A stretch of 64,000 bases of DNA from Bacteroidota bacterium (GTDB taxonomy: Bacteria; Bacteroidota; Bacteroidia; UKL13-3), in assembly GCA_027484685.1 (NCBI GenBank), contig JAIXSO010000020.1, forward strand, positions 62,001 through 126,000, given 5' to 3'. This document shows, piece by piece, positions 1 to 64,000 of this stretch. The position numbers and the translations under genes were made by a program. The notes below the pieces were generated by a model. That model was given only the letters and a program-made list of their open reading frames with translations, searched no databases and had not been told where the DNA came from. The first letter of the stretch is position 1. Each line of letters opens with the position of its first letter.

Positions 1-842
1 AAGCCAGAAAGCATTTAAATTCAAGTTGGGACTTTTTATCAGGTGTTGACTTTAATTACAATCAATCAAAGTGGATGGATGGAGCGGCAGATAAAGATTA
101 TTCGAATCATCATTTTTACATTAATGCTGGTATTTCTTATAAATTTGCGGCTAAAAAGAATAGAGAATTAATTGATTGGAGTTACAGTGGTTATAATTAT
201 TCTAACCAACCAAAAGAAGTTCCAATAGATAGAATTCCAGTTATTGATAAGCCTAAAGTTGTGGTAGAAGAGCCAAAGGTTGAACCAAAAGTGGAACCTA
301 AGGTAGAACCAAAAGTAGAACCTAAGGTTGAGCCAAAAGTAGAACCTAAGGTAGAACCAAAAGTAGAACCAAAAGTAGAACCTAAGGTAGAACCAAAAGT
401 AGAACCTAAGGTAGAACCAAAAGTAGAACCTAAGGTAGAACCAAAAGTAGAACCTAAGGTTGAGCCAAAAGTAGAGCCAAAGGTAGAACCAAAAGTAGAA
501 CCAAAGGTTGAGCCAAAAGTAGAACCTAAGGTAGAACCAAAAGTAGAACCTAAACCTACTAAAGATGCATTTGAAAATAAAGATGTTGTAACTGAACCTG
601 ATAATACTTATAATGTTGTGGTGGGTTGCTATGGTTTAAGTCATCTAGATTTGGCTATGAAGTATAGAGATTCTATTCGTAAAAAAGGTTATAAAGCTAA
701 TGTTTACAAATCGGTAGGTTCTAAATACTATAGGGTAATGACAACTAGTACAGATGATAAAAAATCTGCATTGAGAATATTAAGACGCTCAAGAGTAGAG
801 ATAGATCCACAATCTTGGTTTTATTTGTACAATAAACAATAA
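1..842 (+). CDS. Outer-membrane protein with PKVE repeat linker and SPOR domain (5' partial)
   Basis: The reading frame is open from base 3 and has no start in the window, so the N-terminus lies upstream; the ATG at 75 is internal. The visible part begins with aromatic-rich, alternating sequence that looks like the end of a membrane beta-barrel (…NAGISYKFAAKK). A linker of 23 tandem Pro-Lys-Val-Glu units follows. The last ~80 residues (from TYNVVVGCYGL to the end) resemble a SPOR domain, which in known proteins binds denuded peptidoglycan glycan. The likely role is an outer-membrane protein whose charged linker spans the periplasm and tethers it to the cell wall. The role is inferred; the repeat and domain order are seen directly. 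A strong terminator follows the stop. Confidence 0.75.
   Translation, partial: ARKHLNSSWDFLSGVDFNYNQSKWMDGAADKDYSNHHFYINAGISYKFAAKKNRELIDWSYSGYNYSNQPKEVPIDRIPVIDKPKVVVEEPKVEPKVEPKVEPKVEPKVEPKVEPKVEPKVEPKVEPKVEPKVEPKVEPKVEPKVEPKVEPKVEPKVEPKVEPKVEPKVEPKVEPKVEPKVEPKPTKDAFENKDVVTEPDNTYNVVVGCYGLSHLDLAMKYRDSIRKKGYKANVYKSVGSKYYRVMTTSTDDKKSALRILRRSRVEIDPQSWFYLYNKQ
273..548 (+). repeat. 23 x 12-bp tandem repeat encoding PKVE
   Basis: The frame reads cca/cct-aaa/aag-gta/gtt/gtg-gaa/gag 23 times without interruption. The units differ only at synonymous third positions, so selection or recent slippage has kept the peptide unchanged. Repeat number changes in steps of four residues and never breaks the frame. 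The linker resembles proline/charge-rich periplasmic spacers such as the TonB Pro-Glu/Pro-Lys region. Confidence 0.95.
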
Positions 843-851
843 TATGTAGAT

Positions 852-875
852 AAAAGCCCCGAAAGGGGCTTTTTC
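852..875 (+). terminator. Rho-independent terminator
   Basis: AAAAGCCCC, a GAAA tetraloop, then GGGGCTTTTT, placed 10 bases after the SPOR-protein stop. It is a GC-rich stem with a stable loop and a T tract. Confidence 0.9.
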
Positions 876-925
876 ATTTATACCTTTATTGTAATTTAGC
901 ATTTTGAAATTAAACACATTTTATA

Positions 926-2308
926 ATGAGAAATATTCTAATAATCTTGGTTTTATTTATTACTAAGTTTACTTCTGCTCAAGTGGTTAAGCCTAGTAAT
1001 AAATCAAATGAAAAGCCAGCTGCCAATGATGGTAACCTTACTTCAAACAAGTATAGTAGATGGTCCATTGCAGGTGGGATTGGTTCTACTTATACAGTTT
1101 TTGATATAGATCAAGATCAATTAAATCCAATTTATTGTTTAGGATTAAGATACTCAGTTGGACATATTGTTTCGTTAAGATTACAAGGTTTATATGGAAC
1201 TTACTCAGGTAAAAATAATCAAGGCTTGAAAAAAGATTATGGCTACGCAAACAATATTGGTCAAGTTGGTTTTCATATAATGGGTAATTTTGGCGGATTG
1301 AATTTCAGGAAAAAAAATCCTAATACAATATTTTATGCTTTTACAGGATTCACTTTAACATTTAGTGATGGAGTAAGAGATAAAAATATTTCTGATAAAG
1401 GCGCCAGAACCTATGCTGGAGTTGATTATACTATTCCTATTGGAATTGGAGCTAAATACAAACTAAATAATATGTTTGATATTGGCTTAGAAGGTGTGGT
1501 TAATTTAGCAAGAACAGACATGTATGATCTTTATGATCCGACCCCAAACCAAGGCTTTCCTGATATGTTTGGTTCGTTTAATATTTCGGTAGGATACAAT
1601 TTTACTGGAAACACTAGAACTCAACATCTAGATTGGGCCAATCCAATGGCTGTTATTTACGATGATTTAGTAAAAAAAGCTAATAAATCGGCCGAAGCTA
1701 TTAAAAATGATGGCGATAAAGATGGAATTCCAGATTATTTAGATTTGGAGCCAACTACCAAGCCGGGTTACAAAGTTGATGTTAAAGGTGTTACTTTAGA
1801 TAGTGATGTGGACGGAATTCCTGATACTGATGATCCTGATCCATACGGATTTAATCAAATGTTGAGCATTTATTATCCTGCAGAAAACTTTAAGGGAAAA
1901 TCTTCTGTTGACGTGATGCAGTTTTCTGATTCAATTCCTGAAGGAGATTTTATTACTTTATCATCTGAAGGTTACGGACTGCCAATAATTACTTTTGAAC
2001 CCAATAAATATGATATACATGTAGAGCAATATCCTCTATTACAGCAGATTGCTAGAATCATGGCTATCGATACAACTGTAGCAGTAGCTGTTATTGGCCA
2101 TGCTGATGAAAATAAGCCTGATATGACACAGTTTAATGTTGCTGAAAAACGCGCTTTAGCAGTAAAACGTAAACTAATGAAAATTTTCGAAATCAGTGAC
2201 GATAGAATTTTAGTGTTTAGTGAAAGAGATCCTTTTGTAAGAAAATACAAAATGCAAACTGAAGGTTTAGATAGAAAAGTAGAATTTAGACTTATTAGAA
2301 AACAATAA
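926..2308 (+). CDS. OmpA-family outer-membrane protein with thrombospondin type-3-like linker
   Basis: 460 residues. An N-terminal signal peptide (MRNILIILVLFITKFTSAQ) leads into a ~200-residue beta-barrel-like region (…GGIGSTYTVF, GFHIMGNFGG, GSFNISVGYNF). A calcium-binding-like Asp-rich linker follows (DGDKDGIPDYLD and DSDVDGIPDTDDPDP, about residues 262-305), typical of thrombospondin type-3 repeats. The C-terminus is an OmpA-like peptidoglycan-binding domain (…FEPNKYDIHVEQYPLLQQIA… VIGHADENKPD… LAVKRKLMK…). The expected role is to anchor the outer membrane to peptidoglycan, a theme shared with the SPOR protein upstream. The gene is bounded by terminators on both sides, so it is probably monocistronic. 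Confidence 0.85.
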   Translation: MRNILIILVLFITKFTSAQVVKPSNKSNEKPAANDGNLTSNKYSRWSIAGGIGSTYTVFDIDQDQLNPIYCLGLRYSVGHIVSLRLQGLYGTYSGKNNQGLKKDYGYANNIGQVGFHIMGNFGGLNFRKKNPNTIFYAFTGFTLTFSDGVRDKNISDKGARTYAGVDYTIPIGIGAKYKLNNMFDIGLEGVVNLARTDMYDLYDPTPNQGFPDMFGSFNISVGYNFTGNTRTQHLDWANPMAVIYDDLVKKANKSAEAIKNDGDKDGIPDYLDLEPTTKPGYKVDVKGVTLDSDVDGIPDTDDPDPYGFNQMLSIYYPAENFKGKSSVDVMQFSDSIPEGDFITLSSEGYGLPIITFEPNKYDIHVEQYPLLQQIARIMAIDTTVAVAVIGHADENKPDMTQFNVAEKRALAVKRKLMKIFEISDDRILVFSERDPFVRKYKMQTEGLDRKVEFRLIRKQ

Positions 2309-2330
2309 TTAAACTTATTTATTATTATAG

Positions 2331-2364
2331 AAAGAGGTTCCAAGTTATTGTGAACCTCTTTTTT
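2331..2364 (+). terminator. Rho-independent terminator
   Basis: A 10-bp stem AAAGAGGTTC / GAACCTCTTT with a ~12-base loop and a run of T, directly after the OmpA-family gene. Confidence 0.85.
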
Positions 2365-2434
2365 ATTTTAACCTAAAAATACATTTTGTAATTTGTGGTA
2401 AAATAACCCAAATTTGCATTGCAAAAAAACACTA

Positions 2435-3043
2435 ATGGCAGTATATAAATTTAAATTAACTTTTGAAGATTACGAAGATTCATATCGCGTAATAGAAATT
2501 AAATCGAATCAAACTTTTCTGGATTTTCATAAAATTATTTTAGAATCAATTGGTTTTGATGAAAAACAGTTGGCTTCGTTTTACATGAGTAATGATACTT
2601 GGCGCAAAGAACAAGAAATTACTTTAGAAGATATGACAGATGATCCGGAAAATCCAATTCCAGAAATGAAAACTGCTAAATTGAGTCAATTTGTAAACGA
2701 CCCTCACCAAAAAATTATTTACGTTTATGATTTTATGGCCATGTGGACTATGCATTTAGAATTGTTTGGAATTGAAATAAAAGAAAATCCTAAATTTACT
2801 TACCCTAGAATTGGCAAATCTGTTGGATTAGCACCAAAGCAATATGATAAAGTACAACGTTTTGGGTTGGTTGATGATAATGAGTTTGATGAAATCACAA
2901 AAAATTATTTAGATAAAACTGAGGATACAGGAGGAGAAATTAGTGATGACGAAGCGGATGAATTTGGCTTTTTTTCCAAAGATTCGGATAGTGGCGAAGA
3001 TGATGCTGCTATTGAGCCAATTGGTGGTTTTGACGAATACTAA
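2435..3043 (+). CDS. Plasmid pRiA4b ORF-3-like protein
   Basis: 202 residues from the ATG at 2435 (MAVYKFKLTF). A TTG seven codons upstream is in frame, but the conserved fold begins at the ATG. The N-terminal ~125 residues (FKLTFEDYEDSYRVIEI… FHKIILESIGFDEKQLASFYMSNDTW…) match the pattern of the pRiA4b ORF-3 / IS1096 passenger-like family. Members are widespread and have no firmly assigned biochemical role. The last ~50 residues are very acidic (GEISDDEADEFG… DSGEDDAAIEP), a common tail in this phylum. No partner genes point to a function, and a terminator follows. Confidence 0.65.
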   Translation: MAVYKFKLTFEDYEDSYRVIEIKSNQTFLDFHKIILESIGFDEKQLASFYMSNDTWRKEQEITLEDMTDDPENPIPEMKTAKLSQFVNDPHQKIIYVYDFMAMWTMHLELFGIEIKENPKFTYPRIGKSVGLAPKQYDKVQRFGLVDDNEFDEITKNYLDKTEDTGGEISDDEADEFGFFSKDSDSGEDDAAIEPIGGFDEY

Positions 3044-3068
3044 TTTATTTCAACTAATTTATATATTT

Positions 3069-3103
3069 AAAATGCAGGTTTAGCTTTAAACTTGCATTTT
3101 TTG
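3069..3103 (+). terminator. Rho-independent terminator
   Basis: AAAATGCAGGTTTA pairs with TTAAACTTGCATTTT (one G-U pair) around a 2-3 base loop, followed by TTTTTTG. It lies 25 bases after the stop. Confidence 0.8.
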
Positions 3104-3165
3104 TTTACTAATATTTATAAAAAAAATCTAATCAACAAGCTTATTACTAAATAATTATAAAATAT

Positions 3166-3936
3166 ATGATATTGAATTTAAAACGTCCGTTGGTAATTTT
3201 TGATTTGGAAACTACTGGAATAAGCATTTCTACAGATAGAATTATTGAAATGGCTACAATAAAAATTGATGTAGATGGTAAAGAAGAGGTAAGAACTCAA
3301 CGATTTAATCCAACAATGCCAATTCCTGCTGAAGCATCTGCCATACATGGTATTTTTGATGAAGATGTAGCTGATAAACCAACCTTTGCCGAAAAAGCAA
3401 AAGAATATGCCGAATATTTTAAAGGCTGCGATTTTGGTGGATTTAATTCTAATAAATTTGATTTTCCAATGCTGGTAGAAGAAATGCTAAGAGCAAATGT
3501 GGAGTTTGAAACTGAAGGACGCAAATTTGTGGATGTACAACGTATTTTTCATCAAATGGAGCAACGAACATTAAGCGCGGCCTACAAATTTTATTGCGAT
3601 AAAACTTTAGAAAATGCGCATAGTGCTGAAGCTGATACTATTGCTACTTACGAAGTGTTAAAAGCTCAAATTGAGCGTTATAAAGAAATTGGGAACGATA
3701 TGGAATCGTTACATAAAATAAGTGGACAATCAAATTTGGTAGATTTGGCCGGAAGAATTGTACTGAACGATAAAGGTCAAGAAGTATTTAATTTTGGAAA
3801 ACACAAAGGTAAAATGGTTAGCTATGTTTTTAAAAATGAGCCAGGTTATTACCAATGGATGATGGATAGCGATTTTTCGCTAGATACCAAACGCAAATTG
3901 ACCAAAATAAAAATGCAAGGTTTTGGTACCAAGTAA
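3166..3936 (+). CDS. DEDDh 3'-5' exonuclease (DnaQ / Pol III epsilon-like) with ExoX-type C-terminus
   Basis: 256 residues. The ExoI motif IFDLETTG places the metal-binding Asp13 and Glu15; the middle Asp motif lies in NSNKFDFPMLVEE; the ExoIII motif HSAEADTIATYEV supplies His and Asp, giving the DEDDh set. A short C-terminal segment (FNFGKHKGKMVSYVFKNEPGYYQWMM) matches the small domain attached to exodeoxyribonuclease X-like proteins. It should remove nucleotides from 3' DNA ends during repair or proofreading. It stands apart from any polymerase gene, so it is more likely a repair exonuclease than the replicative epsilon subunit. Confidence 0.85.
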   Translation: MILNLKRPLVIFDLETTGISISTDRIIEMATIKIDVDGKEEVRTQRFNPTMPIPAEASAIHGIFDEDVADKPTFAEKAKEYAEYFKGCDFGGFNSNKFDFPMLVEEMLRANVEFETEGRKFVDVQRIFHQMEQRTLSAAYKFYCDKTLENAHSAEADTIATYEVLKAQIERYKEIGNDMESLHKISGQSNLVDLAGRIVLNDKGQEVFNFGKHKGKMVSYVFKNEPGYYQWMMDSDFSLDTKRKLTKIKMQGFGTK

Positions 3937-3991
3937 TTTTAGCAACTGAATTTAAAGCTAAGTTCTAGCAGCTTTAGGCTAGGCAGAATAA

Positions 3992-5206
3992 ATGACAAAA
4001 ACAGAAAGAATCATGTTGTTTACATTGGCCTCAATCAATTTTGTAAATATCATGGATTTTATGATAATGATGCCTTTAGGGCCTAATTTGATTAAGACAT
4101 TTAATATTACAGCATCCGATTTTGGAATTTTGGTTTCATCGTATTCCATCAGCGCTTTTATTTCTGGTATTGTTACCACTTTTATTATTAATAAATTTGA
4201 GCGTAAAGATTATTTAATGCGCATATTTATTGGTTTTTTAATTGGAACTTTTGCTTGTGGTTTAGCACCAACATATCAAACATTATTGATTGCAAGATTT
4301 GCTACTGGATTATTTGGTGGCGTTTTAGGAGCCATTATTTTGGCTATTGTAAGCGATGCAATTCCATTTGAAAGAAGAGGTCAAGCTATGGGCATAATTA
4401 TGGCCGCTTTTAGTTTGGCTTCGGTTTTAGGTGTTCCATTTGGAATTTTTATAGCAACCCATACCAAACAATATAATTTTTTAGGATGGCACGCACCTTT
4501 TTTATTTTTGGCAATTTTGGGTATACCAGTTTATTTTTTGGTTCGGAAATTTGTTCCAAGGCAAACCGCTGCGGTGCAATTGGCTGCCAAACAGATGGAC
4601 GTAGGTAAAAATATTGAAGCCATATTCACCAATATAAATAACCTTTTAGCTTTGCTTTTTGGTGTGGTAATGATGATGGGACATTTTTGTATTATTCCAT
4701 TTTTAAGTCCATATATGGTTAGTAATGTGGGTTTACTCGAAGAGGATTTGCCATTAATTTATTTAGTTGGTGGAGGATTATCCATTTTTACATCTCCATT
4801 AATTGGTAAATTAGCCGATAGGTTTGGCAAGTTATTAGTTTTTGTTGCCTTAGCACTTTTATACATTATTCCTGTTTATTTAATCACCAATTTAGCACCT
4901 CAACCGCTGTTTATGGTTTTAACTATTTCAGGCATATTTTTTATTTTTTCTGGTAGATTTATTCCAATGCAAGCCATGGTTACTGGCGCTGTAGATCCTA
5001 AAATCAGGGCTAGTTTTATGAGTTTCAATAGTTCAATTCAACAATTAGCTAATGGTGTTTCAGCTTTTTTAGCTGGTTTGGTGGTTACTACTGTTGACGG
5101 TAAATTAGTCCATTACAATTTATTAGGTTATTTTAGTATTGGAATGGCTTTATTAAGTATTTTTATAGCATCAAAATTACGTTCTTCAAATGGAAGCAAA
5201 TTTTAA
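3992..5206 (+). CDS. Major facilitator superfamily transporter
   Basis: 404 residues with about 12 hydrophobic helices. MFS-like loop motifs are visible: RRGQAMGIIMAAFSLASVLG in the first half and GKLADRFGK between the halves. The overall pattern resembles drug:H+ antiporters or sugar-efflux permeases, but the substrate cannot be read from sequence. The 3' end overlaps the start of the L-2-hydroxyglutarate oxidase gene by 17 bases, so the two are likely co-translated. The overlap does not by itself show a shared substrate. Confidence 0.85.
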   Translation: MTKTERIMLFTLASINFVNIMDFMIMMPLGPNLIKTFNITASDFGILVSSYSISAFISGIVTTFIINKFERKDYLMRIFIGFLIGTFACGLAPTYQTLLIARFATGLFGGVLGAIILAIVSDAIPFERRGQAMGIIMAAFSLASVLGVPFGIFIATHTKQYNFLGWHAPFLFLAILGIPVYFLVRKFVPRQTAAVQLAAKQMDVGKNIEAIFTNINNLLALLFGVVMMMGHFCIIPFLSPYMVSNVGLLEEDLPLIYLVGGGLSIFTSPLIGKLADRFGKLLVFVALALLYIIPVYLITNLAPQPLFMVLTISGIFFIFSGRFIPMQAMVTGAVDPKIRASFMSFNSSIQQLANGVSAFLAGLVVTTVDGKLVHYNLLGYFSIGMALLSIFIASKLRSSNGSKF

Positions 5207-6398
5207 ATACGATTTTATTATTATTGGTGGTGGAATAGTTGGTTTAGCTACTGCCTATCAATTATTGCAAAAAAATAATGGTTTAAAAATAGCCATTTTA
5301 GAAAAAGAAAATCATGTAGCTGCCCACCAAACTGGTCACAATAGTGGTGTTATACATTCAGGATTATACTATAAGCCAGGTAGTTTAAAAGCAAAAAATT
5401 GTTTGCAAGGTTATCAAATGCTCATTAATTTTTGTGATGAAAATAACATAAAATACGATTTATGTGGCAAGTTAGTAGTAGCAAGTGATGAAAGTGAAAT
5501 TCCTGAACTTGATAAACTTTTTCAACGAGGTTTAGAAAATGGTTTAGTAAAAAATACCATTATTGAGCAAGATAGAATTAAAGAGTTTGAACCTAATTTG
5601 CGCGGGGTAAAAGCCATTCATGTGCCTTATACTGGAATAATTGATTACAGCGAAGTTTGTATAAAATTAGCTGAAAATATTAAAGAGTTAGGTGCTGATA
5701 TTTTTCTTGGTCACCAAGTTGAAAAAATTGAAAACTACACCAATTATGTAGTAATTAGCACCAGTCAAAAAGAGTTTGAAGCTGCGCAATACATAAACTG
5801 TGCAGGATTATATAGCGATAAAGTTGCTGCTTTAACCAATAAAGAAATCGATACTCGAATAATTCCTTTTAGAGGTGAATATTATATGTTGAAGCCAGAA
5901 AAAAGAGCATTGATAAAGAACTTAATTTACCCAGTACCTGATCCAAATTTCCCATTTTTGGGTGTTCATTTTACACGCATGATTGATGGTGGAGTAGAGG
6001 CAGGTCCAAATGCAGTATTTGCTTTTAAACGTGAAGGCTACCATAAAAGCGATTTTGACTTTAACGAAACAATGGAAAGTTTGGCTTGGCCTGGTTTTAG
6101 AAAAGTAGCTGTAAAATACTGGAAAACAGGTTTAGGTGAGTTTTACCGCTCGTTTAGTAAAACTGCATTTACCAAGGCTTTACAAAAATTAGTTCCAAGT
6201 ATTCAGGAAGATGATTTGGTACCAGCCGAAGCTGGTGTGCGCGCTCAAGCTTGTGATAAATTTGGTGGATTATTAGATGATTTTAAAATAATAGAAGAAC
6301 CAAACGCTATTCATATTTTAAATGCACCGAGCCCTGCCGCTACTAGCAGTTTAAGCATTGGTAAAACCATTGCCGAAATGGCTTTGGCTAGGCTATAA
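5190..6398 (+). CDS. lhgO: L-2-hydroxyglutarate oxidase / dehydrogenase
   Basis: 402 residues, the usual length for LhgO. The FAD-binding Rossmann motif IIIGGGIVGLATAYQLL is at residues 11-27, followed by the family signature HNSGVIHSGLYYKPGSLKAKNC. The C-terminus (AGVRAQACDKFGGLLDDF… NAPSPAATSSLSIGKTIAEMA) also matches this DAO-family branch. Known members oxidise L-2-hydroxyglutarate to 2-oxoglutarate, clearing a side product of malate and lactate dehydrogenases. The start ATG lies inside the upstream MFS gene; no later Met precedes the FAD motif, so the 17-base overlap is real. It converges tail to tail with the YheT-like gene, with no gap. Confidence 0.88.
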   Translation: MEANFKYDFIIIGGGIVGLATAYQLLQKNNGLKIAILEKENHVAAHQTGHNSGVIHSGLYYKPGSLKAKNCLQGYQMLINFCDENNIKYDLCGKLVVASDESEIPELDKLFQRGLENGLVKNTIIEQDRIKEFEPNLRGVKAIHVPYTGIIDYSEVCIKLAENIKELGADIFLGHQVEKIENYTNYVVISTSQKEFEAAQYINCAGLYSDKVAALTNKEIDTRIIPFRGEYYMLKPEKRALIKNLIYPVPDPNFPFLGVHFTRMIDGGVEAGPNAVFAFKREGYHKSDFDFNETMESLAWPGFRKVAVKYWKTGLGEFYRSFSKTAFTKALQKLVPSIQEDDLVPAEAGVRAQACDKFGGLLDDFKIIEEPNAIHILNAPSPAATSSLSIGKTIAEMALARL

Positions 6399-7370
6399 TT
6401 AATTAATAATCATATTATTCTTAATAAACTGACTAGCAATTAATTCTGAATAATAGTTTCCGTTAATTTTATCAAACGCAAAACCTACATGCCCACCAAA
6501 TTGGGGTGTTTCTAAATGAAAATAAGGATGGTTTTTGGCTATACTATTTGGAAAACAAGTGGGAGCTAAAAATGGATCGTTTTGAGCATTAACTAAAAGG
6601 GTTGGAATTTTTATATTATCTAAAAATTGTAAAGAATTGCATTGTTGGTAATAATGTTGCGCATTTTCAAACCCGTGAATTTTTGCTGTAAATCGGGTAT
6701 CCCAATCATCAAAAGTGGTAATTTTTTCTAGCCCTTTTATGTTTATTTGGTTTGGAAACAAAATGGACTTTTCAATCAATTTACGGTTCAAACTGTTTAA
6801 AAACCTAGTCATATAAACTTTATTCCAAGTTTGGCTAAGCGTTTTAGAACTTGCAGCCAAATCAACAGGAACCGAAAATGCAAAGGCCGATTTAATTTTA
6901 TCGAGAATTTTATCGCCATTTTCGCCTAAATATTTTAGCAATACATTTCCTCCTAAACTAAAACCACCTAAAGCTATATTTTTATACAAATAATTACTTT
7001 CAATATAATTTATTATCAATTCTATATCATCACTTTTCCCGCTATGATAACTGGTAATTAAGCGATTATTTTCGCCACTACAACTTCTGAAATTTACTGC
7101 ACAAATGTCAAAATTTTGAGCACTAAAATAGTTGGCAAAACCTTTAATATATTGTGATTGTGAGCTTCCTTCTAAGCCATGAAACAAAATTAATAAGTTA
7201 TTGCTGTTATTTTGTATCCAATCAATATCCATAAAATCACCATCTGCAAGTTCCAATCTTTGGCGTTTGTAATGCACGTTCACTTTGCGAAATAAGGCAG
7301 GTAGAATAGTTTCTAAATGTTTGTTTTTTATCCATTTGTTTCCATTGAACGAACTTTTTATAATTGGCAT
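6399..7370 (-). CDS. YheT-family alpha/beta hydrolase
   Basis: 323 residues. The start MPIIKSSFNGNKWIKNKHLETILPALFR is the usual N-terminus of the YheT/ABHD1-3 group. The oxyanion-side motif is LLILFHGLEGSSQSQYIKGF; the nucleophile elbow is GGFSLGGNVLLKYLGE (GxSxG); the acid is in NAQNDPFLAP and the catalytic His in GGHVGF. These enzymes are esterase-like, with acyl-lipid activity shown for eukaryotic relatives; the bacterial substrate is unknown. There is no signal peptide, so it is cytoplasmic. Its stop directly abuts the lhgO stop. Confidence 0.85.
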   Translation of the reverse strand: MPIIKSSFNGNKWIKNKHLETILPALFRKVNVHYKRQRLELADGDFMDIDWIQNNSNNLLILFHGLEGSSQSQYIKGFANYFSAQNFDICAVNFRSCSGENNRLITSYHSGKSDDIELIINYIESNYLYKNIALGGFSLGGNVLLKYLGENGDKILDKIKSAFAFSVPVDLAASSKTLSQTWNKVYMTRFLNSLNRKLIEKSILFPNQINIKGLEKITTFDDWDTRFTAKIHGFENAQHYYQQCNSLQFLDNIKIPTLLVNAQNDPFLAPTCFPNSIAKNHPYFHLETPQFGGHVGFAFDKINGNYYSELIASQFIKNNMIIN

Positions 7371-7532
7371 TTGTTATTTTTGATTGTAAAAACGAAAGTA
7401 GTTATTAATACTTTATCTCAATAAAAATTAATAACTTATTTTACCTAAAACCCAACAAACCTAATTTTACGTAGTTTTATATAAACTGTAATTTTGTTTA
7501 AGATAAAATTGTTATTCTTGCTTTAAGGAAAA

Positions 7533-8225
7533 ATGAAGAAAACAATATTTTTTATATTAATAGTGCTTTATGTTAATAATTTACAAGCGCAGTTAAAAGA
7601 GCCAAGATGGTCAATTTATGGAAATGCAGGATTACCGTTACTTAATAATTTTGATTTTAAGCCCACCATTGGTGCCTTTGGCGATTTGGGAATTAAATAC
7701 AATATTGTTGGTGGATTGTCTATTATGGTAGATGGAAATTCAACTTTTTTTAAGAAACAAATCAACTTTAACTATTTGGTGGCCAATTATTTTACACAAG
7801 TTATGGGTGTTGGAGTAAATTTATTATACGAGTTTGAGACTTCTCCTAAATGGCATATTGGTATTGGCGGAGGTTATAATTATGGCATTTTTACAGGAAG
7901 GGCGTTTGCTCCAGATTTAGCCGAGTATTTTAACCAAACCGGATTAACTAAATTTAAATTTACCGAAAATACTTCAAGCATAAAAGGAATGGTAAATATT
8001 AGAAGATATTTAACAAAATATTTTGATGCTCAATTAGGCGTGAGTTATTATGCCACTCAAAGTCCATATTTAGATATGTATGCTCCTGTTAACGATAAAA
8101 GAAACGATAATTATGCTATGGTTTATGGAGGTTTGTTAATAAAATTAAATCTTTGTTCCTCCAATTCAGGTGGCGCAGGCAAAAAGGGTTCTAAACGACT
8201 TGCTTGCCCAAACGTAAATTTTTAA
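7533..8225 (+). CDS. Small outer-membrane beta-barrel protein
   Basis: 230 residues with a signal peptide (MKKTIFFILIVLYVNNLQAQ). Alternating aromatic/glycine strands follow (…WSIYGNAGLPLL…, GIKYNIVGGLSIMVDG…, KWHIGIGGGYNYGIFTG…, YAMVYGGLLIKLNL), as in 8-stranded porin-like barrels of this phylum. The C-terminal ~25 residues (CSSNSGGAGKKGSKRLACPNVNF) are unlike a barrel: Cys-, Ser- and Lys-rich, and possibly surface-exposed. The specific function is unknown. Confidence 0.65.
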   Translation: MKKTIFFILIVLYVNNLQAQLKEPRWSIYGNAGLPLLNNFDFKPTIGAFGDLGIKYNIVGGLSIMVDGNSTFFKKQINFNYLVANYFTQVMGVGVNLLYEFETSPKWHIGIGGGYNYGIFTGRAFAPDLAEYFNQTGLTKFKFTENTSSIKGMVNIRRYLTKYFDAQLGVSYYATQSPYLDMYAPVNDKRNDNYAMVYGGLLIKLNLCSSNSGGAGKKGSKRLACPNVNF

Positions 8226-8336
8226 ATACTTGGGTTATTGTTCATTTTTTTTATAATAATCATGTCATGTGTTTATTTTGTTATTTTATTATATTTTGCC
8301 ATACTTTTTTAACAAGACTAATTAACAAAAAACAAT

Positions 8337-9122
8337 ATGGATTTTAAGGTAAGAACATTAGCAGAAGTAGCAGCCAATGGAGAAGATGTAGATGTGCTTT
8401 TTTGGGTAGGCTGCGCAGGTAGTTTTGATGAACGTGCACAGAAAATTACCAAAGCTGTGGCTAAACTTTTACACCAAGCTAATGTTAAATTTGCTATACT
8501 AGGAACCGAAGAAGCATGTACTGGCGATCCTGCAAAGCGTGCTGGAAATGAGTTTTTGTTTCAAATGCTTGCCATGCAAAATATTACTACCATGAATGCC
8601 TATGGAGTAAAAAAAATAGTTACTGCTTGCCCTCATTGTTTCAATACTTTAAAGAACGAATATCCTCAATTAGGTGGCAGTTATGAGGTGGTGCATCATA
8701 CCGAGTTAATTAACGAACTTTTAGAAAAAGGAAAATTAAGTATTCAAGGTGGTGCTTTTAAGGGGAAACGAATTACTTACCACGATAGTTGCTACTTAGG
8801 CAGAGCCAATAATATTTACGAAGCACCACGCCAAGTTATTGAAAAATTGGATGCTGAGTTAGTAGAAATGAAACGTGCTAAAGCCAATGGTTTATGCTGC
8901 GGAGCTGGTGGAGCACAAATGTTTAAAGATGCTGAAACTGGCAAAAAGGAAGTGAATATAGAACGTGCTGATGATATGTTGGAATCAAAAGCCAATATTG
9001 TAGCTGCTGCTTGTCCGTTTTGTATGACCATGTTGCGCGATGGAATCAAACACAATAATAAAGAAGAAGAAGTTCAAGTGCTTGATGTAGCTGAATTAAT
9101 AGCTAACGCAATGGATTTATAG
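8337..9122 (+). CDS. CCG-domain (Fe-S)-binding oxidoreductase subunit
   Basis: 261 residues with two cysteine-rich CCG-type modules. The first has VGCAGSFDERAQK and ACPHCFNTLKNEYP; the second has DSCYLGRANNIY, GLCCGAGGAQMF and AACPFCMTML. This is the layout of heterodisulfide reductase subunit B, GlpC and LutA-like proteins, where the CCG cysteines bind an unusual [4Fe-4S] cluster or mediate thiol redox chemistry. In related genomes such a protein usually follows a larger ferredoxin-like partner, but here the upstream gene is a beta-barrel protein. The partner must be elsewhere or absent. The electron donor and substrate are unknown. Confidence 0.8.
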   Translation: MDFKVRTLAEVAANGEDVDVLFWVGCAGSFDERAQKITKAVAKLLHQANVKFAILGTEEACTGDPAKRAGNEFLFQMLAMQNITTMNAYGVKKIVTACPHCFNTLKNEYPQLGGSYEVVHHTELINELLEKGKLSIQGGAFKGKRITYHDSCYLGRANNIYEAPRQVIEKLDAELVEMKRAKANGLCCGAGGAQMFKDAETGKKEVNIERADDMLESKANIVAAACPFCMTMLRDGIKHNNKEEEVQVLDVAELIANAMDL

Positions 9123-9177
9123 TTGGTTTTTGGTTGATTGGTTGATAAGATAATTGGGTATTTAATTAAGTATAAAA

Positions 9178-9648
9178 TTGAAATTAAGTTACAACTTTCG
9201 GTATATTATTTTGCCTATTAAAATAAAGCCTAATTTGATTTGCTTATTGACCTTATTTTTTGTGTTGATAGCCAATTTAGGGAGGACACAAATTAATAAT
9301 AATAACTTTTCCTTTAAGGATATTTACGGAAATAATATAACGGTAGCAAACTATGATAAACTACCGGCTCCATTTGATACAACCTTTTTTAAATTAAACC
9401 TTACAGGACTATACTTCAATAAACAACTAACCGAAAAACCTATTCTATTTGATTATACTATTTCGGATTTAAAATGGACTAAAAAGAAAAATGAAGTTGA
9501 ATTTTCTTTGAGCATTATTCCTGATACTAAAGAAATTGAAGAGATTTTAAAGTATTTAGGAGGACCAAATCATTATAGCATGAAGGTATCAATAGAAGAA
9601 CATAAACTTCGAATTGATAAAATTAAATTTTTATACGGAGAAATATAA
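9178..9648 (+). CDS. Exported hypothetical protein
   Basis: 156 residues with a TTG start; no ATG lies near the N-terminus. A basic leader is followed by a hydrophobic segment (KPNLICLLTLFFVLIANLGRTQ) that looks like a signal peptide with a long N-region. The remainder is small and Lys/Asn/Ile-rich with no recognised motif. A codon error at the start is possible, but the signal-like segment supports a real exported product. Confidence 0.5.
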   Translation: MKLSYNFRYIILPIKIKPNLICLLTLFFVLIANLGRTQINNNNFSFKDIYGNNITVANYDKLPAPFDTTFFKLNLTGLYFNKQLTEKPILFDYTISDLKWTKKKNEVEFSLSIIPDTKEIEEILKYLGGPNHYSMKVSIEEHKLRIDKIKFLYGEI

Positions 9649-9706
9649 AAACCGATAGACGGATTAAGTTTTTTTTGAAACCGTTAAGTTTTCGAATCAA
9701 CTTTTA

Positions 9707-10159
9707 TTACAAAATCTCTAATACTTTTTCCGGTGGGCGGGCTATAATGGCCTTGTTGCCATTTACTACAATTGGCCTTTCAATTAAAATAGGATTTTGA
9801 GCCAAAACCGTTATCCACTCATCTTCCGAATATTGTTTGTCTTTATAGTTTTCTTTAAATATACTTTCTCCTTTTCGTATTAAATCAAAAGCATTGATAT
9901 TTAGCTTTTTTAAAAGTGCTTTTATTTGGCTAGCTGTTAAAGGATTTTTCAAGTATTCAATTACTTTAAAATCTGCATTTTTTTTGGTTAAAATAGCCAA
10001 CGCATCGCGGCTTTTACCGCAGCGGTTATTATGGTAAATTTCTATCATATCAGTTTTGTTTAAAATTGGATTATTGGTACACCAATTGCAATCAGAAAAG
10101 TCATCTAAAAAACCTCTTCCTTCGCATTGAGGACAAATATAACCGCACGTTTGAGCCAT
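9707..10159 (-). CDS. ArsC/Spx-family thioredoxin-fold protein with Cys-rich N-terminal extension
   Basis: 150 residues. From Met38 the protein is a typical ArsC-like domain: MIEIYHNNRCGKSRDAL carries the catalytic-type Cys, and ERPIVVNGNKAIIARPPEKVL is the conserved C-terminal RPI motif. Members reduce arsenate or act as related thiol oxidoreductases. The 37 residues before it contain five Cys (CGYICPQCEGRG…DCNWC), including a CxxCxGxG element like half of a DnaJ zinc repeat. Translation might instead start at 10048, giving a plain 113-residue ArsC. The frame is continuous and the ORF begins cleanly with ATG. It lies 36 bases downstream of the M28 peptidase and may be co-transcribed with it. 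Confidence 0.75.
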   Translation of the reverse strand: MAQTCGYICPQCEGRGFLDDFSDCNWCTNNPILNKTDMIEIYHNNRCGKSRDALAILTKKNADFKVIEYLKNPLTASQIKALLKKLNINAFDLIRKGESIFKENYKDKQYSEDEWITVLAQNPILIERPIVVNGNKAIIARPPEKVLEIL

Positions 10160-10195
10160 TCGCTTACAAATATATCATTTGCTTTTTAATTCATG

Positions 10196-11110
10196 CTAAA
10201 TTGCTAATAGACTTAAATAAACACCATCAATAACTTGGCTCATTCTTTTTATATCAAGGGTTTCTATGGTGTCGGTGTTTTGGTGGTAATTTTTATTTCT
10301 ATAAAATGAGGTGTCAGTTATCATTAAGGCACTAAAACCCAATTTCCAATAATTTAAATGGTCAGAAAAATCAATTCCTGTAAGGCTTGGGATACCAGTA
10401 AATTTTTTAGTTCGTATCACTTTTGTTTTTTTATAATTATTACAAAATTTTCGAGCAAATTTTCCTGCACCAAACTTTTTTACCAAAGTTATATAATTGC
10501 CTTTATTGCCATAAAACCAACTTAAAATACCAATTGGGTATTGTTGCGATTTTTTTTCATCGGTAAAATAACCAATCATTTCTAACGAAATCATTCCTAA
10601 AACTTGGTTTTTTATTGGCTCTAAAGATTTTGCATGAATATAACTGCCCATGTGTTCTGTTCTGAAAAAAGGCGGTTCTTCCAAAGTGTAAGCCACTAAA
10701 TCAACCCTACAGTTTAGTTTTTTGCCTTTAAGTAAGCGAGCTAATTCCAATAGCCCAACTATTCCACTTGCATTGTCGTCAGCTCCTTGTTGATTGCTGC
10801 ATACATCATAATGTGCGCCAATAATTATTCGTTTTTTGTTTTCAGTACCAAACGATGCAATCACATTTTTGAAAGTATTGCCATCTACTTGATAATTTTG
10901 TGTTTGCGTGCTATCAGCATATTTTTCAAAAACAGCGTTTATAAATAGAGCGGTATTGTTTAATTGCTCTATATTATTGTAAGTCCTAAATTGAGGAGTT
11001 TGCGTTAAAGCTATTAAGTGTTGTTTTATCAATGCTGTATCCGACAAATTATTTGATTTACCTTTTATGGCAATTGCTAATGATAAAAAAATGAAAAAGG
11101 CTTTTTTCAT
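10196..11110 (-). CDS. Secreted M28-family zinc aminopeptidase
   Basis: 304 residues with an N-terminal signal peptide (MKKAFFIFLSLAIAIKGKS). The di-zinc site is visible: IIIGAHYDVCSNQQGADDNASG (His and bridging Asp), the catalytic Glu pair in TLEEPPFF, and later ligands in GIDFSDHLNYWKLG and YHQNTDTIETLD. Enzymes of this family cleave N-terminal residues from peptides. The export signal and the lack of a sorting domain suggest a periplasmic location, in keeping with peptide scavenging. Confidence 0.85.
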   Translation of the reverse strand: MKKAFFIFLSLAIAIKGKSNNLSDTALIKQHLIALTQTPQFRTYNNIEQLNNTALFINAVFEKYADSTQTQNYQVDGNTFKNVIASFGTENKKRIIIGAHYDVCSNQQGADDNASGIVGLLELARLLKGKKLNCRVDLVAYTLEEPPFFRTEHMGSYIHAKSLEPIKNQVLGMISLEMIGYFTDEKKSQQYPIGILSWFYGNKGNYITLVKKFGAGKFARKFCNNYKKTKVIRTKKFTGIPSLTGIDFSDHLNYWKLGFSALMITDTSFYRNKNYHQNTDTIETLDIKRMSQVIDGVYLSLLAI

Positions 11111-11345
11111 GCTGAATAGGTTTTGGCTTTATTTATTTTACCTATACGTGTTAGAAGCTAAAAGTTTACAGGTTTTGTTTCAATTAGTTAAAATTTGCAC
11201 TTAGATTACTGTATGTTAAATTGATATCATTTGCATTATTTTGGTTATTTTAAAACAAATAATTTTTTAAAACAGTAAAACAACTTATTTATGCAACTAG
11301 TTGATAGTATAAATATACTATTACAAACACAATATTAAATAAAAA

Positions 11346-13871
11346 ATGAAGAAAAGAGTCAGTTGTTTTTTTGCTTGTATGCTTAGTTTTTTTGCGTTTG
11401 CGCAAACCAATAATCAAACAGCTGAAATTTTAGGAACTACATTTAATACCAGAAATTACAACAAAATAATAGCTGAATACGATTTGTATTGGCAAAATAA
11501 CCCCAACAGAACTAAAAAAGGTTCGGGCTTTAAAGTGTACCAACGTTGGAAAGAATATTGGGCATATTACTTAAATAGCGATAGCACGCTAATGACTGGT
11601 GCCGAAATAGAAAGAGAGTTTTTAATTGCGAGAATGGTGGGTAAATCATTAAGCAAAACTGCCGATAGTATTGATAATAGCAATTGGATTCCATTAGGGC
11701 CTTTTACCCACGAAAATCAAGGTTCGTGGAGCTCAGGGCAAGGTAGGGTTAATGTTTCTACCGTTGATCCAAACGACCCCAATACCATTTATATTGGTGC
11801 GCCTAATGGAGGAATTTGGAAAACTACTGATAACGGTAACACTTGGAAAATTATTTGTGATAGTACTTTAATTTCTGGTGTTTCGGGCATTGCGGTTGAT
11901 TATAACGACCCCAATATCATTTATGTTTCAACGGGTGATGAAGATACCGATGAAAACCCCACGGTTGGAATTTTTAAAACTACCGATGGTGGACAAACTT
12001 GGGTTAAAACTAATTTTCCAACCAATGTTCTTAAAACTGGCGAAATTTTAATTAATCCAAATAACCCTAATATGCTTTGGTTGGTTAGTTCTGGTGGTAT
12101 TTTTAAAAGCATTGATGCAGGCAATAATTGGGTTAGGAAATACAATTTTGTAAGTAAAGAAATTAGGTTGATACCTGGCAATCCAACTACTATTTATGCG
12201 GTTTCAATAGTGGGAAGTACGGTAAGTTTTTTAAAATCGACTGATGAAGGCGAAACCTTTACTGTAACACAAACCTTTACCAATGCTGGTCGCACGGTTA
12301 TGGCAGTAACTCCAGCTAATCCTAATTATGTATATTTACTGGTTTCAAATAGTAACAAAACATTTAAAGGAGTTTATAAATCAACCGATAGGGGACAAAC
12401 CTTTACAACACAAAATACCTCCACTGATATTTATGATGGTGCTACGCAAAGCGATTACGATTTGGCCATTGCTGCCTCGGATGTAAATGCAGAAATAATT
12501 TTTACAGGCTGTTTAAATATTTGGAAATCAACTAATGGTGGCTTAAATTTTACTAGATACAATAATTGGAGTAATCCAAGTAGTCCTCAATACACCCATG
12601 CCGATATTCACGATTTGAAGTTTTATAATAAAAAACTTTATGCAGGAACTGATGGCGGCATTTATGTTTCGGATATTGGGGTGAATACTTTTACAGACCT
12701 CACAGTTAATGGTTTAAACATCAGTCAGTTTTACAGATTAGATGTGGCACAATCAAAAATTACCGGAATAGCAGGTGGATTGCAAGATAATGGTGGGTAT
12801 TCGTTTGCCAACAATGCTTGGGTTAATTATCATGGTGCCGATGGAATGGATGCAGCCATTGACCCAACCAATATAAACCAACATTATGGTTTTATTCAAA
12901 ATGGCGGTAGCCTTTATAATATTGATGTAACTTTACCAGGAGCCAGTGGATTTTTTTCAGCCAGTGGTCCATTTACCGAAAATGGTAATTGGATAACGCC
13001 TTTAGAATTTGGAAATGGTGGAACTTTATATGCTGGTTATAGAAGTTTGTATCGTTTTGATTTTGGAGATTTTGCTAAAGTTTCAACTACAATATTTACT
13101 AATAATATCAAACAAATTAGGGTACATCCTACCAACGATTTAATTGTGTTATTGTCAGATGAATCAAGGTTGTATATTTCTGATGGAACTGAAAACTATA
13201 AATTCAAACAATTAACTACTTTGCCTATTGGCAATTTAAAAAACTTTGATTTTAATAGAAATAATCCAGCCATTATTTATGCCATGAGCAATGCTGGCAT
13301 TTATAAATCATTAGATACCGGAAGTACTTGGGTAAACATAACTTATAACTTACCAAGTGGGGCTAAAAATGCGCTTGCACATCAAGCTAGTAGTTATAAT
13401 AATACTGTTTATGTGGCCACCAATAAAGCAGTTTATTACATCAACGATTCGCTAACCGAATGGAAATTATTTAGCAATAATATTCCTAATACCACCATTA
13501 CCGACATTGAAATAAACAATATTGAAAACCATGTTTTGATTTCGACTTATGGTAGAGGAATTTGGCGTTCACCTGTTGCTTTATCAAGCCTTAAAATAAA
13601 ACCAATTGACCCAAATCCAACCGATACCAATATGGCTGATTTGGTTTTGTTTCCAAATCCTGTAAGGGATATTGCGCATATTAATACCACCATTGATGAG
13701 CCTGTAACTTTAAAAGTATTTAACATGGCGGGGCAATTAATGCTGAACCAAAATTTTGAAACGTTGGATAGAACTACCAATTTAGATTTTACCCATTTAG
13801 CTTCGGGTACTTATGTGTTAAACTTAACATCAGCCAAGCATTTAATTACCAAAATATTTATTAAGTATTAG
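11346..13871 (+). CDS. T9SS cargo protein with sortilin/BNR-type beta-propeller
   Basis: 841 residues: signal peptide (MKKRVSCFFACMLSFFAFAQ), a long region of Asp-box-like repeats (GNTWKIICD, GGQTWVKTNF, GNNWVRKY, GETFTVTQTF, GQTFTTQNT, GLNFTRYNN, GSTWVNITYN) forming a VPS10/BNR propeller, and a C-terminal type A sorting domain (VLFPNPVRDIAHINT… KVFNMAGQLMLNQNF… LASGTYVLNL… KIFIKY). The sorting domain directs export through the type IX system. Similar propellers bind or cleave glycans, but no catalytic residues can be assigned here. A 56-bp copy of its 3' end occurs at 15315. Confidence 0.88.
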   Translation: MKKRVSCFFACMLSFFAFAQTNNQTAEILGTTFNTRNYNKIIAEYDLYWQNNPNRTKKGSGFKVYQRWKEYWAYYLNSDSTLMTGAEIEREFLIARMVGKSLSKTADSIDNSNWIPLGPFTHENQGSWSSGQGRVNVSTVDPNDPNTIYIGAPNGGIWKTTDNGNTWKIICDSTLISGVSGIAVDYNDPNIIYVSTGDEDTDENPTVGIFKTTDGGQTWVKTNFPTNVLKTGEILINPNNPNMLWLVSSGGIFKSIDAGNNWVRKYNFVSKEIRLIPGNPTTIYAVSIVGSTVSFLKSTDEGETFTVTQTFTNAGRTVMAVTPANPNYVYLLVSNSNKTFKGVYKSTDRGQTFTTQNTSTDIYDGATQSDYDLAIAASDVNAEIIFTGCLNIWKSTNGGLNFTRYNNWSNPSSPQYTHADIHDLKFYNKKLYAGTDGGIYVSDIGVNTFTDLTVNGLNISQFYRLDVAQSKITGIAGGLQDNGGYSFANNAWVNYHGADGMDAAIDPTNINQHYGFIQNGGSLYNIDVTLPGASGFFSASGPFTENGNWITPLEFGNGGTLYAGYRSLYRFDFGDFAKVSTTIFTNNIKQIRVHPTNDLIVLLSDESRLYISDGTENYKFKQLTTLPIGNLKNFDFNRNNPAIIYAMSNAGIYKSLDTGSTWVNITYNLPSGAKNALAHQASSYNNTVYVATNKAVYYINDSLTEWKLFSNNIPNTTITDIEINNIENHVLISTYGRGIWRSPVALSSLKIKPIDPNPTDTNMADLVLFPNPVRDIAHINTTIDEPVTLKVFNMAGQLMLNQNFETLDRTTNLDFTHLASGTYVLNLTSAKHLITKIFIKY

Positions 13872-13890
13872 GGTTTGTTTTCTGTTATTC

Positions 13891-14297
13891 AACTCCTTCG
13901 GAGTTGTTTAAATGGCTGTTTGTTTTCCACCGAGTTTCACTCGGTGCTATTTAAATTAAACTCCTTCGGAGTTTTGTAATAATAGTTTTATTTAAAACAT
14001 TTAAACGCAAAATACTTGAAATTAATATTTTACGTTTATGTCAATTATTCAACTCCTTCGGAGTTGTTTTTGGTTGTTGTTTTGCCTTTCCACCGAGTTT
14101 CACTCGGTGCTATTTAAATTGAACTCCTTCGGAGTTTTGCAAGAATAGTTTTTGTGAAATCTGATATGTGTAAAAACTAATAATCATCACTTTATGGTTT
14201 AATTAGTAAATCAACTCCAAAGGAGTTGAATATGAATAGCTCTGCATGAAATGCAGGGTAAACAATGAGTTTTAAGCATACAACTCCGAAGGAGTTG
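13891..14297 (+). repeat. Palindromic intergenic repeat block (AACTCCTTCGGAGTT family)
   Basis: Two ~90-bp units (from 13891 and from 14051) each contain AACTCCTTCGGAGTT, then ACCGAGT-TTC-ACTCGGT, then AACTCCTTCGGAGTT again (13891, 13929, 13959; 14051, 14092, 14122). A third, diverged unit runs from 14212 to 14297, with CAACTCCAAAGGAGTTG, the hairpin CTGCATGAAATGCAG, and CAACTCCGAAGGAGTTG. The block fills the convergent space between the T9SS gene and the minus-strand gene at 14316. It looks like a REP-type element unrelated to the family around the RAYT gene. Confidence 0.85.
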
Positions 14298-14315
14298 AAT
14301 TATTGAATTTTTGTT

Positions 14316-15215
14316 TTATTTATTCTTTATAAAAAATAAAGCAATAGTTACTCCAATGGCAATTGATGGAATTAAGATCCAAATAAGGTGATTTTTTTTG
14401 TTTTCGATTTTATGGTAAACATTGCAATCGCTACCATCGTTACTTTCTAAATTATTACTTTCTTTTTCTTTTGAAGGGCTATTAAATTTAATTGGTTGAG
14501 TTTCGGTTGAAATATTTCCACTTGCATCCACAATTGAAAAAGTGGCTTCATAAGCTTGGTTTTGCTCAAAACTAAATTCTCCTGAACACATTCCATGTCC
14601 AATTTCAAAATAAGAAGAGTCAGGTGTAATATAATAATCTTTGGTGATGTTTGTTTTTAGGTTTTTTATTTTAGCATAAACTAAAGTAGGCGAATTATCG
14701 GAAATACAACCGCAAAATCTAACATATAACTCTGGTCCACAGCCATAAAAAATAGTTCTTTTAGATTGATAGCTTGGTGGTTTAATCCACGTAGGATTTT
14801 GGTTATCTGTTAAATCACTAACTGTCCAATTGGTTGTTTCATTTTCAAAATCCGATTTTTCGTTTTCATCAAGGCTGTCAATATGTAGTTTGTAATTTCG
14901 GCCAGCAATTAAATTTGATTTTGGCTTAAGAATGGCTTGAGTTAAGTTATAACCGCCCTCAATTGTTTTTAAAACAATTAGTTTTACAGTGTCTGTTTCC
15001 GAAACTAAATAAATAGCATTTTTTTTATTTAAGTTATTAATTAAAGTTTGTGATGACTCATAACCTTCTACTACAAAAATAGAGTTGGTACTAATTTGGT
15101 TTGTTTTAGGAAATACCTGTATTCCTGAAAAAAGGCACTTGGCAGAGCTTTTAATTGCGCTAAAGGATATTATTGTAAGCCAAATAATTATTTTGAAGCA
15201 ATGAATATTTTTCAT
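14316..15215 (-). CDS. Exported hypothetical protein with C-terminal membrane anchor
   Basis: 299 residues. A signal peptide (MKNIHCFKIIIWLTIISFSAIKSSAK) is followed by a ~225-residue extracytoplasmic region with Ig-like beta character, including GYNLTQAILKPKSNL and YEATFSIVDASGNIST, and several Cys (GCGPELYVRFCGC). A short low-complexity linker (SPSKEKESNNLESNDG) and one C-terminal helix (LIWILIPSIAIGVTIALFFIK) ending in Lys complete it. The protein is probably periplasm-facing and anchored at both processing sites. No family was recognised. Confidence 0.6.
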   Translation of the reverse strand: MKNIHCFKIIIWLTIISFSAIKSSAKCLFSGIQVFPKTNQISTNSIFVVEGYESSQTLINNLNKKNAIYLVSETDTVKLIVLKTIEGGYNLTQAILKPKSNLIAGRNYKLHIDSLDENEKSDFENETTNWTVSDLTDNQNPTWIKPPSYQSKRTIFYGCGPELYVRFCGCISDNSPTLVYAKIKNLKTNITKDYYITPDSSYFEIGHGMCSGEFSFEQNQAYEATFSIVDASGNISTETQPIKFNSPSKEKESNNLESNDGSDCNVYHKIENKKNHLIWILIPSIAIGVTIALFFIKNK

Positions 15216-15314
15216 GATTAATGAGCTCGTTTTGTATAATTTTGATAATAATTATAGTCAAAAAAACCAGTGTAATGGTTTGCTAAAGCCCTAAAAATAG
15301 TTGGTAATTTATAA

Positions 15315-15370
15315 TTAAACTTAACATCAGCCAAGCATTTAATTACCAAAATGTTTATTAAGTATTAGGG
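15315..15370 (+). pseudogene. Remnant: copy of the 3' end of the T9SS cargo gene
   Basis: These 56 bases match 13818-13873 with a single change (atg for ata). They encode the last 17 residues of the sorting domain (…SAKHLITKMFIKY), the stop codon and a few bases after it. Upstream sequence is unrelated and has no open frame leading into it. This is most simply the stump of a deleted tandem paralog, or a recombination scar. It lies between two minus-strand genes. Confidence 0.8.
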
Positions 15371-15408
15371 ATTGTTGATGTTATTAGTTTACAAAATGAG
15401 CATTATTT

Positions 15409-16206
15409 TTAATGCCCGCTTTTAGTATTTACCTTGCGTTGCCACCATTTCCTTTTTCCTTTTCTTACTATTACAACATCACCTCTTAATTCAGTGGCTG
15501 GTAATAGACCAATTCTACAACCATAATTTAAGGTATTTAAATTATTGCTGTCTGTGGAACTTTTTAGTAAATCAATCTTTTGTGTTAGATTAGTTTTATC
15601 AATTTTAAATTCTGTGCTTTTATAACCGATGTAACGAACAATAAGCGTAATACTATCAATTGGTAATTCATTTGGAATGGTAATTTTAAACTTTCCTTCT
15701 ATATCAGTAGCCACAACCTTATTGGTATTCTTAAGTTTGATTATCGCACCAAATATTGGTTCTTGATTTGTTGAATCAAGAACAATTCCATGAAGAATAT
15801 TTACTAAGCTATCCGTTGGATTTTCTGTGTTTTCAATTTCATTGCTTATAAATTCTTCGTTATAAATTGGAATTGAAATTTCTGTTTTATTTGAAATTAC
15901 ATTGGCCGATTGCACATTTTTGGTGCTTCCTAACAATAATAATCCGGCCAATAATTTGTAAAAACTAGGAGTACTTTTGCTTTCTTGGATTGAAATGATA
16001 CGATTAAGTTGGTCTGTATTTAAATTGCCACATAATCTACCTGAACTTTTTTCTAAGAGTTTTACAATTTCTGAGTCGGATAGAGTAGTGAAATCAATAA
16101 CTGTTTTGGAACAATTGGAACAATATCTTCCACTGCCTTCATGCTTCATTAAGTTCCAGTTTTCTTTACAAGGATTGTCAATATTTAGAATATATTCTTG
16201 TTTCAT
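15409..16206 (-). CDS. Carboxypeptidase-regulatory-like domain protein with Cys-rich N-terminus
   Basis: 265 residues. The N-terminus (CKENWNLMKHEGSGRYCSNCSKTVIDFTTLSDSEIVKLL… GRLCGNL) is a small four-Cys module often found ahead of such proteins in this phylum. A weak hydrophobic stretch (FYKLLAGLLLLGSTKNVQSAN) follows, then a CarbopepD_reg_2-like beta-sandwich (LHGIVLDSTNQEPIFGAIIKLKNTNKVVATDIEGKF…). The tail is basic (RKGKRKWWQRKVNTKSGH). The module order suggests a cytoplasmic Cys-rich head, one membrane helix and a periplasmic beta-domain. No function is known. Confidence 0.65.
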   Translation of the reverse strand: MKQEYILNIDNPCKENWNLMKHEGSGRYCSNCSKTVIDFTTLSDSEIVKLLEKSSGRLCGNLNTDQLNRIISIQESKSTPSFYKLLAGLLLLGSTKNVQSANVISNKTEISIPIYNEEFISNEIENTENPTDSLVNILHGIVLDSTNQEPIFGAIIKLKNTNKVVATDIEGKFKITIPNELPIDSITLIVRYIGYKSTEFKIDKTNLTQKIDLLKSSTDSNNLNTLNYGCRIGLLPATELRGDVVIVRKGKRKWWQRKVNTKSGH

Positions 16207-16295
16207 CAGTTGTTTTACATGAATTATTATTACAAAACTATTTATTAAAATAATTAAAACAAGTTAAGTAATTTATATGCTATCAATATAAACGC

Positions 16296-16320
16296 AAAAA
16301 GCCCAAGTTTTCACTTGGGC
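16296..16320 (-). terminator. Rho-independent terminator for the DEAD-box gene
   Basis: Read on the minus strand: GCCCAAGT, loop GAAA, ACTTGGGC, then TTTTTG. The 8-bp stem lies ~60 bases after the helicase stop. Confidence 0.85.
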
Positions 16321-16334
16321 TCTTATAAAATGCT

Positions 16335-16376
16335 ATCAACCGACAACTATCAACCGACAACCATCAACTGACAACT
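16335..16376. repeat. Three tandem 14-bp units
   Basis: ATCAACCGACAACT occurs three times head to tail, with one or two changes, between the helicase terminator and its stop codon. Similar A/C-rich short tandems occur upstream of the HD gene and at the window end. Confidence 0.8.
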
Positions 16377-16378
16377 AA

Positions 16379-18322
16379 CTAATCTCTTCTACGTCTTCTT
16401 TCACCAGCAGGTTTGTCGCCACTTGGTCTATCGCCATAGCTTCTGTTACGTCCGCCATCTCTGGTTCCGTAACCGCTTCTTTCGGTAGTTCCTTCGCTGC
16501 GGCCATAGCTGCTTCTGTCGCTTCTTTCAGTTCTTGGTGCTCTTTCTCTGTCTCCGCCTCTTTCTCTATCACCTCCGCTGCTGCGTCTTCTTTCGCCACC
16601 ACCATAGCTTGAGCTTCCGCCTTCGCTTCTGCGGCTGCTGTATCCGCCACCACTTCTTCCGCCTCTATCTCCTCCGCGGCCTCCTCTGCCTTCGCGCGAA
16701 CCACCTGGTTTTTCACCACTTAATTCTGCTCTAACAGGTCTGCCTTCGTAAGTATTGCCATTTAAAGCAGTAATTACTTTTTCGGCTAATTCTTCTTTTA
16801 CATCTACAAAGCTAAATACACCACTTACATCTACATGTAATTCTTTCCAATCTAACTTACTTTCTTGAGCAACCCAATCTTTAAAACTGCGAATGTCAAA
16901 GCCATCTTTTTTACCTACACTCACAAAAATTCTTTGTCCGCGTACATTTCCACCACGTTCGCCTCTTTCACCATCTCTGGTTCTATCGCCCGAAGTTGTA
17001 TTTAAATCAGGAGCGTTTAAGTATTCAGCACTAAATCTGCGTAACTCTAACGAAAGGAATTTTTGAACCAATTCTTCCGAAGGTAAAGTTAATAACGGGC
17101 GCAAGCTAGTCATTACTTTATCATCAAAAATGCTTTCTTCAATTTCGGTATTTACAATGGTATCAATAAATGCTACTAATTTTTTATCGCGCACTTCTTC
17201 AGCACTTGGAATTAGTATTTTTTCAAATTTTACATTACTCAATCTTTCAATATCGCGTAATCTTCCATTTTCGCGCATGTTTAATAAAGTAAACGATACA
17301 CCTAATTTTCCAGCTCTACCTGTTCTACCACTTCTGTGTGTGTAGTTTTCAATATCATCTGGCAAGCTAAAATGGATTACGTGACTAATGCCTGAAACAT
17401 CAATACCGCGGGCAGCCACATCGGTTGCTAATAATATTTTGATGGCATGATGACGGAAACGGTTCATTACCTTTTCGCGTTGTCCTTGGCTTAAATCGCC
17501 ATGTAAACAATCGGCATTGTAACCATCTTTAATTAATTTATCGCTAATATCTTGTGTTTCGTGTTTGGTAGTACAAAATATAATGGCGTAAATATCATCG
17601 CTGTTAAAATCAACAAAACGTTTTAAGGCAGCATATTTATCGCGGGCATGTACTACAGCATATTGATGTGTAATGTTTACGTTACCCGAGTTAGATTTAC
17701 CAACTGTAATTTCAAAAGGATCGTTCATGTAACGGTTTGCAATGTTTCTGATGCTTTTTGGCATAGTTGCACTGAATAAACAAACGCGTTTTTCTTTAGG
17801 AGTTTCTGCTAAAATGTATTCTACATCTTCTTCAAAACCCATGTTTAGCATTTCATCTGCTTCGTCTAACACTACATATTTTACTGTAGAAATGTTAAGC
17901 GCTCTGCGGTTCATTAAATCCATTAAACGACCTGGAGTAGCCACAATAATGTGTGCACCACGTTTAATATCAGAAATTTGACGTTCAATACTACTTCCAC
18001 CGTACACTGCTACGATGTTAATACTAGATTTGTTTTTGCTGTAGTTACCTAAATCTTTGCTAATTTGCATGCAAAGCTCACGTGTAGGACAAATAACTAA
18101 AGCTTGAATAGTTCTGTTAGAAGGTTCAACAAGTTGAATAATTGGCAGGCCAAATGCTGCTGTTTTACCGGTTCCCGTCTGGGCTAATCCCAAAATATCT
18201 TGGCCTGTTTCTAAAAACACAGGAATAGACTGTTCCTGTATAGGCGTTGGAGTCTCAAACCCCATCTCTTGAATCGCATTCAAGATGGACGTTTCTACGC
18301 CCAAATCACTAAAATTTTTCAA
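16379..18322 (-). CDS. DEAD-box ATP-dependent RNA helicase with RGG-rich tail
   Basis: 647 residues. The complete helicase core is present: Q motif (FETPTPIQEQSIP), Walker A AQTGTGKTAAFG, DEAD box (VLDEADEMLNMGFEED), SAT, ARGIDVSGISHVIHF and HRSGRTGRAG. A DbpA-type RNA-binding domain lies at about residues 470-545 (RIFVSVGKKDGFDIRSFKDWV… GNTYEGRPVRAELSG). The last ~95 residues are Arg/Gly/Ser-rich (GGRGGDRGGRSGGGYSS…), a disordered RNA-binding tail. This is the CsdA/DeaD architecture, expected in ribosome assembly, RNA decay and cold adaptation. The tail is markedly more GC-rich than the rest. Confidence 0.93.
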   Translation of the reverse strand: MKNFSDLGVETSILNAIQEMGFETPTPIQEQSIPVFLETGQDILGLAQTGTGKTAAFGLPIIQLVEPSNRTIQALVICPTRELCMQISKDLGNYSKNKSSINIVAVYGGSSIERQISDIKRGAHIIVATPGRLMDLMNRRALNISTVKYVVLDEADEMLNMGFEEDVEYILAETPKEKRVCLFSATMPKSIRNIANRYMNDPFEITVGKSNSGNVNITHQYAVVHARDKYAALKRFVDFNSDDIYAIIFCTTKHETQDISDKLIKDGYNADCLHGDLSQGQREKVMNRFRHHAIKILLATDVAARGIDVSGISHVIHFSLPDDIENYTHRSGRTGRAGKLGVSFTLLNMRENGRLRDIERLSNVKFEKILIPSAEEVRDKKLVAFIDTIVNTEIEESIFDDKVMTSLRPLLTLPSEELVQKFLSLELRRFSAEYLNAPDLNTTSGDRTRDGERGERGGNVRGQRIFVSVGKKDGFDIRSFKDWVAQESKLDWKELHVDVSGVFSFVDVKEELAEKVITALNGNTYEGRPVRAELSGEKPGGSREGRGGRGGDRGGRSGGGYSSRRSEGGSSSYGGGERRRSSGGDRERGGDRERAPRTERSDRSSYGRSEGTTERSGYGTRDGGRNRSYGDRPSGDKPAGERRRRRD

Positions 18323-18525
18323 AGTACTTTATTAAAAATAAGCTGCAAATATAGCTTAATATTTGATATATTGGCTTTTAGTGACTTAAATAAGTTTTAA
18401 TGGTTGAATTGTTAGATGGTTTAATTGTTCTATGTTAGGTTGTTTTCTTGGTTTTATATGGTTGACTTTATTTCCATTATTTAACCTCATTGCTTATATT
18501 TGATTAACTATTTAACCTCCATAAC

Positions 18526-19512
18526 TTGAAATACGAAGAAGAAATTGCTGAACATTTACATAATAAAAATGCCATTGATGAAACTAGCTTCCAATCAATT
18601 GTTTCTAATTTAAGCGCACAAAAATTTTCGCTTCATTGGGAATTGCGTACCTTGCTCTATATTGGAATCACGCTTTTTACCTCGGGTTTAAGTGTTTTTA
18701 TTTATAATAATATTGGTGAATTAGGACATATAGCACTCATTATTTTGCTTTTTGGGGCTTGTGCTGCATCCTATTGGTACATTTTTAAAAATGCACTTCC
18801 TTTTAGCAATCAGCAAGTTAATCATACAAATCTGTTCTATGATTATGCCGTTCTTTTGGCTTCGCTATTACTTATAAGTGCCGTTGGTTACTTACAGTTT
18901 AAATATAATTTATTGGGTAACTTTGCTAGTTTTTCGGCTTTAATTATTTCGTTAATATTATTTGCTACTGCTTTTCGATTTGACCATAAAGGAGTTTTAA
19001 CATTGGCAATCAGTTTTCATGCTTCGTTTTTTGGATTAGTGGTTACACCACTTCAGTTTTTGGATAATATGGAAAATTTTGCCGAACAAAATTTACTGCA
19101 CGTGGCTTTGGGTTTAGGTTTATTGCTTTATGCTTATGTGTTTGTTATTAATTATTTACAATTAAAAATTCATTTTGCCATTGTATTGCTGAATTTTGCA
19201 GTTAACATATTTTTGATTGCTGCTTTAATGGGCGTTTTTACCCAATCTTTTTCGGGTATTTATTATTTAATTTTATTGGTTGGAAGTATTGTAAGTTTTT
19301 TTCAAGCCAAACATCATCAATCATTTGCTATTTATTTAACTTTGGTTTTAACTAATTTTATAGCTTTAAGTTACTTTATTTTAAAAGCTCTTTTCGATTT
19401 TGATACCAGTGCTGTTATTTATTTAGGCTTTTTATATTTAATTTTTGGAGGCGCTGCTTTGGTTTATTTATTAAAGAATCACAAAACAATTTTAGGCTAT
19501 GATAAAGTATAA
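18526..19512 (+). CDS. DUF2157-like multi-pass membrane protein
   Basis: 328 residues with a TTG start. A short soluble N-terminus (KYEEEIAEHLHNKNAIDETSFQSIV…) precedes about nine hydrophobic helices beginning at LLYIGITLFTSGLSVFIY. That layout is characteristic of DUF2157 proteins, whose role is unknown. It overlaps the next gene by 14 bases. Both products have a soluble N-terminus and a similar helix count, so they may form a heteromeric membrane complex. That is inference. Confidence 0.7.
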   Translation: MKYEEEIAEHLHNKNAIDETSFQSIVSNLSAQKFSLHWELRTLLYIGITLFTSGLSVFIYNNIGELGHIALIILLFGACAASYWYIFKNALPFSNQQVNHTNLFYDYAVLLASLLLISAVGYLQFKYNLLGNFASFSALIISLILFATAFRFDHKGVLTLAISFHASFFGLVVTPLQFLDNMENFAEQNLLHVALGLGLLLYAYVFVINYLQLKIHFAIVLLNFAVNIFLIAALMGVFTQSFSGIYYLILLVGSIVSFFQAKHHQSFAIYLTLVLTNFIALSYFILKALFDFDTSAVIYLGFLYLIFGGAALVYLLKNHKTILGYDKV

Positions 19513-20653
19513 CAAGCAAAAACTTACCAATGAATTACTTTTTACCACTATAGCCAAATGGGTAAAAAAAGGTTGGATTAAAGCCGATGATGTTCAAGGT
19601 TTGGATAATGAAGTACCTTATACTAAATATCATTTACTGAAACGTATTGGTTTATTTATTGCTACTTTTTTAAGTATTTGGGGAGTAATAGGTTTTTTTA
19701 GTTTATTTTTAGCTCAATTGGCCGATTCTAGTTTGGGTTTAATTGGTTTTTTATTAATGGCTTATGGTTTGGGTTTATTGCCGTTTTTAGAAAAAATGAT
19801 TGACGAAAAACAATGGTATAAACAAGGAACAGATGATGCTTTTTTATTTAACGCCATTTTTTTAGTATTTACGGGCATCGTACTTCTTATAAAGCCAGAC
19901 TTTGACCAAACATCGTTTTTGTTAGGAAGTATACTTTTGGTTATTATAATGATTGTAGTTAGTTATAGGTACTTAAATTGGTTTTATGCTATTATTACTA
20001 TCTTGTTAATCAATAGTGTACCTATTCAGATTTTAGCTTTAATTGATACCCAATTGCTTTTTTTTGCAGCTTTGGTTTTAATTCCGTTAAACATAGTGGT
20101 GCTGAAATGGGTGAAAAAGTATGAAACGTTTGATAACCATTTTTTTATAAATTGTTTTAAATACATAAAATATGCTGCTTGTGTAATGATGTACCTAAGC
20201 ATTAATTTATATGTAATCAAAGAATTTGCTTATCAATTATTGGGTGTTAACGAAATTCCATTACAAGGTTTGTTTTTAGCATTAACCATTATTTTTCCTT
20301 TGTTATTTATAGCTTTAGGTTTGTATTACAAACAAAAGTTTATGTTACACAGCGGCTTGTTTTTATTAATGTCAACAGTAGCAACTGTTAGGGCTTATTA
20401 TGCGGTAATGCCCATTGAATTAGCTTTAACTTTAGGTGGTTTGGTTTTGATTTTGGTTTCTTATTTTTCTATAAAACAAATTCAGAAAAACAATACACCA
20501 TTTACTTTTGAAGCCAATGAAGAGGAGGATTTAAGCAACGTTGAAATAGTAATAATAGCTCAGCAATTTGGGAGTAAAAATATTGAAGCACCCAACGATA
20601 AAACTTTTGGAGGTGGAACTTTTGGCGGAGCAGGAGCGGAGGGAAGTTTTTAG
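19499..20653 (+). CDS. Multi-pass membrane protein, partner of the DUF2157 gene
   Basis: 384 residues with about ten hydrophobic helices after a soluble N-terminus (…IAKWVKKGWIKADDVQGLDNEVPYTKYHLLKRIGLF). The C-terminus is a small Gly-rich tail (FGGGTFGGAGAEGSF) resembling tails of membrane proteins that end in a soluble low-complexity segment. It probably descends from the same fold as the upstream protein. No function is established. The start codon lies inside the previous gene, which supports co-expression. Confidence 0.65.
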   Translation: MIKYNKQKLTNELLFTTIAKWVKKGWIKADDVQGLDNEVPYTKYHLLKRIGLFIATFLSIWGVIGFFSLFLAQLADSSLGLIGFLLMAYGLGLLPFLEKMIDEKQWYKQGTDDAFLFNAIFLVFTGIVLLIKPDFDQTSFLLGSILLVIIMIVVSYRYLNWFYAIITILLINSVPIQILALIDTQLLFFAALVLIPLNIVVLKWVKKYETFDNHFFINCFKYIKYAACVMMYLSINLYVIKEFAYQLLGVNEIPLQGLFLALTIIFPLLFIALGLYYKQKFMLHSGLFLLMSTVATVRAYYAVMPIELALTLGGLVLILVSYFSIKQIQKNNTPFTFEANEEEDLSNVEIVIIAQQFGSKNIEAPNDKTFGGGTFGGAGAEGSF

Positions 20654-20685
20654 GGTTATATAAAAACATCTTAAAAGCCTTGGCT

Positions 20686-21363
20686 TTATTTACAACTTAA
20701 CTTAAAGCCAATGCCATGGTAATTAATTATTTCTATAGAACTGTCGTTAGCTAAGTATTTGCGTAGCTTTGAAATAAATACATCCATACTGCGGCCCGAA
20801 AAGTAATCATCGTTTTTCCATATTTGTTTTAAAATGTACTCGCGTTTTACCATTTCGTTTTTGTTAACACAGAGTAGTTTGAGCAAATCGGCTTCTTTTT
20901 GTGTTAGTTTTTTTCGTGTGTTTGGTGTTTCTAAATCAAGGTTGGTATAGTTAAAGCAATAAGTGCCCAATTCAAATATGTTTTGAGCAGGTTCTTTAAT
21001 AGTTCGCTTTAAAAATACTTTTATTCTAAATACCAATTCTTCTATATTAAATGGCTTGATAATATAATCGTCAGCACCTATTTCAAAGCCTTTAATTTTA
21101 TCTTCTTGCATGCTTTTGGCTGTTAAAAATATAATTGGAATTTCTTTATTTACTTGTCTAATATTTTGAGCTAAAGTAAATCCATCTTTTTTAGGCATCA
21201 TTATATCAAGCACACAAATATCAAAAGTATTTTTTTCAAATATCTGCCAAGCCATTTCACCATTTTCGTAATGAAATACCTCAAACTGATGAGCCTCTAA
21301 ATTATCTTTAATTACAAAACCTAAGTTTTTGTCGTCTTCTGCTAAAAGTATTTTGGGTTTCAT
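20686..21363 (-). CDS. OmpR/PhoB-family response regulator
   Basis: 225 residues. The receiver domain has the acidic pair (AEDD, residues 8-11), the phosphoacceptor Asp53 (VLDIMMP), the Thr/Lys switch (IIFLTAK… IIKPF), and a C-terminal winged helix (LTQKEADLLKLLCVNKNEMVKREYILKQIWKNDDYFSGRSMDVFISKLRKYL). It is cotranscribed with the kinase immediately upstream, whose stop overlaps this start by one base (TAATG). The pair resembles the RprX/RprY system of Bacteroidota, but the regulon cannot be read from here. Confidence 0.9.
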   Translation of the reverse strand: MKPKILLAEDDKNLGFVIKDNLEAHQFEVFHYENGEMAWQIFEKNTFDICVLDIMMPKKDGFTLAQNIRQVNKEIPIIFLTAKSMQEDKIKGFEIGADDYIIKPFNIEELVFRIKVFLKRTIKEPAQNIFELGTYCFNYTNLDLETPNTRKKLTQKEADLLKLLCVNKNEMVKREYILKQIWKNDDYFSGRSMDVFISKLRKYLANDSSIEIINYHGIGFKLSCK

Positions 21364-22628
21364 TATGCTATGGGTAAAGTTAAGGTAAATGTGGTACCTT
21401 GGTTTAATTGGCTTTGCAAGGTAATGGTGCCTTTATGTGCTTTGGTTATTAAACTTACATAGTTTAAGCCTATACCAAAACCTTTGGTATTATGAATATT
21501 GCCGGTGGGCACTCTATAAAACTTAGTAAATACCTTTTTTTGATTTTCTTTTACAATGCCAAGTCCATTATCTGCTATGTGTATGCTAATGGTTTGATTG
21601 TTTTTATTTTCGGTAGTAATGGTAATAGTAACTTGTTCAAAGCTGTATTTAATAGCATTGTCTATTAAGTTGGCTATTAAATTACCTAGGTGCATTTTAT
21701 CGGCATTAATTATAAAATGTGTAGCTTGAGGCTTAAAGTTAAATACTATTTGTTTGCTTGTATTATTAGAAATTAGCTGTAGTGCTGTTTGATTGATAAG
21801 TTCATGCACGTCAAATTTTTCAGTGTTTAATTGTAATTTGGTTTCCGAATCGGCAATGGACAAAACGCGCTCCACTTGGTTTTTTAGTTTATTGGCTTCA
21901 TCAATTATTATGGTTGAATAATTTAGCAAACGTTGAGGATTATTTAATAATTCACCATCTTTTAAAGTTTGAGCAGATATGGCTATAGTGGTTAATGGTG
22001 TCCTTATTTCGTGGGCCATATTATTAATAAAATCACGTTGAATTTCTGAAAGTCTGCGTTGTTTTAAAATTACAAATAAACTGTAGCTAAAAAATATAAC
22101 TATAATTAACACAATGGCCGATGAATACAACCACAATGCCATTTGGCCAACTATACCCGAAGTTTTATGAGGAAAATAAATGGTAAAATAATAATTATCG
22201 GCTTTCCAGGTTGGTAGGTTACTTTTATCTACAGGTTTGTAATTGTCTTCACCATCTACATAACCACCAAAAACAATTTGCTTATTACTACAATCGTAAA
22301 TACTGTATTCAAATCCTTGTTTTATATTAAATTTTTTAAACTCGGTTTGTAAATAATGCTCCAATACTTCAGCATTTATTTTATCGTTTACCATTACAGC
22401 ATAATAGTTAGGTTTAAGTTGCTTTACAGGATAAAGCGGCACACTGCTTACATTATTGTATTTTAAAATACCCTTTACCACTTCTTTAAGCGCAATATTT
22501 ATGTTTTTATCAAACTCTTGTTCCTCGTTTTGGTATGCTTGTGTAAACCAATAGAGTTGAATGACCACTATGCCAATAATGGCCGAAAGTGCCAACAATA
22601 CAAATATGCTAATGGTTCTTCTTTTCAT
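21363..22628 (-). CDS. Membrane sensor histidine kinase (RprX-like)
   Basis: 421 residues from the ATG at 22628 (MKRRTISIF); a TTG eight codons upstream is less likely. Two transmembrane helices (ISIFVLLALSAIIGIVVIQLYW and LWLYSSAIVLIIVIFFSYSLFV) flank a ~125-residue periplasmic sensor. The HisKA H-box is INNMAHEIRTPLTTIAIS. The HATPase domain has N box NLIDNAIKYS, G1 ADNGLGIV and G2 KGFGIGLNYV. It should phosphorylate the adjacent OmpR-type regulator. The signal sensed is unknown. Confidence 0.9.
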   Translation of the reverse strand: MKRRTISIFVLLALSAIIGIVVIQLYWFTQAYQNEEQEFDKNINIALKEVVKGILKYNNVSSVPLYPVKQLKPNYYAVMVNDKINAEVLEHYLQTEFKKFNIKQGFEYSIYDCSNKQIVFGGYVDGEDNYKPVDKSNLPTWKADNYYFTIYFPHKTSGIVGQMALWLYSSAIVLIIVIFFSYSLFVILKQRRLSEIQRDFINNMAHEIRTPLTTIAISAQTLKDGELLNNPQRLLNYSTIIIDEANKLKNQVERVLSIADSETKLQLNTEKFDVHELINQTALQLISNNTSKQIVFNFKPQATHFIINADKMHLGNLIANLIDNAIKYSFEQVTITITTENKNNQTISIHIADNGLGIVKENQKKVFTKFYRVPTGNIHNTKGFGIGLNYVSLITKAHKGTITLQSQLNQGTTFTLTLPIA

Positions 22629-22786
22629 AAAGGGTTTAACCGTTTTGAACAAATGTATTTTATTACCATCAATGTTTTTTCATTACAAACCATATTTAAC
22701 ATTTCATTATGAATTTTTGGCAAATCGTTAACAAAATAGCTGTTTGATAAGTGACACATTTGTGGTGTAATTAAAACACTAACAAT

Positions 22787-23224
22787 ATGAAAAATTTAAT
22801 CTTAACCGCAATCGTTGCATTATTAACCGGAACGGTAAATGCACAAACTACTGCTATGGCTACTACAAATGTAGTAAGCTCCGCTACTTTTTCTAAAGGT
22901 GCTGAATGCACTTGGGATAAAACCAATTTTGATTTTGGAACCATTCCACAAGGTAAACCAGTATCTGTTACCTTTTCGTTTACTAATACTGGCGATGCTC
23001 CATTAATTATTGCTTCGGTTAATCCATCGTGTGGCTGCACTACCGAAGATTATACCAAAGAAGTAGTAGCTCCAGGAAAAAAGGGTTATGTAAAATTAAC
23101 TTTTAACGCAGCAGCTATTGGGGTATTTACCAAAACTACCATGGTTAGCACCAATGCTAGTAGCAGCCCGCTTACTTTAACATTTAAAGGAACAGTAGCT
23201 GCTGCTGAAGTAGCAACTCCATAA
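22787..23224 (+). CDS. DUF1573 exported protein
   Basis: 145 residues with a signal peptide (MKNLILTAIVALLTGTVNAQ). The body is one Ig-like DUF1573 domain (FDFGTIPQGKPVSVTFSFTNTGDAPLIIASVNPSCGCTTEDY… APGKKGYVKLTFNA), with the family's hallmark CGCT. Proteins of this family are abundant in Bacteroidota envelopes, and their molecular role is unassigned. It diverges from the two-component operon and ends in a strong hairpin. Confidence 0.85.
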   Translation: MKNLILTAIVALLTGTVNAQTTAMATTNVVSSATFSKGAECTWDKTNFDFGTIPQGKPVSVTFSFTNTGDAPLIIASVNPSCGCTTEDYTKEVVAPGKKGYVKLTFNAAAIGVFTKTTMVSTNASSSPLTLTFKGTVAAAEVATP

Positions 23225-23239
23225 CTTTAATTATTTGTT

Positions 23240-23289
23240 AAATGAAAATTGCTTACAAAACTTAAAAAATTTGTAAGCAATTTTCATTT
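23240..23289. terminator. Long perfect hairpin, bidirectional terminator
   Basis: A 20-bp perfect stem (arms 23240-23259 and 23270-23289) encloses a 10-base A-rich loop. Its ends are A- and T-rich, so it could terminate in either direction. It directly follows the DUF1573 gene. Confidence 0.8.
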
Positions 23290-23379
23290 AGCTATAAAAT
23301 AATACTTTAGTTTTATTAGTTTAACCATACGCTAACATCAATCAAGTTGTTTTACGAATAAATAAAATACAATAAAATT

Positions 23380-23703
23380 ATGGAAGAATTATTTGAAATA
23401 GGTGATACTGTGAGATTAATATCTGGTGGCCCATTAATGACCGTAAGTAAATACACTGAAGCATCAAAAGAAGTAACATGTATTTGGTTTAATGCTTTAG
23501 ATGATAAATGCGAAAGCATTTTTGATCAAAATGTACTGATATTTGATTTTGATGCAGATATTGATGATGATATTGATGAAGATTTTGAGTTAGATGATGC
23601 AGATTTTGATGATGAAGATTTAGACTTTGATGATGACGATGAGGATGACAATGAACAAGACGAAATAGCAGGCGAAAGTGAACCTGATAAAAGCATTGTT
23701 TAA
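23380..23703 (+). CDS. YodC-like (DUF2158) small protein with acidic tail
   Basis: 107 residues. The first ~50 (IGDTVRLISGGPLMTVSKY… VTCIWFNALDDKCESIF) match the YodC/DUF2158 SH3-like fold (IGDVVxLKSGGPxMTV… CxWF). The last ~55 residues are almost all Asp/Glu, a longer acidic tail than usual. The family is conserved but of unknown function. The tail may mimic nucleic acid, which is speculation. Confidence 0.7.
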   Translation: MEELFEIGDTVRLISGGPLMTVSKYTEASKEVTCIWFNALDDKCESIFDQNVLIFDFDADIDDDIDEDFELDDADFDDEDLDFDDDDEDDNEQDEIAGESEPDKSIV

Positions 23704-23792
23704 TAACATAAATCACCATAAACTAAAAAGTATTTTACCATTGCCAGTAAAATTGAACCTACTTTTGTAATTGTAATTTCTTTTAATTTTAT

Positions 23793-24449
23793 ATGTTGAA
23801 TCAACCTTTAGTTTCGGTTATGCTTGCGGTGTATAATACGCAGTTTGAATTGGTGGAACGTGCTATTAATTCGGTGCTAAAACAAAATTTGAAAGATTTT
23901 GAATTGATTATTATGGATGATGGAAGCGATAAAAGCTATCAGCTTGAATTATCTAATTTTTGTTCATCACTTCCTTCTAGTGTTACCTATATTTATCATA
24001 GCAACTGTGGTCAGGCAGAGTCAATAAACAAAGGGATCTTAAAAAGTAAAGGTAAGTTTATTACTATAATTGATGCTGATGATGAGTTTAAATACAATCA
24101 TTTAAGTTCATGTTTGGAGCAAATGGAATATGTAGACCTTATTGCCTCAAATGCGCATATGGTAGTAGATAATGAGTCCGATTATTATATTCCAGATAGA
24201 GTTGATAAATCGAAAGTAATACATGTAGACGATTGTATTTTGTTTGCTACTTTGTTTGGTAAAAGGGAGGTTTTTAACAACTATAGATTTTATAATATGT
24301 ATGGGGCTGATGCCAACTTTTATGAAAGGGTAGCTGAAAAATACAAAGTAAAAAAAGTTGACCTTCGTACTTATATTTATTATCGGAATATACCCAATAG
24401 CACTTGTGCTAAATTAAAGAACAGTTTGTTGCAAGCTCAAGCTAACTAA
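23793..24449 (+). CDS. Glycosyltransferase family 2
   Basis: 218 residues. The GT-A nucleotide-sugar fold is visible: VSVMLAVYNTQFELVERAINSVLKQ, the acidic IIMDDGSD, GQAESINKGILKSKGKFITIIDADDEF (DxD-type metal site). It is short and lacks a C-terminal membrane anchor, so it is likely a soluble transferase of a surface glycan pathway. Only 6 bases separate it from the next gene, which is probably co-translated. Confidence 0.85.
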   Translation: MLNQPLVSVMLAVYNTQFELVERAINSVLKQNLKDFELIIMDDGSDKSYQLELSNFCSSLPSSVTYIYHSNCGQAESINKGILKSKGKFITIIDADDEFKYNHLSSCLEQMEYVDLIASNAHMVVDNESDYYIPDRVDKSKVIHVDDCILFATLFGKREVFNNYRFYNMYGADANFYERVAEKYKVKKVDLRTYIYYRNIPNSTCAKLKNSLLQAQAN

Positions 24450-24455
24450 GCACTT

Positions 24456-25196
24456 ATGCCTAATCAACTCATTTTTGCTTGCCTTTTTACTGGAGTTTAC
24501 GATGTGAACCGTTCGGGAATATTACCCAATGACGATTTTTCGTTAGTTGAAAAATGGGCAAATTCAATTTCGGATTTAAAACTTCATGGCATTATTTTTC
24601 ATAATAGTTTTTCAAAGGAAACAGTTGCTAAGTATAGTAATGAGTTCATTACTTTTAAAGAGGTAACATATAATCCAATTTATAACTTAAGTGTATATAG
24701 GTATTTTGTTTATTTAGATTATTTAATGAAACATCCTTCTTCAATTGAATCATTATTTATTACTGATAGTACCGATGTAGAAGTGGTAATTAATCCTTTT
24801 GAGCAACCATTATTTAAAAGTAATCCCACAGCACTATTTTGTGGCGATGAACCTACTACTTTAAATAATGAATGGATGGTAAATCATTCAACCCATTTTC
24901 GCAACCAAATACCAGAATTTACTGCATACGAAAAAAAATTTGCAAATGAAACTTTACTCAATTGTGGTATAATAGGAGGGAACATCGCTACCATGACTAG
25001 TTTATTGAATGAATTGGTGAATTTTCATAGCCAATTTAATCAAAACAATAAAACAGCATACACAGGCGATATGGGGGCATTTAATTACATAGCCCGTAAT
25101 CAATTTAACAATCATTTATTTCATGGAGCTCCGGTAAATACTTTATTTAAAGGTTATGAAAGTGATAATAATAGTTGCTGGTTTAGACATAAATAA
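24456..25196 (+). CDS. Putative GT-A glycosyltransferase-like protein
   Basis: 246 residues. No family is certain. The layout (FACLFTGVYDVNRSG… YRYFVYLDYLMKHPSSIESLFITDSTDVEVVINPF… NCGIIGGNIATMTSLLNELV… YTGDMGAFNYIARNQF) resembles nucleotide-diphospho-sugar transferases: a DSTD in the place of a DxD motif, then 'NCGIIGG…', then 'GDMGAFN'. The adjacent family-2 enzyme supports a glycan role. The gene ends where the repeat-rich region begins. Confidence 0.55.
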   Translation: MPNQLIFACLFTGVYDVNRSGILPNDDFSLVEKWANSISDLKLHGIIFHNSFSKETVAKYSNEFITFKEVTYNPIYNLSVYRYFVYLDYLMKHPSSIESLFITDSTDVEVVINPFEQPLFKSNPTALFCGDEPTTLNNEWMVNHSTHFRNQIPEFTAYEKKFANETLLNCGIIGGNIATMTSLLNELVNFHSQFNQNNKTAYTGDMGAFNYIARNQFNNHLFHGAPVNTLFKGYESDNNSCWFRHK

Positions 25197-25253
25197 TAAC
25201 TTGTTTTCAGCTATAGATTGTATAGATTTATTAAAAACTCATTTTCTTTTTAG

Positions 25254-25700
25254 AATGGGTTGAAACCCATTTTAATTGATTTAATAGGCAAGTTGTTTTT
25301 AAGGGCTGAAGCCCATTTTTTTTGAAGATGATAAAATGTTTGTAAGAATTGGAATGGCATTTATGCCATTTTCTTTTTTTGAATGGGTTAAAACCCATTC
25401 CAATTGATTTATAAGGCAAAATATTTTTAAGGGCTGAAGCCCAATTTTTTTGAAGATGATAAAATGCTTGTATGAATTGGAATGGCATTTATGCCATTTT
25501 CTTTTTGGGTTAAAACCCATTCCAATTGATTTATAAGGCAATTTGGTATTTAAGGGCTTTAGCCCATTTTTTTGAGGATTATAAAATGTTTGGATGAACT
25601 GGAATTGCATTTATGCCATTTTCTTTTTTTGAATAGGTTAAAACCCATTTCAATTGATTTATAAGGCAATTTGGTATTTAAGGGCTAAAGCCCATTTTTT
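25254..25700 (+). repeat. REP-like palindrome array, block A (four units)
   Basis: Four units of ~125 bp, each ordered L (AATGGGTT-aa-AACCCATT), a spacer, C (AGGGCT-ga-AGCCC), a spacer, then R (AATGGCAT-tt-ATGCCATT) except in the last, which stops after C. L is followed by CCAATT and R is preceded by AATTGG, so L and R face each other as inverted REP-like hairpins. Small changes within the stems (one L is AATAGGTT) mark individual copies. No coding region is credible here. Confidence 0.92.
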
Positions 25701-25729
25701 GAGATTTTATATGTTTCTAACAAGTAAAG

Positions 25730-27250
25730 TTATTTTGCTATAATAATTTTATTACTGCTAAATTGCCCAGATTCAGTCAGAAAATGAATAAAATAAATTC
25801 CATTATTTATGTTTGATAAATCAAGTTCTAAATTATCAAACTTAGTATTATTTTCTAGGTTGTGAACCAATTTTCCTGTTGAACTATAAACACATAAAGT
25901 AGTTATGTTTTGTGTGTTTGATATTATGATTTTTCCTGAACTTGGATTTGGGTAAATAGTAGGTAAAGATAAAGCATGTTCAATAATATTATTAAATTGG
26001 GTTGGTGAATAAAACAGCGTGAATTTTTGAAAATCAAACCAATTTCCATCTTTGAAACTTTTTACAGTACCATTAGTAAGCATGTGTTTAAAACTAAAAT
26101 TATTCAACTCATAAACAACATTACTATCTGCGTAGTTGTAATTATATTGATAATCAGTTTTTGTCCATATATTCCATTGGTTAGTAATACTAAACCAGGT
26201 TGAAAAAGTACGCGATAATAAGTTTCCTAAACTGTCATTAGTTTTTTCTTCTTTTGTATGGTTAGTCCAGTCTTTTGTTGTTATATCCCAATTAAACCTT
26301 TGAGCTAAGTTTTGAAAGTTATTTAAATCATAACTATATGTGTTTTTATAATTTCCATCCCATTCATTGGTTAAGCTATTCCAACTATATGATGCTTCAA
26401 GTGTTTTGTTTCCATTTAAATCATAAATAAATTCGCTCTTATAATCTTCTTGCCATTTGTTTTTGGTAAAAGTTGAGGATGCAATTGTTTCAATCTTACC
26501 CCAATTATTATATTTATAAGCTGTTTTAAGTGCTGTATCCCAGTCAATTGGGCTTTTGGTAAAATATGCACTAAGAATTGTGTTCCCTGCACTATCATAT
26601 TTATATTCATTTTTGCTAACTAGTTCAAATGCCGTATCAATACCGTTATTTAAATAATGATAAGAAATAACGGGTTTGTTTAAATTATTTAGCTCATTTA
26701 TAACTTTGTTTCTTTGTTTAACTCCAAAGCTTTGTGTAATGGAGTCCCACTCAAAATAGGTTTTAAAAGTTTTATTACCATTTTTGTCAAAAATATATTC
26801 TGTTTTGTAAGCATTTATCCATTTGTTTGTGCTTTGGTTCCATTTTTGATACCCTTCATTTAATGTTTTATAACCGTTTTTGTCATAGGCTGATAATGTT
26901 TTAGTGTTATTTTGCCATTTGTTGAAAGAATCGTTCCATGATAGTGTTATATCAGATAGTTTGCGTCCTATTACATCATAGGTAAATATAGCTTTGCCAT
27001 CTGAAACATACCTGCTATTATCACTATCGTAATATTCATACAAAATGCTATCTAATCTTTGTTTAGTACTAATTTTACCAAGATTTGGGGTGTATTTTTC
27101 TTGTGGATTGGTTGTTGCTGTTTCACTATCAATAACACCTAACACGTTGCTATTTACATTTTTTACTTGGGCATTAACATGTATAATATTTAAAATAAAA
27201 ATGAACACGCTATATAAAAAGATACTTGTAAAGTTTATTAATTTGTTCAT
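25730..27250 (-). CDS. T9SS cargo protein with YD/RHS-like repeats
   Basis: 506 residues from the ATG at 27250 (MNKLINFTSIFLYSVFIFILNIIHVNAQ), a standard signal peptide; a Met 22 codons upstream would give an unlikely long leader. The middle is built from ~10 degenerate repeats of the form 'YDxxGNKTLxxxYxWNSxTNxWxxxxKxxYxY' (GNKTFKTYFEWDSITQSF, GNKTLEASYSWNSLTNEW, and others), likely a beta-rich extended surface structure. The C-terminus is a type A sorting domain (LPTIYPNPSSGKIIISN… NNGIYFIHFLTESG… KIIIAK). Function is unknown. It lies inside the repeat-rich region. Confidence 0.8.
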   Translation of the reverse strand: MNKLINFTSIFLYSVFIFILNIIHVNAQVKNVNSNVLGVIDSETATTNPQEKYTPNLGKISTKQRLDSILYEYYDSDNSRYVSDGKAIFTYDVIGRKLSDITLSWNDSFNKWQNNTKTLSAYDKNGYKTLNEGYQKWNQSTNKWINAYKTEYIFDKNGNKTFKTYFEWDSITQSFGVKQRNKVINELNNLNKPVISYHYLNNGIDTAFELVSKNEYKYDSAGNTILSAYFTKSPIDWDTALKTAYKYNNWGKIETIASSTFTKNKWQEDYKSEFIYDLNGNKTLEASYSWNSLTNEWDGNYKNTYSYDLNNFQNLAQRFNWDITTKDWTNHTKEEKTNDSLGNLLSRTFSTWFSITNQWNIWTKTDYQYNYNYADSNVVYELNNFSFKHMLTNGTVKSFKDGNWFDFQKFTLFYSPTQFNNIIEHALSLPTIYPNPSSGKIIISNTQNITTLCVYSSTGKLVHNLENNTKFDNLELDLSNINNGIYFIHFLTESGQFSSNKIIIAK

Positions 27251-27399
27251 TTTAAATATTGAAATTATAGGGTAAATGGAATTATAAAAATAACAACTTA
27301 TATTAAATAAGTACACATTTAAACAGTAAAACGAGTTTTAAGTACTTAAGGTTTGGTATTGTTTAAAATTAAATAGTTTAGGCTACCTTTTCTGTTTAC

Positions 27400-27469
27400 A
27401 ATGGGTTAAAACCCATTTCAATTGATTAAAAGGCAAAATGTATTTAAGGGCTAAAGCCCATTTTTTATG
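27400..27469 (+). repeat. REP-like palindrome unit, block B (single L-C)
   Basis: A single copy with L (AATGGGTT-aa-AACCCATT) and C (AGGGCT-aa-AGCCC) but no R hairpin. It shows that L-C is the smallest recurrent form in this region. Confidence 0.88.
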
Positions 27470-27500
27470 AGCACGAATCTTTAAATAACAGGTAAATTGA

Positions 27501-28412
27501 TTAGTAATCTAAAGCATTAACTTTTTTGCTGCTGTAAGTAGAGTCGGTTTTTATAAACTGATAATTTTGCCATTTAAACTTAACTTTAGCTTCTGAAGTG
27601 TTGGCAGTAGTATCGTCTTCGTTTCTTTCCCAATGGTAATAGTTTTTTAAAATATAATTGGGTTGACCAAGGGTATCTATTGGAAAAGTAATTTCATAAC
27701 CATCCGAAAAAACATCTGCATCGGCAACACCTCCATCTTCTATTTGTGTTTTTACTTTATAATTTTTAAGTAATAAATATTGGCTACCATTCCAATAACC
27801 ACAAGCATCAATTCCAGTTGTTATTCTTATAATATTATCTATACTATCCAAACCTTTGTTGTTAAATAATGCCATATCTAAATAACCAGTCATGGCAGCA
27901 TTAATGGTATCGCTTTCTATTGGATTATAACTATAACTGGAGCTTGGATTAAAGGCATAAAAGCCCACCATTTGAAAGTTTTTGAGTATTTTTAAGTTCA
28001 ATAAAAATAGGTTGTTAGCATATTTATCTACTAACAATAAATACCTCATATCTTTATGATTTAAATAATTAGTGGCTAAAAACTGACTAGGGACATAACC
28101 AATAAAACGCTTGCCATTAAACGGAAAACTAACTTTACACCAATTACCATATACTTTTTTTAAAACTACTTGTGTGTTTAATATTTCCAATACTTTTAAC
28201 GAGTCTTTAAATGATTTGGTTTTATATGATGTTTTTGATTTAATGCTTGGTGCGCTATAAACTGCTACTTCTTTGTAGGCCGGCAAATAATAATTTCCTA
28301 TTTCAGGCTTGCCAATATCTCCAATAGTGGTATAGGTTATAAGGCCTTTTTCACCATATTGAGCCGATGCATTCAATGAAATAAATAAGAAAAGGAATAG
28401 TAAAAATTTCAT
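27501..28412 (-). CDS. Exported SH3-like domain protein
   Basis: 303 residues with a signal peptide (MKFLLFLFLFISLNASAQ). A bacterial SH3-type segment covers about residues 45-115 (…VAVYSAPSIKSKTSYK… VKVLEILNTQVVLKKVYGNWCKVSFPFNGKRFIGYVPSQFL). The C-terminal part is of unknown fold. SH3-like domains commonly bind cell-wall peptides, so a periplasmic wall-associated role is a guess. Confidence 0.6.
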   Translation of the reverse strand: MKFLLFLFLFISLNASAQYGEKGLITYTTIGDIGKPEIGNYYLPAYKEVAVYSAPSIKSKTSYKTKSFKDSLKVLEILNTQVVLKKVYGNWCKVSFPFNGKRFIGYVPSQFLATNYLNHKDMRYLLLVDKYANNLFLLNLKILKNFQMVGFYAFNPSSSYSYNPIESDTINAAMTGYLDMALFNNKGLDSIDNIIRITTGIDACGYWNGSQYLLLKNYKVKTQIEDGGVADADVFSDGYEITFPIDTLGQPNYILKNYYHWERNEDDTTANTSEAKVKFKWQNYQFIKTDSTYSSKKVNALDY

Positions 28413-28447
28413 TTGGTAAAAATAGGGGATTGGACTTGTTTTTTTAG

Positions 28448-28693
28448 AATGGGTTAAAACCCATTCTAATTGATTTAAAAGGCAAATTGCTTTTTAAGGG
28501 CTAAAGCCCCAATTTTTTAGGATTATAAAATGTTTGGATGAATTGGAATGGCATTTATGCCATTTTCTTTTTAGAATGGGTTAAAACCCATTCCAATTAA
28601 AAATAATAGGTAAATTATATTTTTAAGGGCTGAAGCCCATTTTTGAGGATGATAAAATGTATGAATCAATTGGAATGGCATTTATGCCATTTT
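28448..28693 (+). repeat. REP-like palindrome array, block C (two L-C-R units)
   Basis: Two complete L-C-R units, ending 27 bases before the RAYT stop codon. L at 28448; R copies near 28550 and 28677. The block is the near flank of the transposase gene. Confidence 0.92.
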
Positions 28694-28720
28694 GAAAGGA
28701 AAGTAGATTTAATAAATTAG

Positions 28721-29158
28721 TTATTCTTCAAATTTTTGAAATCCATGTTTTAAAACAAATTCATCAAATTCTTGATTGAATGTATTGTTAAGGTGATGTT
28801 CTTCTTGGTTTTTAATATAATTTCTTACTGTTTCAATCATAGATTCAGAAACTGAAACTGCATAATATTCATCTTGCCATTCAAATTTCTGTTCTGTTAT
28901 TAAGTGTTTGTTTATCCAAAAGGATGATTCACCTTTAATCAATTGCATTATTTGCTGTATTGTTTGATTACTATTCATTGAAACTAAGCAATGACAATGG
29001 TCACTATATCCATTTACATAGTCAATAAAAATACCTTTTTTATGAGCATTTTCTTTAATGTGGTTCCATACTTTTTGTCTAATTTCTTTGCTATTTAATA
29101 GTGGAACTCTATTTTTAGTACTCCAAACAAAATGGATATAAACCTTAATAAATGGCAT
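28721..29158 (-). CDS. REP-associated tyrosine transposase (RAYT, Y1/HUH family)
   Basis: 145 residues, the usual length for this group. The N-terminus MPFIKVYIHFVWSTKNRVPLL is characteristic. The HUH metal site is DHCHCLVS (His-Cys-His) and the catalytic Tyr is likely in VRNYIKNQEEHH. The bracketing arrays make it a classic RAYT arrangement rather than a free IS200. No IS ends with duplicated targets are visible, so it is probably domesticated. On the minus strand the start codon lies in ATGCCATTT, identical to half of the R palindrome; this may be chance, since MPF is common in the family. Confidence 0.9.
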   Translation of the reverse strand: MPFIKVYIHFVWSTKNRVPLLNSKEIRQKVWNHIKENAHKKGIFIDYVNGYSDHCHCLVSMNSNQTIQQIMQLIKGESSFWINKHLITEQKFEWQDEYYAVSVSESMIETVRNYIKNQEEHHLNNTFNQEFDEFVLKHGFQKFEE

Positions 29159-29220
29159 AATAAGTTTACTGATGTTTTTTCAATTGCAATATATTTATTT
29201 TTTAAAATCTTTCTTTTTAG

Positions 29221-29436
29221 AATGGGTTAAAACCCATTCCAATTGAATGAAAAGGCAAAATGTTTTTAAGGGCTGAAGCCCGTTTTTGAAGATTATAAAA
29301 TGTATGAATCAATTGTATGTCAATTCCTTTTTACATGGGTTAAAACCCATTTCAATTGATTTATAAGGCAAATTGTTTTTTTAAGGGCTGAAGCCCAATT
29401 TTTTAGGATGATAAAATGTTTGAATCAATTATATTG
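29221..29436 (+). repeat. REP-like palindrome array, block D (two units)
   Basis: Two L-C units directly upstream of the RAYT gene start. In both, the R hairpin has decayed (caattgtatgtcaatt; caattatattgaaat). The remaining ~190 bases up to the next gene are featureless AT-rich sequence. Confidence 0.88.
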
Positions 29437-29622
29437 AAATAGCGCTACCTATTATAATTATTTATTATTGAATTGTTATTATTTTTCATAAAACCTAGTA
29501 AACTGAAATAAATTCATGTTATTGCGCTTATAGCTAAAATCAAAACAGCAAATGAATTCAAATAGTATTGGTAATAATTTTAGCATCTTTTTTAGTTTAA
29601 TTTTATTCGCAAATCAATATTG

Positions 29623-30645
29623 ATGGCAATGCTAGCAGGTCTTAGGTTTATTATAAATACATCTTTATTTAAAAATAATAAGATTGGAGAGGAGCATGAA
29701 TTATCACTTTCAAATGGTAAAATACCTGTACTTTTATATACACCATCCAAGAAAGAAAAAGGACTCATTATTTCTCTTACAGGATTTTCAATGCATGGCT
29801 ATCAAGATAAACGCATAGCCGTAGTAAATAATACCTTTGTAAAATTAGGATACCGTGTAATAACCCCCAAAATAGATACCATTGATGCCTTGCTCATTCA
29901 TCCATCAGGAATTGATGAAGTGAAAGAGGTTATTAATAAAATTACTGCTGATACATTATTGAACCCAAATAAGTTTAGGCCTGCTGTATTTGCACCTTCT
30001 TTTACTGCTGGCATAGCAGCTTTGGCCATTGCTGAAATGCCTGTAAACACTGTTTCTTCTTTTTGTTTGTTAGGTGGTTTTTGTGATTTTGAAACAACTA
30101 TTCAATTTGCTTTAACCAACGAAAAAAATGTAGATGATTATGGCATGCATGTTTTGATGAAAAACTTTTTGAAATATGAAGTGGGTAATAATCCTGCATT
30201 AGAAGCATTAATTCATACTGCCTTGGAAGATAATGGCTTGAAAAGACAAGTACCATTGCTGCCAAACCTACTTGCCCAAACAGATGCAGCTACTGTTGAA
30301 TTGTATAAGAAGCTTAGATTTAATACTGAATACAGAAGCGAAGTAATTATGCGGGCTTGGACAAAAATTCCTGATTTTGCTATTTGGAAAGATCGACTTG
30401 ATTTATCAAAACATGCGCATAAAATTAGTTGTCCAGTTACTATTATTCATGGAAAGGACGATAATGTAATTCCTTCTTCTGAATCTAAATTGTTATACTC
30501 ATTGTTGAAAAACAAAAACCCAAATATACATTTAGAAGTATCCAATTTACTGGACCATGGAGATATGAAAGTAGGGGTTAAAATTTTTAGTGAAGTTACC
30601 AACTTGGCTAAGGCTTTCAATTGTTTTATGGATTATATCAAATAA
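29623..30645 (+). CDS. Alpha/beta hydrolase-like protein
   Basis: 340 residues starting at the ATG at 29623. The oxyanion region is GLIISLTGFSMHGYQD; the nucleophile candidate is FAPSFTAGIAALA; the acid is in VTIIHGKDDNVIPSSES and the His in NLLDHGDMKVG, giving a complete catalytic triad in order. No signal peptide is evident. The substrate is unknown. It is the only non-repeat gene between blocks D and E, and its flanks are all REP sequence. Confidence 0.7.
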   Translation: MAMLAGLRFIINTSLFKNNKIGEEHELSLSNGKIPVLLYTPSKKEKGLIISLTGFSMHGYQDKRIAVVNNTFVKLGYRVITPKIDTIDALLIHPSGIDEVKEVINKITADTLLNPNKFRPAVFAPSFTAGIAALAIAEMPVNTVSSFCLLGGFCDFETTIQFALTNEKNVDDYGMHVLMKNFLKYEVGNNPALEALIHTALEDNGLKRQVPLLPNLLAQTDAATVELYKKLRFNTEYRSEVIMRAWTKIPDFAIWKDRLDLSKHAHKISCPVTIIHGKDDNVIPSSESKLLYSLLKNKNPNIHLEVSNLLDHGDMKVGVKIFSEVTNLAKAFNCFMDYIK

Positions 30646-30689
30646 AGTGAGCCACAGATTACACAGATTTCACTGATAATTATAAATAC

Positions 30690-30755
30690 AATTGGTTAAA
30701 ACCCATTTCAATTGATTAATAGGCAAATTATATTTTTAAGGGCTAAAGCCCATTG
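30690..30755 (+). repeat. REP-like palindrome unit, block E (single L-C)
   Basis: A slightly eroded single L-C copy (AATTGGTTAAAACCCATT and AGGGCTAAAGCCC) just after the hydrolase gene. Confidence 0.8.
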
Positions 30756-30891
30756 TCCGTCATTGCAGTTCTGCTCGAGCGGAGGAAGCTCAAGCGAACA
30801 TGCTTAAACTACTAGCTTCACAATAGCTATTGGCATTATTTTCCCGCAGATTTCGCAGATAGACGCAGAGGTTTCCGCATATTGCTTTCTG

Positions 30892-30918
30892 CAAACACTA
30901 GCGTCTCACTAGTGTTTG
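30892..30918. other. Hairpin CAAACACTAG / CTAGTGTTTG
   Basis: A 10-bp perfect stem with a 7-base loop (CGTCTCA). It lies in a 200-base stretch between blocks E and F with no gene and with a 'cagatttcgcagatagacgcagag' fragment. Unlike the L, C and R palindromes it has no nearby copies; it may belong to another dispersed family. Confidence 0.7.
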
Positions 30919-30962
30919 TATTCCTTTGCCTCTAGCAATTGTAACCAATGCTTTCTTTTTGC

Positions 30963-31280
30963 AATGGGTTAAAATCCATTCCAATTGATTTAAAAGGCAA
31001 TTTGTTTTTAAGGGCTAAAGTCCTTTTGTTTAAAGATTATAAAATGTTTAGATGAATTGGAATGGCAATTATGCCATTTTCTTTTTATAATGGGTTAAAA
31101 CCCATTTCAATTGATTTAAATGGCAAATTGTTTTTTTAAGGGCTAAAGCCCAATGTTTGAGAGTGATAAAATGTTTGAATCAATTGGAATGGCATTTATG
31201 CCATTTTTATTTTACAATGGGTTAAAACCCATTCCAATTGATTTAAAAGGCATTTTGTTTTTAAGGGCTGAAGCCCAATT
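30963..31280 (+). repeat. REP-like palindrome array, block F (three units)
   Basis: L-C-R, L-C-R, L-C. Stem changes mark the first unit (AATCCATT; AGTCC; AATGGCAATT). The block ends ~60 bases before the terminator of the three-Cys cassette. Confidence 0.92.
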
Positions 31281-31337
31281 TCAATATTGTCCGTTGTTGT
31301 GTCTCCAAATCAACAACTTATATGGCATTTGGGAAAT

Positions 31338-31367
31338 AAAAAAACCTAACAATTTTGTTTTGTTAGG
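31338..31367 (-). terminator. Rho-independent terminator of the three-Cys cassette
   Basis: Read on the minus strand: CCTAACAA, loop, TTGTTAGG, then TTTTTTTATTT. It lies just after the three-Cys gene stop. The stem core is the same as in the hairpin at 33076. Confidence 0.88.
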
Positions 31368-31376
31368 CTTGTTATA

Positions 31377-32102
31377 TTATACTGCTAATTGTTGTTCTAT
31401 TTCTGGCATTTCATCATAAGTTTTGCCATCTAATAATCTACCTGCTTTCTTTTTGTTGGTTCCGCCCCATTGTTTAAAAAAGAATTTCGTATCGTAAACT
31501 TCACATTGGTCCTTAATATCTAATACCCAATCTGCAGCCATCTTTCTTGGTGTTCTGCCGCTTTCACCACCTACTATTACCCAATCAATATTGGCTAAGT
31601 TCATGTTTGGTAATGGACCAATCAATGGCTCACATGAAAGAAACTTGGTTCTTGCATTGGTTTGTCGTAAATCATCAATGCGGTGCATTACTTTTTCGTT
31701 TTCTACCGATACACCCATCCAAATATTATGTGTCCATTTTAACTGCGTATGCAACTCTAACAGTCTTTCTGAACGCTTGGTAAGTACTTGAAATACATGT
31801 TGAGGATTATCGTTCATTACTGCAAACACCTTTTTTATAAATTCCAAAGGCACATCTTTATGAAACAAATCGCTCATAGAATTAACAAAGACTACTTTTG
31901 CTTTTTTCCAACTATAAGGTATACGTAAAGCATCTTCATGGGTTCTTATTTTAAAGCCATCCTTGTATTTGTCAACGCCCATTGCTTCAAGTCTACGGCT
32001 CATTACCTCTGCATAACAAAATTTACACCCTGCCGAAATTTTATCGCATCCTGTAGTAGGATTCCATGTCATTTCTGTCCACTCTATTGATGATTGTGCC
32101 AT
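31377..32102 (-). CDS. Three-Cys-motif protein, DUF5131 / phage Gp37-Gp68 family
   Basis: 241 residues. The motif GCDKISAGCKFCYAE carries Cys19, Cys26 and Cys29 (C-x6-C-x2-C), resembling a radical-SAM-type iron-sulfur site. The WNPTTGC start, VFVNSMSDLFH, FLSCEPLIGPL, VGGESG and FFFKQWGG segments follow the DUF5131 pattern. The biochemical role is unknown; relatives occur in phages and in chromosomal cassettes. It is the last gene of a three-gene cassette, 6 bases after tcmP. The protein is complete and ends in its own terminator. Confidence 0.88.
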   Translation of the reverse strand: MAQSSIEWTEMTWNPTTGCDKISAGCKFCYAEVMSRRLEAMGVDKYKDGFKIRTHEDALRIPYSWKKAKVVFVNSMSDLFHKDVPLEFIKKVFAVMNDNPQHVFQVLTKRSERLLELHTQLKWTHNIWMGVSVENEKVMHRIDDLRQTNARTKFLSCEPLIGPLPNMNLANIDWVIVGGESGRTPRKMAADWVLDIKDQCEVYDTKFFFKQWGGTNKKKAGRLLDGKTYDEMPEIEQQLAV

Positions 32103-32108
32103 AGTTTA

Positions 32109-32939
32109 TTATTTGAAATAAGGTTTAATAACATCATTCGCAATTTTAAGAGCCGTGCTATTATTTGTTGCCATCATAAAATGGTACATTATTGAATTTG
32201 ACGAATTTCTCATTACAAATGGTTCTGATACAAATTTAAAAACTTCATTTAGTCTAGCCTTATACAAAAGTGCTGCTTTGTCCACAGCATCTTCTTCTTT
32301 CTCAATTATTTTAGATTCTCCAAATAATGTTAATTCAGTTCTTGTTTTATAAAAATGATTTTTTATTGTTTCTGAGTTAAGACCTAAAAATTTTTCTAAT
32401 TTCAAAAGCCAAGCATCTGATATATCACCATTTCTTTTAAGCAATCTGTTTAGTTCTATTCCAGTTGGAACTAAAATCCAAATATCTATATCCAATGATT
32501 TTAAGCTTTGAATAGAATCCCAATTAACTGACATTCCATATGGATCAATATATGCAAGAGCTTTTGTATTTTTATTTTTTTTCAAATACTCAGACATAGT
32601 TTTCATTCTTGCATTGCAATCGTCACAAACAACAAACGCTTGCTTTTTATTGAAGTTTTTGACAGATTCCTCAAGTTGAGTTTTTAAGTTTATATCTTTT
32701 TCAACAAAATAATAAATATCAAATTCCCGAGGATCTTTTATTTCAAGAATTCTTGTAGCTGTTCCCTTCATTACATCTACATCAACTTCGTCTGTGCTTA
32801 TATCACCAGAGCCGGCAAAACCGTCAAAATATAAAAGATTCCAATATTTTCTATCTTTCATAACTTGTAAATATGCCTTAGCATATTTAACAACAATTTC
32901 TATTTTGTTTTCAGTCCAATTTCCTCCGAATTCATTCAT
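32109..32939 (-). CDS. tcmP: Three-Cys-motif partner protein TcmP
   Basis: 276 residues. NLLYFDGFAGSG at residues 34-45 is a Rossmann glycine loop like motif I of methyltransferases, and AYIDPYGMSVNW at 129-140 has the place and form of the catalytic DPPY/DPY motif IV. VFVCDDCNARM and IELNRLLKRNG are also present. TcmP proteins are named for their regular pairing with a three-Cys-motif protein, as here. A methyl- or radical-transfer on a nucleic acid or base is plausible, but no activity is established. The stop of the small ORF upstream overlaps the start (ATGA), so the gene is translationally coupled. Confidence 0.85.
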   Translation of the reverse strand: MNEFGGNWTENKIEIVVKYAKAYLQVMKDRKYWNLLYFDGFAGSGDISTDEVDVDVMKGTATRILEIKDPREFDIYYFVEKDINLKTQLEESVKNFNKKQAFVVCDDCNARMKTMSEYLKKNKNTKALAYIDPYGMSVNWDSIQSLKSLDIDIWILVPTGIELNRLLKRNGDISDAWLLKLEKFLGLNSETIKNHFYKTRTELTLFGESKIIEKEEDAVDKAALLYKARLNEVFKFVSEPFVMRNSSNSIMYHFMMATNNSTALKIANDVIKPYFK

Positions 32940-33022
32940 TCAATTACCTCCCATTTATTTTCAAAACCATTTTTTCTTAAATATTCTTCAATTAAACCAG
33001 CTTCTGATTGTTTTTTTGCCAT
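32936..33022 (-). CDS. 28-residue ORF coupled to tcmP
   Basis: This ORF starts with ATG at 33022 and encodes 28 residues (begins MAKKQSEAGL, ends KWEVIE), helical and charged, with no Cys. Its TGA stop at 32938-32936 overlaps the tcmP ATG at 32939 in the four-base ATGA arrangement seen in coupled genes. A GGAGG lies 8 bases before the tcmP start. It may be a leader peptide, a third cassette component, or the shortened end of an older gene. I do not recognise the sequence. The coding call rests on the overlap and the clean start. Confidence 0.5.
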   Translation of the reverse strand: MAKKQSEAGLIEEYLRKNGFENKWEVIE

Positions 33023-33072
33023 ATGGCTGTAAAAATAACTTTTTAATGTAATTAATAATAAAAGTAATAACA

Positions 33073-33104
33073 AAACAGCCTAACAATTTTTGGTTGTTAG
33101 GCTG
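33073..33104 (-). terminator. Rho-independent terminator before the cassette
   Basis: An 11-bp stem CAGCCTAACAA / TTGTTAGGCTG around a 7-base loop, with T-rich sequence after it on the minus strand. It ends transcription from the gene at 33191 and lies just upstream of the cassette. An 8-G run (33106-33113) adjoins it, unusual in this AT-rich sequence. Confidence 0.8.
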
Positions 33105-33190
33105 TGGGGGGGGACCTATATCAATTAATAAACTAATTTTTAAGTTTAAATGGTTGTAGACTTAAGTTTCTAAAACTTTGTAAATTAAGT

Positions 33191-33994
33191 TTAATTATTA
33201 TTTGCTTTAAAAGGTTCAAGAAATGAATATCCTACTGAAAATGATAGCCATGGTTTTGCATTATAATCCCATTTAGGTTCAACATCTGAAAAGTCCCATC
33301 CGAATGCTAAACCCATTTGTACTTTTCCAACATTGAAAACTAAAGCTGGTACTAAACTAAACCCGGCAATATTTTGCTTTGTTGTTTTTGTATTATCATT
33401 TTTATCAATTATCGTTCTGTTAAAAGTTGTAATACCTCCTCCAATGTTTAAAGAAAGGCCATAGTCAAAGAGTCTATTATTATATATTTTAAATCCAATA
33501 GAGGTACCAATAGTTCCATCTGTTGTAAATTCGTTTATTCCATTTTCTCCAAACCTATACTTAAATGGAACGGATAAAACTGAAACACTTACTCTTGATA
33601 TTGAATATTCAACATTGAAAATTTCGTTAATTTTTCCAGCATCAATATTTTCAGCTGGTATCCAAAATGACATTCCAAATTCGTCATTTCCAATAATTTT
33701 CAAAGAAACAGGTGCTAAGTTTGCATTATTATTACTATTTGATTTTTTACCAGGAATGTTAATAAGGTAATATTTCTTATTGTTTGATACAATTGAAACA
33801 TCTTTAACTATATTGAAATAAACGTTATTGTTTAGTGTATAATTTATGCCTAATGTCGTTACATCTGTGGCAAGATTAACCACAATGCTAGATGAAGCAT
33901 CTTTTAGTCGATACCCAATTTTAATTCTATCTTGTCCATATGACAAACAGTTTAATAATAAAATAATTAATGTTGAAAGTGCTATTTTTTTCAT
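33191..33994 (-). CDS. Exported, probable outer-membrane protein
   Basis: 267 residues. A signal peptide (MKKIALSTLIILLLNCLSYGQ) precedes beta-rich alternating sequence (…YFNIVKDVSIVSNNKKYYLI…, GTSIGFKIYNNRLFDYGLSLNIGGGIT…, AFGWDFSD… PWLSFSVGYSF), ending in an aromatic-rich strand near the C-terminus. It looks like a small barrel or periplasmic beta-protein. It diverges from the signalling operon at 34290, with the shared 18-bp sites between them. No function is assigned. Confidence 0.6.
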   Translation of the reverse strand: MKKIALSTLIILLLNCLSYGQDRIKIGYRLKDASSSIVVNLATDVTTLGINYTLNNNVYFNIVKDVSIVSNNKKYYLINIPGKKSNSNNNANLAPVSLKIIGNDEFGMSFWIPAENIDAGKINEIFNVEYSISRVSVSVLSVPFKYRFGENGINEFTTDGTIGTSIGFKIYNNRLFDYGLSLNIGGGITTFNRTIIDKNDNTKTTKQNIAGFSLVPALVFNVGKVQMGLAFGWDFSDVEPKWDYNAKPWLSFSVGYSFLEPFKANNN

Positions 33995-34126
33995 AATTTT
34001 TTTCTTGCCTACTCTTTACAGGATTTTCGGCTTAACTCCTTTTGGTCTTTATTGTATTATTTGGTAAAACGTTTTTATCATTTTGTTTTACCGCTACAAA
34101 CATTTACAAAAAAAATAGGAGATACC

Positions 34127-34144
34127 ATACCAAGAAATAGGTAT
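34127..34144. promoter_or_regulatory. 18-bp near-palindromic operator candidate (distal copy)
   Basis: ATACCAAGAAATAGGTAT: arms ATACC and GGTAT around an 8-base spacer. An identical copy lies 90 bp downstream at 34217. The operon it precedes encodes a NarL/LuxR-type regulator, a family that often binds such inverted sites. Confidence 0.55.
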
Positions 34145-34216
34145 TTTTTAAAAAACGAATATTAAGTTTATGTTACTTAAGGTGAATTACTTAGAGAAGA
34201 AGAGATGAAATAAAAA

Positions 34217-34234
34217 ATACCAAGAAATAGGTAT
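34217..34234. promoter_or_regulatory. 18-bp near-palindromic operator candidate (proximal copy)
   Basis: Identical to the distal copy at 34127. It ends 1 base before the candidate -33 element of the promoter at 34236, an ideal position for an activator. Confidence 0.6.
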
Positions 34235-34235
34235 G

Positions 34236-34264
34236 TTGCAGTAATATTATTTATTACATATTTG
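34236..34264 (+). promoter_or_regulatory. Candidate Bacteroidota-type promoter for the signalling operon
   Basis: TTG (34236-34238), an 18-base spacer, then CATATTTG (34257-34264), one mismatch from the TAnnTTTG -7 consensus of this phylum. It would place the transcript start about 20 bases before the ATG at 34290. Weak alone, but the adjoining operator copy supports it. Confidence 0.45.
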
Positions 34265-34289
34265 CCATACACTAAATAAATATAATATT

Positions 34290-35036
34290 ATGAAAACAAA
34301 AACCCTATTAAGATTGGCTTTATTCATTTCAATCACTGCTACCATGGTCAGTTGCGGTCCATCAGAAAATAAAAATGCTAGCTCTTCTAGTGCAGATTCA
34401 ACAGCAGAAATTATAGTGGTAAAACCAACTACATTAGACACCGCTGAATGTTTTATCAAAAGATTTTTAACCGAAACTGACTATTTAGTTCCAAGTGCTT
34501 GGCTATTTGAAACTGGTATTAAAAACATGATTGATAATGTACCCGATTTAGTTGGTATCAAATTTTATGCGGCCATTAATAGTGAAAGAAATGTAAATGA
34601 AGACTCGTTAACTTTGGTTATGATTCCTGTTGTTAAGGATAACTTAAATTTAAAATCTGATTATTTAATGGATAACTATGTGTATGAATTTTCAGATCTA
34701 TGTCCACCAAGATGCAGTATTTCTCAATCAGCTATAAATGTCAGTCCAAGGCCTAAAGATAATAGCTTTTCAGTACCTCGTTCTTGGTATTTTGGCAAAG
34801 ATAAGTTAGATAAATTTTTCAAAAATAACAATTACAGTGTGCGTCTTTACCAGTATATTCATGATGGAATTTTAGACTTAAAAATGGTTTCTGTTCAATA
34901 TGTTAACGACACTACTTATAATGATGTAGTTAATGGTAATTATATAGCTGCTGATGAAATATGTACCAATAGTAATAATAATTGTGATAACAATAGTCGC
35001 TTATACAATGCCACCAATTGTACTTTTAAAAAGTAA
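34290..35036 (+). CDS. Lipoprotein, first gene of a sensory operon
   Basis: 248 residues. A lipoprotein signal (LALFISITATMVSCGPSEN) has the lipobox Cys in VSC-G, and the SSSSADS region after it is a typical flexible tether. The domain beyond is unknown (…DTAECFIKRFLTETDYLVPSAWLFETGIKNMIDNVPDLVGIKFYAAI…); a Cys pair (LCPPRC) and another at the C-terminus may form disulfides. It is followed after 2 bases by a membrane protein, then a kinase and a regulator. It may therefore be an extracytoplasmic sensor or effector of that system. Confidence 0.65.
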   Translation: MKTKTLLRLALFISITATMVSCGPSENKNASSSSADSTAEIIVVKPTTLDTAECFIKRFLTETDYLVPSAWLFETGIKNMIDNVPDLVGIKFYAAINSERNVNEDSLTLVMIPVVKDNLNLKSDYLMDNYVYEFSDLCPPRCSISQSAINVSPRPKDNSFSVPRSWYFGKDKLDKFFKNNNYSVRLYQYIHDGILDLKMVSVQYVNDTTYNDVVNGNYIAADEICTNSNNNCDNNSRLYNATNCTFKK

Positions 35037-35038
35037 TA

Positions 35039-35671
35039 ATGAACGTTTCAGATATTTTAACAGAATTCTCAAAGTTTAGCAGCTTTTTGCCTGTTATAGT
35101 TGGGTTTATGTACTTTAATAAAATAAACAAGCCGTTTAAAAGGCTTGTTTATTTTTTTTGTCTCTCAGTTTTTTTTGAATATTTTGTAACTGAATTTAAA
35201 AAAGTTTATGGTACCAATGTGCCCCTTTTACATTTATTTACTCCAATAGAGTTTTGTATGTTTATTTGGGTGTTTTGGAAATACTTTGATAAAAGTATTT
35301 TTGTTTATTTAGCAATAATTGTTCCGTTTGTGGGCATTGCTTTGTTAGATGCCTTTTATATTAATGGTATTTATAGTCATAATATTGTGGCAAGGCCTAC
35401 TGAAAGTATAATACTTATGATTGCTTCTTTTTATTACTTTTATTTGAACTTAACCAATCATAATAAAACTACTTTAATTTATAGGGAAGCCATGTTCTGG
35501 TTTTCAACAGGTATATTGATTTACTTTGCTATTAATTTTTACATGTTTTTGATGATAAGCCAGCTAGTGCCTCCAACAGCTTATTTATCAATCGATATTC
35601 ATTCAGTATTTAATATTATAGCCAATTTGCTTTTTGCAAAAGCTTTTACTTGTTTTAAATGGAAGGATTAA
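35039..35671 (+). CDS. Multi-pass membrane protein of the sensory operon
   Basis: 210 residues with six to seven hydrophobic helices (…FLPVIVGFMYF, RLVYFFCLSVFFEYFV, FTPIEFCMFIWVFW, FVYLAIIVPFVGIALLDAFY, IILMIASFYYFYL, MFWFSTGILIYFAINFYMFLMI, VFNIIANLLFAKAF). It overlaps the kinase gene by 13 bases, so the two are co-translated. Since that kinase has only one short N-terminal helix, this protein may be its membrane sensor. No family was recognised. Confidence 0.6.
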   Translation: MNVSDILTEFSKFSSFLPVIVGFMYFNKINKPFKRLVYFFCLSVFFEYFVTEFKKVYGTNVPLLHLFTPIEFCMFIWVFWKYFDKSIFVYLAIIVPFVGIALLDAFYINGIYSHNIVARPTESIILMIASFYYFYLNLTNHNKTTLIYREAMFWFSTGILIYFAINFYMFLMISQLVPPTAYLSIDIHSVFNIIANLLFAKAFTCFKWKD

Positions 35672-36432
35672 CTATTATTTATTTAGCCGGCACTTTGTTT
35701 TCATTCCTTTTGGTGGGGTTTATTATTTATTATGTAATCCTACATCAAAAAAAGGTAAATGAATATAATTTGCAACTAAAGGAACAAGAACTAAAAAAAC
35801 AGCAAGCTTTATTGGTTGCTCTTACCGAAGGGCAAGAAAACGAACGTAAACGATTGGCCGAAGAACTGCACGATGGCATTGGTGCTAAACTTTCAGGCCT
35901 AAACATGAGTTTAGAATATTTGTATAACCAAGCCATTACCGATATAGATTTACTAAAACAAGTAAGCGTAGGAGTGAGCGAAACCATTGATGAAATCAGG
36001 GAAATTTCGCAAAACTTAAAGCCGAGTTCTTTATTTTCGAAAGGGCTGCATAAAAGTTTAGCAGAGTTTGTAGAACGATTGAATACCAAAGGCAATTGTT
36101 ATTACCATTTATACATCGAAAATTTTGATGAACCTATCAGTCAGGAGTTGCAGTTTGCTTTGTATCGCATTATTTCTGAATTAATGACCAATATAAATAG
36201 ACATGCAGAAGCTACCGAAGCATCCATACAAGTGTTATTAAATAACGATGGTGTGCTACAATTGATAGCTGAAGACAATGGCATTGGCTTTAAAACCGAA
36301 TACCAAGCCAATGGAAAAAATGGTATTGGTTTACAAAATATTGAAAATAGGGTAGCTGCTTTTAATGGTGAAATCAATATTGATTCTACCGCACAAGGCA
36401 CTACCATTATTATAGAAATACCAGTAATTTAA
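35659..36432 (+). CDS. HisKA_3 (NarX/DesK-type) histidine kinase
   Basis: 257 residues: one N-terminal helix (FSFLLVGFIIYYVIL), a short coiled coil (KKVNEYNLQLKEQELKKQQALLVAL), the dimerisation/H-box (ERKRLAEELHDGIGAKLSGL), then HATPase_c (SELMTNINRHAEA, EDNGIGFK, GKNGIGLQNIENRV). This is a minimal sensor with no input domain, in keeping with a separate sensor. It should phosphorylate the LuxR-type regulator 6 bases downstream. Confidence 0.92.
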   Translation: MEGLTIIYLAGTLFSFLLVGFIIYYVILHQKKVNEYNLQLKEQELKKQQALLVALTEGQENERKRLAEELHDGIGAKLSGLNMSLEYLYNQAITDIDLLKQVSVGVSETIDEIREISQNLKPSSLFSKGLHKSLAEFVERLNTKGNCYYHLYIENFDEPISQELQFALYRIISELMTNINRHAEATEASIQVLLNNDGVLQLIAEDNGIGFKTEYQANGKNGIGLQNIENRVAAFNGEINIDSTAQGTTIIIEIPVI

Positions 36433-36438
36433 TAAAAG

Positions 36439-37047
36439 ATGAAAGAGTCGATTAACATTTATATAGCCGATGACCATCAAATAGTAATTGATGGTTTATC
36501 GTTATTGCTCAAAAATCAAAACAATATTACCATAATTGGCACCTCCAACGATGGTATAAAAGCATATAACGATATAGTAGCATTGAAGCCCGATATTGCC
36601 TTGCTTGATTTACGCATGCCTGGTAAAGAAGGTTTAGAAATAATCAAATCGTTATTGGGCAAAACCCACACTAAGTTTATTATACTTTCCATGCATCAAG
36701 AAAAACGTTATGTGCTTGATGCCATGAATTACAATGCGCATGCTTATTTGCTTAAAAATGTGGGTCAGCAAGAATTGTTAAACACCATTTATAAAGTAGC
36801 CGTTGGCGAAAAATTATTTAATCAAGAATTGTTAAATAATCAAAAAGAAGAAAAAGCATTTTTATCACCACGAGAGATGGATGTATTGCGAGAGATAATG
36901 AATGGTTTAAAATCGGCAGAAATAGCCGAAAAATTAAACCTAAGCCATTTTACAGTAAATACCCACCGCAAAAATTTAATGAAAAAAGCAGGCGTAAATA
37001 ATGTATCGCAGTTGATAAGTTGGGTAAACGAAAAAGGAATTGTGTAG
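36439..37047 (+). CDS. NarL/LuxR-family response regulator
   Basis: 202 residues. The receiver has Asp57 (ALLDLRMPG), the Thr/Ser switch (IILSMHQ) and Lys (YLLKN). The LuxR helix-turn-helix is at about residues 137-195 (LSPREMDVLREIMNGLKSAEIAEKLNLSHFTVNTHRKNLMKKAGVNN). It is the last gene of the four-gene operon. The paired near-palindromes at 34127 and 34217 are its most likely binding sites, implying autoregulation. That link is inference. Confidence 0.92.
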   Translation: MKESINIYIADDHQIVIDGLSLLLKNQNNITIIGTSNDGIKAYNDIVALKPDIALLDLRMPGKEGLEIIKSLLGKTHTKFIILSMHQEKRYVLDAMNYNAHAYLLKNVGQQELLNTIYKVAVGEKLFNQELLNNQKEEKAFLSPREMDVLREIMNGLKSAEIAEKLNLSHFTVNTHRKNLMKKAGVNNVSQLISWVNEKGIV

Positions 37048-37059
37048 TCAAGCCCTGCG

Positions 37060-37300
37060 TGATTGTTGTCCCGATAAATCGGGAGTTTAATTGTTGTATT
37101 GTTAAATTGCTTATTGCTCATTTCCCATTGCCTCCTTCGACAAGCTCAGGATGACAATTTTCATCCCATCTCTCATTTCTCACTTCGCCCACGCCTTGTG
37201 TGATTGTTGTATTGCTAATTGCCTATTACCTATTGCTAATTGCTCATTGCCTCCTTCAACAAACTCAGTATCACAAACTACAATTAGCAAAAATCTATCG
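37060..37300. repeat. Intergenic dispersed-repeat fragments
   Basis: The 369 bases between the regulator and the dihydroorotase-like gene hold no gene. They contain a hairpin TCCCGAT-aa-ATCGGGA (37069-37084), two copies of a 'cctccttcga/acaagctcag/gatgac' element (37129 and, degraded, 37252), and A/T/C-rich 'ttgcctattacctattgctaattg' low-complexity strings. Confidence 0.7.
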
Positions 37301-37416
37301 TCTATAGTCCATTAACTAATTACCAAATTCACGCTTAAAACACTCCTCATCTCTAATTTAAGGCATTAGTTTGATTTGCCAATAGAAAATCCTACATTCG
37401 CCACGCTTTCTTTTTT

Positions 37417-38706
37417 ATGGAATTACTTATTTTAAATGCTACTATTTGTTTTCCCGCAAGTCCTTTTTTTAATAAAGTTTGCGATGTACTCATAGTTGGT
37501 AATCAAATAGATACTATTGCTTTGAGTAGCAAAAAAACATTTGCTAATTATACCAAAAACAAAAAAAACTGGATTACCGATGCAAATAATTCTTGGCTAA
37601 TGCCATCTATGGTTTGTTTGCGCAGCCATAGTTCAGATCCAGGAGATGAACATAAGGAAAGTTTAGAATCATTAGCGGAAGCAGCAATAGCAGGCGGTTT
37701 TTCCACTGTTTGTGTATTGCCTGATAGCAATCCAACTATCAATACCAAAAGTGCTGTGGAGTATGTTATCAATAAATCAAAACAACTTCCAGCTAAATTA
37801 TTGCCTTATGGCACTTTAAGCCAAAAATTAGAAGGAAAAGAGTTAAGCGAAATGTACGATATGCATTTGGCTGGTGCGGTGGGTTTTACCGATGCCAACC
37901 ATGCAGTAAAAAACAGTGGCTTAATGTTACGTGCTTTGCAATACAGCCAAATTTTTGGTGGTAAAATATTTACCCATGCCGAAGATGTGAATTTAAGTAC
38001 AGGTGGCCGCATGCACGAAGGAAATATAAGTGTGCTTTTAGGTTTAAAAGGTATTCCGGCCATGGCCGAAGAAATGGCTATTAAACGCGATTTGGAATTG
38101 GCTAAATATGCCAATGCGCCCATTCATTTTTCACATATTTCGAGCAAAGGCTCGGTAGAAATTATACAGAAAGCTAAAAAACAAGGCATTGCAGTTACTT
38201 GCGATGTGGCTGTAGCTAATTTAATTTTTACCGATAACGATATGTTAGAGTACAACTCTAACTTAAAATTAAATCCACCATTGCGCGGTAAAGAAGATAA
38301 AAGAGCACTTTGGGCAGGTTTAATGGATGGAACTATTGATGCCATTGTAACAGATCATTATCCGCAAAATGTGGAGTTAAAAGATGTGGAATTTGAGTAT
38401 GCCGATGAAGGAATGATTATGTTACAAACTGCTTTGCCATTGGTTTTAGCCAATGCGCCTAAAGGTTTTGAAATAAACCATTTGGTAGAAAAATTATGCA
38501 TCAATCCGCGTAATATTATCAATTTGCCAATTCCTGAATTAGAGGAAGGAAGTTTTGTTGACTTTATTATTTTTGACCCCAACGAAAAATGGATTTTGAA
38601 CGAAAAAACCAATCAATCAAAATCGAGAAATACAGTATTTTACAATAAAGAAATTAAGGGTAAGGTAAAATCATCGTACACTTCAAATTTAAATTACGAA
38701 AACTAA
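37417..38706 (+). CDS. Dihydroorotase-like protein lacking part of the metal site
   Basis: 429 residues, full length for a type I dihydroorotase. The first motif reads VCLRSHSSDPG where active enzymes have IDLHVHFREPG; Arg69 replaces the first metal His and Ser73 replaces the substrate-binding Arg. Later motifs are better kept: FTHAED, HFSHISSKGSVEII and VTDHYPQN. The protein is probably inactive or altered in chemistry, like the non-catalytic dihydroorotases that partner aspartate transcarbamoylase. It lies just before an acidic protein and a glycan cluster, not near other pyrimidine genes. Confidence 0.75.
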   Translation: MELLILNATICFPASPFFNKVCDVLIVGNQIDTIALSSKKTFANYTKNKKNWITDANNSWLMPSMVCLRSHSSDPGDEHKESLESLAEAAIAGGFSTVCVLPDSNPTINTKSAVEYVINKSKQLPAKLLPYGTLSQKLEGKELSEMYDMHLAGAVGFTDANHAVKNSGLMLRALQYSQIFGGKIFTHAEDVNLSTGGRMHEGNISVLLGLKGIPAMAEEMAIKRDLELAKYANAPIHFSHISSKGSVEIIQKAKKQGIAVTCDVAVANLIFTDNDMLEYNSNLKLNPPLRGKEDKRALWAGLMDGTIDAIVTDHYPQNVELKDVEFEYADEGMIMLQTALPLVLANAPKGFEINHLVEKLCINPRNIINLPIPELEEGSFVDFIIFDPNEKWILNEKTNQSKSRNTVFYNKEIKGKVKSSYTSNLNYEN

Positions 38707-38711
38707 ATAAT

Positions 38712-39374
38712 ATGATTATAGAAAATCAATCAAGAGTGGTTTTAAGCTCTTTAAAAGCGCTGCTTGAAACATATGCAGAAGGTAAAAATTTAAAAAACAT
38801 AACTGACGAATGCGGTCAGATTTTTGTAGCACAAAACAGTTTTGAGGATAAACTAAAAGCGTTAGATGCTTTGGTTCCTAAAAATGGTTATGGCGAAATA
38901 GAAGAAGTGGTTTTTGATTTGATGTTGGTTCATTTTTTATCGGCATTTGCGCACGATGAAGAGTATTTTGACTCGGAAGAGTGGATAGAAATTGAAGAAC
39001 AAACAGTAGAGCGTGGCACAGAATTATTAAATGTATTTTTATACATTAATGAAGCTAACGATGCTGATGCTGAAATTTCGATTGGCGACTTCTTAAACGA
39101 ATTTTTGCTAACCGACATGGACGAGTTTCAAGATGAGTTTAAAATTTATGAGCCATTAATTGAAAACGATTTGGAAGAAGCTGATTTTGACGATTTAACT
39201 GCTTTGAAGAAAACTTTAAGCGATGATTCGCCAATTAAAGATATGTTTATTCCTATGGTTATGTTTTTCCAAACTCCTTATTCTGTAAATATGGTAAGTC
39301 AGTTTAAATCAACTTATAATTCATACGAAATTGGTGTATTGGCTTCGTTAATTGCATTTGCAAATACTAAATAA
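38712..39374 (+). CDS. Conserved-looking acidic cytoplasmic protein
   Basis: 220 residues, 5 bases after the previous gene. Mostly helical, with many Asp/Glu (DSEEWIEIEEQTVERG, LIENDLEEADFDDL), no Cys pairs, no signal peptide and no membrane segment. I did not recognise a family. Its tight position suggests it is expressed with the dihydroorotase-like gene. Confidence 0.55.
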   Translation: MIIENQSRVVLSSLKALLETYAEGKNLKNITDECGQIFVAQNSFEDKLKALDALVPKNGYGEIEEVVFDLMLVHFLSAFAHDEEYFDSEEWIEIEEQTVERGTELLNVFLYINEANDADAEISIGDFLNEFLLTDMDEFQDEFKIYEPLIENDLEEADFDDLTALKKTLSDDSPIKDMFIPMVMFFQTPYSVNMVSQFKSTYNSYEIGVLASLIAFANTK

Positions 39375-39375
39375 T

Positions 39376-39930
39376 ATGAAACAGGACTTAAACCAAACTA
39401 GCCTTTGGCAGCTAATATTCAAGTTTGCCATTATTTATTCATTGGCTTTTATAAGTTTTCAATTGCTATTATTTATAATTTCTATTGAGCAAGAAAAATT
39501 TAAATGGCTCGTTTTTTTTATAAATATAGCCATTACCTTTAGTATATTATTTATAAGTTTAAAGAATATTAGAAATGAACTTTTAGAAGGATTTATGAGC
39601 TATGGAAAGTCCATTTCTATAGGATCGAAAATATTGTTAATTGCTTCACCTTTAATGGCATTTTGGACTTATATTTATTCTGCTTTTATTGATTCTGAAA
39701 CAGTAAAAGCGTCAATTGAACTTTCCAAAAAGCAAATAATAGAAAAAGGAGGAAGTGAAGAGCAAATTTCCGCTAGTTTAGAAATGATGAATCTTTTTAC
39801 AACTCCAACATTTTTAGTAATATTTTCATTTATTGGTGTGTTTTTTTCAGGTTTTATTTGTTTATTGTTGGTGTCTATTTTTATTCAAAAACCAAATACT
39901 GAAGACGAGTATAATAAATTAGGTAATTAA
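39376..39930 (+). CDS. DUF4199-family membrane protein
   Basis: 184 residues from the ATG at 39376 (MKQDLNQTSL…). A frame-open TTG upstream lies inside the preceding gene and is unlikely. Four helices (IFKFAIIYSLAFISFQLLLFII, KWLVFFINIAITFSILFI, KILLIASPLMAFWTYIYSAF, FLVIFSFIGVFFSGFICLLLVSIFI) with a short Lys/Glu loop in the last third are the DUF4199 pattern. No function is known. It precedes two glycosyltransferases, a neighbourhood common in this phylum. Confidence 0.7.
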   Translation: MKQDLNQTSLWQLIFKFAIIYSLAFISFQLLLFIISIEQEKFKWLVFFINIAITFSILFISLKNIRNELLEGFMSYGKSISIGSKILLIASPLMAFWTYIYSAFIDSETVKASIELSKKQIIEKGGSEEQISASLEMMNLFTTPTFLVIFSFIGVFFSGFICLLLVSIFIQKPNTEDEYNKLGN

Positions 39931-39972
39931 GGTAATTTAAGTTATAATTATTAATACATAAAATATTTTTAA

Positions 39973-40944
39973 GTGAAAGAAATTCAAATATCGGTTGTAA
40001 TACCATTTTATAATGAAGACGAATCTTTGCCTGAGTTATTGGCTTGGATAGAACGAGTAATGAATGAAAATAATTTCACTTACGAGGTGATAATGGTAGA
40101 TGACGGAAGTACCGACAATAGTTGGGCTGTAGTTGAACAATTATCGGCTAAAAATCCATTAATTAAAGCCATTAAGTTTAGACGCAATTATGGAAAATCG
40201 GCTGCATTAAATGTGGCTTTTCATAAAGTGCAAGGCAATGTGGTAATAACTATGGATGCCGATATGCAAGATAGTCCTGATGAAATTCCATCACTTTATA
40301 GTATGATAGTAAACGATGGTTACGATTTGGTAAGCGGTTGGAAAAAGAAACGTTACGACCCCATTACCAAAACCATTCCTACCAAAATATTTAATTGGGC
40401 TACTCGCAAAATGAGTGGCATTCAACTAAACGACTTTAACTGTGGTTTAAAATCGTATAAGGTAGATGTAGTTAAAGCCATTGAAGTTTATAATGAAATG
40501 CATCGTTATATTCCTGTTTTAGCTAAATGGAATGGTTTTACTAAAATAGCCGAAAAAGAAGTAGAACACAGAGCACGCAAATACGGAACTACCAAGTTTG
40601 GTTTCGACCGTTTTATCAATGGCTTTTTAGATTTGTTGACCATTTTCTTTGTTTCTAAATTTGGTAAAAAACCCATGCACTTTTTTGGTGTATTAGGAAC
40701 TTTGTTTTTTTTGTTTGGTTTTTTTGGTGCAGCATATATTGGCGCTCAAAAGCTTTGGTTTATGTCTCATAACTGGACTTTGAACCGTGGCATTACCGAA
40801 CAACCTATGTTTTATATTGCATTGGTTTCAATTATTATTGGTATGCAATTGTTTTTAGCAGGTTTTATTGGCGAGTTAATTAGCCGTAATTCAAGCGATA
40901 GAAACCATTACGGTATAACCAAATATTTGGGTTATAATGACTAA
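39973..40944 (+). CDS. Glycosyltransferase family 2, GtrB/DPM1-like
   Basis: 323 residues with a GTG start. GT-A motifs: ISVVIPFYNEDESLPELLAW, VDDGSTDNSW, DADMQDSPDEI (DxD) and SGWKKKRYDPITKT. Two C-terminal helices (HFFGVLGTLFFLFGFFGAAYIG and PMFYIALVSIIIGMQLFLAGFIGELI) anchor it. It probably transfers a sugar to a polyprenyl carrier on the inner leaflet. It overlaps the next transferase gene by 8 bases. Confidence 0.88.
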   Translation: MKEIQISVVIPFYNEDESLPELLAWIERVMNENNFTYEVIMVDDGSTDNSWAVVEQLSAKNPLIKAIKFRRNYGKSAALNVAFHKVQGNVVITMDADMQDSPDEIPSLYSMIVNDGYDLVSGWKKKRYDPITKTIPTKIFNWATRKMSGIQLNDFNCGLKSYKVDVVKAIEVYNEMHRYIPVLAKWNGFTKIAEKEVEHRARKYGTTKFGFDRFINGFLDLLTIFFVSKFGKKPMHFFGVLGTLFFLFGFFGAAYIGAQKLWFMSHNWTLNRGITEQPMFYIALVSIIIGMQLFLAGFIGELISRNSSDRNHYGITKYLGYND

Positions 40945-42064
40945 GAAAAAAATTTTAATTATTGGTCCAGCTTGGCCTTTGCGTGGCGGGTTGGCTACTT
41001 TCAACGAACGTTTGTGCCATGAGTTTAATGCACAAGGACATGAATGTGAAATAGCTAGTTTTTCGTTGCAATATCCAAATTTTTTATTTCCGGGTAAAAC
41101 GCAAATGAGCGATGACCCGCAACCAACTGATATTGTAATTCACTCTATTATCAATTCAATTAACCCGATTAATTGGCTTTCAGTTGGCTATAAATTAAAT
41201 AAAAAACAATACGATTTAGTAATTTTTAGGTATTGGATGAGCTTTATGGCTCCCGCTTTTGGTACCATAGCTAGGTTAATCAGAGCAAATGGTAAAACCA
41301 AAATTATTACCATAGCCGATAATATTATTCCTCACGAGCAACAGTTTTTTGATACTGCATTTACCCAATATTTTATTGACAGTAACCGTGGTTTTTTGGC
41401 CATGAGTCGCGAAGTTTATGCGCATATTGATTTATTTACTACAGGTAAACCCAAAAAATATGTGCCTCACCCCATGTACGATATGTTTGGGCCATTGCTT
41501 GATAAACAAGAAGCAAAACGCAAACTAGGGTTAGATGAAAACTGTAATTACCTTTTATTTTTTGGGTTTATACGCAAATACAAAGGCCTCACTTTGTTGT
41601 TAAACAGTTTTGCTTTATTACAGCAAAGTAATCCCAATTTAAAGCTAATTGTAGCAGGCGAATTTTACGAAAACAGTGAGCCTTATTTGGAACAAATAAA
41701 AAATTTAGGGCTAACAGATAGTGTCATTCTTCGCACCGATTTTATTCCAAATAATGAAGTAGGAGTTTATTTTTCGGCTGCTGATTTAGTAGTGCAAACT
41801 TATATTACTGCTACTCAAAGTGGTGTAACGCAAATAGCTTATTATTACAATAAACCTATGTTGGTTACCAATGTAGGTGGTTTGGCCGAGTTGGTTCCTC
41901 ACGAGGTAGTGGGTTATGTAGTTGAAAGAGACGAGCAAGCCATAGCACAAGCCATTAACGATTATTATACACAAAATAAAGAAGCAGAATTCACCGCCAA
42001 TATTGAAGTAGAAAAACAAAAGTTTACTTGGAAATATTTAACGGAGCAGTTGTTGGATATTTAA
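40937..42064 (+). CDS. Glycosyltransferase family 4
   Basis: 375 residues. The N-terminal loop GPAWPLRGGLATFNERL and the C-terminal half (LLFFGFIRKYKGLTLLLNSFALLQQ… NEVGVYFSAADLVVQTY… SGVTQIAYYYNKPMLVTNVGGLAELVP) are GT-B family 4 features, including the E-x7-E-like region near QSGVTQ. The donor and acceptor are unknown. Likely works with the upstream family-2 enzyme on an envelope glycan. Confidence 0.85.
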   Translation: MTKKKILIIGPAWPLRGGLATFNERLCHEFNAQGHECEIASFSLQYPNFLFPGKTQMSDDPQPTDIVIHSIINSINPINWLSVGYKLNKKQYDLVIFRYWMSFMAPAFGTIARLIRANGKTKIITIADNIIPHEQQFFDTAFTQYFIDSNRGFLAMSREVYAHIDLFTTGKPKKYVPHPMYDMFGPLLDKQEAKRKLGLDENCNYLLFFGFIRKYKGLTLLLNSFALLQQSNPNLKLIVAGEFYENSEPYLEQIKNLGLTDSVILRTDFIPNNEVGVYFSAADLVVQTYITATQSGVTQIAYYYNKPMLVTNVGGLAELVPHEVVGYVVERDEQAIAQAINDYYTQNKEAEFTANIEVEKQKFTWKYLTEQLLDI

Positions 42065-42168
42065 GTTGTGGAGTGCTTAAGTGTTGATGTTGGGAAGTGT
42101 TAAAGTGTTTAAGAATGTTCATTTTTTTAGTTTAAAACTACTAAACTTGTATTCCAATATTTATTGTT

Positions 42169-43572
42169 TTGAAAAATTACTTTAACCTACCCAATATTCA
42201 ACAAAAATTAAATGCCAACTATCAGTTTGATTTAAGGGCATTTGCTCTTTTTAGAATTGCGTTGGGTTTTGTAATGATGCTTGATATTTGTATCAGGCTT
42301 AGCGATTTTACGGTATTTTACACTCAAAATGGCGTTTTGCCTTTACAGTATTTTTCGCAATTTTTCGATAAATATTATTTCCTTCCCATTTACCAATTAA
42401 ACGATACTCCTTGGTTTGTAGGTATTTGTTTTGCAATTCATTTAATAGCTATTTTTTGCTTTGCAATTGGTTACCGAACCAAACTTTTTCAAGTTATTAC
42501 CTTGTTGTTTTACATTAGTTTACACATGCGTAATCCTTATGTATTGCAAGGTGGCGATGATTTAATAAGGTGTATGCTGATTTTTAGTTTGTTTATGCCT
42601 TTGAATGCTAGGTGGGCTGTGCAGACAAAAAAAATAACTCATAATTATACTTTTTACACATTGGTTTTTATGTTTCAGGTATTAATGGTGTATTGGGTTT
42701 CGGCATGTATGAAAAACTCAGCCGAATGGCATAGCGATGCTACAGCACTTTATTATGCCTTTAACCTCGATATTATTCAATGGCCTTTGGCTAAATATTT
42801 ATTGCAGTTTCCAACTTTGCTAAAAGTGTTAACGCATGTGGTGTTTTATTTTGAAATATTGATACCCATTCTGTTTTTTATTCCGTTTAAAAATCAAAAA
42901 ATGAGAGCCATAGGCATAATAAGTATTATGATATTTCAAATTGGAATTGCATCAACATTATATGTTGGGTTATTTTATTTAATAAATTTATGCGCTTTGA
43001 TTCCATTATTGCCAAGTCAGTTTTTTACTTATTTTAAAATGAAGCCATTAGAACAAGCCGAAGCATTGCCTTATCATCAAACGTATAATTATTGGGTAAT
43101 AGGTATTTTAGCTTATGTGTTGGTTTGGAACACCACTTATATTCCACAGTTCAGGTATGGTTTGGCTAAAAAATTTAGGACTGTGGCTTATACCATTGGT
43201 ATCAATCAAAGTTGGGGCATGTTTGCTCCCTCAGTTTTTAAAGATGATGGTTGGTTTGTTTACGAAGCACATTTGGCCAATGGCGATACCTTAGATTTAA
43301 ACAAAGCTTCGCAAAAAATAAGTTACCAAAAGCCAGAAAATATTTTAAGCACTATCAAAAACGACCGTTGGCGTAAGTACTCCGAACATTTGGTAATGCA
43401 GGATAAAGTTTGGATAAGAGAACCTTTAAAAAATGAAATTATACAAGAATATAACGCCTCTGTTTATGATGAAAGTAAAAAAATAAAACGTTTTTTTATC
43501 ATTTACATGAAAGAACTAACACCTCTACCTGGCGATACTGCCAAGATTACCCCAGAATATTTGACTTATTAA
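42169..43572 (+). CDS. HTTM domain membrane protein (gamma-carboxylase-like)
   Basis: 467 residues with a TTG start. FDLRAFALFRIALGFVMMLDICIRLSDFTVFYTQNGVLP is the HTTM opening, followed by about eight helices and a soluble C-terminal region. Distant relatives include vitamin K-dependent gamma-carboxylases, but the carboxylase Lys-rich motifs were not found, so the reaction is unknown. It is separated from the glycosyltransferases by ~100 bases of low-complexity sequence. Confidence 0.75.
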   Translation: MKNYFNLPNIQQKLNANYQFDLRAFALFRIALGFVMMLDICIRLSDFTVFYTQNGVLPLQYFSQFFDKYYFLPIYQLNDTPWFVGICFAIHLIAIFCFAIGYRTKLFQVITLLFYISLHMRNPYVLQGGDDLIRCMLIFSLFMPLNARWAVQTKKITHNYTFYTLVFMFQVLMVYWVSACMKNSAEWHSDATALYYAFNLDIIQWPLAKYLLQFPTLLKVLTHVVFYFEILIPILFFIPFKNQKMRAIGIISIMIFQIGIASTLYVGLFYLINLCALIPLLPSQFFTYFKMKPLEQAEALPYHQTYNYWVIGILAYVLVWNTTYIPQFRYGLAKKFRTVAYTIGINQSWGMFAPSVFKDDGWFVYEAHLANGDTLDLNKASQKISYQKPENILSTIKNDRWRKYSEHLVMQDKVWIREPLKNEIIQEYNASVYDESKKIKRFFIIYMKELTPLPGDTAKITPEYLTY

Positions 43573-43674
43573 TTTAATAAAAGAAAGTAATTTCAATAAA
43601 CGTTCGCAAGTTGAATTGTTTTAATATTTCAATGTCATTTTTTTTTGTAAAGGTTTAGAAAGAAATAGTGTGGT

Positions 43675-43775
43675 GGCCCGACAAAAATGCGGGGGTGCTT
43701 CAGGCCTAGTGCGGTGGGGAGCATATTTTTGTCTAGCTTTTTTGCATACTTTTTTAGCAATGAAAAAAGTATGAA
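43675..43775. repeat. GC-rich element and hairpin in convergent space
   Basis: About 60 bases (gtggcccgac…gcggtggggagc) are markedly G-rich and unlike the surroundings. Then follows a hairpin of 11 bp, CATACTTTTTT / AAAAAAGTATG (43745-43755 and 43763-43773). It lies between two convergent genes, so it may serve as a terminator and may be one copy of a dispersed element. Confidence 0.6.
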
Positions 43776-43844
43776 GAAAAACTTGAATGCTTGTGGAGTG
43801 AAGTTTGTTCTTTTGAAAAACTATAAGGTACTTTTAAGAAGATA

Positions 43845-46406
43845 CTATCTAGGTAACTTTTGCATATTTTTAGGCAAACTCAACAAATTAGCAAACAACC
43901 TATAAGCTCCTGGAACACCTGCCGGCAACTCTCTAAAGAAAGCCAAGCCTGTATACACATAATTTCCTTTGCCATATTTGGCAATAATTAAACTGCCTTT
44001 ATTGGGTTTTTCACCCTGATCATTCATGCTTAACGGACATTGGAAACTGCTATCTATTTCAGTTGCAAAATAAATTCCACGTTCTTGAATCCATCCATCA
44101 AAATCGGTATTGGTAATTTTGTTAGGAAAATTTAAAACAGGGTGCTCTGGCAATAAAAACGTAACGGGTGCTTCTTCAATGGTAACTCTATCGCGGCTTA
44201 GTTTAAATGGCACTGGTGATATTTGATCTTTTAATGGTCCAAAAAAGCTGTTGGTATTGTACTGAACAATTAAGTTTCCACCATCTTTTACATAATCAAA
44301 CACACGTTGTTTGTATTGTTGTAATTTTTCGTTGGTGTTAAATGCACGCACTCCTAAAACAATGGCAGGAAATTCATTTAAGTTTCCATTTTGCAATTGT
44401 TCATCGGTAATCATTACCACTTTATAACCCATTTGCTCTAAGCTTGCAGGCACTTCATCGCCCGCACCTTGAATATAACCAACTGTGTTAAAAGTTTTCT
44501 TTACCTCTACTTTTACCAATTTGGCTTCAGCCTCTGGAAACCAAGTTTGCACAGGAATATGGTCGTACTTTATTTCTTTGATGCCTTTGGTGTATTCGAT
44601 GCCATCTATTTCGGCTATGAAGTTGATGGTTGATTGTTTCTCGACTACGCTCGAAATGACAAGTGGTGATTTTATTGAAAAAGAGATAATTTGTTCATCG
44701 CCTTTTTTGGGTAAAGTGATGTTTGCAAATGCAGGCTCTATTGTCCAACCTTGCGGTAAGTTTGCTTTTATTTTAGCTTGTATATTATCTTTTCCAGCTT
44801 TAACAATTACTTTGATTTCTTTTGGTTTTTCATCGGTAAATACAAAACTTTTTTGAGTTAAGTTAAGCATTACAGGTGGCGTAATTACCAAAGGACGATA
44901 CAATTCACCTTTTTCAGGGTCAACCCATTTGTATTGGATTGGTTGAGATAAATTAAAATTGTCATCGTATGTTGAATAATTTACACTAGCAATCGGGGTG
45001 TTTGCTAGAAAATCTTTTCCAATTAACTTTTGATTTTTAATTTGAAAAATATTATTTTTTATTGGATATTCAATCCAATAAGGTTGTGAAATTTTTTCTA
45101 ATTCAATTTTAGATTTTTTACTTACCGTAATAAATTTATTAGTTTCCAAATTGATATTAGTGTCAATTTCAAACGTATTTATTTTCACTTTATTTATTCT
45201 CATTCCATTTTGTCTATTAACAAAACTGGAACTCCATTTAGCATCATCATTTACTGAAACATTATAATTATCTGAATTAGTTTCAGAGAAAAAAGCAATT
45301 GAATTTATAAATAAGTTATTTAAAAAATTAAGTTTTATTTTTCTCAATATACTATCACTAACTAATTTATTATTTTGAAAAATTAAATAATAATCTTGAA
45401 TTTTAGCATTTATTTCTGTTGAATTCATGCAGTTTAAACTTTCATAATTCAATATTTTATTGATTCTAATAAACATGTTTTTTGAAGTCGTCTTATCATA
45501 TCCTAAACTTTGAAGTTTTTTTTCGTCAAATGGAATTTTATTTTTTAAACTAAAATCCATTCCTTCAAAAATATCTTTTAGTCCAGTTGTATCTCCTTTT
45601 AAAGGTTTAAAAAACTCTAAACTTTCGCCACGTTGTTTGGCACTTCCAAAACCTTGGCTTTTGTGCATGCTGCGGCTTTCGGCTGCTATTTCGCCATAAC
45701 TTTTGCCCAATAAAGGATTGTAACCACCTACATCTAATTTTATATACGGACTCATATCAGCATTTGGATTTGCAAAACGAGTGCTTACATTCCAAAACAT
45801 CCTGCGGGTTTTCCAAACCGAAACATATTGTAATTGCTCAGGAAAACGAGTTGGATCGGCTGCTGCATCAAAAGCTTCTTCAGCCAACATAGCCGATGCA
45901 GTATGATGTCCATGTCCGCCACTTCCATCAGTTGCAAAACGAGTAATGATAATATCTGGCCTAAAATTACGAATTACCCAAACCATATCGCTTAATATAG
46001 AATCGTGGCTCCATTTGGTAAAAGTTTCTTCCGGATTTTTACTAAAACCAAAATCGTAAGCACGGGTAAAAAACTGCTCGCCACCATCAATTCTGCGTGC
46101 TGCCAATAATTCTTGCGTACGAATCATTCCTAACTCAATTCCTTGTTCCGAGCCAATTAAATTTTGACCACCATCGCCACGCGTTAAACTTAAATAACCA
46201 GTACGCAAGCATTTTTCATTGGCCAAATAAGCAATCAAACGGGTGTTTTCATCATCAGGGTGCGCTGCAATGTATAACACAGAACCAACGGTATTTAACT
46301 TTTTAAGTTGTAACAATATTTCCGATGAAGTGTATGATTTGGGTGCTTGCGCATTTACCAAACCTAAAATGCTCAAGGATAAAATGAAGATTATAAGTTT
46401 TTTCAT
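43845..46406 (-). CDS. PIG-L family deacetylase with long C-terminal extension
   Basis: 853 residues with a signal peptide (MKKLIIFILSLSILGLVNAQ). The metal site is AAHPDDENTRLIAYL, with HGHHTASAML downstream, as in LmbE/PIG-L N-acetylglucosaminyl deacetylases. After the ~250-residue enzyme come a beta-rich middle and a C-terminal amidotransferase-like fold (…FPAIVLGVRAFNTNEKLQQYKQRVFDYVKDGGNLIVQYNTNS…). This multi-domain layout is known in Bacteroidota. An in-frame dispersed repeat (44635-44663) encodes a stretch near VISSVVEKQST. Likely acts on sugar N-acetyl groups in the periplasm. Confidence 0.82.
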   Translation of the reverse strand: MKKLIIFILSLSILGLVNAQAPKSYTSSEILLQLKKLNTVGSVLYIAAHPDDENTRLIAYLANEKCLRTGYLSLTRGDGGQNLIGSEQGIELGMIRTQELLAARRIDGGEQFFTRAYDFGFSKNPEETFTKWSHDSILSDMVWVIRNFRPDIIITRFATDGSGGHGHHTASAMLAEEAFDAAADPTRFPEQLQYVSVWKTRRMFWNVSTRFANPNADMSPYIKLDVGGYNPLLGKSYGEIAAESRSMHKSQGFGSAKQRGESLEFFKPLKGDTTGLKDIFEGMDFSLKNKIPFDEKKLQSLGYDKTTSKNMFIRINKILNYESLNCMNSTEINAKIQDYYLIFQNNKLVSDSILRKIKLNFLNNLFINSIAFFSETNSDNYNVSVNDDAKWSSSFVNRQNGMRINKVKINTFEIDTNINLETNKFITVSKKSKIELEKISQPYWIEYPIKNNIFQIKNQKLIGKDFLANTPIASVNYSTYDDNFNLSQPIQYKWVDPEKGELYRPLVITPPVMLNLTQKSFVFTDEKPKEIKVIVKAGKDNIQAKIKANLPQGWTIEPAFANITLPKKGDEQIISFSIKSPLVISSVVEKQSTINFIAEIDGIEYTKGIKEIKYDHIPVQTWFPEAEAKLVKVEVKKTFNTVGYIQGAGDEVPASLEQMGYKVVMITDEQLQNGNLNEFPAIVLGVRAFNTNEKLQQYKQRVFDYVKDGGNLIVQYNTNSFFGPLKDQISPVPFKLSRDRVTIEEAPVTFLLPEHPVLNFPNKITNTDFDGWIQERGIYFATEIDSSFQCPLSMNDQGEKPNKGSLIIAKYGKGNYVYTGLAFFRELPAGVPGAYRLFANLLSLPKNMQKLPR
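44635..44663. repeat. Dispersed repeat element inside a coding region
   Basis: The bases tgtttctcgactacgctcg, continuing to 44663, form an element with TCGA ends (tcga-ctacgc-tcga) that belongs to the type normally seen between genes; a related 'cttcgacaagctcagg' copy is at 37133. Here it lies in frame in the PIG-L gene, encoding VISSVVEK on the minus strand. Confidence 0.6.
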
Positions 46407-46420
46407 AATGATTTTTTTGC

Positions 46421-46637
46421 CACAGATTTCACTGATATCACTGATTGAATACTGTTTTTGTTAGTATTTATTTGCTAGTGATTTCACAGATTCTCTTTTA
46501 AAATTCTTTTAAAATTTTTTGTGCAATCTATGGCTATTTTTTTTGTTTCCGTTGGCTAATCCCGAAAGCTTTCGGGAGAACGGCAATTGATCTTTTGATC
46601 TTAATTTTTCAGTGTAATCTGTGAAATCTGTGGCTAC
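46421..46637. repeat. Long imperfect inverted repeat around a perfect palindrome
   Basis: GCCACAGATTTCACTGAT near 46422 pairs with its inverse ATCTGTGAAATCTGTGGC near 46616, giving arms of about 25 bases. CCCGAAAGCTTTCGGG (46561-46576) is a perfect 16-bp palindrome between them. All lie in the 240-base gap between two minus-strand genes. Confidence 0.65.
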
Positions 46638-46645
46638 TTTTTTTG

Positions 46646-48112
46646 TTAATTTATCACACTATAACTCGTTCCTTCTTTGCCATCTTTTATTTCAAAACCA
46701 ATTTCTTTTAGTTTGTTTCTAATGGCATCGCTGGTAGCAAAATCTTTGTTTAGCTTAGCATGGTTTCTTTGTTCAATAATCATATTCATCAATCCATCAA
46801 CTTTGCTGTTATCGGTATTGTTTTCTTCTTGTAAACCCAAAACCTCAAACACAATTTCAGTCATTAGTTTTTTCAAAGTAGCTCTATCCGATTCATTAAT
46901 GGTTTCTTTGCCATCGTTGATAGAATTAATCATTCTCACCGCTTCAAAAATACTTGCAATGGCGATTGGAGTATTGAAATCATCGTTTAAAGCGGCATAA
47001 ATTTCTGATTGAACGCTATTGATATTTACCGAACTATTTTCACTTACTTTTAAACCATCCATCAACTTCATAGCATTCATTAATCTTGCAAAACCTTTTT
47101 CGGCAGCTTGCAATGCTTCGTTGCTAAAATCTAACGTGCTGCGGTAATGCGCTTGTAACATGAAGAAACGCACGGTCATTGGGCTATAACCTTTATCTAG
47201 CAGTTTATGATTTCCAGAAAATAATTCATGAGGTAAAAAAGAATTGCCTAAACTTTTGCTCATTTTTTGTCCATTTACGGTCAACATATTTGTATGAATC
47301 CAATAACGCGCTGGTTGTGTTTTATGGCAAGCCAAATTTTGCGCAATTTCGTTGGTATGATGTGTTGGAATTAAATCCATTCCACCACCATGAATATCAA
47401 ATTCGTTTCCTAAATATTTACTGCTCATGGCCGAGCATTCTAAGTGCCAACCCGGAAAACCAACTCCCCATGGACTTGGCCATTTCATGATATGTTCAGG
47501 TTTTGCTTTTATCCAAAGTGCAAAATCTAAGCGACCACGTTTATCATCTTGCCCGTCTAAATCGCGGGTTCCGTTTAACAAATCGTCTAAATTTCTATTA
47601 GATAAAATCGTGTAATTATATTCTTTGGTAAATTTTTGTACATCAAAATAAATAGAGCCATTTACCTCGTAAGCATAACCATTGGTTATTATCTGTTTGG
47701 TCATTTCTATTTGTTCAATAATATGGCCAGTAGCGGTAGGCTCAATGCTTGGTGGCAAAGTATTAAACATGCGCATGGTTTCCCTAAAATCAATGGTGTA
47801 GCGCTGTACAATTTCCATTGGTTCTAGTTGTTCCAATTTTGCTTTTTTTGCAATTTTATCTTCTCCTTCATCCGCATCACTTTCCAAATGCCCTGCATCG
47901 GTAATATTGCGCACATAACGCACCTTAAAACCCAAATGCAAAAAGTAACGAAAAATGACATCGAACGAAATAAAAGTACGTGCATTGCCCAAATGCGCAT
48001 TGCTATAAACTGTTGGTCCACAAACATACATGCCTATGTGGCCTTGGTGAATGGGTTTAAAATCTTCGGTAGTTCGTGATAAAGTATTGTATATTTTTAA
48101 AGTAGAATCCAT
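46646..48112 (-). CDS. cysS: Cysteinyl-tRNA synthetase
   Basis: 488 residues, full length. GMYVCGPTVYSNAHLGNAR supplies the zinc Cys and the HIGH-type motif (HLGN); the zinc ligands continue in GWHLECSAM and HHTNEIAQ; KMSKSLGNS is the KMSKS loop. A short C-terminal helical domain (NMIIEQRNHAKLNKDFATSDAIRNKLKEIGFEIKD) is the usual anticodon-recognition tail. It charges tRNA-Cys with cysteine in the cytoplasm. Confidence 0.97.
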   Translation of the reverse strand: MDSTLKIYNTLSRTTEDFKPIHQGHIGMYVCGPTVYSNAHLGNARTFISFDVIFRYFLHLGFKVRYVRNITDAGHLESDADEGEDKIAKKAKLEQLEPMEIVQRYTIDFRETMRMFNTLPPSIEPTATGHIIEQIEMTKQIITNGYAYEVNGSIYFDVQKFTKEYNYTILSNRNLDDLLNGTRDLDGQDDKRGRLDFALWIKAKPEHIMKWPSPWGVGFPGWHLECSAMSSKYLGNEFDIHGGGMDLIPTHHTNEIAQNLACHKTQPARYWIHTNMLTVNGQKMSKSLGNSFLPHELFSGNHKLLDKGYSPMTVRFFMLQAHYRSTLDFSNEALQAAEKGFARLMNAMKLMDGLKVSENSSVNINSVQSEIYAALNDDFNTPIAIASIFEAVRMINSINDGKETINESDRATLKKLMTEIVFEVLGLQEENNTDNSKVDGLMNMIIEQRNHAKLNKDFATSDAIRNKLKEIGFEIKDGKEGTSYSVIN

Positions 48113-48431
48113 AATAAAAAATGTGTGGCGAATATAGCTTTTTAAATGTTGAATTTTGGATGATGAATGTTGAATTTAATGAATGATTTGTAAAAGCAAT
48201 CGTAAGTTTTAGGAAGGCTGTGTGATTTAATAACTATCTTAAAGCATATTCAATTCAAATAAGAAAAATTAGTCGTCTATCTAGTTGATAATGAATGTAA
48301 TTATATGGCTTCAAATTAATTTATAAAAAAGCTTTTTTAAGATAAAAAATTTACTGATCAGATGGCATCATAAAGTACTTTAAAAAGCAATTCATTGTGT
48401 GAGGTATTTTTAAACGTAAAAGTAACAACTA

Positions 48432-48587
48432 TTATTTACGTTTATTTTTTTCATAAAATTGATCTCTACAAAAATTAGAACAAAAGGCTTCTTTTTTTAA
48501 GAAGCCAAAAAATCCTTTGGGTTTATAAACTTTTCTTTTCGAAGTATTTATTTTCTCGTAACAGTTATCGCAAGTTTTATCTAACAT
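48432..48587 (-). CDS. 51-residue zinc-ribbon-like protein
   Basis: A small ORF with an ATG at 48587. It has two Cys pairs (TCDNC near residue 6 and AFCSNFC near 36-40) spaced C-x2-C-x26-C-x3-C, and a very basic body (KRKVYKPKGFFGFLKKEAF). The pattern suits a zinc-binding or nucleic-acid-binding miniprotein. It sits alone in ~970 bases without a larger gene. The remaining sequence on both sides shows no further feature except the direct repeat at 48963. Confidence 0.55.
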   Translation of the reverse strand: MLDKTCDNCYEKINTSKRKVYKPKGFFGFLKKEAFCSNFCRDQFYEKNKRK

Positions 48588-48962
48588 AATCTTATCAATT
48601 TGTTTAAATCTATCGTTTAGCTAGGCTTTCAATAGGTAAGACATTCCTCAGTTCATCATCTTTGGTAAGTCTTCTTTTGGAAATTAAAGTTCTAGTAATT
48701 AGTAATTTTTAGCAAACGTAAATAAATTAATTTTAAAATATATAGCAAAACAAAAAAGGGTTAGTAACAAAATCATACCTTTTGGTCATTAAACGATACT
48801 GCACGTCTTGACACATTGGGATGCGCATAGCTGCAAAAAAAACAAAGGTTTTGTTTCATTATCACCTAAACAGATTTTAACTAAAATTGTATCTTTTGTT
48901 GGTTTGTCCAAGCCAAATTCCGAAAGCTTTCTGAAGCGAACCAGCTTCGTAGGTTTACACTT

Positions 48963-48974
48963 GGACTAGCTAGG
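48963..48974 (+). repeat. 12-bp direct repeat, left copy
   Basis: GGACTAGCTAGG, preceded by 'tttacactt'. An identical copy in the same orientation is at 50111. It has a CTAGCTAG palindromic core. Confidence 0.6.
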
Positions 48975-49121
48975 CAAATCCTTGGATAATTGAATTCGGA
49001 TTGCAAATACGAATAAGCGGGTTCTCAGGCAGTTTGTATGAATTTCTGACCACACAAAAAATGACATTGTGGTTTTATTTTAATGAATAAATTGCCAATC
49101 TCAAATAAAACAAAAAAACTT

Positions 49122-49775
49122 ATGAAAAGTACCTACATCACTTTAATGGCAATGGCTTTGATGGGTTCAATTGCCTGCAACAACAACTCTGCTCCGGCCA
49201 ACTCGGCAAAAACCGACAGTTCAGCAACAACCAAAGAAGAGGCTGCAGCCCCTCCCGATTCGGCAACTATGATGAAAGCATGGATGGATTACATGACACC
49301 AGGAGAAATGCACAAATTAATGGCAAGTTGCGATGGTGAATGGAATTCTGAAATTACTATGTGGATGGCCCCTGATGCACCGCCTTCGCAAAGCACATCT
49401 ACTTGTATAAATAAAATGATTTTAGGCGGCAGATACCAGCAAAGCGAGAACAAAGGCAGCTTTGACGGGATGCCTTTTGAAGGAATAAGCACTACTGCGT
49501 ACGACAACGCCAAAAAGAAATTTATAAGCACTTGGATTGACAACATGGGATCAGGCATGATGATTATGGAAGGCACCTACGATGCAGCTACCAAAACCAT
49601 GAGTTGCATTGGTAAACAGGTTGACCCTGTGAGCGGCAAAGACATGGATATGCGCCAAACTTTAACATTTGTTGACAATGACCACCAAACTATGGAAATG
49701 TATACCACCCCTATAGGAGGAAAAGAATACAAAAACATGGTAATTAAATATACCCGCAAGGTTAAAGCAAAATAA
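49122..49775 (+). CDS. DUF1579 lipoprotein
   Basis: 217 residues from the ATG at 49122. A lipoprotein signal (KSTYITLMAMALMGSIACNNN) ends in Cys, followed by a Ser/Ala-rich tether. The DUF1579 domain spans the rest (MHKLMASCDGEWNSEITMWMAPDAPP… KMILGGRYQQSENKGSFDGMPFEGISTTAYDNAKKKFISTWIDNMGSGMMIMEGTYDAATKTMSCIG…). The family is lipocalin-like and of unknown role. The codons contain clearly more C and G than the neighbours, and the gene lies between 12-bp direct repeats. Transfer is therefore possible. Confidence 0.75.
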   Translation: MKSTYITLMAMALMGSIACNNNSAPANSAKTDSSATTKEEAAAPPDSATMMKAWMDYMTPGEMHKLMASCDGEWNSEITMWMAPDAPPSQSTSTCINKMILGGRYQQSENKGSFDGMPFEGISTTAYDNAKKKFISTWIDNMGSGMMIMEGTYDAATKTMSCIGKQVDPVSGKDMDMRQTLTFVDNDHQTMEMYTTPIGGKEYKNMVIKYTRKVKAK

Positions 49776-49794
49776 TGCTGTTGCTATTGAAAAA

Positions 49795-49825
49795 AAAGAG
49801 GTTGTCTCAAAAGGACAACCTTTTT
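49795..49825 (+). terminator. Rho-independent terminator
   Basis: AGGTTGTC / GACAACCT, 8-bp stem with a 7-base loop, A-rich before and T-rich after. It closes the DUF1579 gene. Confidence 0.85.
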
Positions 49826-49846
49826 CGTTTTGTCACATTGAGCGAA

Positions 49847-49914
49847 TACCGATATTTATCGGTAGAAATGTTTTGAAAACGTGATTGTTAAGTTCTCGTC
49901 CGATAGCTATCGGA
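49847..49914. repeat. Two perfect palindromes in an intergenic stretch
   Basis: TACCGATA-tt-TATCGGTA (49847-49864) and TCCGATAGCTATCGGA (49899-49914) lie 34 bases apart, with 'agcgaa' and 'cgctcgaa' flanks. They occupy the 338-base gap with no gene and look like a dispersed element. Confidence 0.75.
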
Positions 49915-50110
49915 CTTCGCTCGAACTGACGAGCATTTTATGGCATTTGAGCCAGCTTTTTTTGACTAAAGCCTAATGTATTTTATTTTCCACTTGCTAA
50001 GAATGCTCACACATTGCATATTGTTGTTTTAAAGCATTTAAGCTTTCTACCGTTGTTTTAGTTTTAGCGTAGTGAAAAAAACTTATCCCAATGGTTGCAG
50101 GCATGCACAA

Positions 50111-50122
50111 GGACTAGCTAGG
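50111..50122 (+). repeat. 12-bp direct repeat, right copy
   Basis: GGACTAGCTAGG, identical to 48963-48974, preceded by 'tgcacaa'. It overlaps the 3' limit of the small Cys-rich gene. The interval between the copies is 1.15 kb. Confidence 0.6.
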
Positions 50123-50305
50123 GTTTGTTAAGGTATATTGTTTGTTTATTTCCAACAAACAATTTTTACATAAACAATCGTTAAAAGTACTGCTAACCAG
50201 TTGTTTGGCTTGGTTATTTAGCTCTATGCCATAACATTGACACTGCATAATATTTTCCATATTACACTCAAAAGGTTGGTGGCATTTCTCGCAAATTTTT
50301 GGCAT
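50114..50305 (-). CDS. Cysteine-rich CWC-family small protein
   Basis: 63 residues from the ATG at 50305 (MPKICEKCHQPFECN…). An upstream Met lies inside the preceding gene and is not needed. CEKCHQPFECN… CQCYG… CLCKNCLLEI matches the Cys-rich CWC pattern, likely a zinc-binding miniprotein. One base separates its start from the upstream stop (TAATATG), so the two are coupled. Confidence 0.65.
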   Translation of the reverse strand: MPKICEKCHQPFECNMENIMQCQCYGIELNNQAKQLVSSTFNDCLCKNCLLEINKQYTLTNPS

Positions 50306-50306
50306 A

Positions 50307-50822
50307 TTATTTTTCGTTATCAAATTTATAAATTCGAGTAAAGTAACCTTTAAACTCTTCTCCTTCTTGTCCAAAATAATAATAACCTAGTTTTGTTAAA
50401 TTAGGTTTTATTTCATAATAATTATAAAACTCGAGTTCATGAAAAATAATTTTATCTCCATTCTTCAAATAAATTATAGTTAAATCAGAGCTTTTGCCCT
50501 TTCCCATTGTCCAAGATTTGCTAAACCCTTTAATTTCTGATTTGGGGATTATTTTCTTTTTGAAGATAATGAAACTATAGCGCTCTATTTCATCCTTTCT
50601 TATGGTGTAACGAACACAGTTTTTGATTAATGTTTTTATGATTAAATACAAACAAAACGTAATACCTAAAGAAAGTAAAATGAATCCCAGTAATTCAAGA
50701 TTTACTGTATTTTTATTTACAATTAAAAGTAATAAAAACACTAACAATATTGAATACACGCAAAAAAATAATACTAAAACAATTGTTCTAATAGGTTTAA
50801 AACGAGTTTTAAATTCCGACAT
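50307..50822 (-). CDS. Two-helix membrane protein
   Basis: 171 residues. Two adjacent N-terminal helices (TIVLVLFFCVYSILLVFLLLLIV and LELLGFILLSLGITFCLYLIIKTLI) precede a basic-to-acidic soluble domain (…RYTIRKDEIERYSFIIFKKKIIPKSEIKGFSKSWTMGKGKSSDLTIIYLKNGDKIIFHELEFYNYYE). The layout is like PH-like bacterial membrane proteins, and no specific family was recognised. It is coupled to the CWC gene downstream. Confidence 0.55.
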   Translation of the reverse strand: MSEFKTRFKPIRTIVLVLFFCVYSILLVFLLLLIVNKNTVNLELLGFILLSLGITFCLYLIIKTLIKNCVRYTIRKDEIERYSFIIFKKKIIPKSEIKGFSKSWTMGKGKSSDLTIIYLKNGDKIIFHELEFYNYYEIKPNLTKLGYYYFGQEGEEFKGYFTRIYKFDNEK

Positions 50823-51015
50823 ACTGTTTTTGATTTTGAGTCTAGCTTTTTTGTGGCAATATTAATGTTATTATACAAATTCCTTTTCACCGCTGTAAGT
50901 AATTTCATTTTGGTGTAAATACAATTTTGTCGTTTATGTGTTATTTTTTATAATTTGCATGCTTTAAAAACAATTTTGGTTTAAAATTATTCCATATAAT
51001 AAAAACAGTTATAAA

Positions 51016-53406
51016 GTGCCATATCCGCAATCAATAGAACTTAAATTAGAGTTCAATCAAATAAAAGAATTAGTAGCAAAAAAATGTATTTCAAGTCTTG
51101 GTCAACAATACATTGATAAAATAAAGTTTAATAATAAAGCAGATATTATTGAGCGAATGCTCATGCAGGTTAAGGATTTTAAAAATCTTTTAGAAACCGA
51201 TACGCCTTTTCCTGCCGATCATTACCACGATGTTTTTCCTTACTTTAGAAAGGCAAAAATAGAAGGGATGTGGCTTTTGGAAGACGAATTACATCAATTA
51301 AAATTAACGTTACAATCGTTTCTACAAATAGCTAAATATTTTAGAGATAGACCTGAAAAATACTTGTATTTACAAGCCTTGCTCGAAGGTTTAATGTACA
51401 ATGATTTAATCATTAGGCGCATTGAAAGAGTTTTAGATAATGATGGTGCTATGAGGCCCAATGCCTCGCCTGAGTTGGCTAAAATTTCGGGTAAAATTAA
51501 CGAGAAAGAGAAAGAAGTTCGCAGGCGCATTCAAAGTATTTACGATAAAGCTGCCAAGAATAATTATATAGCTGAAGATTTAGACATTACCATTCGCGAT
51601 GGACGTTTGGTATTACCAGTTTTGGCCGAACATAAACGCCATATTGCAGGTTTTGTGCACGATGAAAGTAACACAGGGCAAACGGTTTTTATTGAACCAA
51701 CTGAATGCTTTGAAATGAATAATTTAATACGCGAATTACAAATTGCTTACCGCAGAGAGCGTGAACGTATTTTATTGGAACTAACCGACCAAATTAGACC
51801 TGAAATTCCTGAATTAGAAAAAAATATTCAGCGTATGGGTTTGTTTGATTTTATCAGGGCCAAGGCTTTGTTTGCTATGGAATTAGCTGCGGATATGCCA
51901 GCTATTTCAAAACATCCAAATGTGGTTTTGCGTACTGCTTTTCATCCGTTGTTAAAGTTAAATCACCAACGTAATAAGTTAAGTATTGTTCCATTGAACA
52001 TTGAGCTAAATGCTGAAAATAGAATTACAGTAATTTCGGGTCCAAATGCGGGTGGTAAATCGGTTTGTTTAAAAACAGTTGGCTTGCTGCAATACATGTT
52101 GCAATGCGGCTTTTTAGTGCCTGCAAGTCCCGATAGCGAAATGTGTGTATTTAAAGACATTATGGTTGATATTGGCGATGAACAAAGCATTGAAAATGAT
52201 TTGAGTACATACAGCAGTCATTTGCTGCGTATGAAATATTTCACCGATTTTGCCGATGGAAAAACCCTGTTTTTAATTGATGAATTTGGTATGGGAACCG
52301 ATCCACAGTTTGGTGGTCCGTTGGCCGAAGCCATTTTAAACCACATCAATCGTAAAAATAGCTTTGGAGTAGTTACTACGCATTTTAGTAACCTGAAAAA
52401 TTTTGCCAATAATACCAAAGGTTTGGTAAATGCAAGTATGCTTTTTGATAATGAAAAAATGCAACCTTTGTACCAACTTGAAATGGGTAAACCGGGCAGT
52501 AGTTATGCTTTTGAAATAGCTACCAAAACAGGTTTGGCTCAAAGCATTATTAATTATGCTAAAGATAGGGTAGGAGTGAAGCAAAAACGCGTAGATGATT
52601 TATTGATTGAAGTAGAAAAAGAACAAAAGCAAGTAATTGATTTGCGCCAGCGTTTTGCTGAAAAAGAAGCCAAGGTAAATGCTTTAATGGAGCAATACGC
52701 CAAGCTGAAAGAAGAAATTGAAACCAATAAAAAACAATTAATTAAAGAAGCCAAGCAAGAAGCTTTAGCCATAATTACCGAAGCCAATAGCAAGGTAGAA
52801 GCAACTATTAGGGAAATAAAACAAAACCAAGCTGATGCGGAAACCCAGCGCAAGGCAAGAACTGAAATAAAGGAACAAATTCAAGAGTTAAAAGAATTTA
52901 CTGAAAAAGAAATTGCAGCCGAAAAACAACAAGCTCCAAAACCTATTGATGCTGCCATTTCAGTTGGTGCAAACGTTATGGTTGAAGGTCAACAAAGCGT
53001 AGGCGAGGTTTTAGAAATAAATAAAAATAAAGTAGTGGTTGCCTTTGGTGATTTACGCACTACTGTAGCTATCAATAAACTACAAGTAGTAAGTAAAACC
53101 AAGCAAAACGAACTTAAAAAAGCAGTAGAAGGCGTAAACATGAACACTAAAATGAAAGATTTTAGTCCTGAGTTAAACCTAATAGGCACGCGTGGTGAGG
53201 ATGCTTTGAAAAAACTAGAAGTATTTATTGATGATGCTTATTTGTTGGGTGTAAAACAAGTTCGAATTGTGCATGGAAAAGGTTACGGAATCTTGCGCAA
53301 TTTGGTACGCGATACTTTAAACAGAAATCCATTGGTTTCAAGTTTGCAAAACGAGCATATTGAATTTGGTGGTGATGGCGCAACTATTGTGATGATGAAA
53401 GTTTAA
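51016..53406 (+). CDS. mutS2: MutS2 family endonuclease / ribosome-rescue ATPase
   Basis: 796 residues with a GTG start. The MutS core and clamp are followed by the ATPase (Walker A GPNAGGKSVCLKT, Walker B LFLIDEFGMGTDP, VVTTHFSNLKNFA) at about residues 330-480. A long coiled coil (VEKEQKQVIDLRQRFAEKEAKVNALMEQY… QADAETQRKARTEIKEQIQEL) links to a KOW-like piece and a C-terminal Smr domain (LNLIGTRGEDALKKLEVFIDDAYLLGVKQVRIVHGKGYGILRNLV). MutS2 suppresses recombination or rescues collided ribosomes in known bacteria. The Smr motif reads LNLIG in place of the usual LDxRG/LDLHG. Confidence 0.93.
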   Translation: MPYPQSIELKLEFNQIKELVAKKCISSLGQQYIDKIKFNNKADIIERMLMQVKDFKNLLETDTPFPADHYHDVFPYFRKAKIEGMWLLEDELHQLKLTLQSFLQIAKYFRDRPEKYLYLQALLEGLMYNDLIIRRIERVLDNDGAMRPNASPELAKISGKINEKEKEVRRRIQSIYDKAAKNNYIAEDLDITIRDGRLVLPVLAEHKRHIAGFVHDESNTGQTVFIEPTECFEMNNLIRELQIAYRRERERILLELTDQIRPEIPELEKNIQRMGLFDFIRAKALFAMELAADMPAISKHPNVVLRTAFHPLLKLNHQRNKLSIVPLNIELNAENRITVISGPNAGGKSVCLKTVGLLQYMLQCGFLVPASPDSEMCVFKDIMVDIGDEQSIENDLSTYSSHLLRMKYFTDFADGKTLFLIDEFGMGTDPQFGGPLAEAILNHINRKNSFGVVTTHFSNLKNFANNTKGLVNASMLFDNEKMQPLYQLEMGKPGSSYAFEIATKTGLAQSIINYAKDRVGVKQKRVDDLLIEVEKEQKQVIDLRQRFAEKEAKVNALMEQYAKLKEEIETNKKQLIKEAKQEALAIITEANSKVEATIREIKQNQADAETQRKARTEIKEQIQELKEFTEKEIAAEKQQAPKPIDAAISVGANVMVEGQQSVGEVLEINKNKVVVAFGDLRTTVAINKLQVVSKTKQNELKKAVEGVNMNTKMKDFSPELNLIGTRGEDALKKLEVFIDDAYLLGVKQVRIVHGKGYGILRNLVRDTLNRNPLVSSLQNEHIEFGGDGATIVMMKV

Positions 53407-53623
53407 AGTTAAACTGATTTTTTTGGCACATTAAAATAATTTTGGTTTATGTAGTTATTTTACAATACACTTATTACCAAGTATTTATTTTAAAGTAGTG
53501 ATAATTTTTGTGGTAATTATCCATAAATTGAAAAAATACTTAAAACAAAATTTGTAGATCTTAACATACAAAAGGAAGTACATTTTATTATTATTATAAT
53601 TTGCTTTATTATTGCCAAGTGTT

Positions 53624-53641
53624 TGTAGAAAAATTTCTACA
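53624..53641. promoter_or_regulatory. Inverted repeat before the LuxR-type regulator
   Basis: TGTAGAAA-aa-TTTCTACA, perfect 8-bp arms with a 2-base gap, 10 bases before the ATG at 53652. It could be an operator or an RNA hairpin that limits initiation. Confidence 0.45.
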
Positions 53642-53651
53642 TTAATTTTTT

Positions 53652-54290
53652 ATGAATAGTAAGAAACAAATTTTATTGGCTGATGACCATGTAATTATTA
53701 GAAGAGGGCTTAAAGTACTGCTTGATAATTACTTTGGAAAATCGGATTGGGTAGAAACAGAAACCGCTAAAAGTATAATTGATTTAATAAATACCAATAA
53801 CTTATCTCACTTAATATTAGATATGCAATTGCAAGATGCTAATATTTTAGAGGTAATTGCTGCTGTAAGAACTTTACGTCCAAAAATCCCTATTTTAATT
53901 TACACCATGAGTTCAGAAGAACTTTTTGGTCCACGAATGATGAATTTGGGAGTAAATGGTTACTTAAGCAAGCAAAGTAGTGAAGAAGAGGTTTTAAAAG
54001 CATTTCATATGTTTTTTTCTGGAAGAAATTATTTTTCGGAAAACTTATTAGAAATGGTAAATAACAAAACTTACAATACCAAAAATCCTATTAATACCCT
54101 TTCTGAAAGAGAGTTAACGGTTTTAAATTACTTGCTAAAAGGAAATTCGGTAAAAGAAATTACTGAAATTTTAGATTTAAAAACTTCAACAGTGGCTACT
54201 TACAAGGGGCGTATTTTTGATAAATTAGGTGTAAATAATATTATAGATTTAAGAAACATTACAGATATTTACAACTTTAAGAGTAGTTGA
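53652..54290 (+). CDS. NarL/LuxR-family response regulator
   Basis: 212 residues. The receiver has acidic residues (LADDH), phosphoacceptor Asp57 (LILDMQLQD) and Ser/Lys switch (YTMSSEE… YLSKQSS). The LuxR helix-turn-helix is C-terminal (LSERELTVLNYLLKGNSVKEITEILDLKTSTVATYKGRIFDKLGVNNIIDL). Three bases separate it from the large kinase, so the two form one pair. An inverted repeat sits just before its start. Confidence 0.92.
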   Translation: MNSKKQILLADDHVIIRRGLKVLLDNYFGKSDWVETETAKSIIDLINTNNLSHLILDMQLQDANILEVIAAVRTLRPKIPILIYTMSSEELFGPRMMNLGVNGYLSKQSSEEEVLKAFHMFFSGRNYFSENLLEMVNNKTYNTKNPINTLSERELTVLNYLLKGNSVKEITEILDLKTSTVATYKGRIFDKLGVNNIIDLRNITDIYNFKSS

Positions 54291-54293
54291 AAA

Positions 54294-57200
54294 ATGTATA
54301 TTCATAAGCCATATCATCATGCTTTTAAATATAATTTAGTATTACATTTTATCCTGCTTTCTACTGTACTTTTTTCTCAAAATAAATTTGTAGTAAAACA
54401 TTATACGCAAAAAAATGGGTTGCCTCAAAATAGTGTTAACCAAGTTTATTTTGATAAGAACAATTTTTTATGGCTAGCCACTGAAGCAGGTTTGGTTCGT
54501 TTTGATGGTGTTAACTTCAAAGTATTTAATACTCAAAACTCCATAGTTGAAAACGAACGATTTAGGTGGATTTTTCCTACTTATGATAAACAAGTTATAG
54601 CTTCAGATGCTGGAGGAAATTTACTTAAAATTGAAAATAACTTACTCCAAAAAGTTCATAGGGCAAATTCATTTACCAATCTTATTAATTTAAATTGTGG
54701 CTTACCAACTTTAAGTAATTTTTTAAAATTTAAACAATTGCTTACTGATGCCACTCCAAATATCAATTTTTATCCATTTAAGTTTATCCCTCATAACGAT
54801 TCTATTTCGTTTATTTTAGGAAAAAAATATATTTATAAATACCATAATGCCTTATTGGTTGATAGTATTTTAACGGCTACTAAATATTGCAATTATTTTT
54901 TTAAAGTAGGTGCCCACTATTATTTGGCTAATAATGAGGGCACTTTTTTTTATGTTAATATTAAAAATAAAAGTTTGGAGCCTTGCAGTGTAGATGGAAT
55001 TACCAGTTCAAAAAACACTTTTATTACCATAATTTATAAAGCCCAGGCATATAAAACCTACTTGGTTCAAGAAAATAATATAGGCACTTTAGAAGCAGTT
55101 GGAAACAATCCGAACCATTTGAAACTAAGTTTAGTTTCCAACCAAATTCCCGAAAATTTTAAAATAGTTGATATAGAATACAATAAAGCTTTAGATGTAT
55201 ATGCTATTGGTTCTACCACCAATGGTTTATGTATATTTAAACCCCATTTATTTAAAGTTCAGTACGAGGTAAATACTACCAAATCAGGAGCTAATGCCAT
55301 TTATGCAATCGATAAAATAAACGATAGCACTGTTTTCTCAACCATTCAAACTAGTTTTAGCAGCAATCAAGTTACACCTTATATAGTTTATAGAAGTGTT
55401 ATTAATTTTGAAGCTGTTTTTAACGATAACCAACACAGATTGTGGTTTGCTAAAAACGATAGCTTATTTTATTTTGATAAAATTATTAAAGCAAAAGTAT
55501 ACGTAAAAAAATATGCTCAAGTAATAACTTGTATAAATATAAGTTGCGATAGTATTTGGGTTGGCCAGCCCAATCATTTATCATTAATTATTTATAAAAA
55601 CCAAAAAATTGTTTACCAAAAAGAAGTAAATAAAATTACATCTCGTATCGTATCTATTTGTATTTCGCCTAATAACGAGGTATATTTCTCAAATGCTGAA
55701 GGTGTTTATAGGGTAATGATTTCTGATGAAGATACTTATATTGTTAAGTTAATTCATGGAACTAATTTTAGGGATGTTTATTATTACAAAAACATAATAT
55801 TTGCTACTAGCTATGGAAGTGGTTGGTATGCATTTTATAAAAATAAAGCGTACAAGTTACCTTTAGATAGAAACCATTATTTGGCTAAATGCCATAGTAT
55901 TCAAATAGATAGTAATCAAAATGTATGGCTAAGTAGCAACAATGGTTTATTTGAAACATCGTTTAAACAGGTTTTAAATTATATAGCCGATACTTCCAAA
56001 TCTGTAACATTTAATTATTACAATGAAGAAAATGGAATTGATAATTCTGAATTTAATGGAGGTTGCTATCCTGCAAGTGTTCAATTAAAAAATGGAACAA
56101 TGGCATTTCCTTCTATGAGTGGTTTGGTTAGTTTTAATCCTTATTTGTTTAAAAAACGAGCCAATTCAAGTCAAATATTTATTGATAAAACTGAAGTTAA
56201 TAATTTACCAATTAATGCTTTGAAAAGTATTGAAATTGAGCCTAATACAGAATTATTAAATATTTATTTTACATCTCCTTATTGGTATAACGATTACGAG
56301 GTAAATTACCAATACCAGTTAATTGGTTATAACTCAAAACCTATAAGTATTACTGGTGAAAATAAAGTGAGTTTTACCAATTTAAATGCAGGAAAGTATG
56401 TGTTAATTATAAAAAAAATAACAGGTAAAGATGGCGCTGAAGGCATGTTAACTTTAAATATAAAGGTTCATAAAAAATATTATCAAACATGGTGGTTTAT
56501 AGCACTTCTTCTTGGTTTAATATTTACTTTATTGGCACTTTCTGTAAAATATTATAACAGTATTTTGGTAATGCGAAATGCTGATTTAGAACAAAAAGTA
56601 AATGCGAGAACTTTTGAGTTAGCTCAATTAAATAGTAGTTTAAAAGAAACCAACGAACAATTATTATTATCGGAGCAGCAAAATTTACGTTCACTTAATT
56701 TAAAAAGTAAACTTATTGCCATTCTCTCGCACGATATCATTACTCCTTTAAAGTTTATTTCTATGGTGGCTCGCAATAGCAAAAAAATGAACGAAGGAGA
56801 TGATTTTAAAAGTATTTTGAACGATATTGATCACACTTCGAGGCGATTATACGAAAATGCACAAAATATTTTGAATTGGATTAAGTACCAAAGTACTTTA
56901 ATTAATGTTCAAAAAACCAACGTGCCTCTATTTGTTTTGGTAGACGAAATTGGTGAGCTATTAAAAGAAGTAATGGATAGTAAAAACAATGTTTTGGTAA
57001 ATAGCATTGACCCTGACCAAATTATTTACACCGATAAAAATATTTTATCAATTGTAATTCACAACTTGGTTTCAAATGCTACTAAATACAATTCCAAAGC
57101 CACTATTGAGGTAACTGCAGAAATAAAAAACGATTGCCATTACATTATCATTTCCGACAATGGAAAAGGAATGAGTACTCAAAACTTGGATAGAATTAAC

Positions 57201-57386
57201 AGTATAAAAAATAGGCAAAAAGCTTATTCAGTATCTGAAAATAGCGAAAGTAGTGGACTTGGATTTGTCATTATTACAGAGCTTTTGGCTATTTTAAATG
57301 GAACCTTCGATATCAAATCAAATATACACGGTACTCAAATAACTTTAGAAATACCAATAGATACTTTTACTAATTCTTATAAATAA
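54294..57386 (+). CDS. Two-component-propeller sensor histidine kinase
   Basis: 1030 residues. A signal/anchor helix (YNLVLHFILLSTVLFSQ) is followed by a long extracytoplasmic beta-propeller of the two-component type (…YTQKNGLPQNSVNQVYFDKNNFLWLATEAGLVRFDG…), a Y_Y_Y-like domain (IEPNTELLNIYFTSPYWYNDYEVNYQYQLIGYN…) and a transmembrane helix (WWFIALLLGLIFTLLALSVKYY). The cytoplasmic part is HisKA (SKLIAILSHDIITPLKFIS) and HATPase_c (NLVSNATKYN, SDNGKGMS, SSGLGFVIITEL). Such kinases sense polysaccharide or envelope cues. The cognate regulator is directly upstream. Confidence 0.9.
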   Translation: MYIHKPYHHAFKYNLVLHFILLSTVLFSQNKFVVKHYTQKNGLPQNSVNQVYFDKNNFLWLATEAGLVRFDGVNFKVFNTQNSIVENERFRWIFPTYDKQVIASDAGGNLLKIENNLLQKVHRANSFTNLINLNCGLPTLSNFLKFKQLLTDATPNINFYPFKFIPHNDSISFILGKKYIYKYHNALLVDSILTATKYCNYFFKVGAHYYLANNEGTFFYVNIKNKSLEPCSVDGITSSKNTFITIIYKAQAYKTYLVQENNIGTLEAVGNNPNHLKLSLVSNQIPENFKIVDIEYNKALDVYAIGSTTNGLCIFKPHLFKVQYEVNTTKSGANAIYAIDKINDSTVFSTIQTSFSSNQVTPYIVYRSVINFEAVFNDNQHRLWFAKNDSLFYFDKIIKAKVYVKKYAQVITCINISCDSIWVGQPNHLSLIIYKNQKIVYQKEVNKITSRIVSICISPNNEVYFSNAEGVYRVMISDEDTYIVKLIHGTNFRDVYYYKNIIFATSYGSGWYAFYKNKAYKLPLDRNHYLAKCHSIQIDSNQNVWLSSNNGLFETSFKQVLNYIADTSKSVTFNYYNEENGIDNSEFNGGCYPASVQLKNGTMAFPSMSGLVSFNPYLFKKRANSSQIFIDKTEVNNLPINALKSIEIEPNTELLNIYFTSPYWYNDYEVNYQYQLIGYNSKPISITGENKVSFTNLNAGKYVLIIKKITGKDGAEGMLTLNIKVHKKYYQTWWFIALLLGLIFTLLALSVKYYNSILVMRNADLEQKVNARTFELAQLNSSLKETNEQLLLSEQQNLRSLNLKSKLIAILSHDIITPLKFISMVARNSKKMNEGDDFKSILNDIDHTSRRLYENAQNILNWIKYQSTLINVQKTNVPLFVLVDEIGELLKEVMDSKNNVLVNSIDPDQIIYTDKNILSIVIHNLVSNATKYNSKATIEVTAEIKNDCHYIIISDNGKGMSTQNLDRINSIKNRQKAYSVSENSESSGLGFVIITELLAILNGTFDIKSNIHGTQITLEIPIDTFTNSYK

Positions 57387-57418
57387 AAAAGAGGTTGTTT
57401 CAAAAAAAACAACCTCTT
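57386..57418. terminator. Bidirectional terminator between convergent genes
   Basis: GAGGTTGTTT / AAACAACCTC, 10-bp stem (57391-57400 and 57407-57416) with a 6-base loop and A/T-rich flanks. It ends both the kinase gene and porX. Confidence 0.8.
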
Positions 57419-57438
57419 CGTTTAATAATCTTGCTTCA

Positions 57439-58992
57439 TTACTTTGTTTCTAAAACAATGAATGGAACTATCATTTCTTCTAAGCTTATTCCACCATGTT
57501 GAAACGAATTGTTATACATGTTTACGTGGTAGTTATAATTATTAGGATAAGCCATAAAATCTTCTCCAGTGGCAAATGCGTAGCTAGTACTCATATTTTG
57601 TTTTGGTAAAAATAAATCAGCTGGATTTTTTACGCCAAATAACTCTTTGGCATTGTAACTTAAATTACGTCCTTGTTTGTAGCGTAAGTTAGTGCTAGTA
57701 CTTTTATCGCCAATAATTTTAACAGGATTTTTTACCCTAATTGAACCATGATCTGTTGTTATGATAACGCGTACTTTTTTCTGAGCTATTTTTTTAATGG
57801 TTTCAAATAATGGCGAATGTTCAAACCAACTTGCAGTAATACTGCGGTAAGCAGCTTCATCTTCAGCTAGTTCTTTCATTACATTCATTTCTGTTCGCAC
57901 ATGGCTCAGCATATCTACAAAGTTGTAAACTATTACGTTAAATTTATTATCCATAAAATTAGCTACATCATCTATCAAATTTTTACCTGCTTGTAAATTG
58001 GTAACTTTGGTATAGGTAATTTTTTCTTTGTAGCCCAAGCGTTGCATTTGTTTGTTAATGAACTCTTCTTCATAAATATTCTTGCCTTCATCCTCCTCTT
58101 CATTTACCCAAAGGTTTGGATATAATTTTTCAATTTCACTCGGCATCATACCTGCAAAAAAGCTATTTCTAGCATAATGAGTAGTAGTAGGTAAAATAGT
58201 TAAATAAGTATCTTCGCTAATAATATTAAAGTATTCTGTCAATTGGTTTTGAACCATTTTCCATTGATCGTACCTAAAATTATCAATCATAATTAAAAAA
58301 GTAGGAATCTCTTTATCAATGGCCGGCATCAGTTTTTTATTAACTACTGTATGGCTCATGGCAGGAGTTTGCGCATTAGGTTTTTTTAAAAAATCAATAA
58401 AGTTTTTTTCAATGTATTTTACCCAAGCATTATTGGCATCGCGTTTTTGCATGGCCAAAATTTCGTCCATACCAGTGTCGCCACTTTTAGCCAATTCTAA
58501 TTCCCAATAAATTAATTTTTTGTAAAGCGCTACCCAACTTTCGTAACCATCTACATCATATAATTCCATGGCTATTTGCCTAAACTCTTGTTGGTAGTTT
58601 TGAGCAGTTTTTTCGGTAACTAATTGCTTACTATCTAAAATGCGTTTAAGCGAAAGCAAAATTTGGCTTGAGTTAACAGGTTTTATTAAATAATCAGCTA
58701 TTTGGTTACCAATGGCATCTTCCATAATATGCTCTTCTTCGCTTTTGGTAATCATAACTATAGGCACTTCAGGCATTATGGCTTTTATTTGGCTCAATGC
58801 CTCTAAACCACTAATGCCAGGCATGTTTTCATCTAAAAATATTACATCATAGCGTTTTAGTTTTACTGCATCTACTGCATCCACACCGCTTGTTACTTTA
58901 TCTACAGTATATCCTTTGTTGGTTAAATATATGATATGAGGCTTTAATAAATCTATCTCATCATCGGCCCATAAAATGCTTGTATTACTCAT
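57439..58992 (-). CDS. porX: PorX: response regulator with PglZ-type phosphodiesterase domain
   Basis: 517 residues, the usual PorX length. The receiver (SILWADDEIDLL, Asp54 in FLDENMPG, ITKSEEE… LIKPVNS) is followed by a helical linker and an alkaline-phosphatase-fold PglZ domain with its metal and nucleophile segments (LIMIDNFRYDQW, TTTHYARNSFFAGMMP, YNFVDMLSH, TTDHGSIRV). PorX is established as a regulator of the type IX secretion system and has a zinc phosphodiesterase domain. Two cargo proteins with sorting domains are in this window. PorY, its kinase partner, is not; the adjacent propeller kinase is a different type. Confidence 0.92.
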   Translation of the reverse strand: MSNTSILWADDEIDLLKPHIIYLTNKGYTVDKVTSGVDAVDAVKLKRYDVIFLDENMPGISGLEALSQIKAIMPEVPIVMITKSEEEHIMEDAIGNQIADYLIKPVNSSQILLSLKRILDSKQLVTEKTAQNYQQEFRQIAMELYDVDGYESWVALYKKLIYWELELAKSGDTGMDEILAMQKRDANNAWVKYIEKNFIDFLKKPNAQTPAMSHTVVNKKLMPAIDKEIPTFLIMIDNFRYDQWKMVQNQLTEYFNIISEDTYLTILPTTTHYARNSFFAGMMPSEIEKLYPNLWVNEEEDEGKNIYEEEFINKQMQRLGYKEKITYTKVTNLQAGKNLIDDVANFMDNKFNVIVYNFVDMLSHVRTEMNVMKELAEDEAAYRSITASWFEHSPLFETIKKIAQKKVRVIITTDHGSIRVKNPVKIIGDKSTSTNLRYKQGRNLSYNAKELFGVKNPADLFLPKQNMSTSYAFATGEDFMAYPNNYNYHVNMYNNSFQHGGISLEEMIVPFIVLETK

Positions 58993-59132
58993 TAGTTTTT
59001 AATTGTTTTTTGCAAAGATTACTTGTTTACTTAAAAATAAAAATAGTTTGTGTGTTAATTTGGTTTACTTTTATAAAAGGTAAATATAACGCAGTTTTTG
59101 GAGTTTTAGTGTTTTTGTTTTATTAACGTTGA

Positions 59133-59154
59133 GGGCAGACCTGCATGTCTGCCC
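59133..59154. repeat. Palindrome GGGCAGAC / GTCTGCCC
   Basis: An 8-bp stem with a 6-base loop, preceded by 'taacgttga' and followed by A-rich sequence. Near copies lie at 61289-61310 (one mismatch) and 62449-62470 (7-bp stem), each after a paralog or before its leader, so they mark the joints of the tandem family. Confidence 0.85.
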
Positions 59155-59181
59155 GAAAAAAGAATAAAACCCTAAAATTAG

Positions 59182-59254
59182 GAAACAAACGTTTAAAGGA
59201 TTGTAATCCATTTTCATTTTTTTAATTAATTCAAAAAACTTTTGCTTTATTGCT
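59182..59254 (+). repeat. 73-bp leader, copy 1
   Basis: This sequence, starting gaaacaaacgtttaaagg, precedes paralog 1. It recurs without change at 61337-61409 before paralog 3, and paralog 2 has no such leader. It probably contains the promoter. Confidence 0.85.
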
Positions 59255-59275
59255 CTTAATATAAATATGCTAACA

Positions 59276-60274
59276 ATGAAACCCAAAATCTTGCTTATTC
59301 TTTTATTTTTAAATCTAACTTCTTTTGCACAAATAAGCTATTTATTAAATATAGATTCAATTCCTGAAACGCCCAATTTACCGCAACACCTAGTCTTGTA
59401 TTATAAAAATGCCAATGAAGCCAAATGGCTTTTTTACAATAAAAAATACAAAGAAGCCATCGTAAAATATAAAACTGCCTTTGAAATAGCCAAGCCACAA
59501 GCGCAGCATATTGGCGATTTGATGCAATGCTATTTTGAGTCAAATCAAAAAGACTCTGCCGTAAAATATGCCGAATTTTGTATAAAAAACTTTGGACTTG
59601 ATGTGTATAGAATGGTAAAAGATTCGAGTATTGATAGCTTTTATAGTTTAGAGATTTTCAAAAAACCTTTGTCAGAATTTTATGCCAAAGATAATATTAT
59701 TAGGAGAGTGATTATGATTGAACATTACTTACACAATGACCATTTTTTTAGGTCAGAGTTTGCTAATTTTAACTTGGGAAATGAAGTAAAAAACAAAGAT
59801 GAATTTGCTTTTAAAATAGCACTACAATATGATAGTATTTATGCAATTCCATACATTACAAATTTGATTAAAGAATTGAACTTTCCAAATGAATACGATA
59901 TTGGTTATTACTCAGTCAAAAATATAATGTTTTTGTTGCGCCATTATAATATTGAAAGATATGTTTACGATAGTGCACTTTATAACGGAAAAATGTTGCC
60001 TGAAAATTATGCTAGTTTAACTGATTATAAGTTCAATACAGACTGGGAAGCCTTAATAAAAGAAAACAAGTTTAGACCAAAAAATAATTATGGTCCAAAT
60101 TTGAAAGAAATAAATAACAAAATGGTTGTTGGTGAATTAGATGATATTGAAAATGTAGATAAAAGACGAGAAGCCATTGGATTAATGCCTTTGTGGCAAT
60201 ATGCCAAATATAAAAATATTGAATTGTCGGATGCTTATAAAAATGTTCTCAAAAAACAAAAAATTAAATACTAA
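59276..60274 (+). CDS. Exported paralog 1 of a tandem family
   Basis: 332 residues from the ATG at 59276 (MKPKILLILLFLNLTSFAQ signal peptide); a Met 3 codons earlier is possible. A TPR-like helical repeat occurs (NEAKWLFYNKKYKEAIVKYKTAFEIA…). The C-terminus carries the family motif (KRREAIGLMPLWQYAKYKNIEL). It is the most diverged of the three but shares the C-terminal motif and general plan. No function is known; export suggests an envelope or secreted role. Confidence 0.65.
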   Translation: MKPKILLILLFLNLTSFAQISYLLNIDSIPETPNLPQHLVLYYKNANEAKWLFYNKKYKEAIVKYKTAFEIAKPQAQHIGDLMQCYFESNQKDSAVKYAEFCIKNFGLDVYRMVKDSSIDSFYSLEIFKKPLSEFYAKDNIIRRVIMIEHYLHNDHFFRSEFANFNLGNEVKNKDEFAFKIALQYDSIYAIPYITNLIKELNFPNEYDIGYYSVKNIMFLLRHYNIERYVYDSALYNGKMLPENYASLTDYKFNTDWEALIKENKFRPKNNYGPNLKEINNKMVVGELDDIENVDKRREAIGLMPLWQYAKYKNIELSDAYKNVLKKQKIKY

Positions 60275-60280
60275 AAAACT

Positions 60281-61279
60281 ATGAAACATAAACTTCTTTT
60301 AAAATACAACATTGCCTTTTGCCTGTTTTTTGCAATTGCGCAGCAAGCATTCAGCCAAACCCAAAAATCTTATTTGGGATATTACAGCTTAATCAATGAA
60401 GCTGAAATGCTAACTTTTGAAAACAAAAACCAACAAGCTTTACAAAAATATTTGGAAGCATTTAAACAATATGATGGCTTTGAAGAAGATTATTCAAAAG
60501 CAGTGAAGTTAGCTTTGAAGCAAACTAATGCTGAAATAACTTTTAATTTGTTGAAAGAAAAAGCACTAAAAACAGGTTGGTTTACCGATGAATTATTTGA
60601 TAAAAATAAAATAGATAGTTTTACACAAACTAAAATGGGTAAACTATATTTAAAAAATAAAGAAAATTGGTTTGAACAAAATTTAGCAAATCGAAATTAT
60701 AAGGCAGTTTATTTAAATCATACTATTAATGCCACAGACCAATTTGTTAGAAGTTGGTATTTAGAAAGTAGCAAACAAAATTTTAAAAACGATAGTTTGA
60801 TGGAAAATACTTATACAAATATTTTGATAGAAACCGATAATAAGAATTTCAAAGAATTTAAGCAATTTGTGAAAGACAATGGTTTTCCAGGTAGAAAAAT
60901 GTATGCAGGCAAAACAATATTAACTGCATTTATTATTCATATTTTTAAATACAGTGATATTTTGGATAGCAATAGTTCTCAATTTGATAAAGACAAGTTT
61001 TACTACTTAGATTCTTTATTAAAAATTCAAGTAATTAATGGTGAATTTAAGCCAAGTGACTATGCATATTGTTATGATTATTCATTGAGTTCAGACAGCG
61101 TTACTTACTTTGCACATCCAAGTTTTAGTCGCATGAATGGTAAAAGGTTTCTTATCAATTACCCCGTAATTGACCCACAAAATCTAAACAAACGCAGAGC
61201 AGAAATTGGCCTAATGAGCATTGAAGACCAATGTAAAATATTTGGCGTTCCATTACCTCCAAATTATAAATCCAATTAA
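60281..61279 (+). CDS. Exported paralog 2 of a tandem family
   Basis: 332 residues with a signal peptide (MKHKLLLKYNIAFCLFFAIAQ). Helical TPR-like N-terminus (…AEMLTFENKNQQALQKYLEAFKQY…), a central variable part, and the C-terminal motif (DPQNLNKRRAEIGLMSIEDQCKIFGVPLPPNYKSN). It follows paralog 1 by 6 bases. Its first 35 residues are nearly identical to paralog 3, so one of the two is a recent copy. Confidence 0.7.
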   Translation: MKHKLLLKYNIAFCLFFAIAQQAFSQTQKSYLGYYSLINEAEMLTFENKNQQALQKYLEAFKQYDGFEEDYSKAVKLALKQTNAEITFNLLKEKALKTGWFTDELFDKNKIDSFTQTKMGKLYLKNKENWFEQNLANRNYKAVYLNHTINATDQFVRSWYLESSKQNFKNDSLMENTYTNILIETDNKNFKEFKQFVKDNGFPGRKMYAGKTILTAFIIHIFKYSDILDSNSSQFDKDKFYYLDSLLKIQVINGEFKPSDYAYCYDYSLSSDSVTYFAHPSFSRMNGKRFLINYPVIDPQNLNKRRAEIGLMSIEDQCKIFGVPLPPNYKSN

Positions 61280-61336
61280 CTAACGTTGGGGCAGACCTTC
61301 GTGTCCGCCCGAAAAAGGGATAAAACCCAAAAATAA

Positions 61337-61409
61337 GAAACAAACGTTTAAAGGATTGTAATCCATTTTCATTTTTTTAATTAATTCAAAAAACTTTTGC
61401 TTTATTGCT
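61337..61409 (+). repeat. 73-bp leader, copy 2
   Basis: Identical over its length to the leader at 59182-59254, and located before paralog 3. It shows the duplication carried the upstream region as well as coding sequence. Confidence 0.9.
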
Positions 61410-61430
61410 ATAATAATTCCAGCACTTTAT

Positions 61431-62439
61431 ATGAAACACAAACTTCTTTTGAAATACAACATTGCCTTGTGCCTGTTTTTTGCAATTGCACAGCAAGCAT
61501 TCAGCCAAACCCAAAAATCTTATTTGGAATATTATGGCTTAATCAATCAAGCTGAAATGCTTGAATTTGAAAAAAAGCATGAACAAGCACTTTCAAAATA
61601 TATGGAGGCATTTAAATATGCTAATGGTTTTGAAACGGATTATTCAGAAGCAATTAAAATTGCTCTTAATTTAAAGAAATATGATTTAACATTATTTTTC
61701 TTAAAAGAAAGAGCCCTAAAAACTGGAGGTTACACCCCTGAGGAACTTTATGATAGTTTGAAGTTTGCTACATTTTTAAATACAAAGTTTGGAAAGGAAT
61801 TTGAAAATAATTATAAAAAATGGATTGCTATTAATCAAAAAACGTATGATATCTACGCATTGGGATTGGTTCGGTCAATAGATGCAACAGATCAATTTGT
61901 GAGATCTGGTTATTTGAGAAAGTATAAAGAAAGTTTTACAAATGATAGCTTATATCAATTTACTAAATTTGCAATTTTAGAGGAGGTTGATAACACAAAT
62001 TTTCTTCGGTTTAAAAACTTTGTCAAAAATATTGGTTTTCCTGGTAGAAGTAAACTTGGGGGGTAAAACATCGTTTACTAACACTTTTATAGTTCATGTT
62101 TTTAAGTTTAATAAAATTTATTCTAAAACAGCAAGCACTTTCGAAACTGAAAGATTTTATTTTTTAGATTCTCTTCTAAAAAAACAAATTTTGATTGGTG
62201 AGTTTGAGAATGAAAGATTTGCATATTGTTATGATTACTCTTTCTCAAATGATAGCGTTACATATTATGCATATCCTAGATATGATTTTGATGTCAATGG
62301 TAAATTGGTGTATGCAAATTACCCAATAATTGACCCACAAAACCTAAACAAACGAAGAGCAGAAATTGGCCTAATGACCATAGAAGAACAATGTAAAATA
62401 TTAGGTGTTCCATTACCACCAAATTATAAATCAAATTAA
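61431..62439 (+). pseudogene. Paralog 3, frameshifted at a G6 run
   Basis: The first frame runs to a stop at 62064-62066 (211 residues). The rest, with the family ending DPQNLNKRRAEIGLMTIEEQ… PPNYKSN, is in the +1 frame to 62439. The junction is CTT-GGGGGG-TAA at 62055-62066. Removing one G gives …GRSKLGGKTSF…, matching paralog 2 (GRKMYAGKTILTAF) and a 335-residue protein. Either the extra G is real (decay or slip-regulated switching) or a sequencing error. Both parts are otherwise well conserved. Confidence 0.85.
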
Positions 62440-62598
62440 CCAACGTTGGGGCAGACCTGCGCATCTGCCCGAAAAAAGGAAAAACCCAAAAGGTTTGATA
62501 TTATATCTAATCTTCCAAATCAACTAAATTAACTCAATTAACCTATCAACTAATATACCAATAAACCAATCAATCATTAAATACCCTATTTTTGAAAC

Positions 62599-63825
62599 GT
62601 GAATTTACCCAATAAAAAGAAAATCATTAACGATCCTGTATATGGATTTGTAAATATACCTTTTGAACTTATTTATGATTTAATAGAACATTCATGGTTT
62701 CAGCGTTTGCGTAGAATCAAGCAATTGGGCCTTTCGTATTTGGTTTATCCCGGTGCTCAACATACACGTTTTCAGCATGTAATTGGCGCCATGAGTTTAA
62801 CTTTTCAAGCAGTTGAAATTTTAAAAAGCAAAGGCATAGAAATTACTCAACATGAGTCTGAATCGGTTTGCGCAGCAATTTTATTGCACGATATGGGGCA
62901 TGGTCCATTTAGCCATACTCTTGAAGGGTTAATTATAAAAGAAGTTCCTCACGAGGCTATTTCATTACGTTTTATGGAATTACTCAATGAGCAATTTGAT
63001 GGAAAATTAACCACAGCCATCGAAATATTTACCAATAAATACAAAAAGAAATTTTTGCATCAATTGGTTTCTAGTCAACTAGATATGGATAGGCTTGATT
63101 ACTTGCGCAGAGATAGTTTTTACACGGGTGTGCAAGAAGGTTCTATTGGCCACGATAGGATAATAAATATGCTAAATGTGGTGAACGATGAGTTGGTAAT
63201 TGAAGAAAAAGGCATTTATTCAGTCGAAAAATTTTTAATAGCGCGCAGGTTAATGTATTGGCAAGTTTACTTGCATAAAACTGTGGTTGCAGCCGAACAA
63301 TTATTAATTAAAATAATTCAACGCGCGCAGTATTTGGCTAGTCAAAATGAAATATTGTTTGCTACGCCAGCATTGCATTATTTTTTATACAATAAAATTG
63401 GCAAAGACGAGTTTTATAAAAATAATGAAGCCTTTAATAATTATTGCTTGCTTGATGATGATGACATATTTACCTCAATAAAAGTTTGGTGTAATCATAA
63501 CGATAAAATTTTGAGTACTTTGTGCAATATGCTTCGCAATAGAAAATTGCCAAAGGTAGTACTTCAAAATGCACCATTTGAAAAAACCACGCTAGAAAGT
63601 TATAAATTCATGGCAGCCGATAACTTAGATATTACCATGGAAGAAGCTGACTATTTTGTTTATACCGATTCAGTTCAAAATAAAGCCTACAGCGCCAATA
63701 ATTTTCATATCAATATTTTATTTAAAAATGGGCAAGTACAAGATATAGCCGATGCCAGCGATCAATATAATATTGATTCACTAACCAAATTGGTTACCAA
63801 ATATTTTATGTGTTTTGTTCGTTAA
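62599..63825 (+). CDS. HD-domain phosphohydrolase (dNTPase/SAMHD1-like)
   Basis: 408 residues with a GTG start. The His-Asp site is HTRFQHVIGAMSL… AAILLHDMGHGPFSHTLEG, with the later Asp in SSQLDMDRLDYLRRDSFYTGV. Relatives hydrolyse dNTPs or other nucleotides; the N-terminus (DPVYGFVNIP… WFQRLRRIKQLGLSYLVYPGAQ) is the dGTPase/SAMHD1-like subgroup. The preceding 150 bases hold short A/C-rich repeats (…taccaataaaccaatc). Regulation is not visible. Confidence 0.9.
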   Translation: MNLPNKKKIINDPVYGFVNIPFELIYDLIEHSWFQRLRRIKQLGLSYLVYPGAQHTRFQHVIGAMSLTFQAVEILKSKGIEITQHESESVCAAILLHDMGHGPFSHTLEGLIIKEVPHEAISLRFMELLNEQFDGKLTTAIEIFTNKYKKKFLHQLVSSQLDMDRLDYLRRDSFYTGVQEGSIGHDRIINMLNVVNDELVIEEKGIYSVEKFLIARRLMYWQVYLHKTVVAAEQLLIKIIQRAQYLASQNEILFATPALHYFLYNKIGKDEFYKNNEAFNNYCLLDDDDIFTSIKVWCNHNDKILSTLCNMLRNRKLPKVVLQNAPFEKTTLESYKFMAADNLDITMEEADYFVYTDSVQNKAYSANNFHINILFKNGQVQDIADASDQYNIDSLTKLVTKYFMCFVR

Positions 63826-63871
63826 TGTGTTGATTGTTTAATAAGTCGAATGGTTAATAAGTTAAACTGTT

Positions 63872-63895
63872 AACCAAATAACCAAATAACCAAAT
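63872..63895. repeat. Tandem AACCAAAT units
   Basis: Three head-to-tail copies of AACCAAAT in the intergenic A/C-rich sequence after the HD-domain gene. The rest of the window end (63896-64000) contains no gene. Confidence 0.8.
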
Positions 63896-64000
63896 AACCC
63901 GCAACGCGCTAACTCAACATCCCGTAACTCGCCAACCCACAACCAAACGTTTGAAAATGTAAATCAATCTTATATATTCGTACTTTATAAAAATTAAAAA

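Follow-up and report, generated by a model that had tools for sequence, protein, structure and literature searches.

Repeat arrays at the tnpA locus

The analysed stretch of DNA (the window, 64,000 nt) carries between positions 25254 and 31280 one gene for a Y1 transposase, tnpA, among six clusters of short palindromic repeats, designated L hairpin, C palindrome and R hairpin. The 13 L-C units, seven of them with R, that an earlier note had described around this gene were recovered in full, with 13 L hairpins, 13 C palindromes and 7 R hairpins counted in the region. Five of the 7 R hairpins were exact, and the two near 25603 and 31062 had substitutions. The clusters contain 4, 1, 2, 2, 1 and 3 units, all in identical orientation, and tandem neighbours are spaced at 113-128 bp. 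The features are as follows.

25253..25698, plus strand: Array 1, four L-C units, three with R
27399..27465, plus strand: Array 2, single L-C unit without R
28447..28692, plus strand: Array 3, two L-C-R units adjoining the tnpA stop codon
28666..29246, minus strand: proposed tag-to-tag unit, 581 bp (tag, R hairpin, tnpA, L hairpin, tag), by the same rule as the 570/573-bp units of genomes G043 and G042
28666..28672, minus strand: tag CAATTGA, left end of the proposed unit
28673..28692, minus strand: R hairpin AAATGGCA-TAAA-TGCCATTC, 28 nt beyond the stop codon
28721..29158, minus strand: tnpA, HUH Y1 transposase of 145 aa, subclass 1.2 by motif (DHCH, WQ, YIKNQEEHH)
29220..29239, plus strand: L hairpin GAATGGGT-TAAA-ACCCATTC, 61 nt upstream of the start codon
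29240..29246, plus strand: tag CAATTGA, right end of the proposed unit
29220..29434, plus strand: Array 4, two L-C units and degenerate R remnants, on the upstream side of tnpA
30689..30756, plus strand: Array 5, single L-C unit without R
30962..31280, plus strand: Array 6, three L-C units, two with R

The degenerate R remnants (n=2, near 29311 and 29427) were read by eye. A T run follows the C palindrome in the window. The gene is flanked by L and R in inverted orientation, which is the framing of RAYT-type genes. The flanks AATTGG/CCAATT, previously described as outward, do point outward in the R-to-L pair enclosing the gene and point inward within the L-C-R unit.

The remainder of the window was searched at up to 3 mismatches. 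No further L hairpin was detected; one R-like site (55293, 3 mismatches) and two C-like sites (61315, 2-3 mismatches; 44521, 3 mismatches) were found outside the region. Using an explicit definition of hairpin plus tag (7 or more of the 8 pairs formed, 4 or more of the 7 tag positions matched), 14 occurrences were counted in the window, every one inside the region, versus a mean of 0.25 and a maximum of 1 in 20 mononucleotide shuffles of the window. Loosening the cut-off to 6 pairs added 3 weak sites outside the region. At gathering scores no Rfam family matched the arrays, the sole match in the window being DUF805b at another position, and a reading of the arrays as an RNA family was rejected. 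For the first unit model, the structure given by RNAalifold covered L and C only.

The TnpA protein

The gene was the only one in the region with a Y1_Tnp domain (PF01797, E 1.2e-28). Its earlier designation as a RAYT was not supported by sequence. The product scored 32.7 bits against the NCBIfam model REP_Tyr_transpos, below the cut-off of 80, and 70.3 bits against the model IS200, above the cut-off of 55. In RAYT proteins the signature NP(L/V)(R/K)xG is given beside the catalytic tyrosine in the available part of PMC2817692; the window TnpA has YxxxQ (YIKNQEEHH) at this place. Membership of the RAYT family by sequence was rejected on these two grounds. The structural model was nearest to ISDra2 (E 3.4e-9) and IS608 (1.3e-8), with a weaker match to the E. 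coli RAYT 4er8 (1.3e-5).

For TnpA-Y1 subclass 1.2, the table in the accessible part of PMC6006769 gives DH[IV]H, WQ, YIKNQKEHH, a median length of 148 aa, and occurrence in Cyanobacteria and Bacteroidetes. By motif comparison only, the window protein fits this table with DHCH (C for I/V), WQ, YIKNQEEHH and 145 aa, and is assigned by motif to subclass 1.2, class 1. H54, H56, Y114 and Q118 were invariant in 47 of 47 aligned TnpA sequences, which were drawn from 53 after omission of L226 (stop codon), L222, L090, L103, L105 and L042. Among the three closest tnpA orthologues dN/dS was 0.05-0.20, and the sequences indicate purifying selection on the gene. The window genome has 15 Y1 matches, the nearest being 53% identical to the window TnpA, and window tnpA occurs as one syntenic copy in each of three species.

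Tagged hairpins around related tnpA genes

Loci of 79 tnpA genes were drawn from the 80 best-ranked among 203 related stretches and thus represent the closest homologues and no sample of all of subclass 1.2. The consensus hairpin has an 8-bp stem, a TRAA/TTYA loop and an adjoining CWATTSA tag. Within 1 kb of the 79 genes (150.8 kb) 254 tagged hairpins were found, versus 9 at distances of at least 4 kb (481 kb), and 76/79 loci had at least one within 1 kb. In a hold-out of 15 loci the counts were 36 near and 0 far, with 14 loci positive. Among hairpins with 4-nt loops, TRAA/TTYA made up 188 of 197 near and 4 of 34 far. The tag profile was built only from hairpins with the four loops, and the loop preference was found without that selection; CRISPR-like arrays in some far flanks inflate one far count.

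Downstream hairpins lay a median of 38.5 nt past the tnpA stop codon, from which these distances were counted; within 80 nt of it the tag pointed away from the gene in 48-49 cases and was reversed in 6. Within 80 nt upstream of the start codon the numbers were 21 and 3 (median 56 nt). Only 14/79 loci had a tagged hairpin on each side of the gene at a distance of no more than 80 nt. Stems differed in 55 of the 58 pairs of hairpins with tags inward.

Outside the tagged hairpins, a box GGCTRAAGCC, mostly preceded by TTT/TTG, was found 273 times near and 5 times far, at 71/79 loci (hold-out: 30 near, 0 far, 13/15 loci). Box and hairpin were neighbours in 162 pairs, separated by a median of 23 nt in 93 of them and of 22 nt in the other 69, and the first downstream box followed the tnpA stop codon at a median of 6 nt. 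In the window clade the C palindrome is on the tag side of the hairpin, unlike the usual position of the box.

At 24 distant subclass-1.2 loci (28-44% identity), 2 had a tagged hairpin and 8 had TRAA hairpins of any tag, so that the rule is proven for one clade only; these loci suggest that the tag may vary between clades. TnpA distance and stem mismatch were modestly correlated over 54 loci (Mantel 0.295; 7 of 2000 permutations), which may reflect shared ancestry. Pair covariation in alignment A2 (101 of 108 listed stretches, seven left out) is for the most part built in, since perfect hairpins were picked as its rows. Judged from these sequences, the REP-like association with tnpA is real and general for one clade.

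Distribution among genomes

Sixty-four family genomes were compared, including the window's own. Whole-genome searches with RNA models scored part of the candidates (150 with the unit model in the window genome; 52 per genome for the window family and 104 per genome for the generic hairpin in the searches across genomes), and the resulting counts are therefore lower bounds. With 52 candidates scored per genome, several strong matches to the window family occurred in the 3 of 64 genomes with a TnpA at least 95% identical, which supports a REP-like association with a transposase. Nearly all matches in these 3 genomes were at the tnpA locus, and outside them one further genome had a single partial match. 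The generic hairpin gave at least one match in 12 of the 48 family genomes lacking a TnpA of at least 49% identity. Repeats without such a transposase, named in the earlier note as evidence against its proposal, thus exist in part, for the generic hairpin type; repeats of the window type go with TnpA of at least 95% identity. In genome G005, which lacks a TnpA at or above 49% identity, 23 tagged hairpins were counted, and none of them fell in the 12 kb surrounding its TnpA of 39% identity.

In the window genome at least 22 matches to the unit model (150 of 11147 candidates scored) and at least 30 to the generic model (104 of 3407) were obtained. REP copy number is usually above 100 per genome according to the accessible text of PMC2817692, and a palindrome copy number of that order was not recorded with either model. 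A dispersed high-copy REP family of the window type was rejected on the whole-genome search with the unit model, in which 150 of 11147 candidates were scored.

Units and sites in sister species

A tag-to-tag unit with tnpA, 570 and 573 bp long and 91% identical, was found at unrelated loci of the sister species G043 and G042, with CAATTG at, or at most 3 bases from, both ends. The 150 bp on either side of the two units had no significant similarity. The G043 copy has a degenerate downstream hairpin. Site A is occupied in G043 and G038 (in the latter without the upstream hairpin), internally deleted in G042, and reduced to 13-27 bp in six congeners; these sequences indicate near-empty sites in the six versus occupied ones in G043 and G038. 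At about 900 bp, the site A insertion exceeds the 570-bp unit in length. At site B no congener had both flanks joined, and no clean empty junction emerged from searches with two clusters dispersed in the window genome. In other congeners the neighbouring hydrolase gene has an orthologue with no tnpA beside it; the left neighbours of this orthologue differ as well, so this is no clean empty site. Flanks were similar among loci L044, L092 and L095, and likewise between L098 and L101. Since gene-plus-hairpin units lie at different places in sister species, the repeats are probably ends and leftovers of a mobile element of small size.

Proposed explanation and alternatives

The locus is likely to be a small IS200-like mobile element, or a recently domesticated one, that terminates in inverted tagged hairpins and whose ends, left without the gene, collect as local REP-like arrays. 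Its Y1 transposase gene, of class 1 (subclass 1.2), lies between two inverted hairpins. Their stems, 8 bp long, vary in sequence, the tetraloop is constant (TAAA/TGAA, or TTTA/TTCA in the opposite strand), and the conserved CWATTSA directly outside the stem marks where the unit ends. TnpA may bind and recognise the folded single strand and cut at or near the tag, after which units would be excised, inserted or internally deleted by a single-strand route. Gene-less end pieces would then pile up, mostly beside the gene, and use of resident tags as targets could produce the clustering. Counting against this explanation are the small share of loci with close hairpins on both sides (14/79), the rarity of tagged hairpins at distant loci, the hairpins of G005, the length of the site A insertion and the degenerate or absent hairpins of its copies, the unjoined flanks at site B, and the position of the C palindrome in the window clade. 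The single-copy, syntenic window tnpA (three species) also fits simple inheritance.

A domesticated REP system, in which a vertically kept host TnpA spreads REP-like hairpins and the gene itself is immobile (the RAYT model with another transposase), is given somewhat less than an even chance. It agrees with the synteny of window tnpA in three species, the purifying selection, the lack of near-identical tnpA copies (nearest of the 15 Y1 matches in the genome, 53%) and the similar flanks in the two groups of loci named above, but the tag-to-tag tnpA unit, which sister species carry at two loci unrelated to each other, speaks against it. For the window copy this explanation overlaps with that of a mobile element, and the odds of the two are not exclusive. 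That the arrays arose from tandem duplication and homologous recombination alone, with the transposase as a bystander, is unlikely, since the recurrent loop, tag and mostly inverted framing in 76/79 loci of many genera would be left unexplained. In its favour, orientation is uniform throughout with a repeat every 113-128 bp, unit number varies at the orthologous site, gene p303 lies elsewhere in G044 beside its own units, and within-species likeness of units is slightly higher overall (a value reached in 28 of 2000 permutations) and strong in G036 (0.925), though not in G044 (0.783 within the species, 0.794-0.828 to the others). Duplication and recombination probably do explain array length. 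Very little probability is assigned to the hairpins being terminators of transcription or RNA elements within the tnpA transcript. The narrow distances past the stop codon (medians of 6 nt for the box and 38.5 nt for the hairpin) and the T run after the window C would suit them, whereas the tagged hairpin is followed by CWATTSA and no T run, its T-rich side lies 5' of the stem, a mirror-image hairpin is also present upstream of genes, and the arrays lack an Rfam match at gathering scores. Termination as the main function was rejected by the missing T run after the tagged hairpin.

A further reading, for and against which we see equal chances, is a second, independent REP-like world in Bacteroidota: a class 1 (IS200-side) Y1 lineage, listed without partner repeats and standing between mobile IS and domesticated REP maker, would drive its own tagged palindromes (8-bp stem, TRAA/TTYA loop, CAATT tag) and GGCTRAAGCC box, new copies landing at resident tags and arrays growing around the source gene. 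The lineage bears on how domesticated, REP-making transposases originated from IS200 elements. It combines an IS200-side enzyme with REP-like DNA partners, and because units in one genus are occupied, internally deleted or near-empty, it gives direct access to the transition between a mobile element and a family of repeats. Loop, tag, box and spacing provide a sequence rule for annotating palindromic repeats of Bacteroidota, and well-defined single-stranded oligonucleotides for enzyme tests can be derived from the system.

Comparison with known systems

From the REP/RAYT concept of the earlier note, the REP-like association with a transposase stands, and the RAYT as the transposase is lost. 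As in REP/RAYT systems (E. coli, Stenotrophomonas, Haemophilus), a Y1 gene lies between inverted palindromes that carry a tag at their base, and the palindromes are private to each transposase. The other strand reads 5'-TSAATWG-hairpin(TTYA), which is the known REP layout with a different tag: CWATTSA/TSAATWG is conserved here in place of the GTAG/GTGG of RAYT-type repeats. Some GTAG REPs have TTYA loops too (H. influenzae and Thioalkalivibrio entries in the accessible part of PMC2817692). Unlike REP/RAYT, the transposase is of subclass 1.2, class 1, copies are few and mostly local, a GGCTRAAGCC box is added, and the two stems differ in 55/58 tags-inward pairs.

The transposase fold, HUH and YxxxQ motifs and hairpin ends are shared with IS200/IS605 elements (IS608, ISDra2). 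Described members have no terminal inverted repeats according to the same part of PMC2817692, whereas the ends found here are mostly inverted hairpins with the tags outermost. The inverted hairpin doublets, which are probable non-autonomous units, and the tandem clusters beside the transposase gene resemble REPINs as presented in the available text of PMC3116915; unlike REPINs, stems differ in most pairs, copy number is low and the transposase is of class 1.

REP/TnpA pairs in Bacteroidetes were reported for subclasses 2.4 and 2.6, and subclass 1.2 was listed with REP 'no' and generally without typical IS200 end structures, in the accessible part of Quentin et al. 2018 (PMC6006769); the literature searched contained no description of REPs belonging to subclass 1.2. 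The present proteins have motifs, length and occurrence in Bacteroidetes in common with this subclass. In contrast to its 2018 listing, tagged hairpins accompany tnpA within 1 kb at 76/79 loci of one clade, and they are present at 14/15 hold-out loci; at distant loci the figure is 2/24.

Repeat units and transposase gene in the window

The REP-like units claimed by the earlier note (REP, palindromic repeat) were recovered as 13 L, 13 C and 7 R palindromes in six clusters with a single orientation, L and R being inverted tagged hairpins and C a third palindrome. The lone transposase that it had placed amid the arrays was also found, as the one Y1_Tnp gene of the region. The features are as follows.

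25254-31280, single orientation: six clusters of L, C and R
27501-28412: gene p303, between arrays
28666-29246, 581 bp: proposed tag-to-tag unit, delimited by the rule of the G042 and G043 units described below
28721-29158, minus strand: tnpA, gene of the Y1 single-strand transposase
34006-34041, minus strand: Rfam DUF805b RNA (41.1 bits), just upstream of the gene at 33191-33994

No L match was detected in the rest of the 64 kb by a mismatch-tolerant search; one R-like site (3 mismatches) and two C-like sites (2-3 mismatches) lie outside the region. An explicit hairpin definition required 7 or more pairs in an 8-bp stem, the loop TRAA and a match to 4 or more of the 7 tag positions; by it, 14 hairpins were counted in the window, every one inside the region, versus a mean of 0.25 in 20 mononucleotide shuffles.

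Window TnpA protein

The window TnpA is a HUH/Y1 transposase of 145 aa. Its assignment to the REP-associated tyrosine transposases (RAYT) in the earlier note had to be given up: the REP-associated NCBIfam model yielded 32.7 bits against a cut-off of 80, and the IS200 model was passed with 70.3 bits (cut-off 55). The motifs DHCH, WQ and YIKNQEEHH agree with those tabulated for subclass 1.2 by Quentin et al. 2018 (PMC6006769), save for C instead of I/V in DHCH. H54, H56, Y114 and Q118 were invariant in all 47 aligned homologues. The AlphaFold single-chain model (mean pLDDT 91.5) matched most closely the structures of ISDra2 (3.4e-9) and IS608 (1.3e-8); the E. coli RAYT 4er8 was matched at 1.3e-5. 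Values of dN/dS for the window tnpA and its two nearest orthologues were low (0.05 to 0.20), so the protein is maintained by selection.

Tagged hairpins around homologous genes

The best 79 of 203 related stretches (64-97% identity) were used as homologous loci; their titles name Bacteroidota, except for one Leptospiraceae bin. Perfect hairpins with a 4-nt loop numbered 197 near tnpA (within 1 kb) versus 34 far from it (4 kb or more), in three times as much far sequence. The loops TAAA, TTTA, TTCA or TGAA made up 188 of the 197 near and 4 of the 34 far hairpins. In a loop-aligned profile, the stem was directly followed by the tag CWATTSA, with frequencies of 0.85 (C), 0.95 (A), 0.96 (T), 0.92 (T) and 0.97 (final A), A/T at the second and C/G at the sixth position. 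Requiring 7 or more of the 8 stem pairs, the loop, and 5 or more of the 7 tag positions together gave 254 near and 9 far matches, and 76 of the 79 loci carried one. Among 15 hold-out loci (49-69% identity), not used to find the tag, 36 matches were near and none far, in 14 loci. At 24 distant loci (28-44% identity) the tag was present in two, and TRAA hairpins with any tag in eight (32 near, 2 far). This sparseness indicates that the rule belongs to one clade, with the tag seemingly altered outside it.

In genome G001, one tagged hairpin is repeated eight times in tandem, with a period of 46-47 nt, downstream of a 49%-identical tnpA (stretch L102, 8425-8980). In several Flavobacterium genomes, the stretches around the homologous tnpA (L163, L171, L186, L197 and L205) contain CRISPR-like arrays (TTGTGAATTGCTTTC...), in which a 12-mer is present 32-76 times, possibly reflecting shared synteny.

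Of 54 loci with a hairpin at most 80 nt beyond the stop codon, 48 had the tag of the first one facing away from the gene (49 of 55 with distances taken from the match end); the median distance was 38.5 nt (interquartile range 34-40). Upstream, the tag pointed away in 21 of 24 loci (median 56 nt); just 14 of the 79 loci had such a hairpin on both sides. A second conserved box has the core GGCTRAAGCC, which mostly follows TTT or TTG in a profile built from 270 copies at 71 loci. Copies outside tagged hairpins numbered 273 near and 5 far, in 71 of the 79 loci; in the hold-out the counts were 30 and 0 (13 of 15 loci). It preceded the adjacent hairpin by a median of 23 nt (93 pairs, interquartile range 22-25) or was mirrored relative to it at 22 nt (69 pairs, 21-23). 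The first box lay a median of 6 nt after the stop codon, with the same orientation in 54 of 55 loci. The window clade deviates from this layout in that C lies on the tag side of the hairpin, 31-37 nt away, so the three-palindrome L-C-R unit is a local variant rather than the general form.

Tag-to-tag units in sister species

The 64 family genomes carry numbers with the prefix G, G000 being the window's own genome. In G042, tnpA is located at another place than in G043 and G038 and is 96-97% identical to theirs. The stretch common to G042 and G043, by BLAST limits, measures 573 and 570 bp (91% identity); it starts with CCAATTG and ends with CAATTG plus three bases. No significant similarity was detected in the 150 bp flanking this stretch on each side, which places the tags at the unit ends. 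The G043 copy has a degenerate downstream hairpin.

The G043 site is occupied in G038, with the upstream hairpin missing, and in G042 it holds a gene-less unit; in G039, G000, G044, G036, G037 and G040 the flanking matches lie 13-27 bp apart. Occupied and near-empty sites differ by about 900 bp, which is longer than the unit and places the junction only approximately. The G042 site contains a truncated remnant in G038. G039 retains the left flank together with a single tagged hairpin; in G043, G040, G044, G036, G000 and G037, unrelated sequence follows that flank. None of the congeners had both flanks joined.

The flank of the G043 tnpA (L098, about 9570-9700) contains a dispersed, roughly 120-bp repeat, with at least 31 matches listed across the genus. 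Another of 35-50 bp was found on both strands in several congeners (L100, about 6960-7170 and 8940-8990).

Distribution across genomes

The unit model gave at least 22 matches in the 4.5-Mb window genome (150 of 11147 candidates scored), 15 of them at the window locus, including two on the opposite strand of units already counted, and seven weaker ones on four other contigs. Among the 64 family genomes, with 52 candidates scored in each, matches numbered at least 20 in G000, at least 9 in G036 and at least 8 in G044, with one partial match in G040. The three genomes with multiple matches carry TnpA proteins 100, 95 and 97% identical to the window protein. The family is local and goes with its TnpA; since the three genomes are close and syntenic, this tracking does not count as independent evidence. 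Unit numbers differ at the syntenic locus, and p303 lies between the arrays in the window but upstream, beside its own units, in G044 (L086, 2867-3772). Since it stands beside L-C-R units both times, the repeats may have joined in rearrangement, which suggests repeat-mediated relocation.

One or more matches to the hairpin-plus-tag model were obtained in each of the 16 family genomes whose TnpA reaches 49% identity. The outcome that the earlier note would have counted against it, repeats without the transposase, was partly seen for this generic hairpin type: 12 of the 48 other genomes had a match, one of them (G034) with a 60%-identical TnpA fragment. The association gave a Fisher p of 6e-8, which is too small as the genomes are related. 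Counts per genome, from 1 to 30, are lower bounds. G005 had at least 23 matches and a nearest TnpA of 39% identity, around whose gene no tagged hairpin was found in 12 kb. In the window genome, a dispersed CCACGACC hairpin family occurs on contigs without a Y1 match; its stem also lies beside tnpA in G043 and G030. These hairpins may be remnants or may have moved in trans.

In G062 two divergent Y1 genes lie side by side (C1:1046838-1047794). One is subclass-1.2-like and 36% identical to the window protein; for the other, equally scoring matches are present at two further places in G062.

Other Y1 genes of the window genome

Fifteen Y1_Tnp matches were assigned by motif to subclass 1.2 (nine), the class-2-type NP motif (L010, L012, L013), one other (L011) and two fragments (L014, L015). 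Repeated 12-mers (at least four copies within a stretch) hug the window tnpA and three more subclass-1.2 genes (in L041, L044 and L045), each with its own palindrome. The same was seen at the class-2-type genes L010 (in L046) and L013 (in L049) and at a fragment in L051. The remaining 8 of 15 (L039, L040, L042, L043, L047, L048, L050 and the second gene of L046) had no 12-mers at this copy number. Private palindromes, e.g. GCAAGCGTCCGCTTGC and CACTCGCTCGCATCTTGCGAGTG, stand beside the two class-2-type genes (L046, 6058-7977; L049, 7554-8506) and beside the fragment, at a contig end (L051, 7931-8005). Subclass 2.6 has been reported with atypical palindromes.

Proposed mechanism and relation to known systems

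The sequence comparisons fit an IS200-like element whose two ends are inverted hairpins carrying tags. TnpA would recognise the hairpin on single-stranded DNA, cut at the tag and move tag-to-tag units; internal deletions would leave gene-less end pieces. Resident tags could serve as insertion targets and produce clustering, although the regular arrays (113-128 bp) are accounted for no less well by tandem duplication.

Among the papers listed in literature searches of mainly open-access work, none reported a REP-like system in subclass 1.2. In the text of PMC6006769 on automatic REP prediction, the rules derive from described REPs, all GTAG or GTGG, so palindromes with another tag would escape that search. 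Known REPs, according to table entries in PMC2817692, are alike in 5' tag, stem and, in some families, the TTYA loop, and RAYT genes are there likewise framed by inverted REPs. By this analogy, the subclass-1.2 system would work like a REP/RAYT system with an enzyme from the opposite side of the family.
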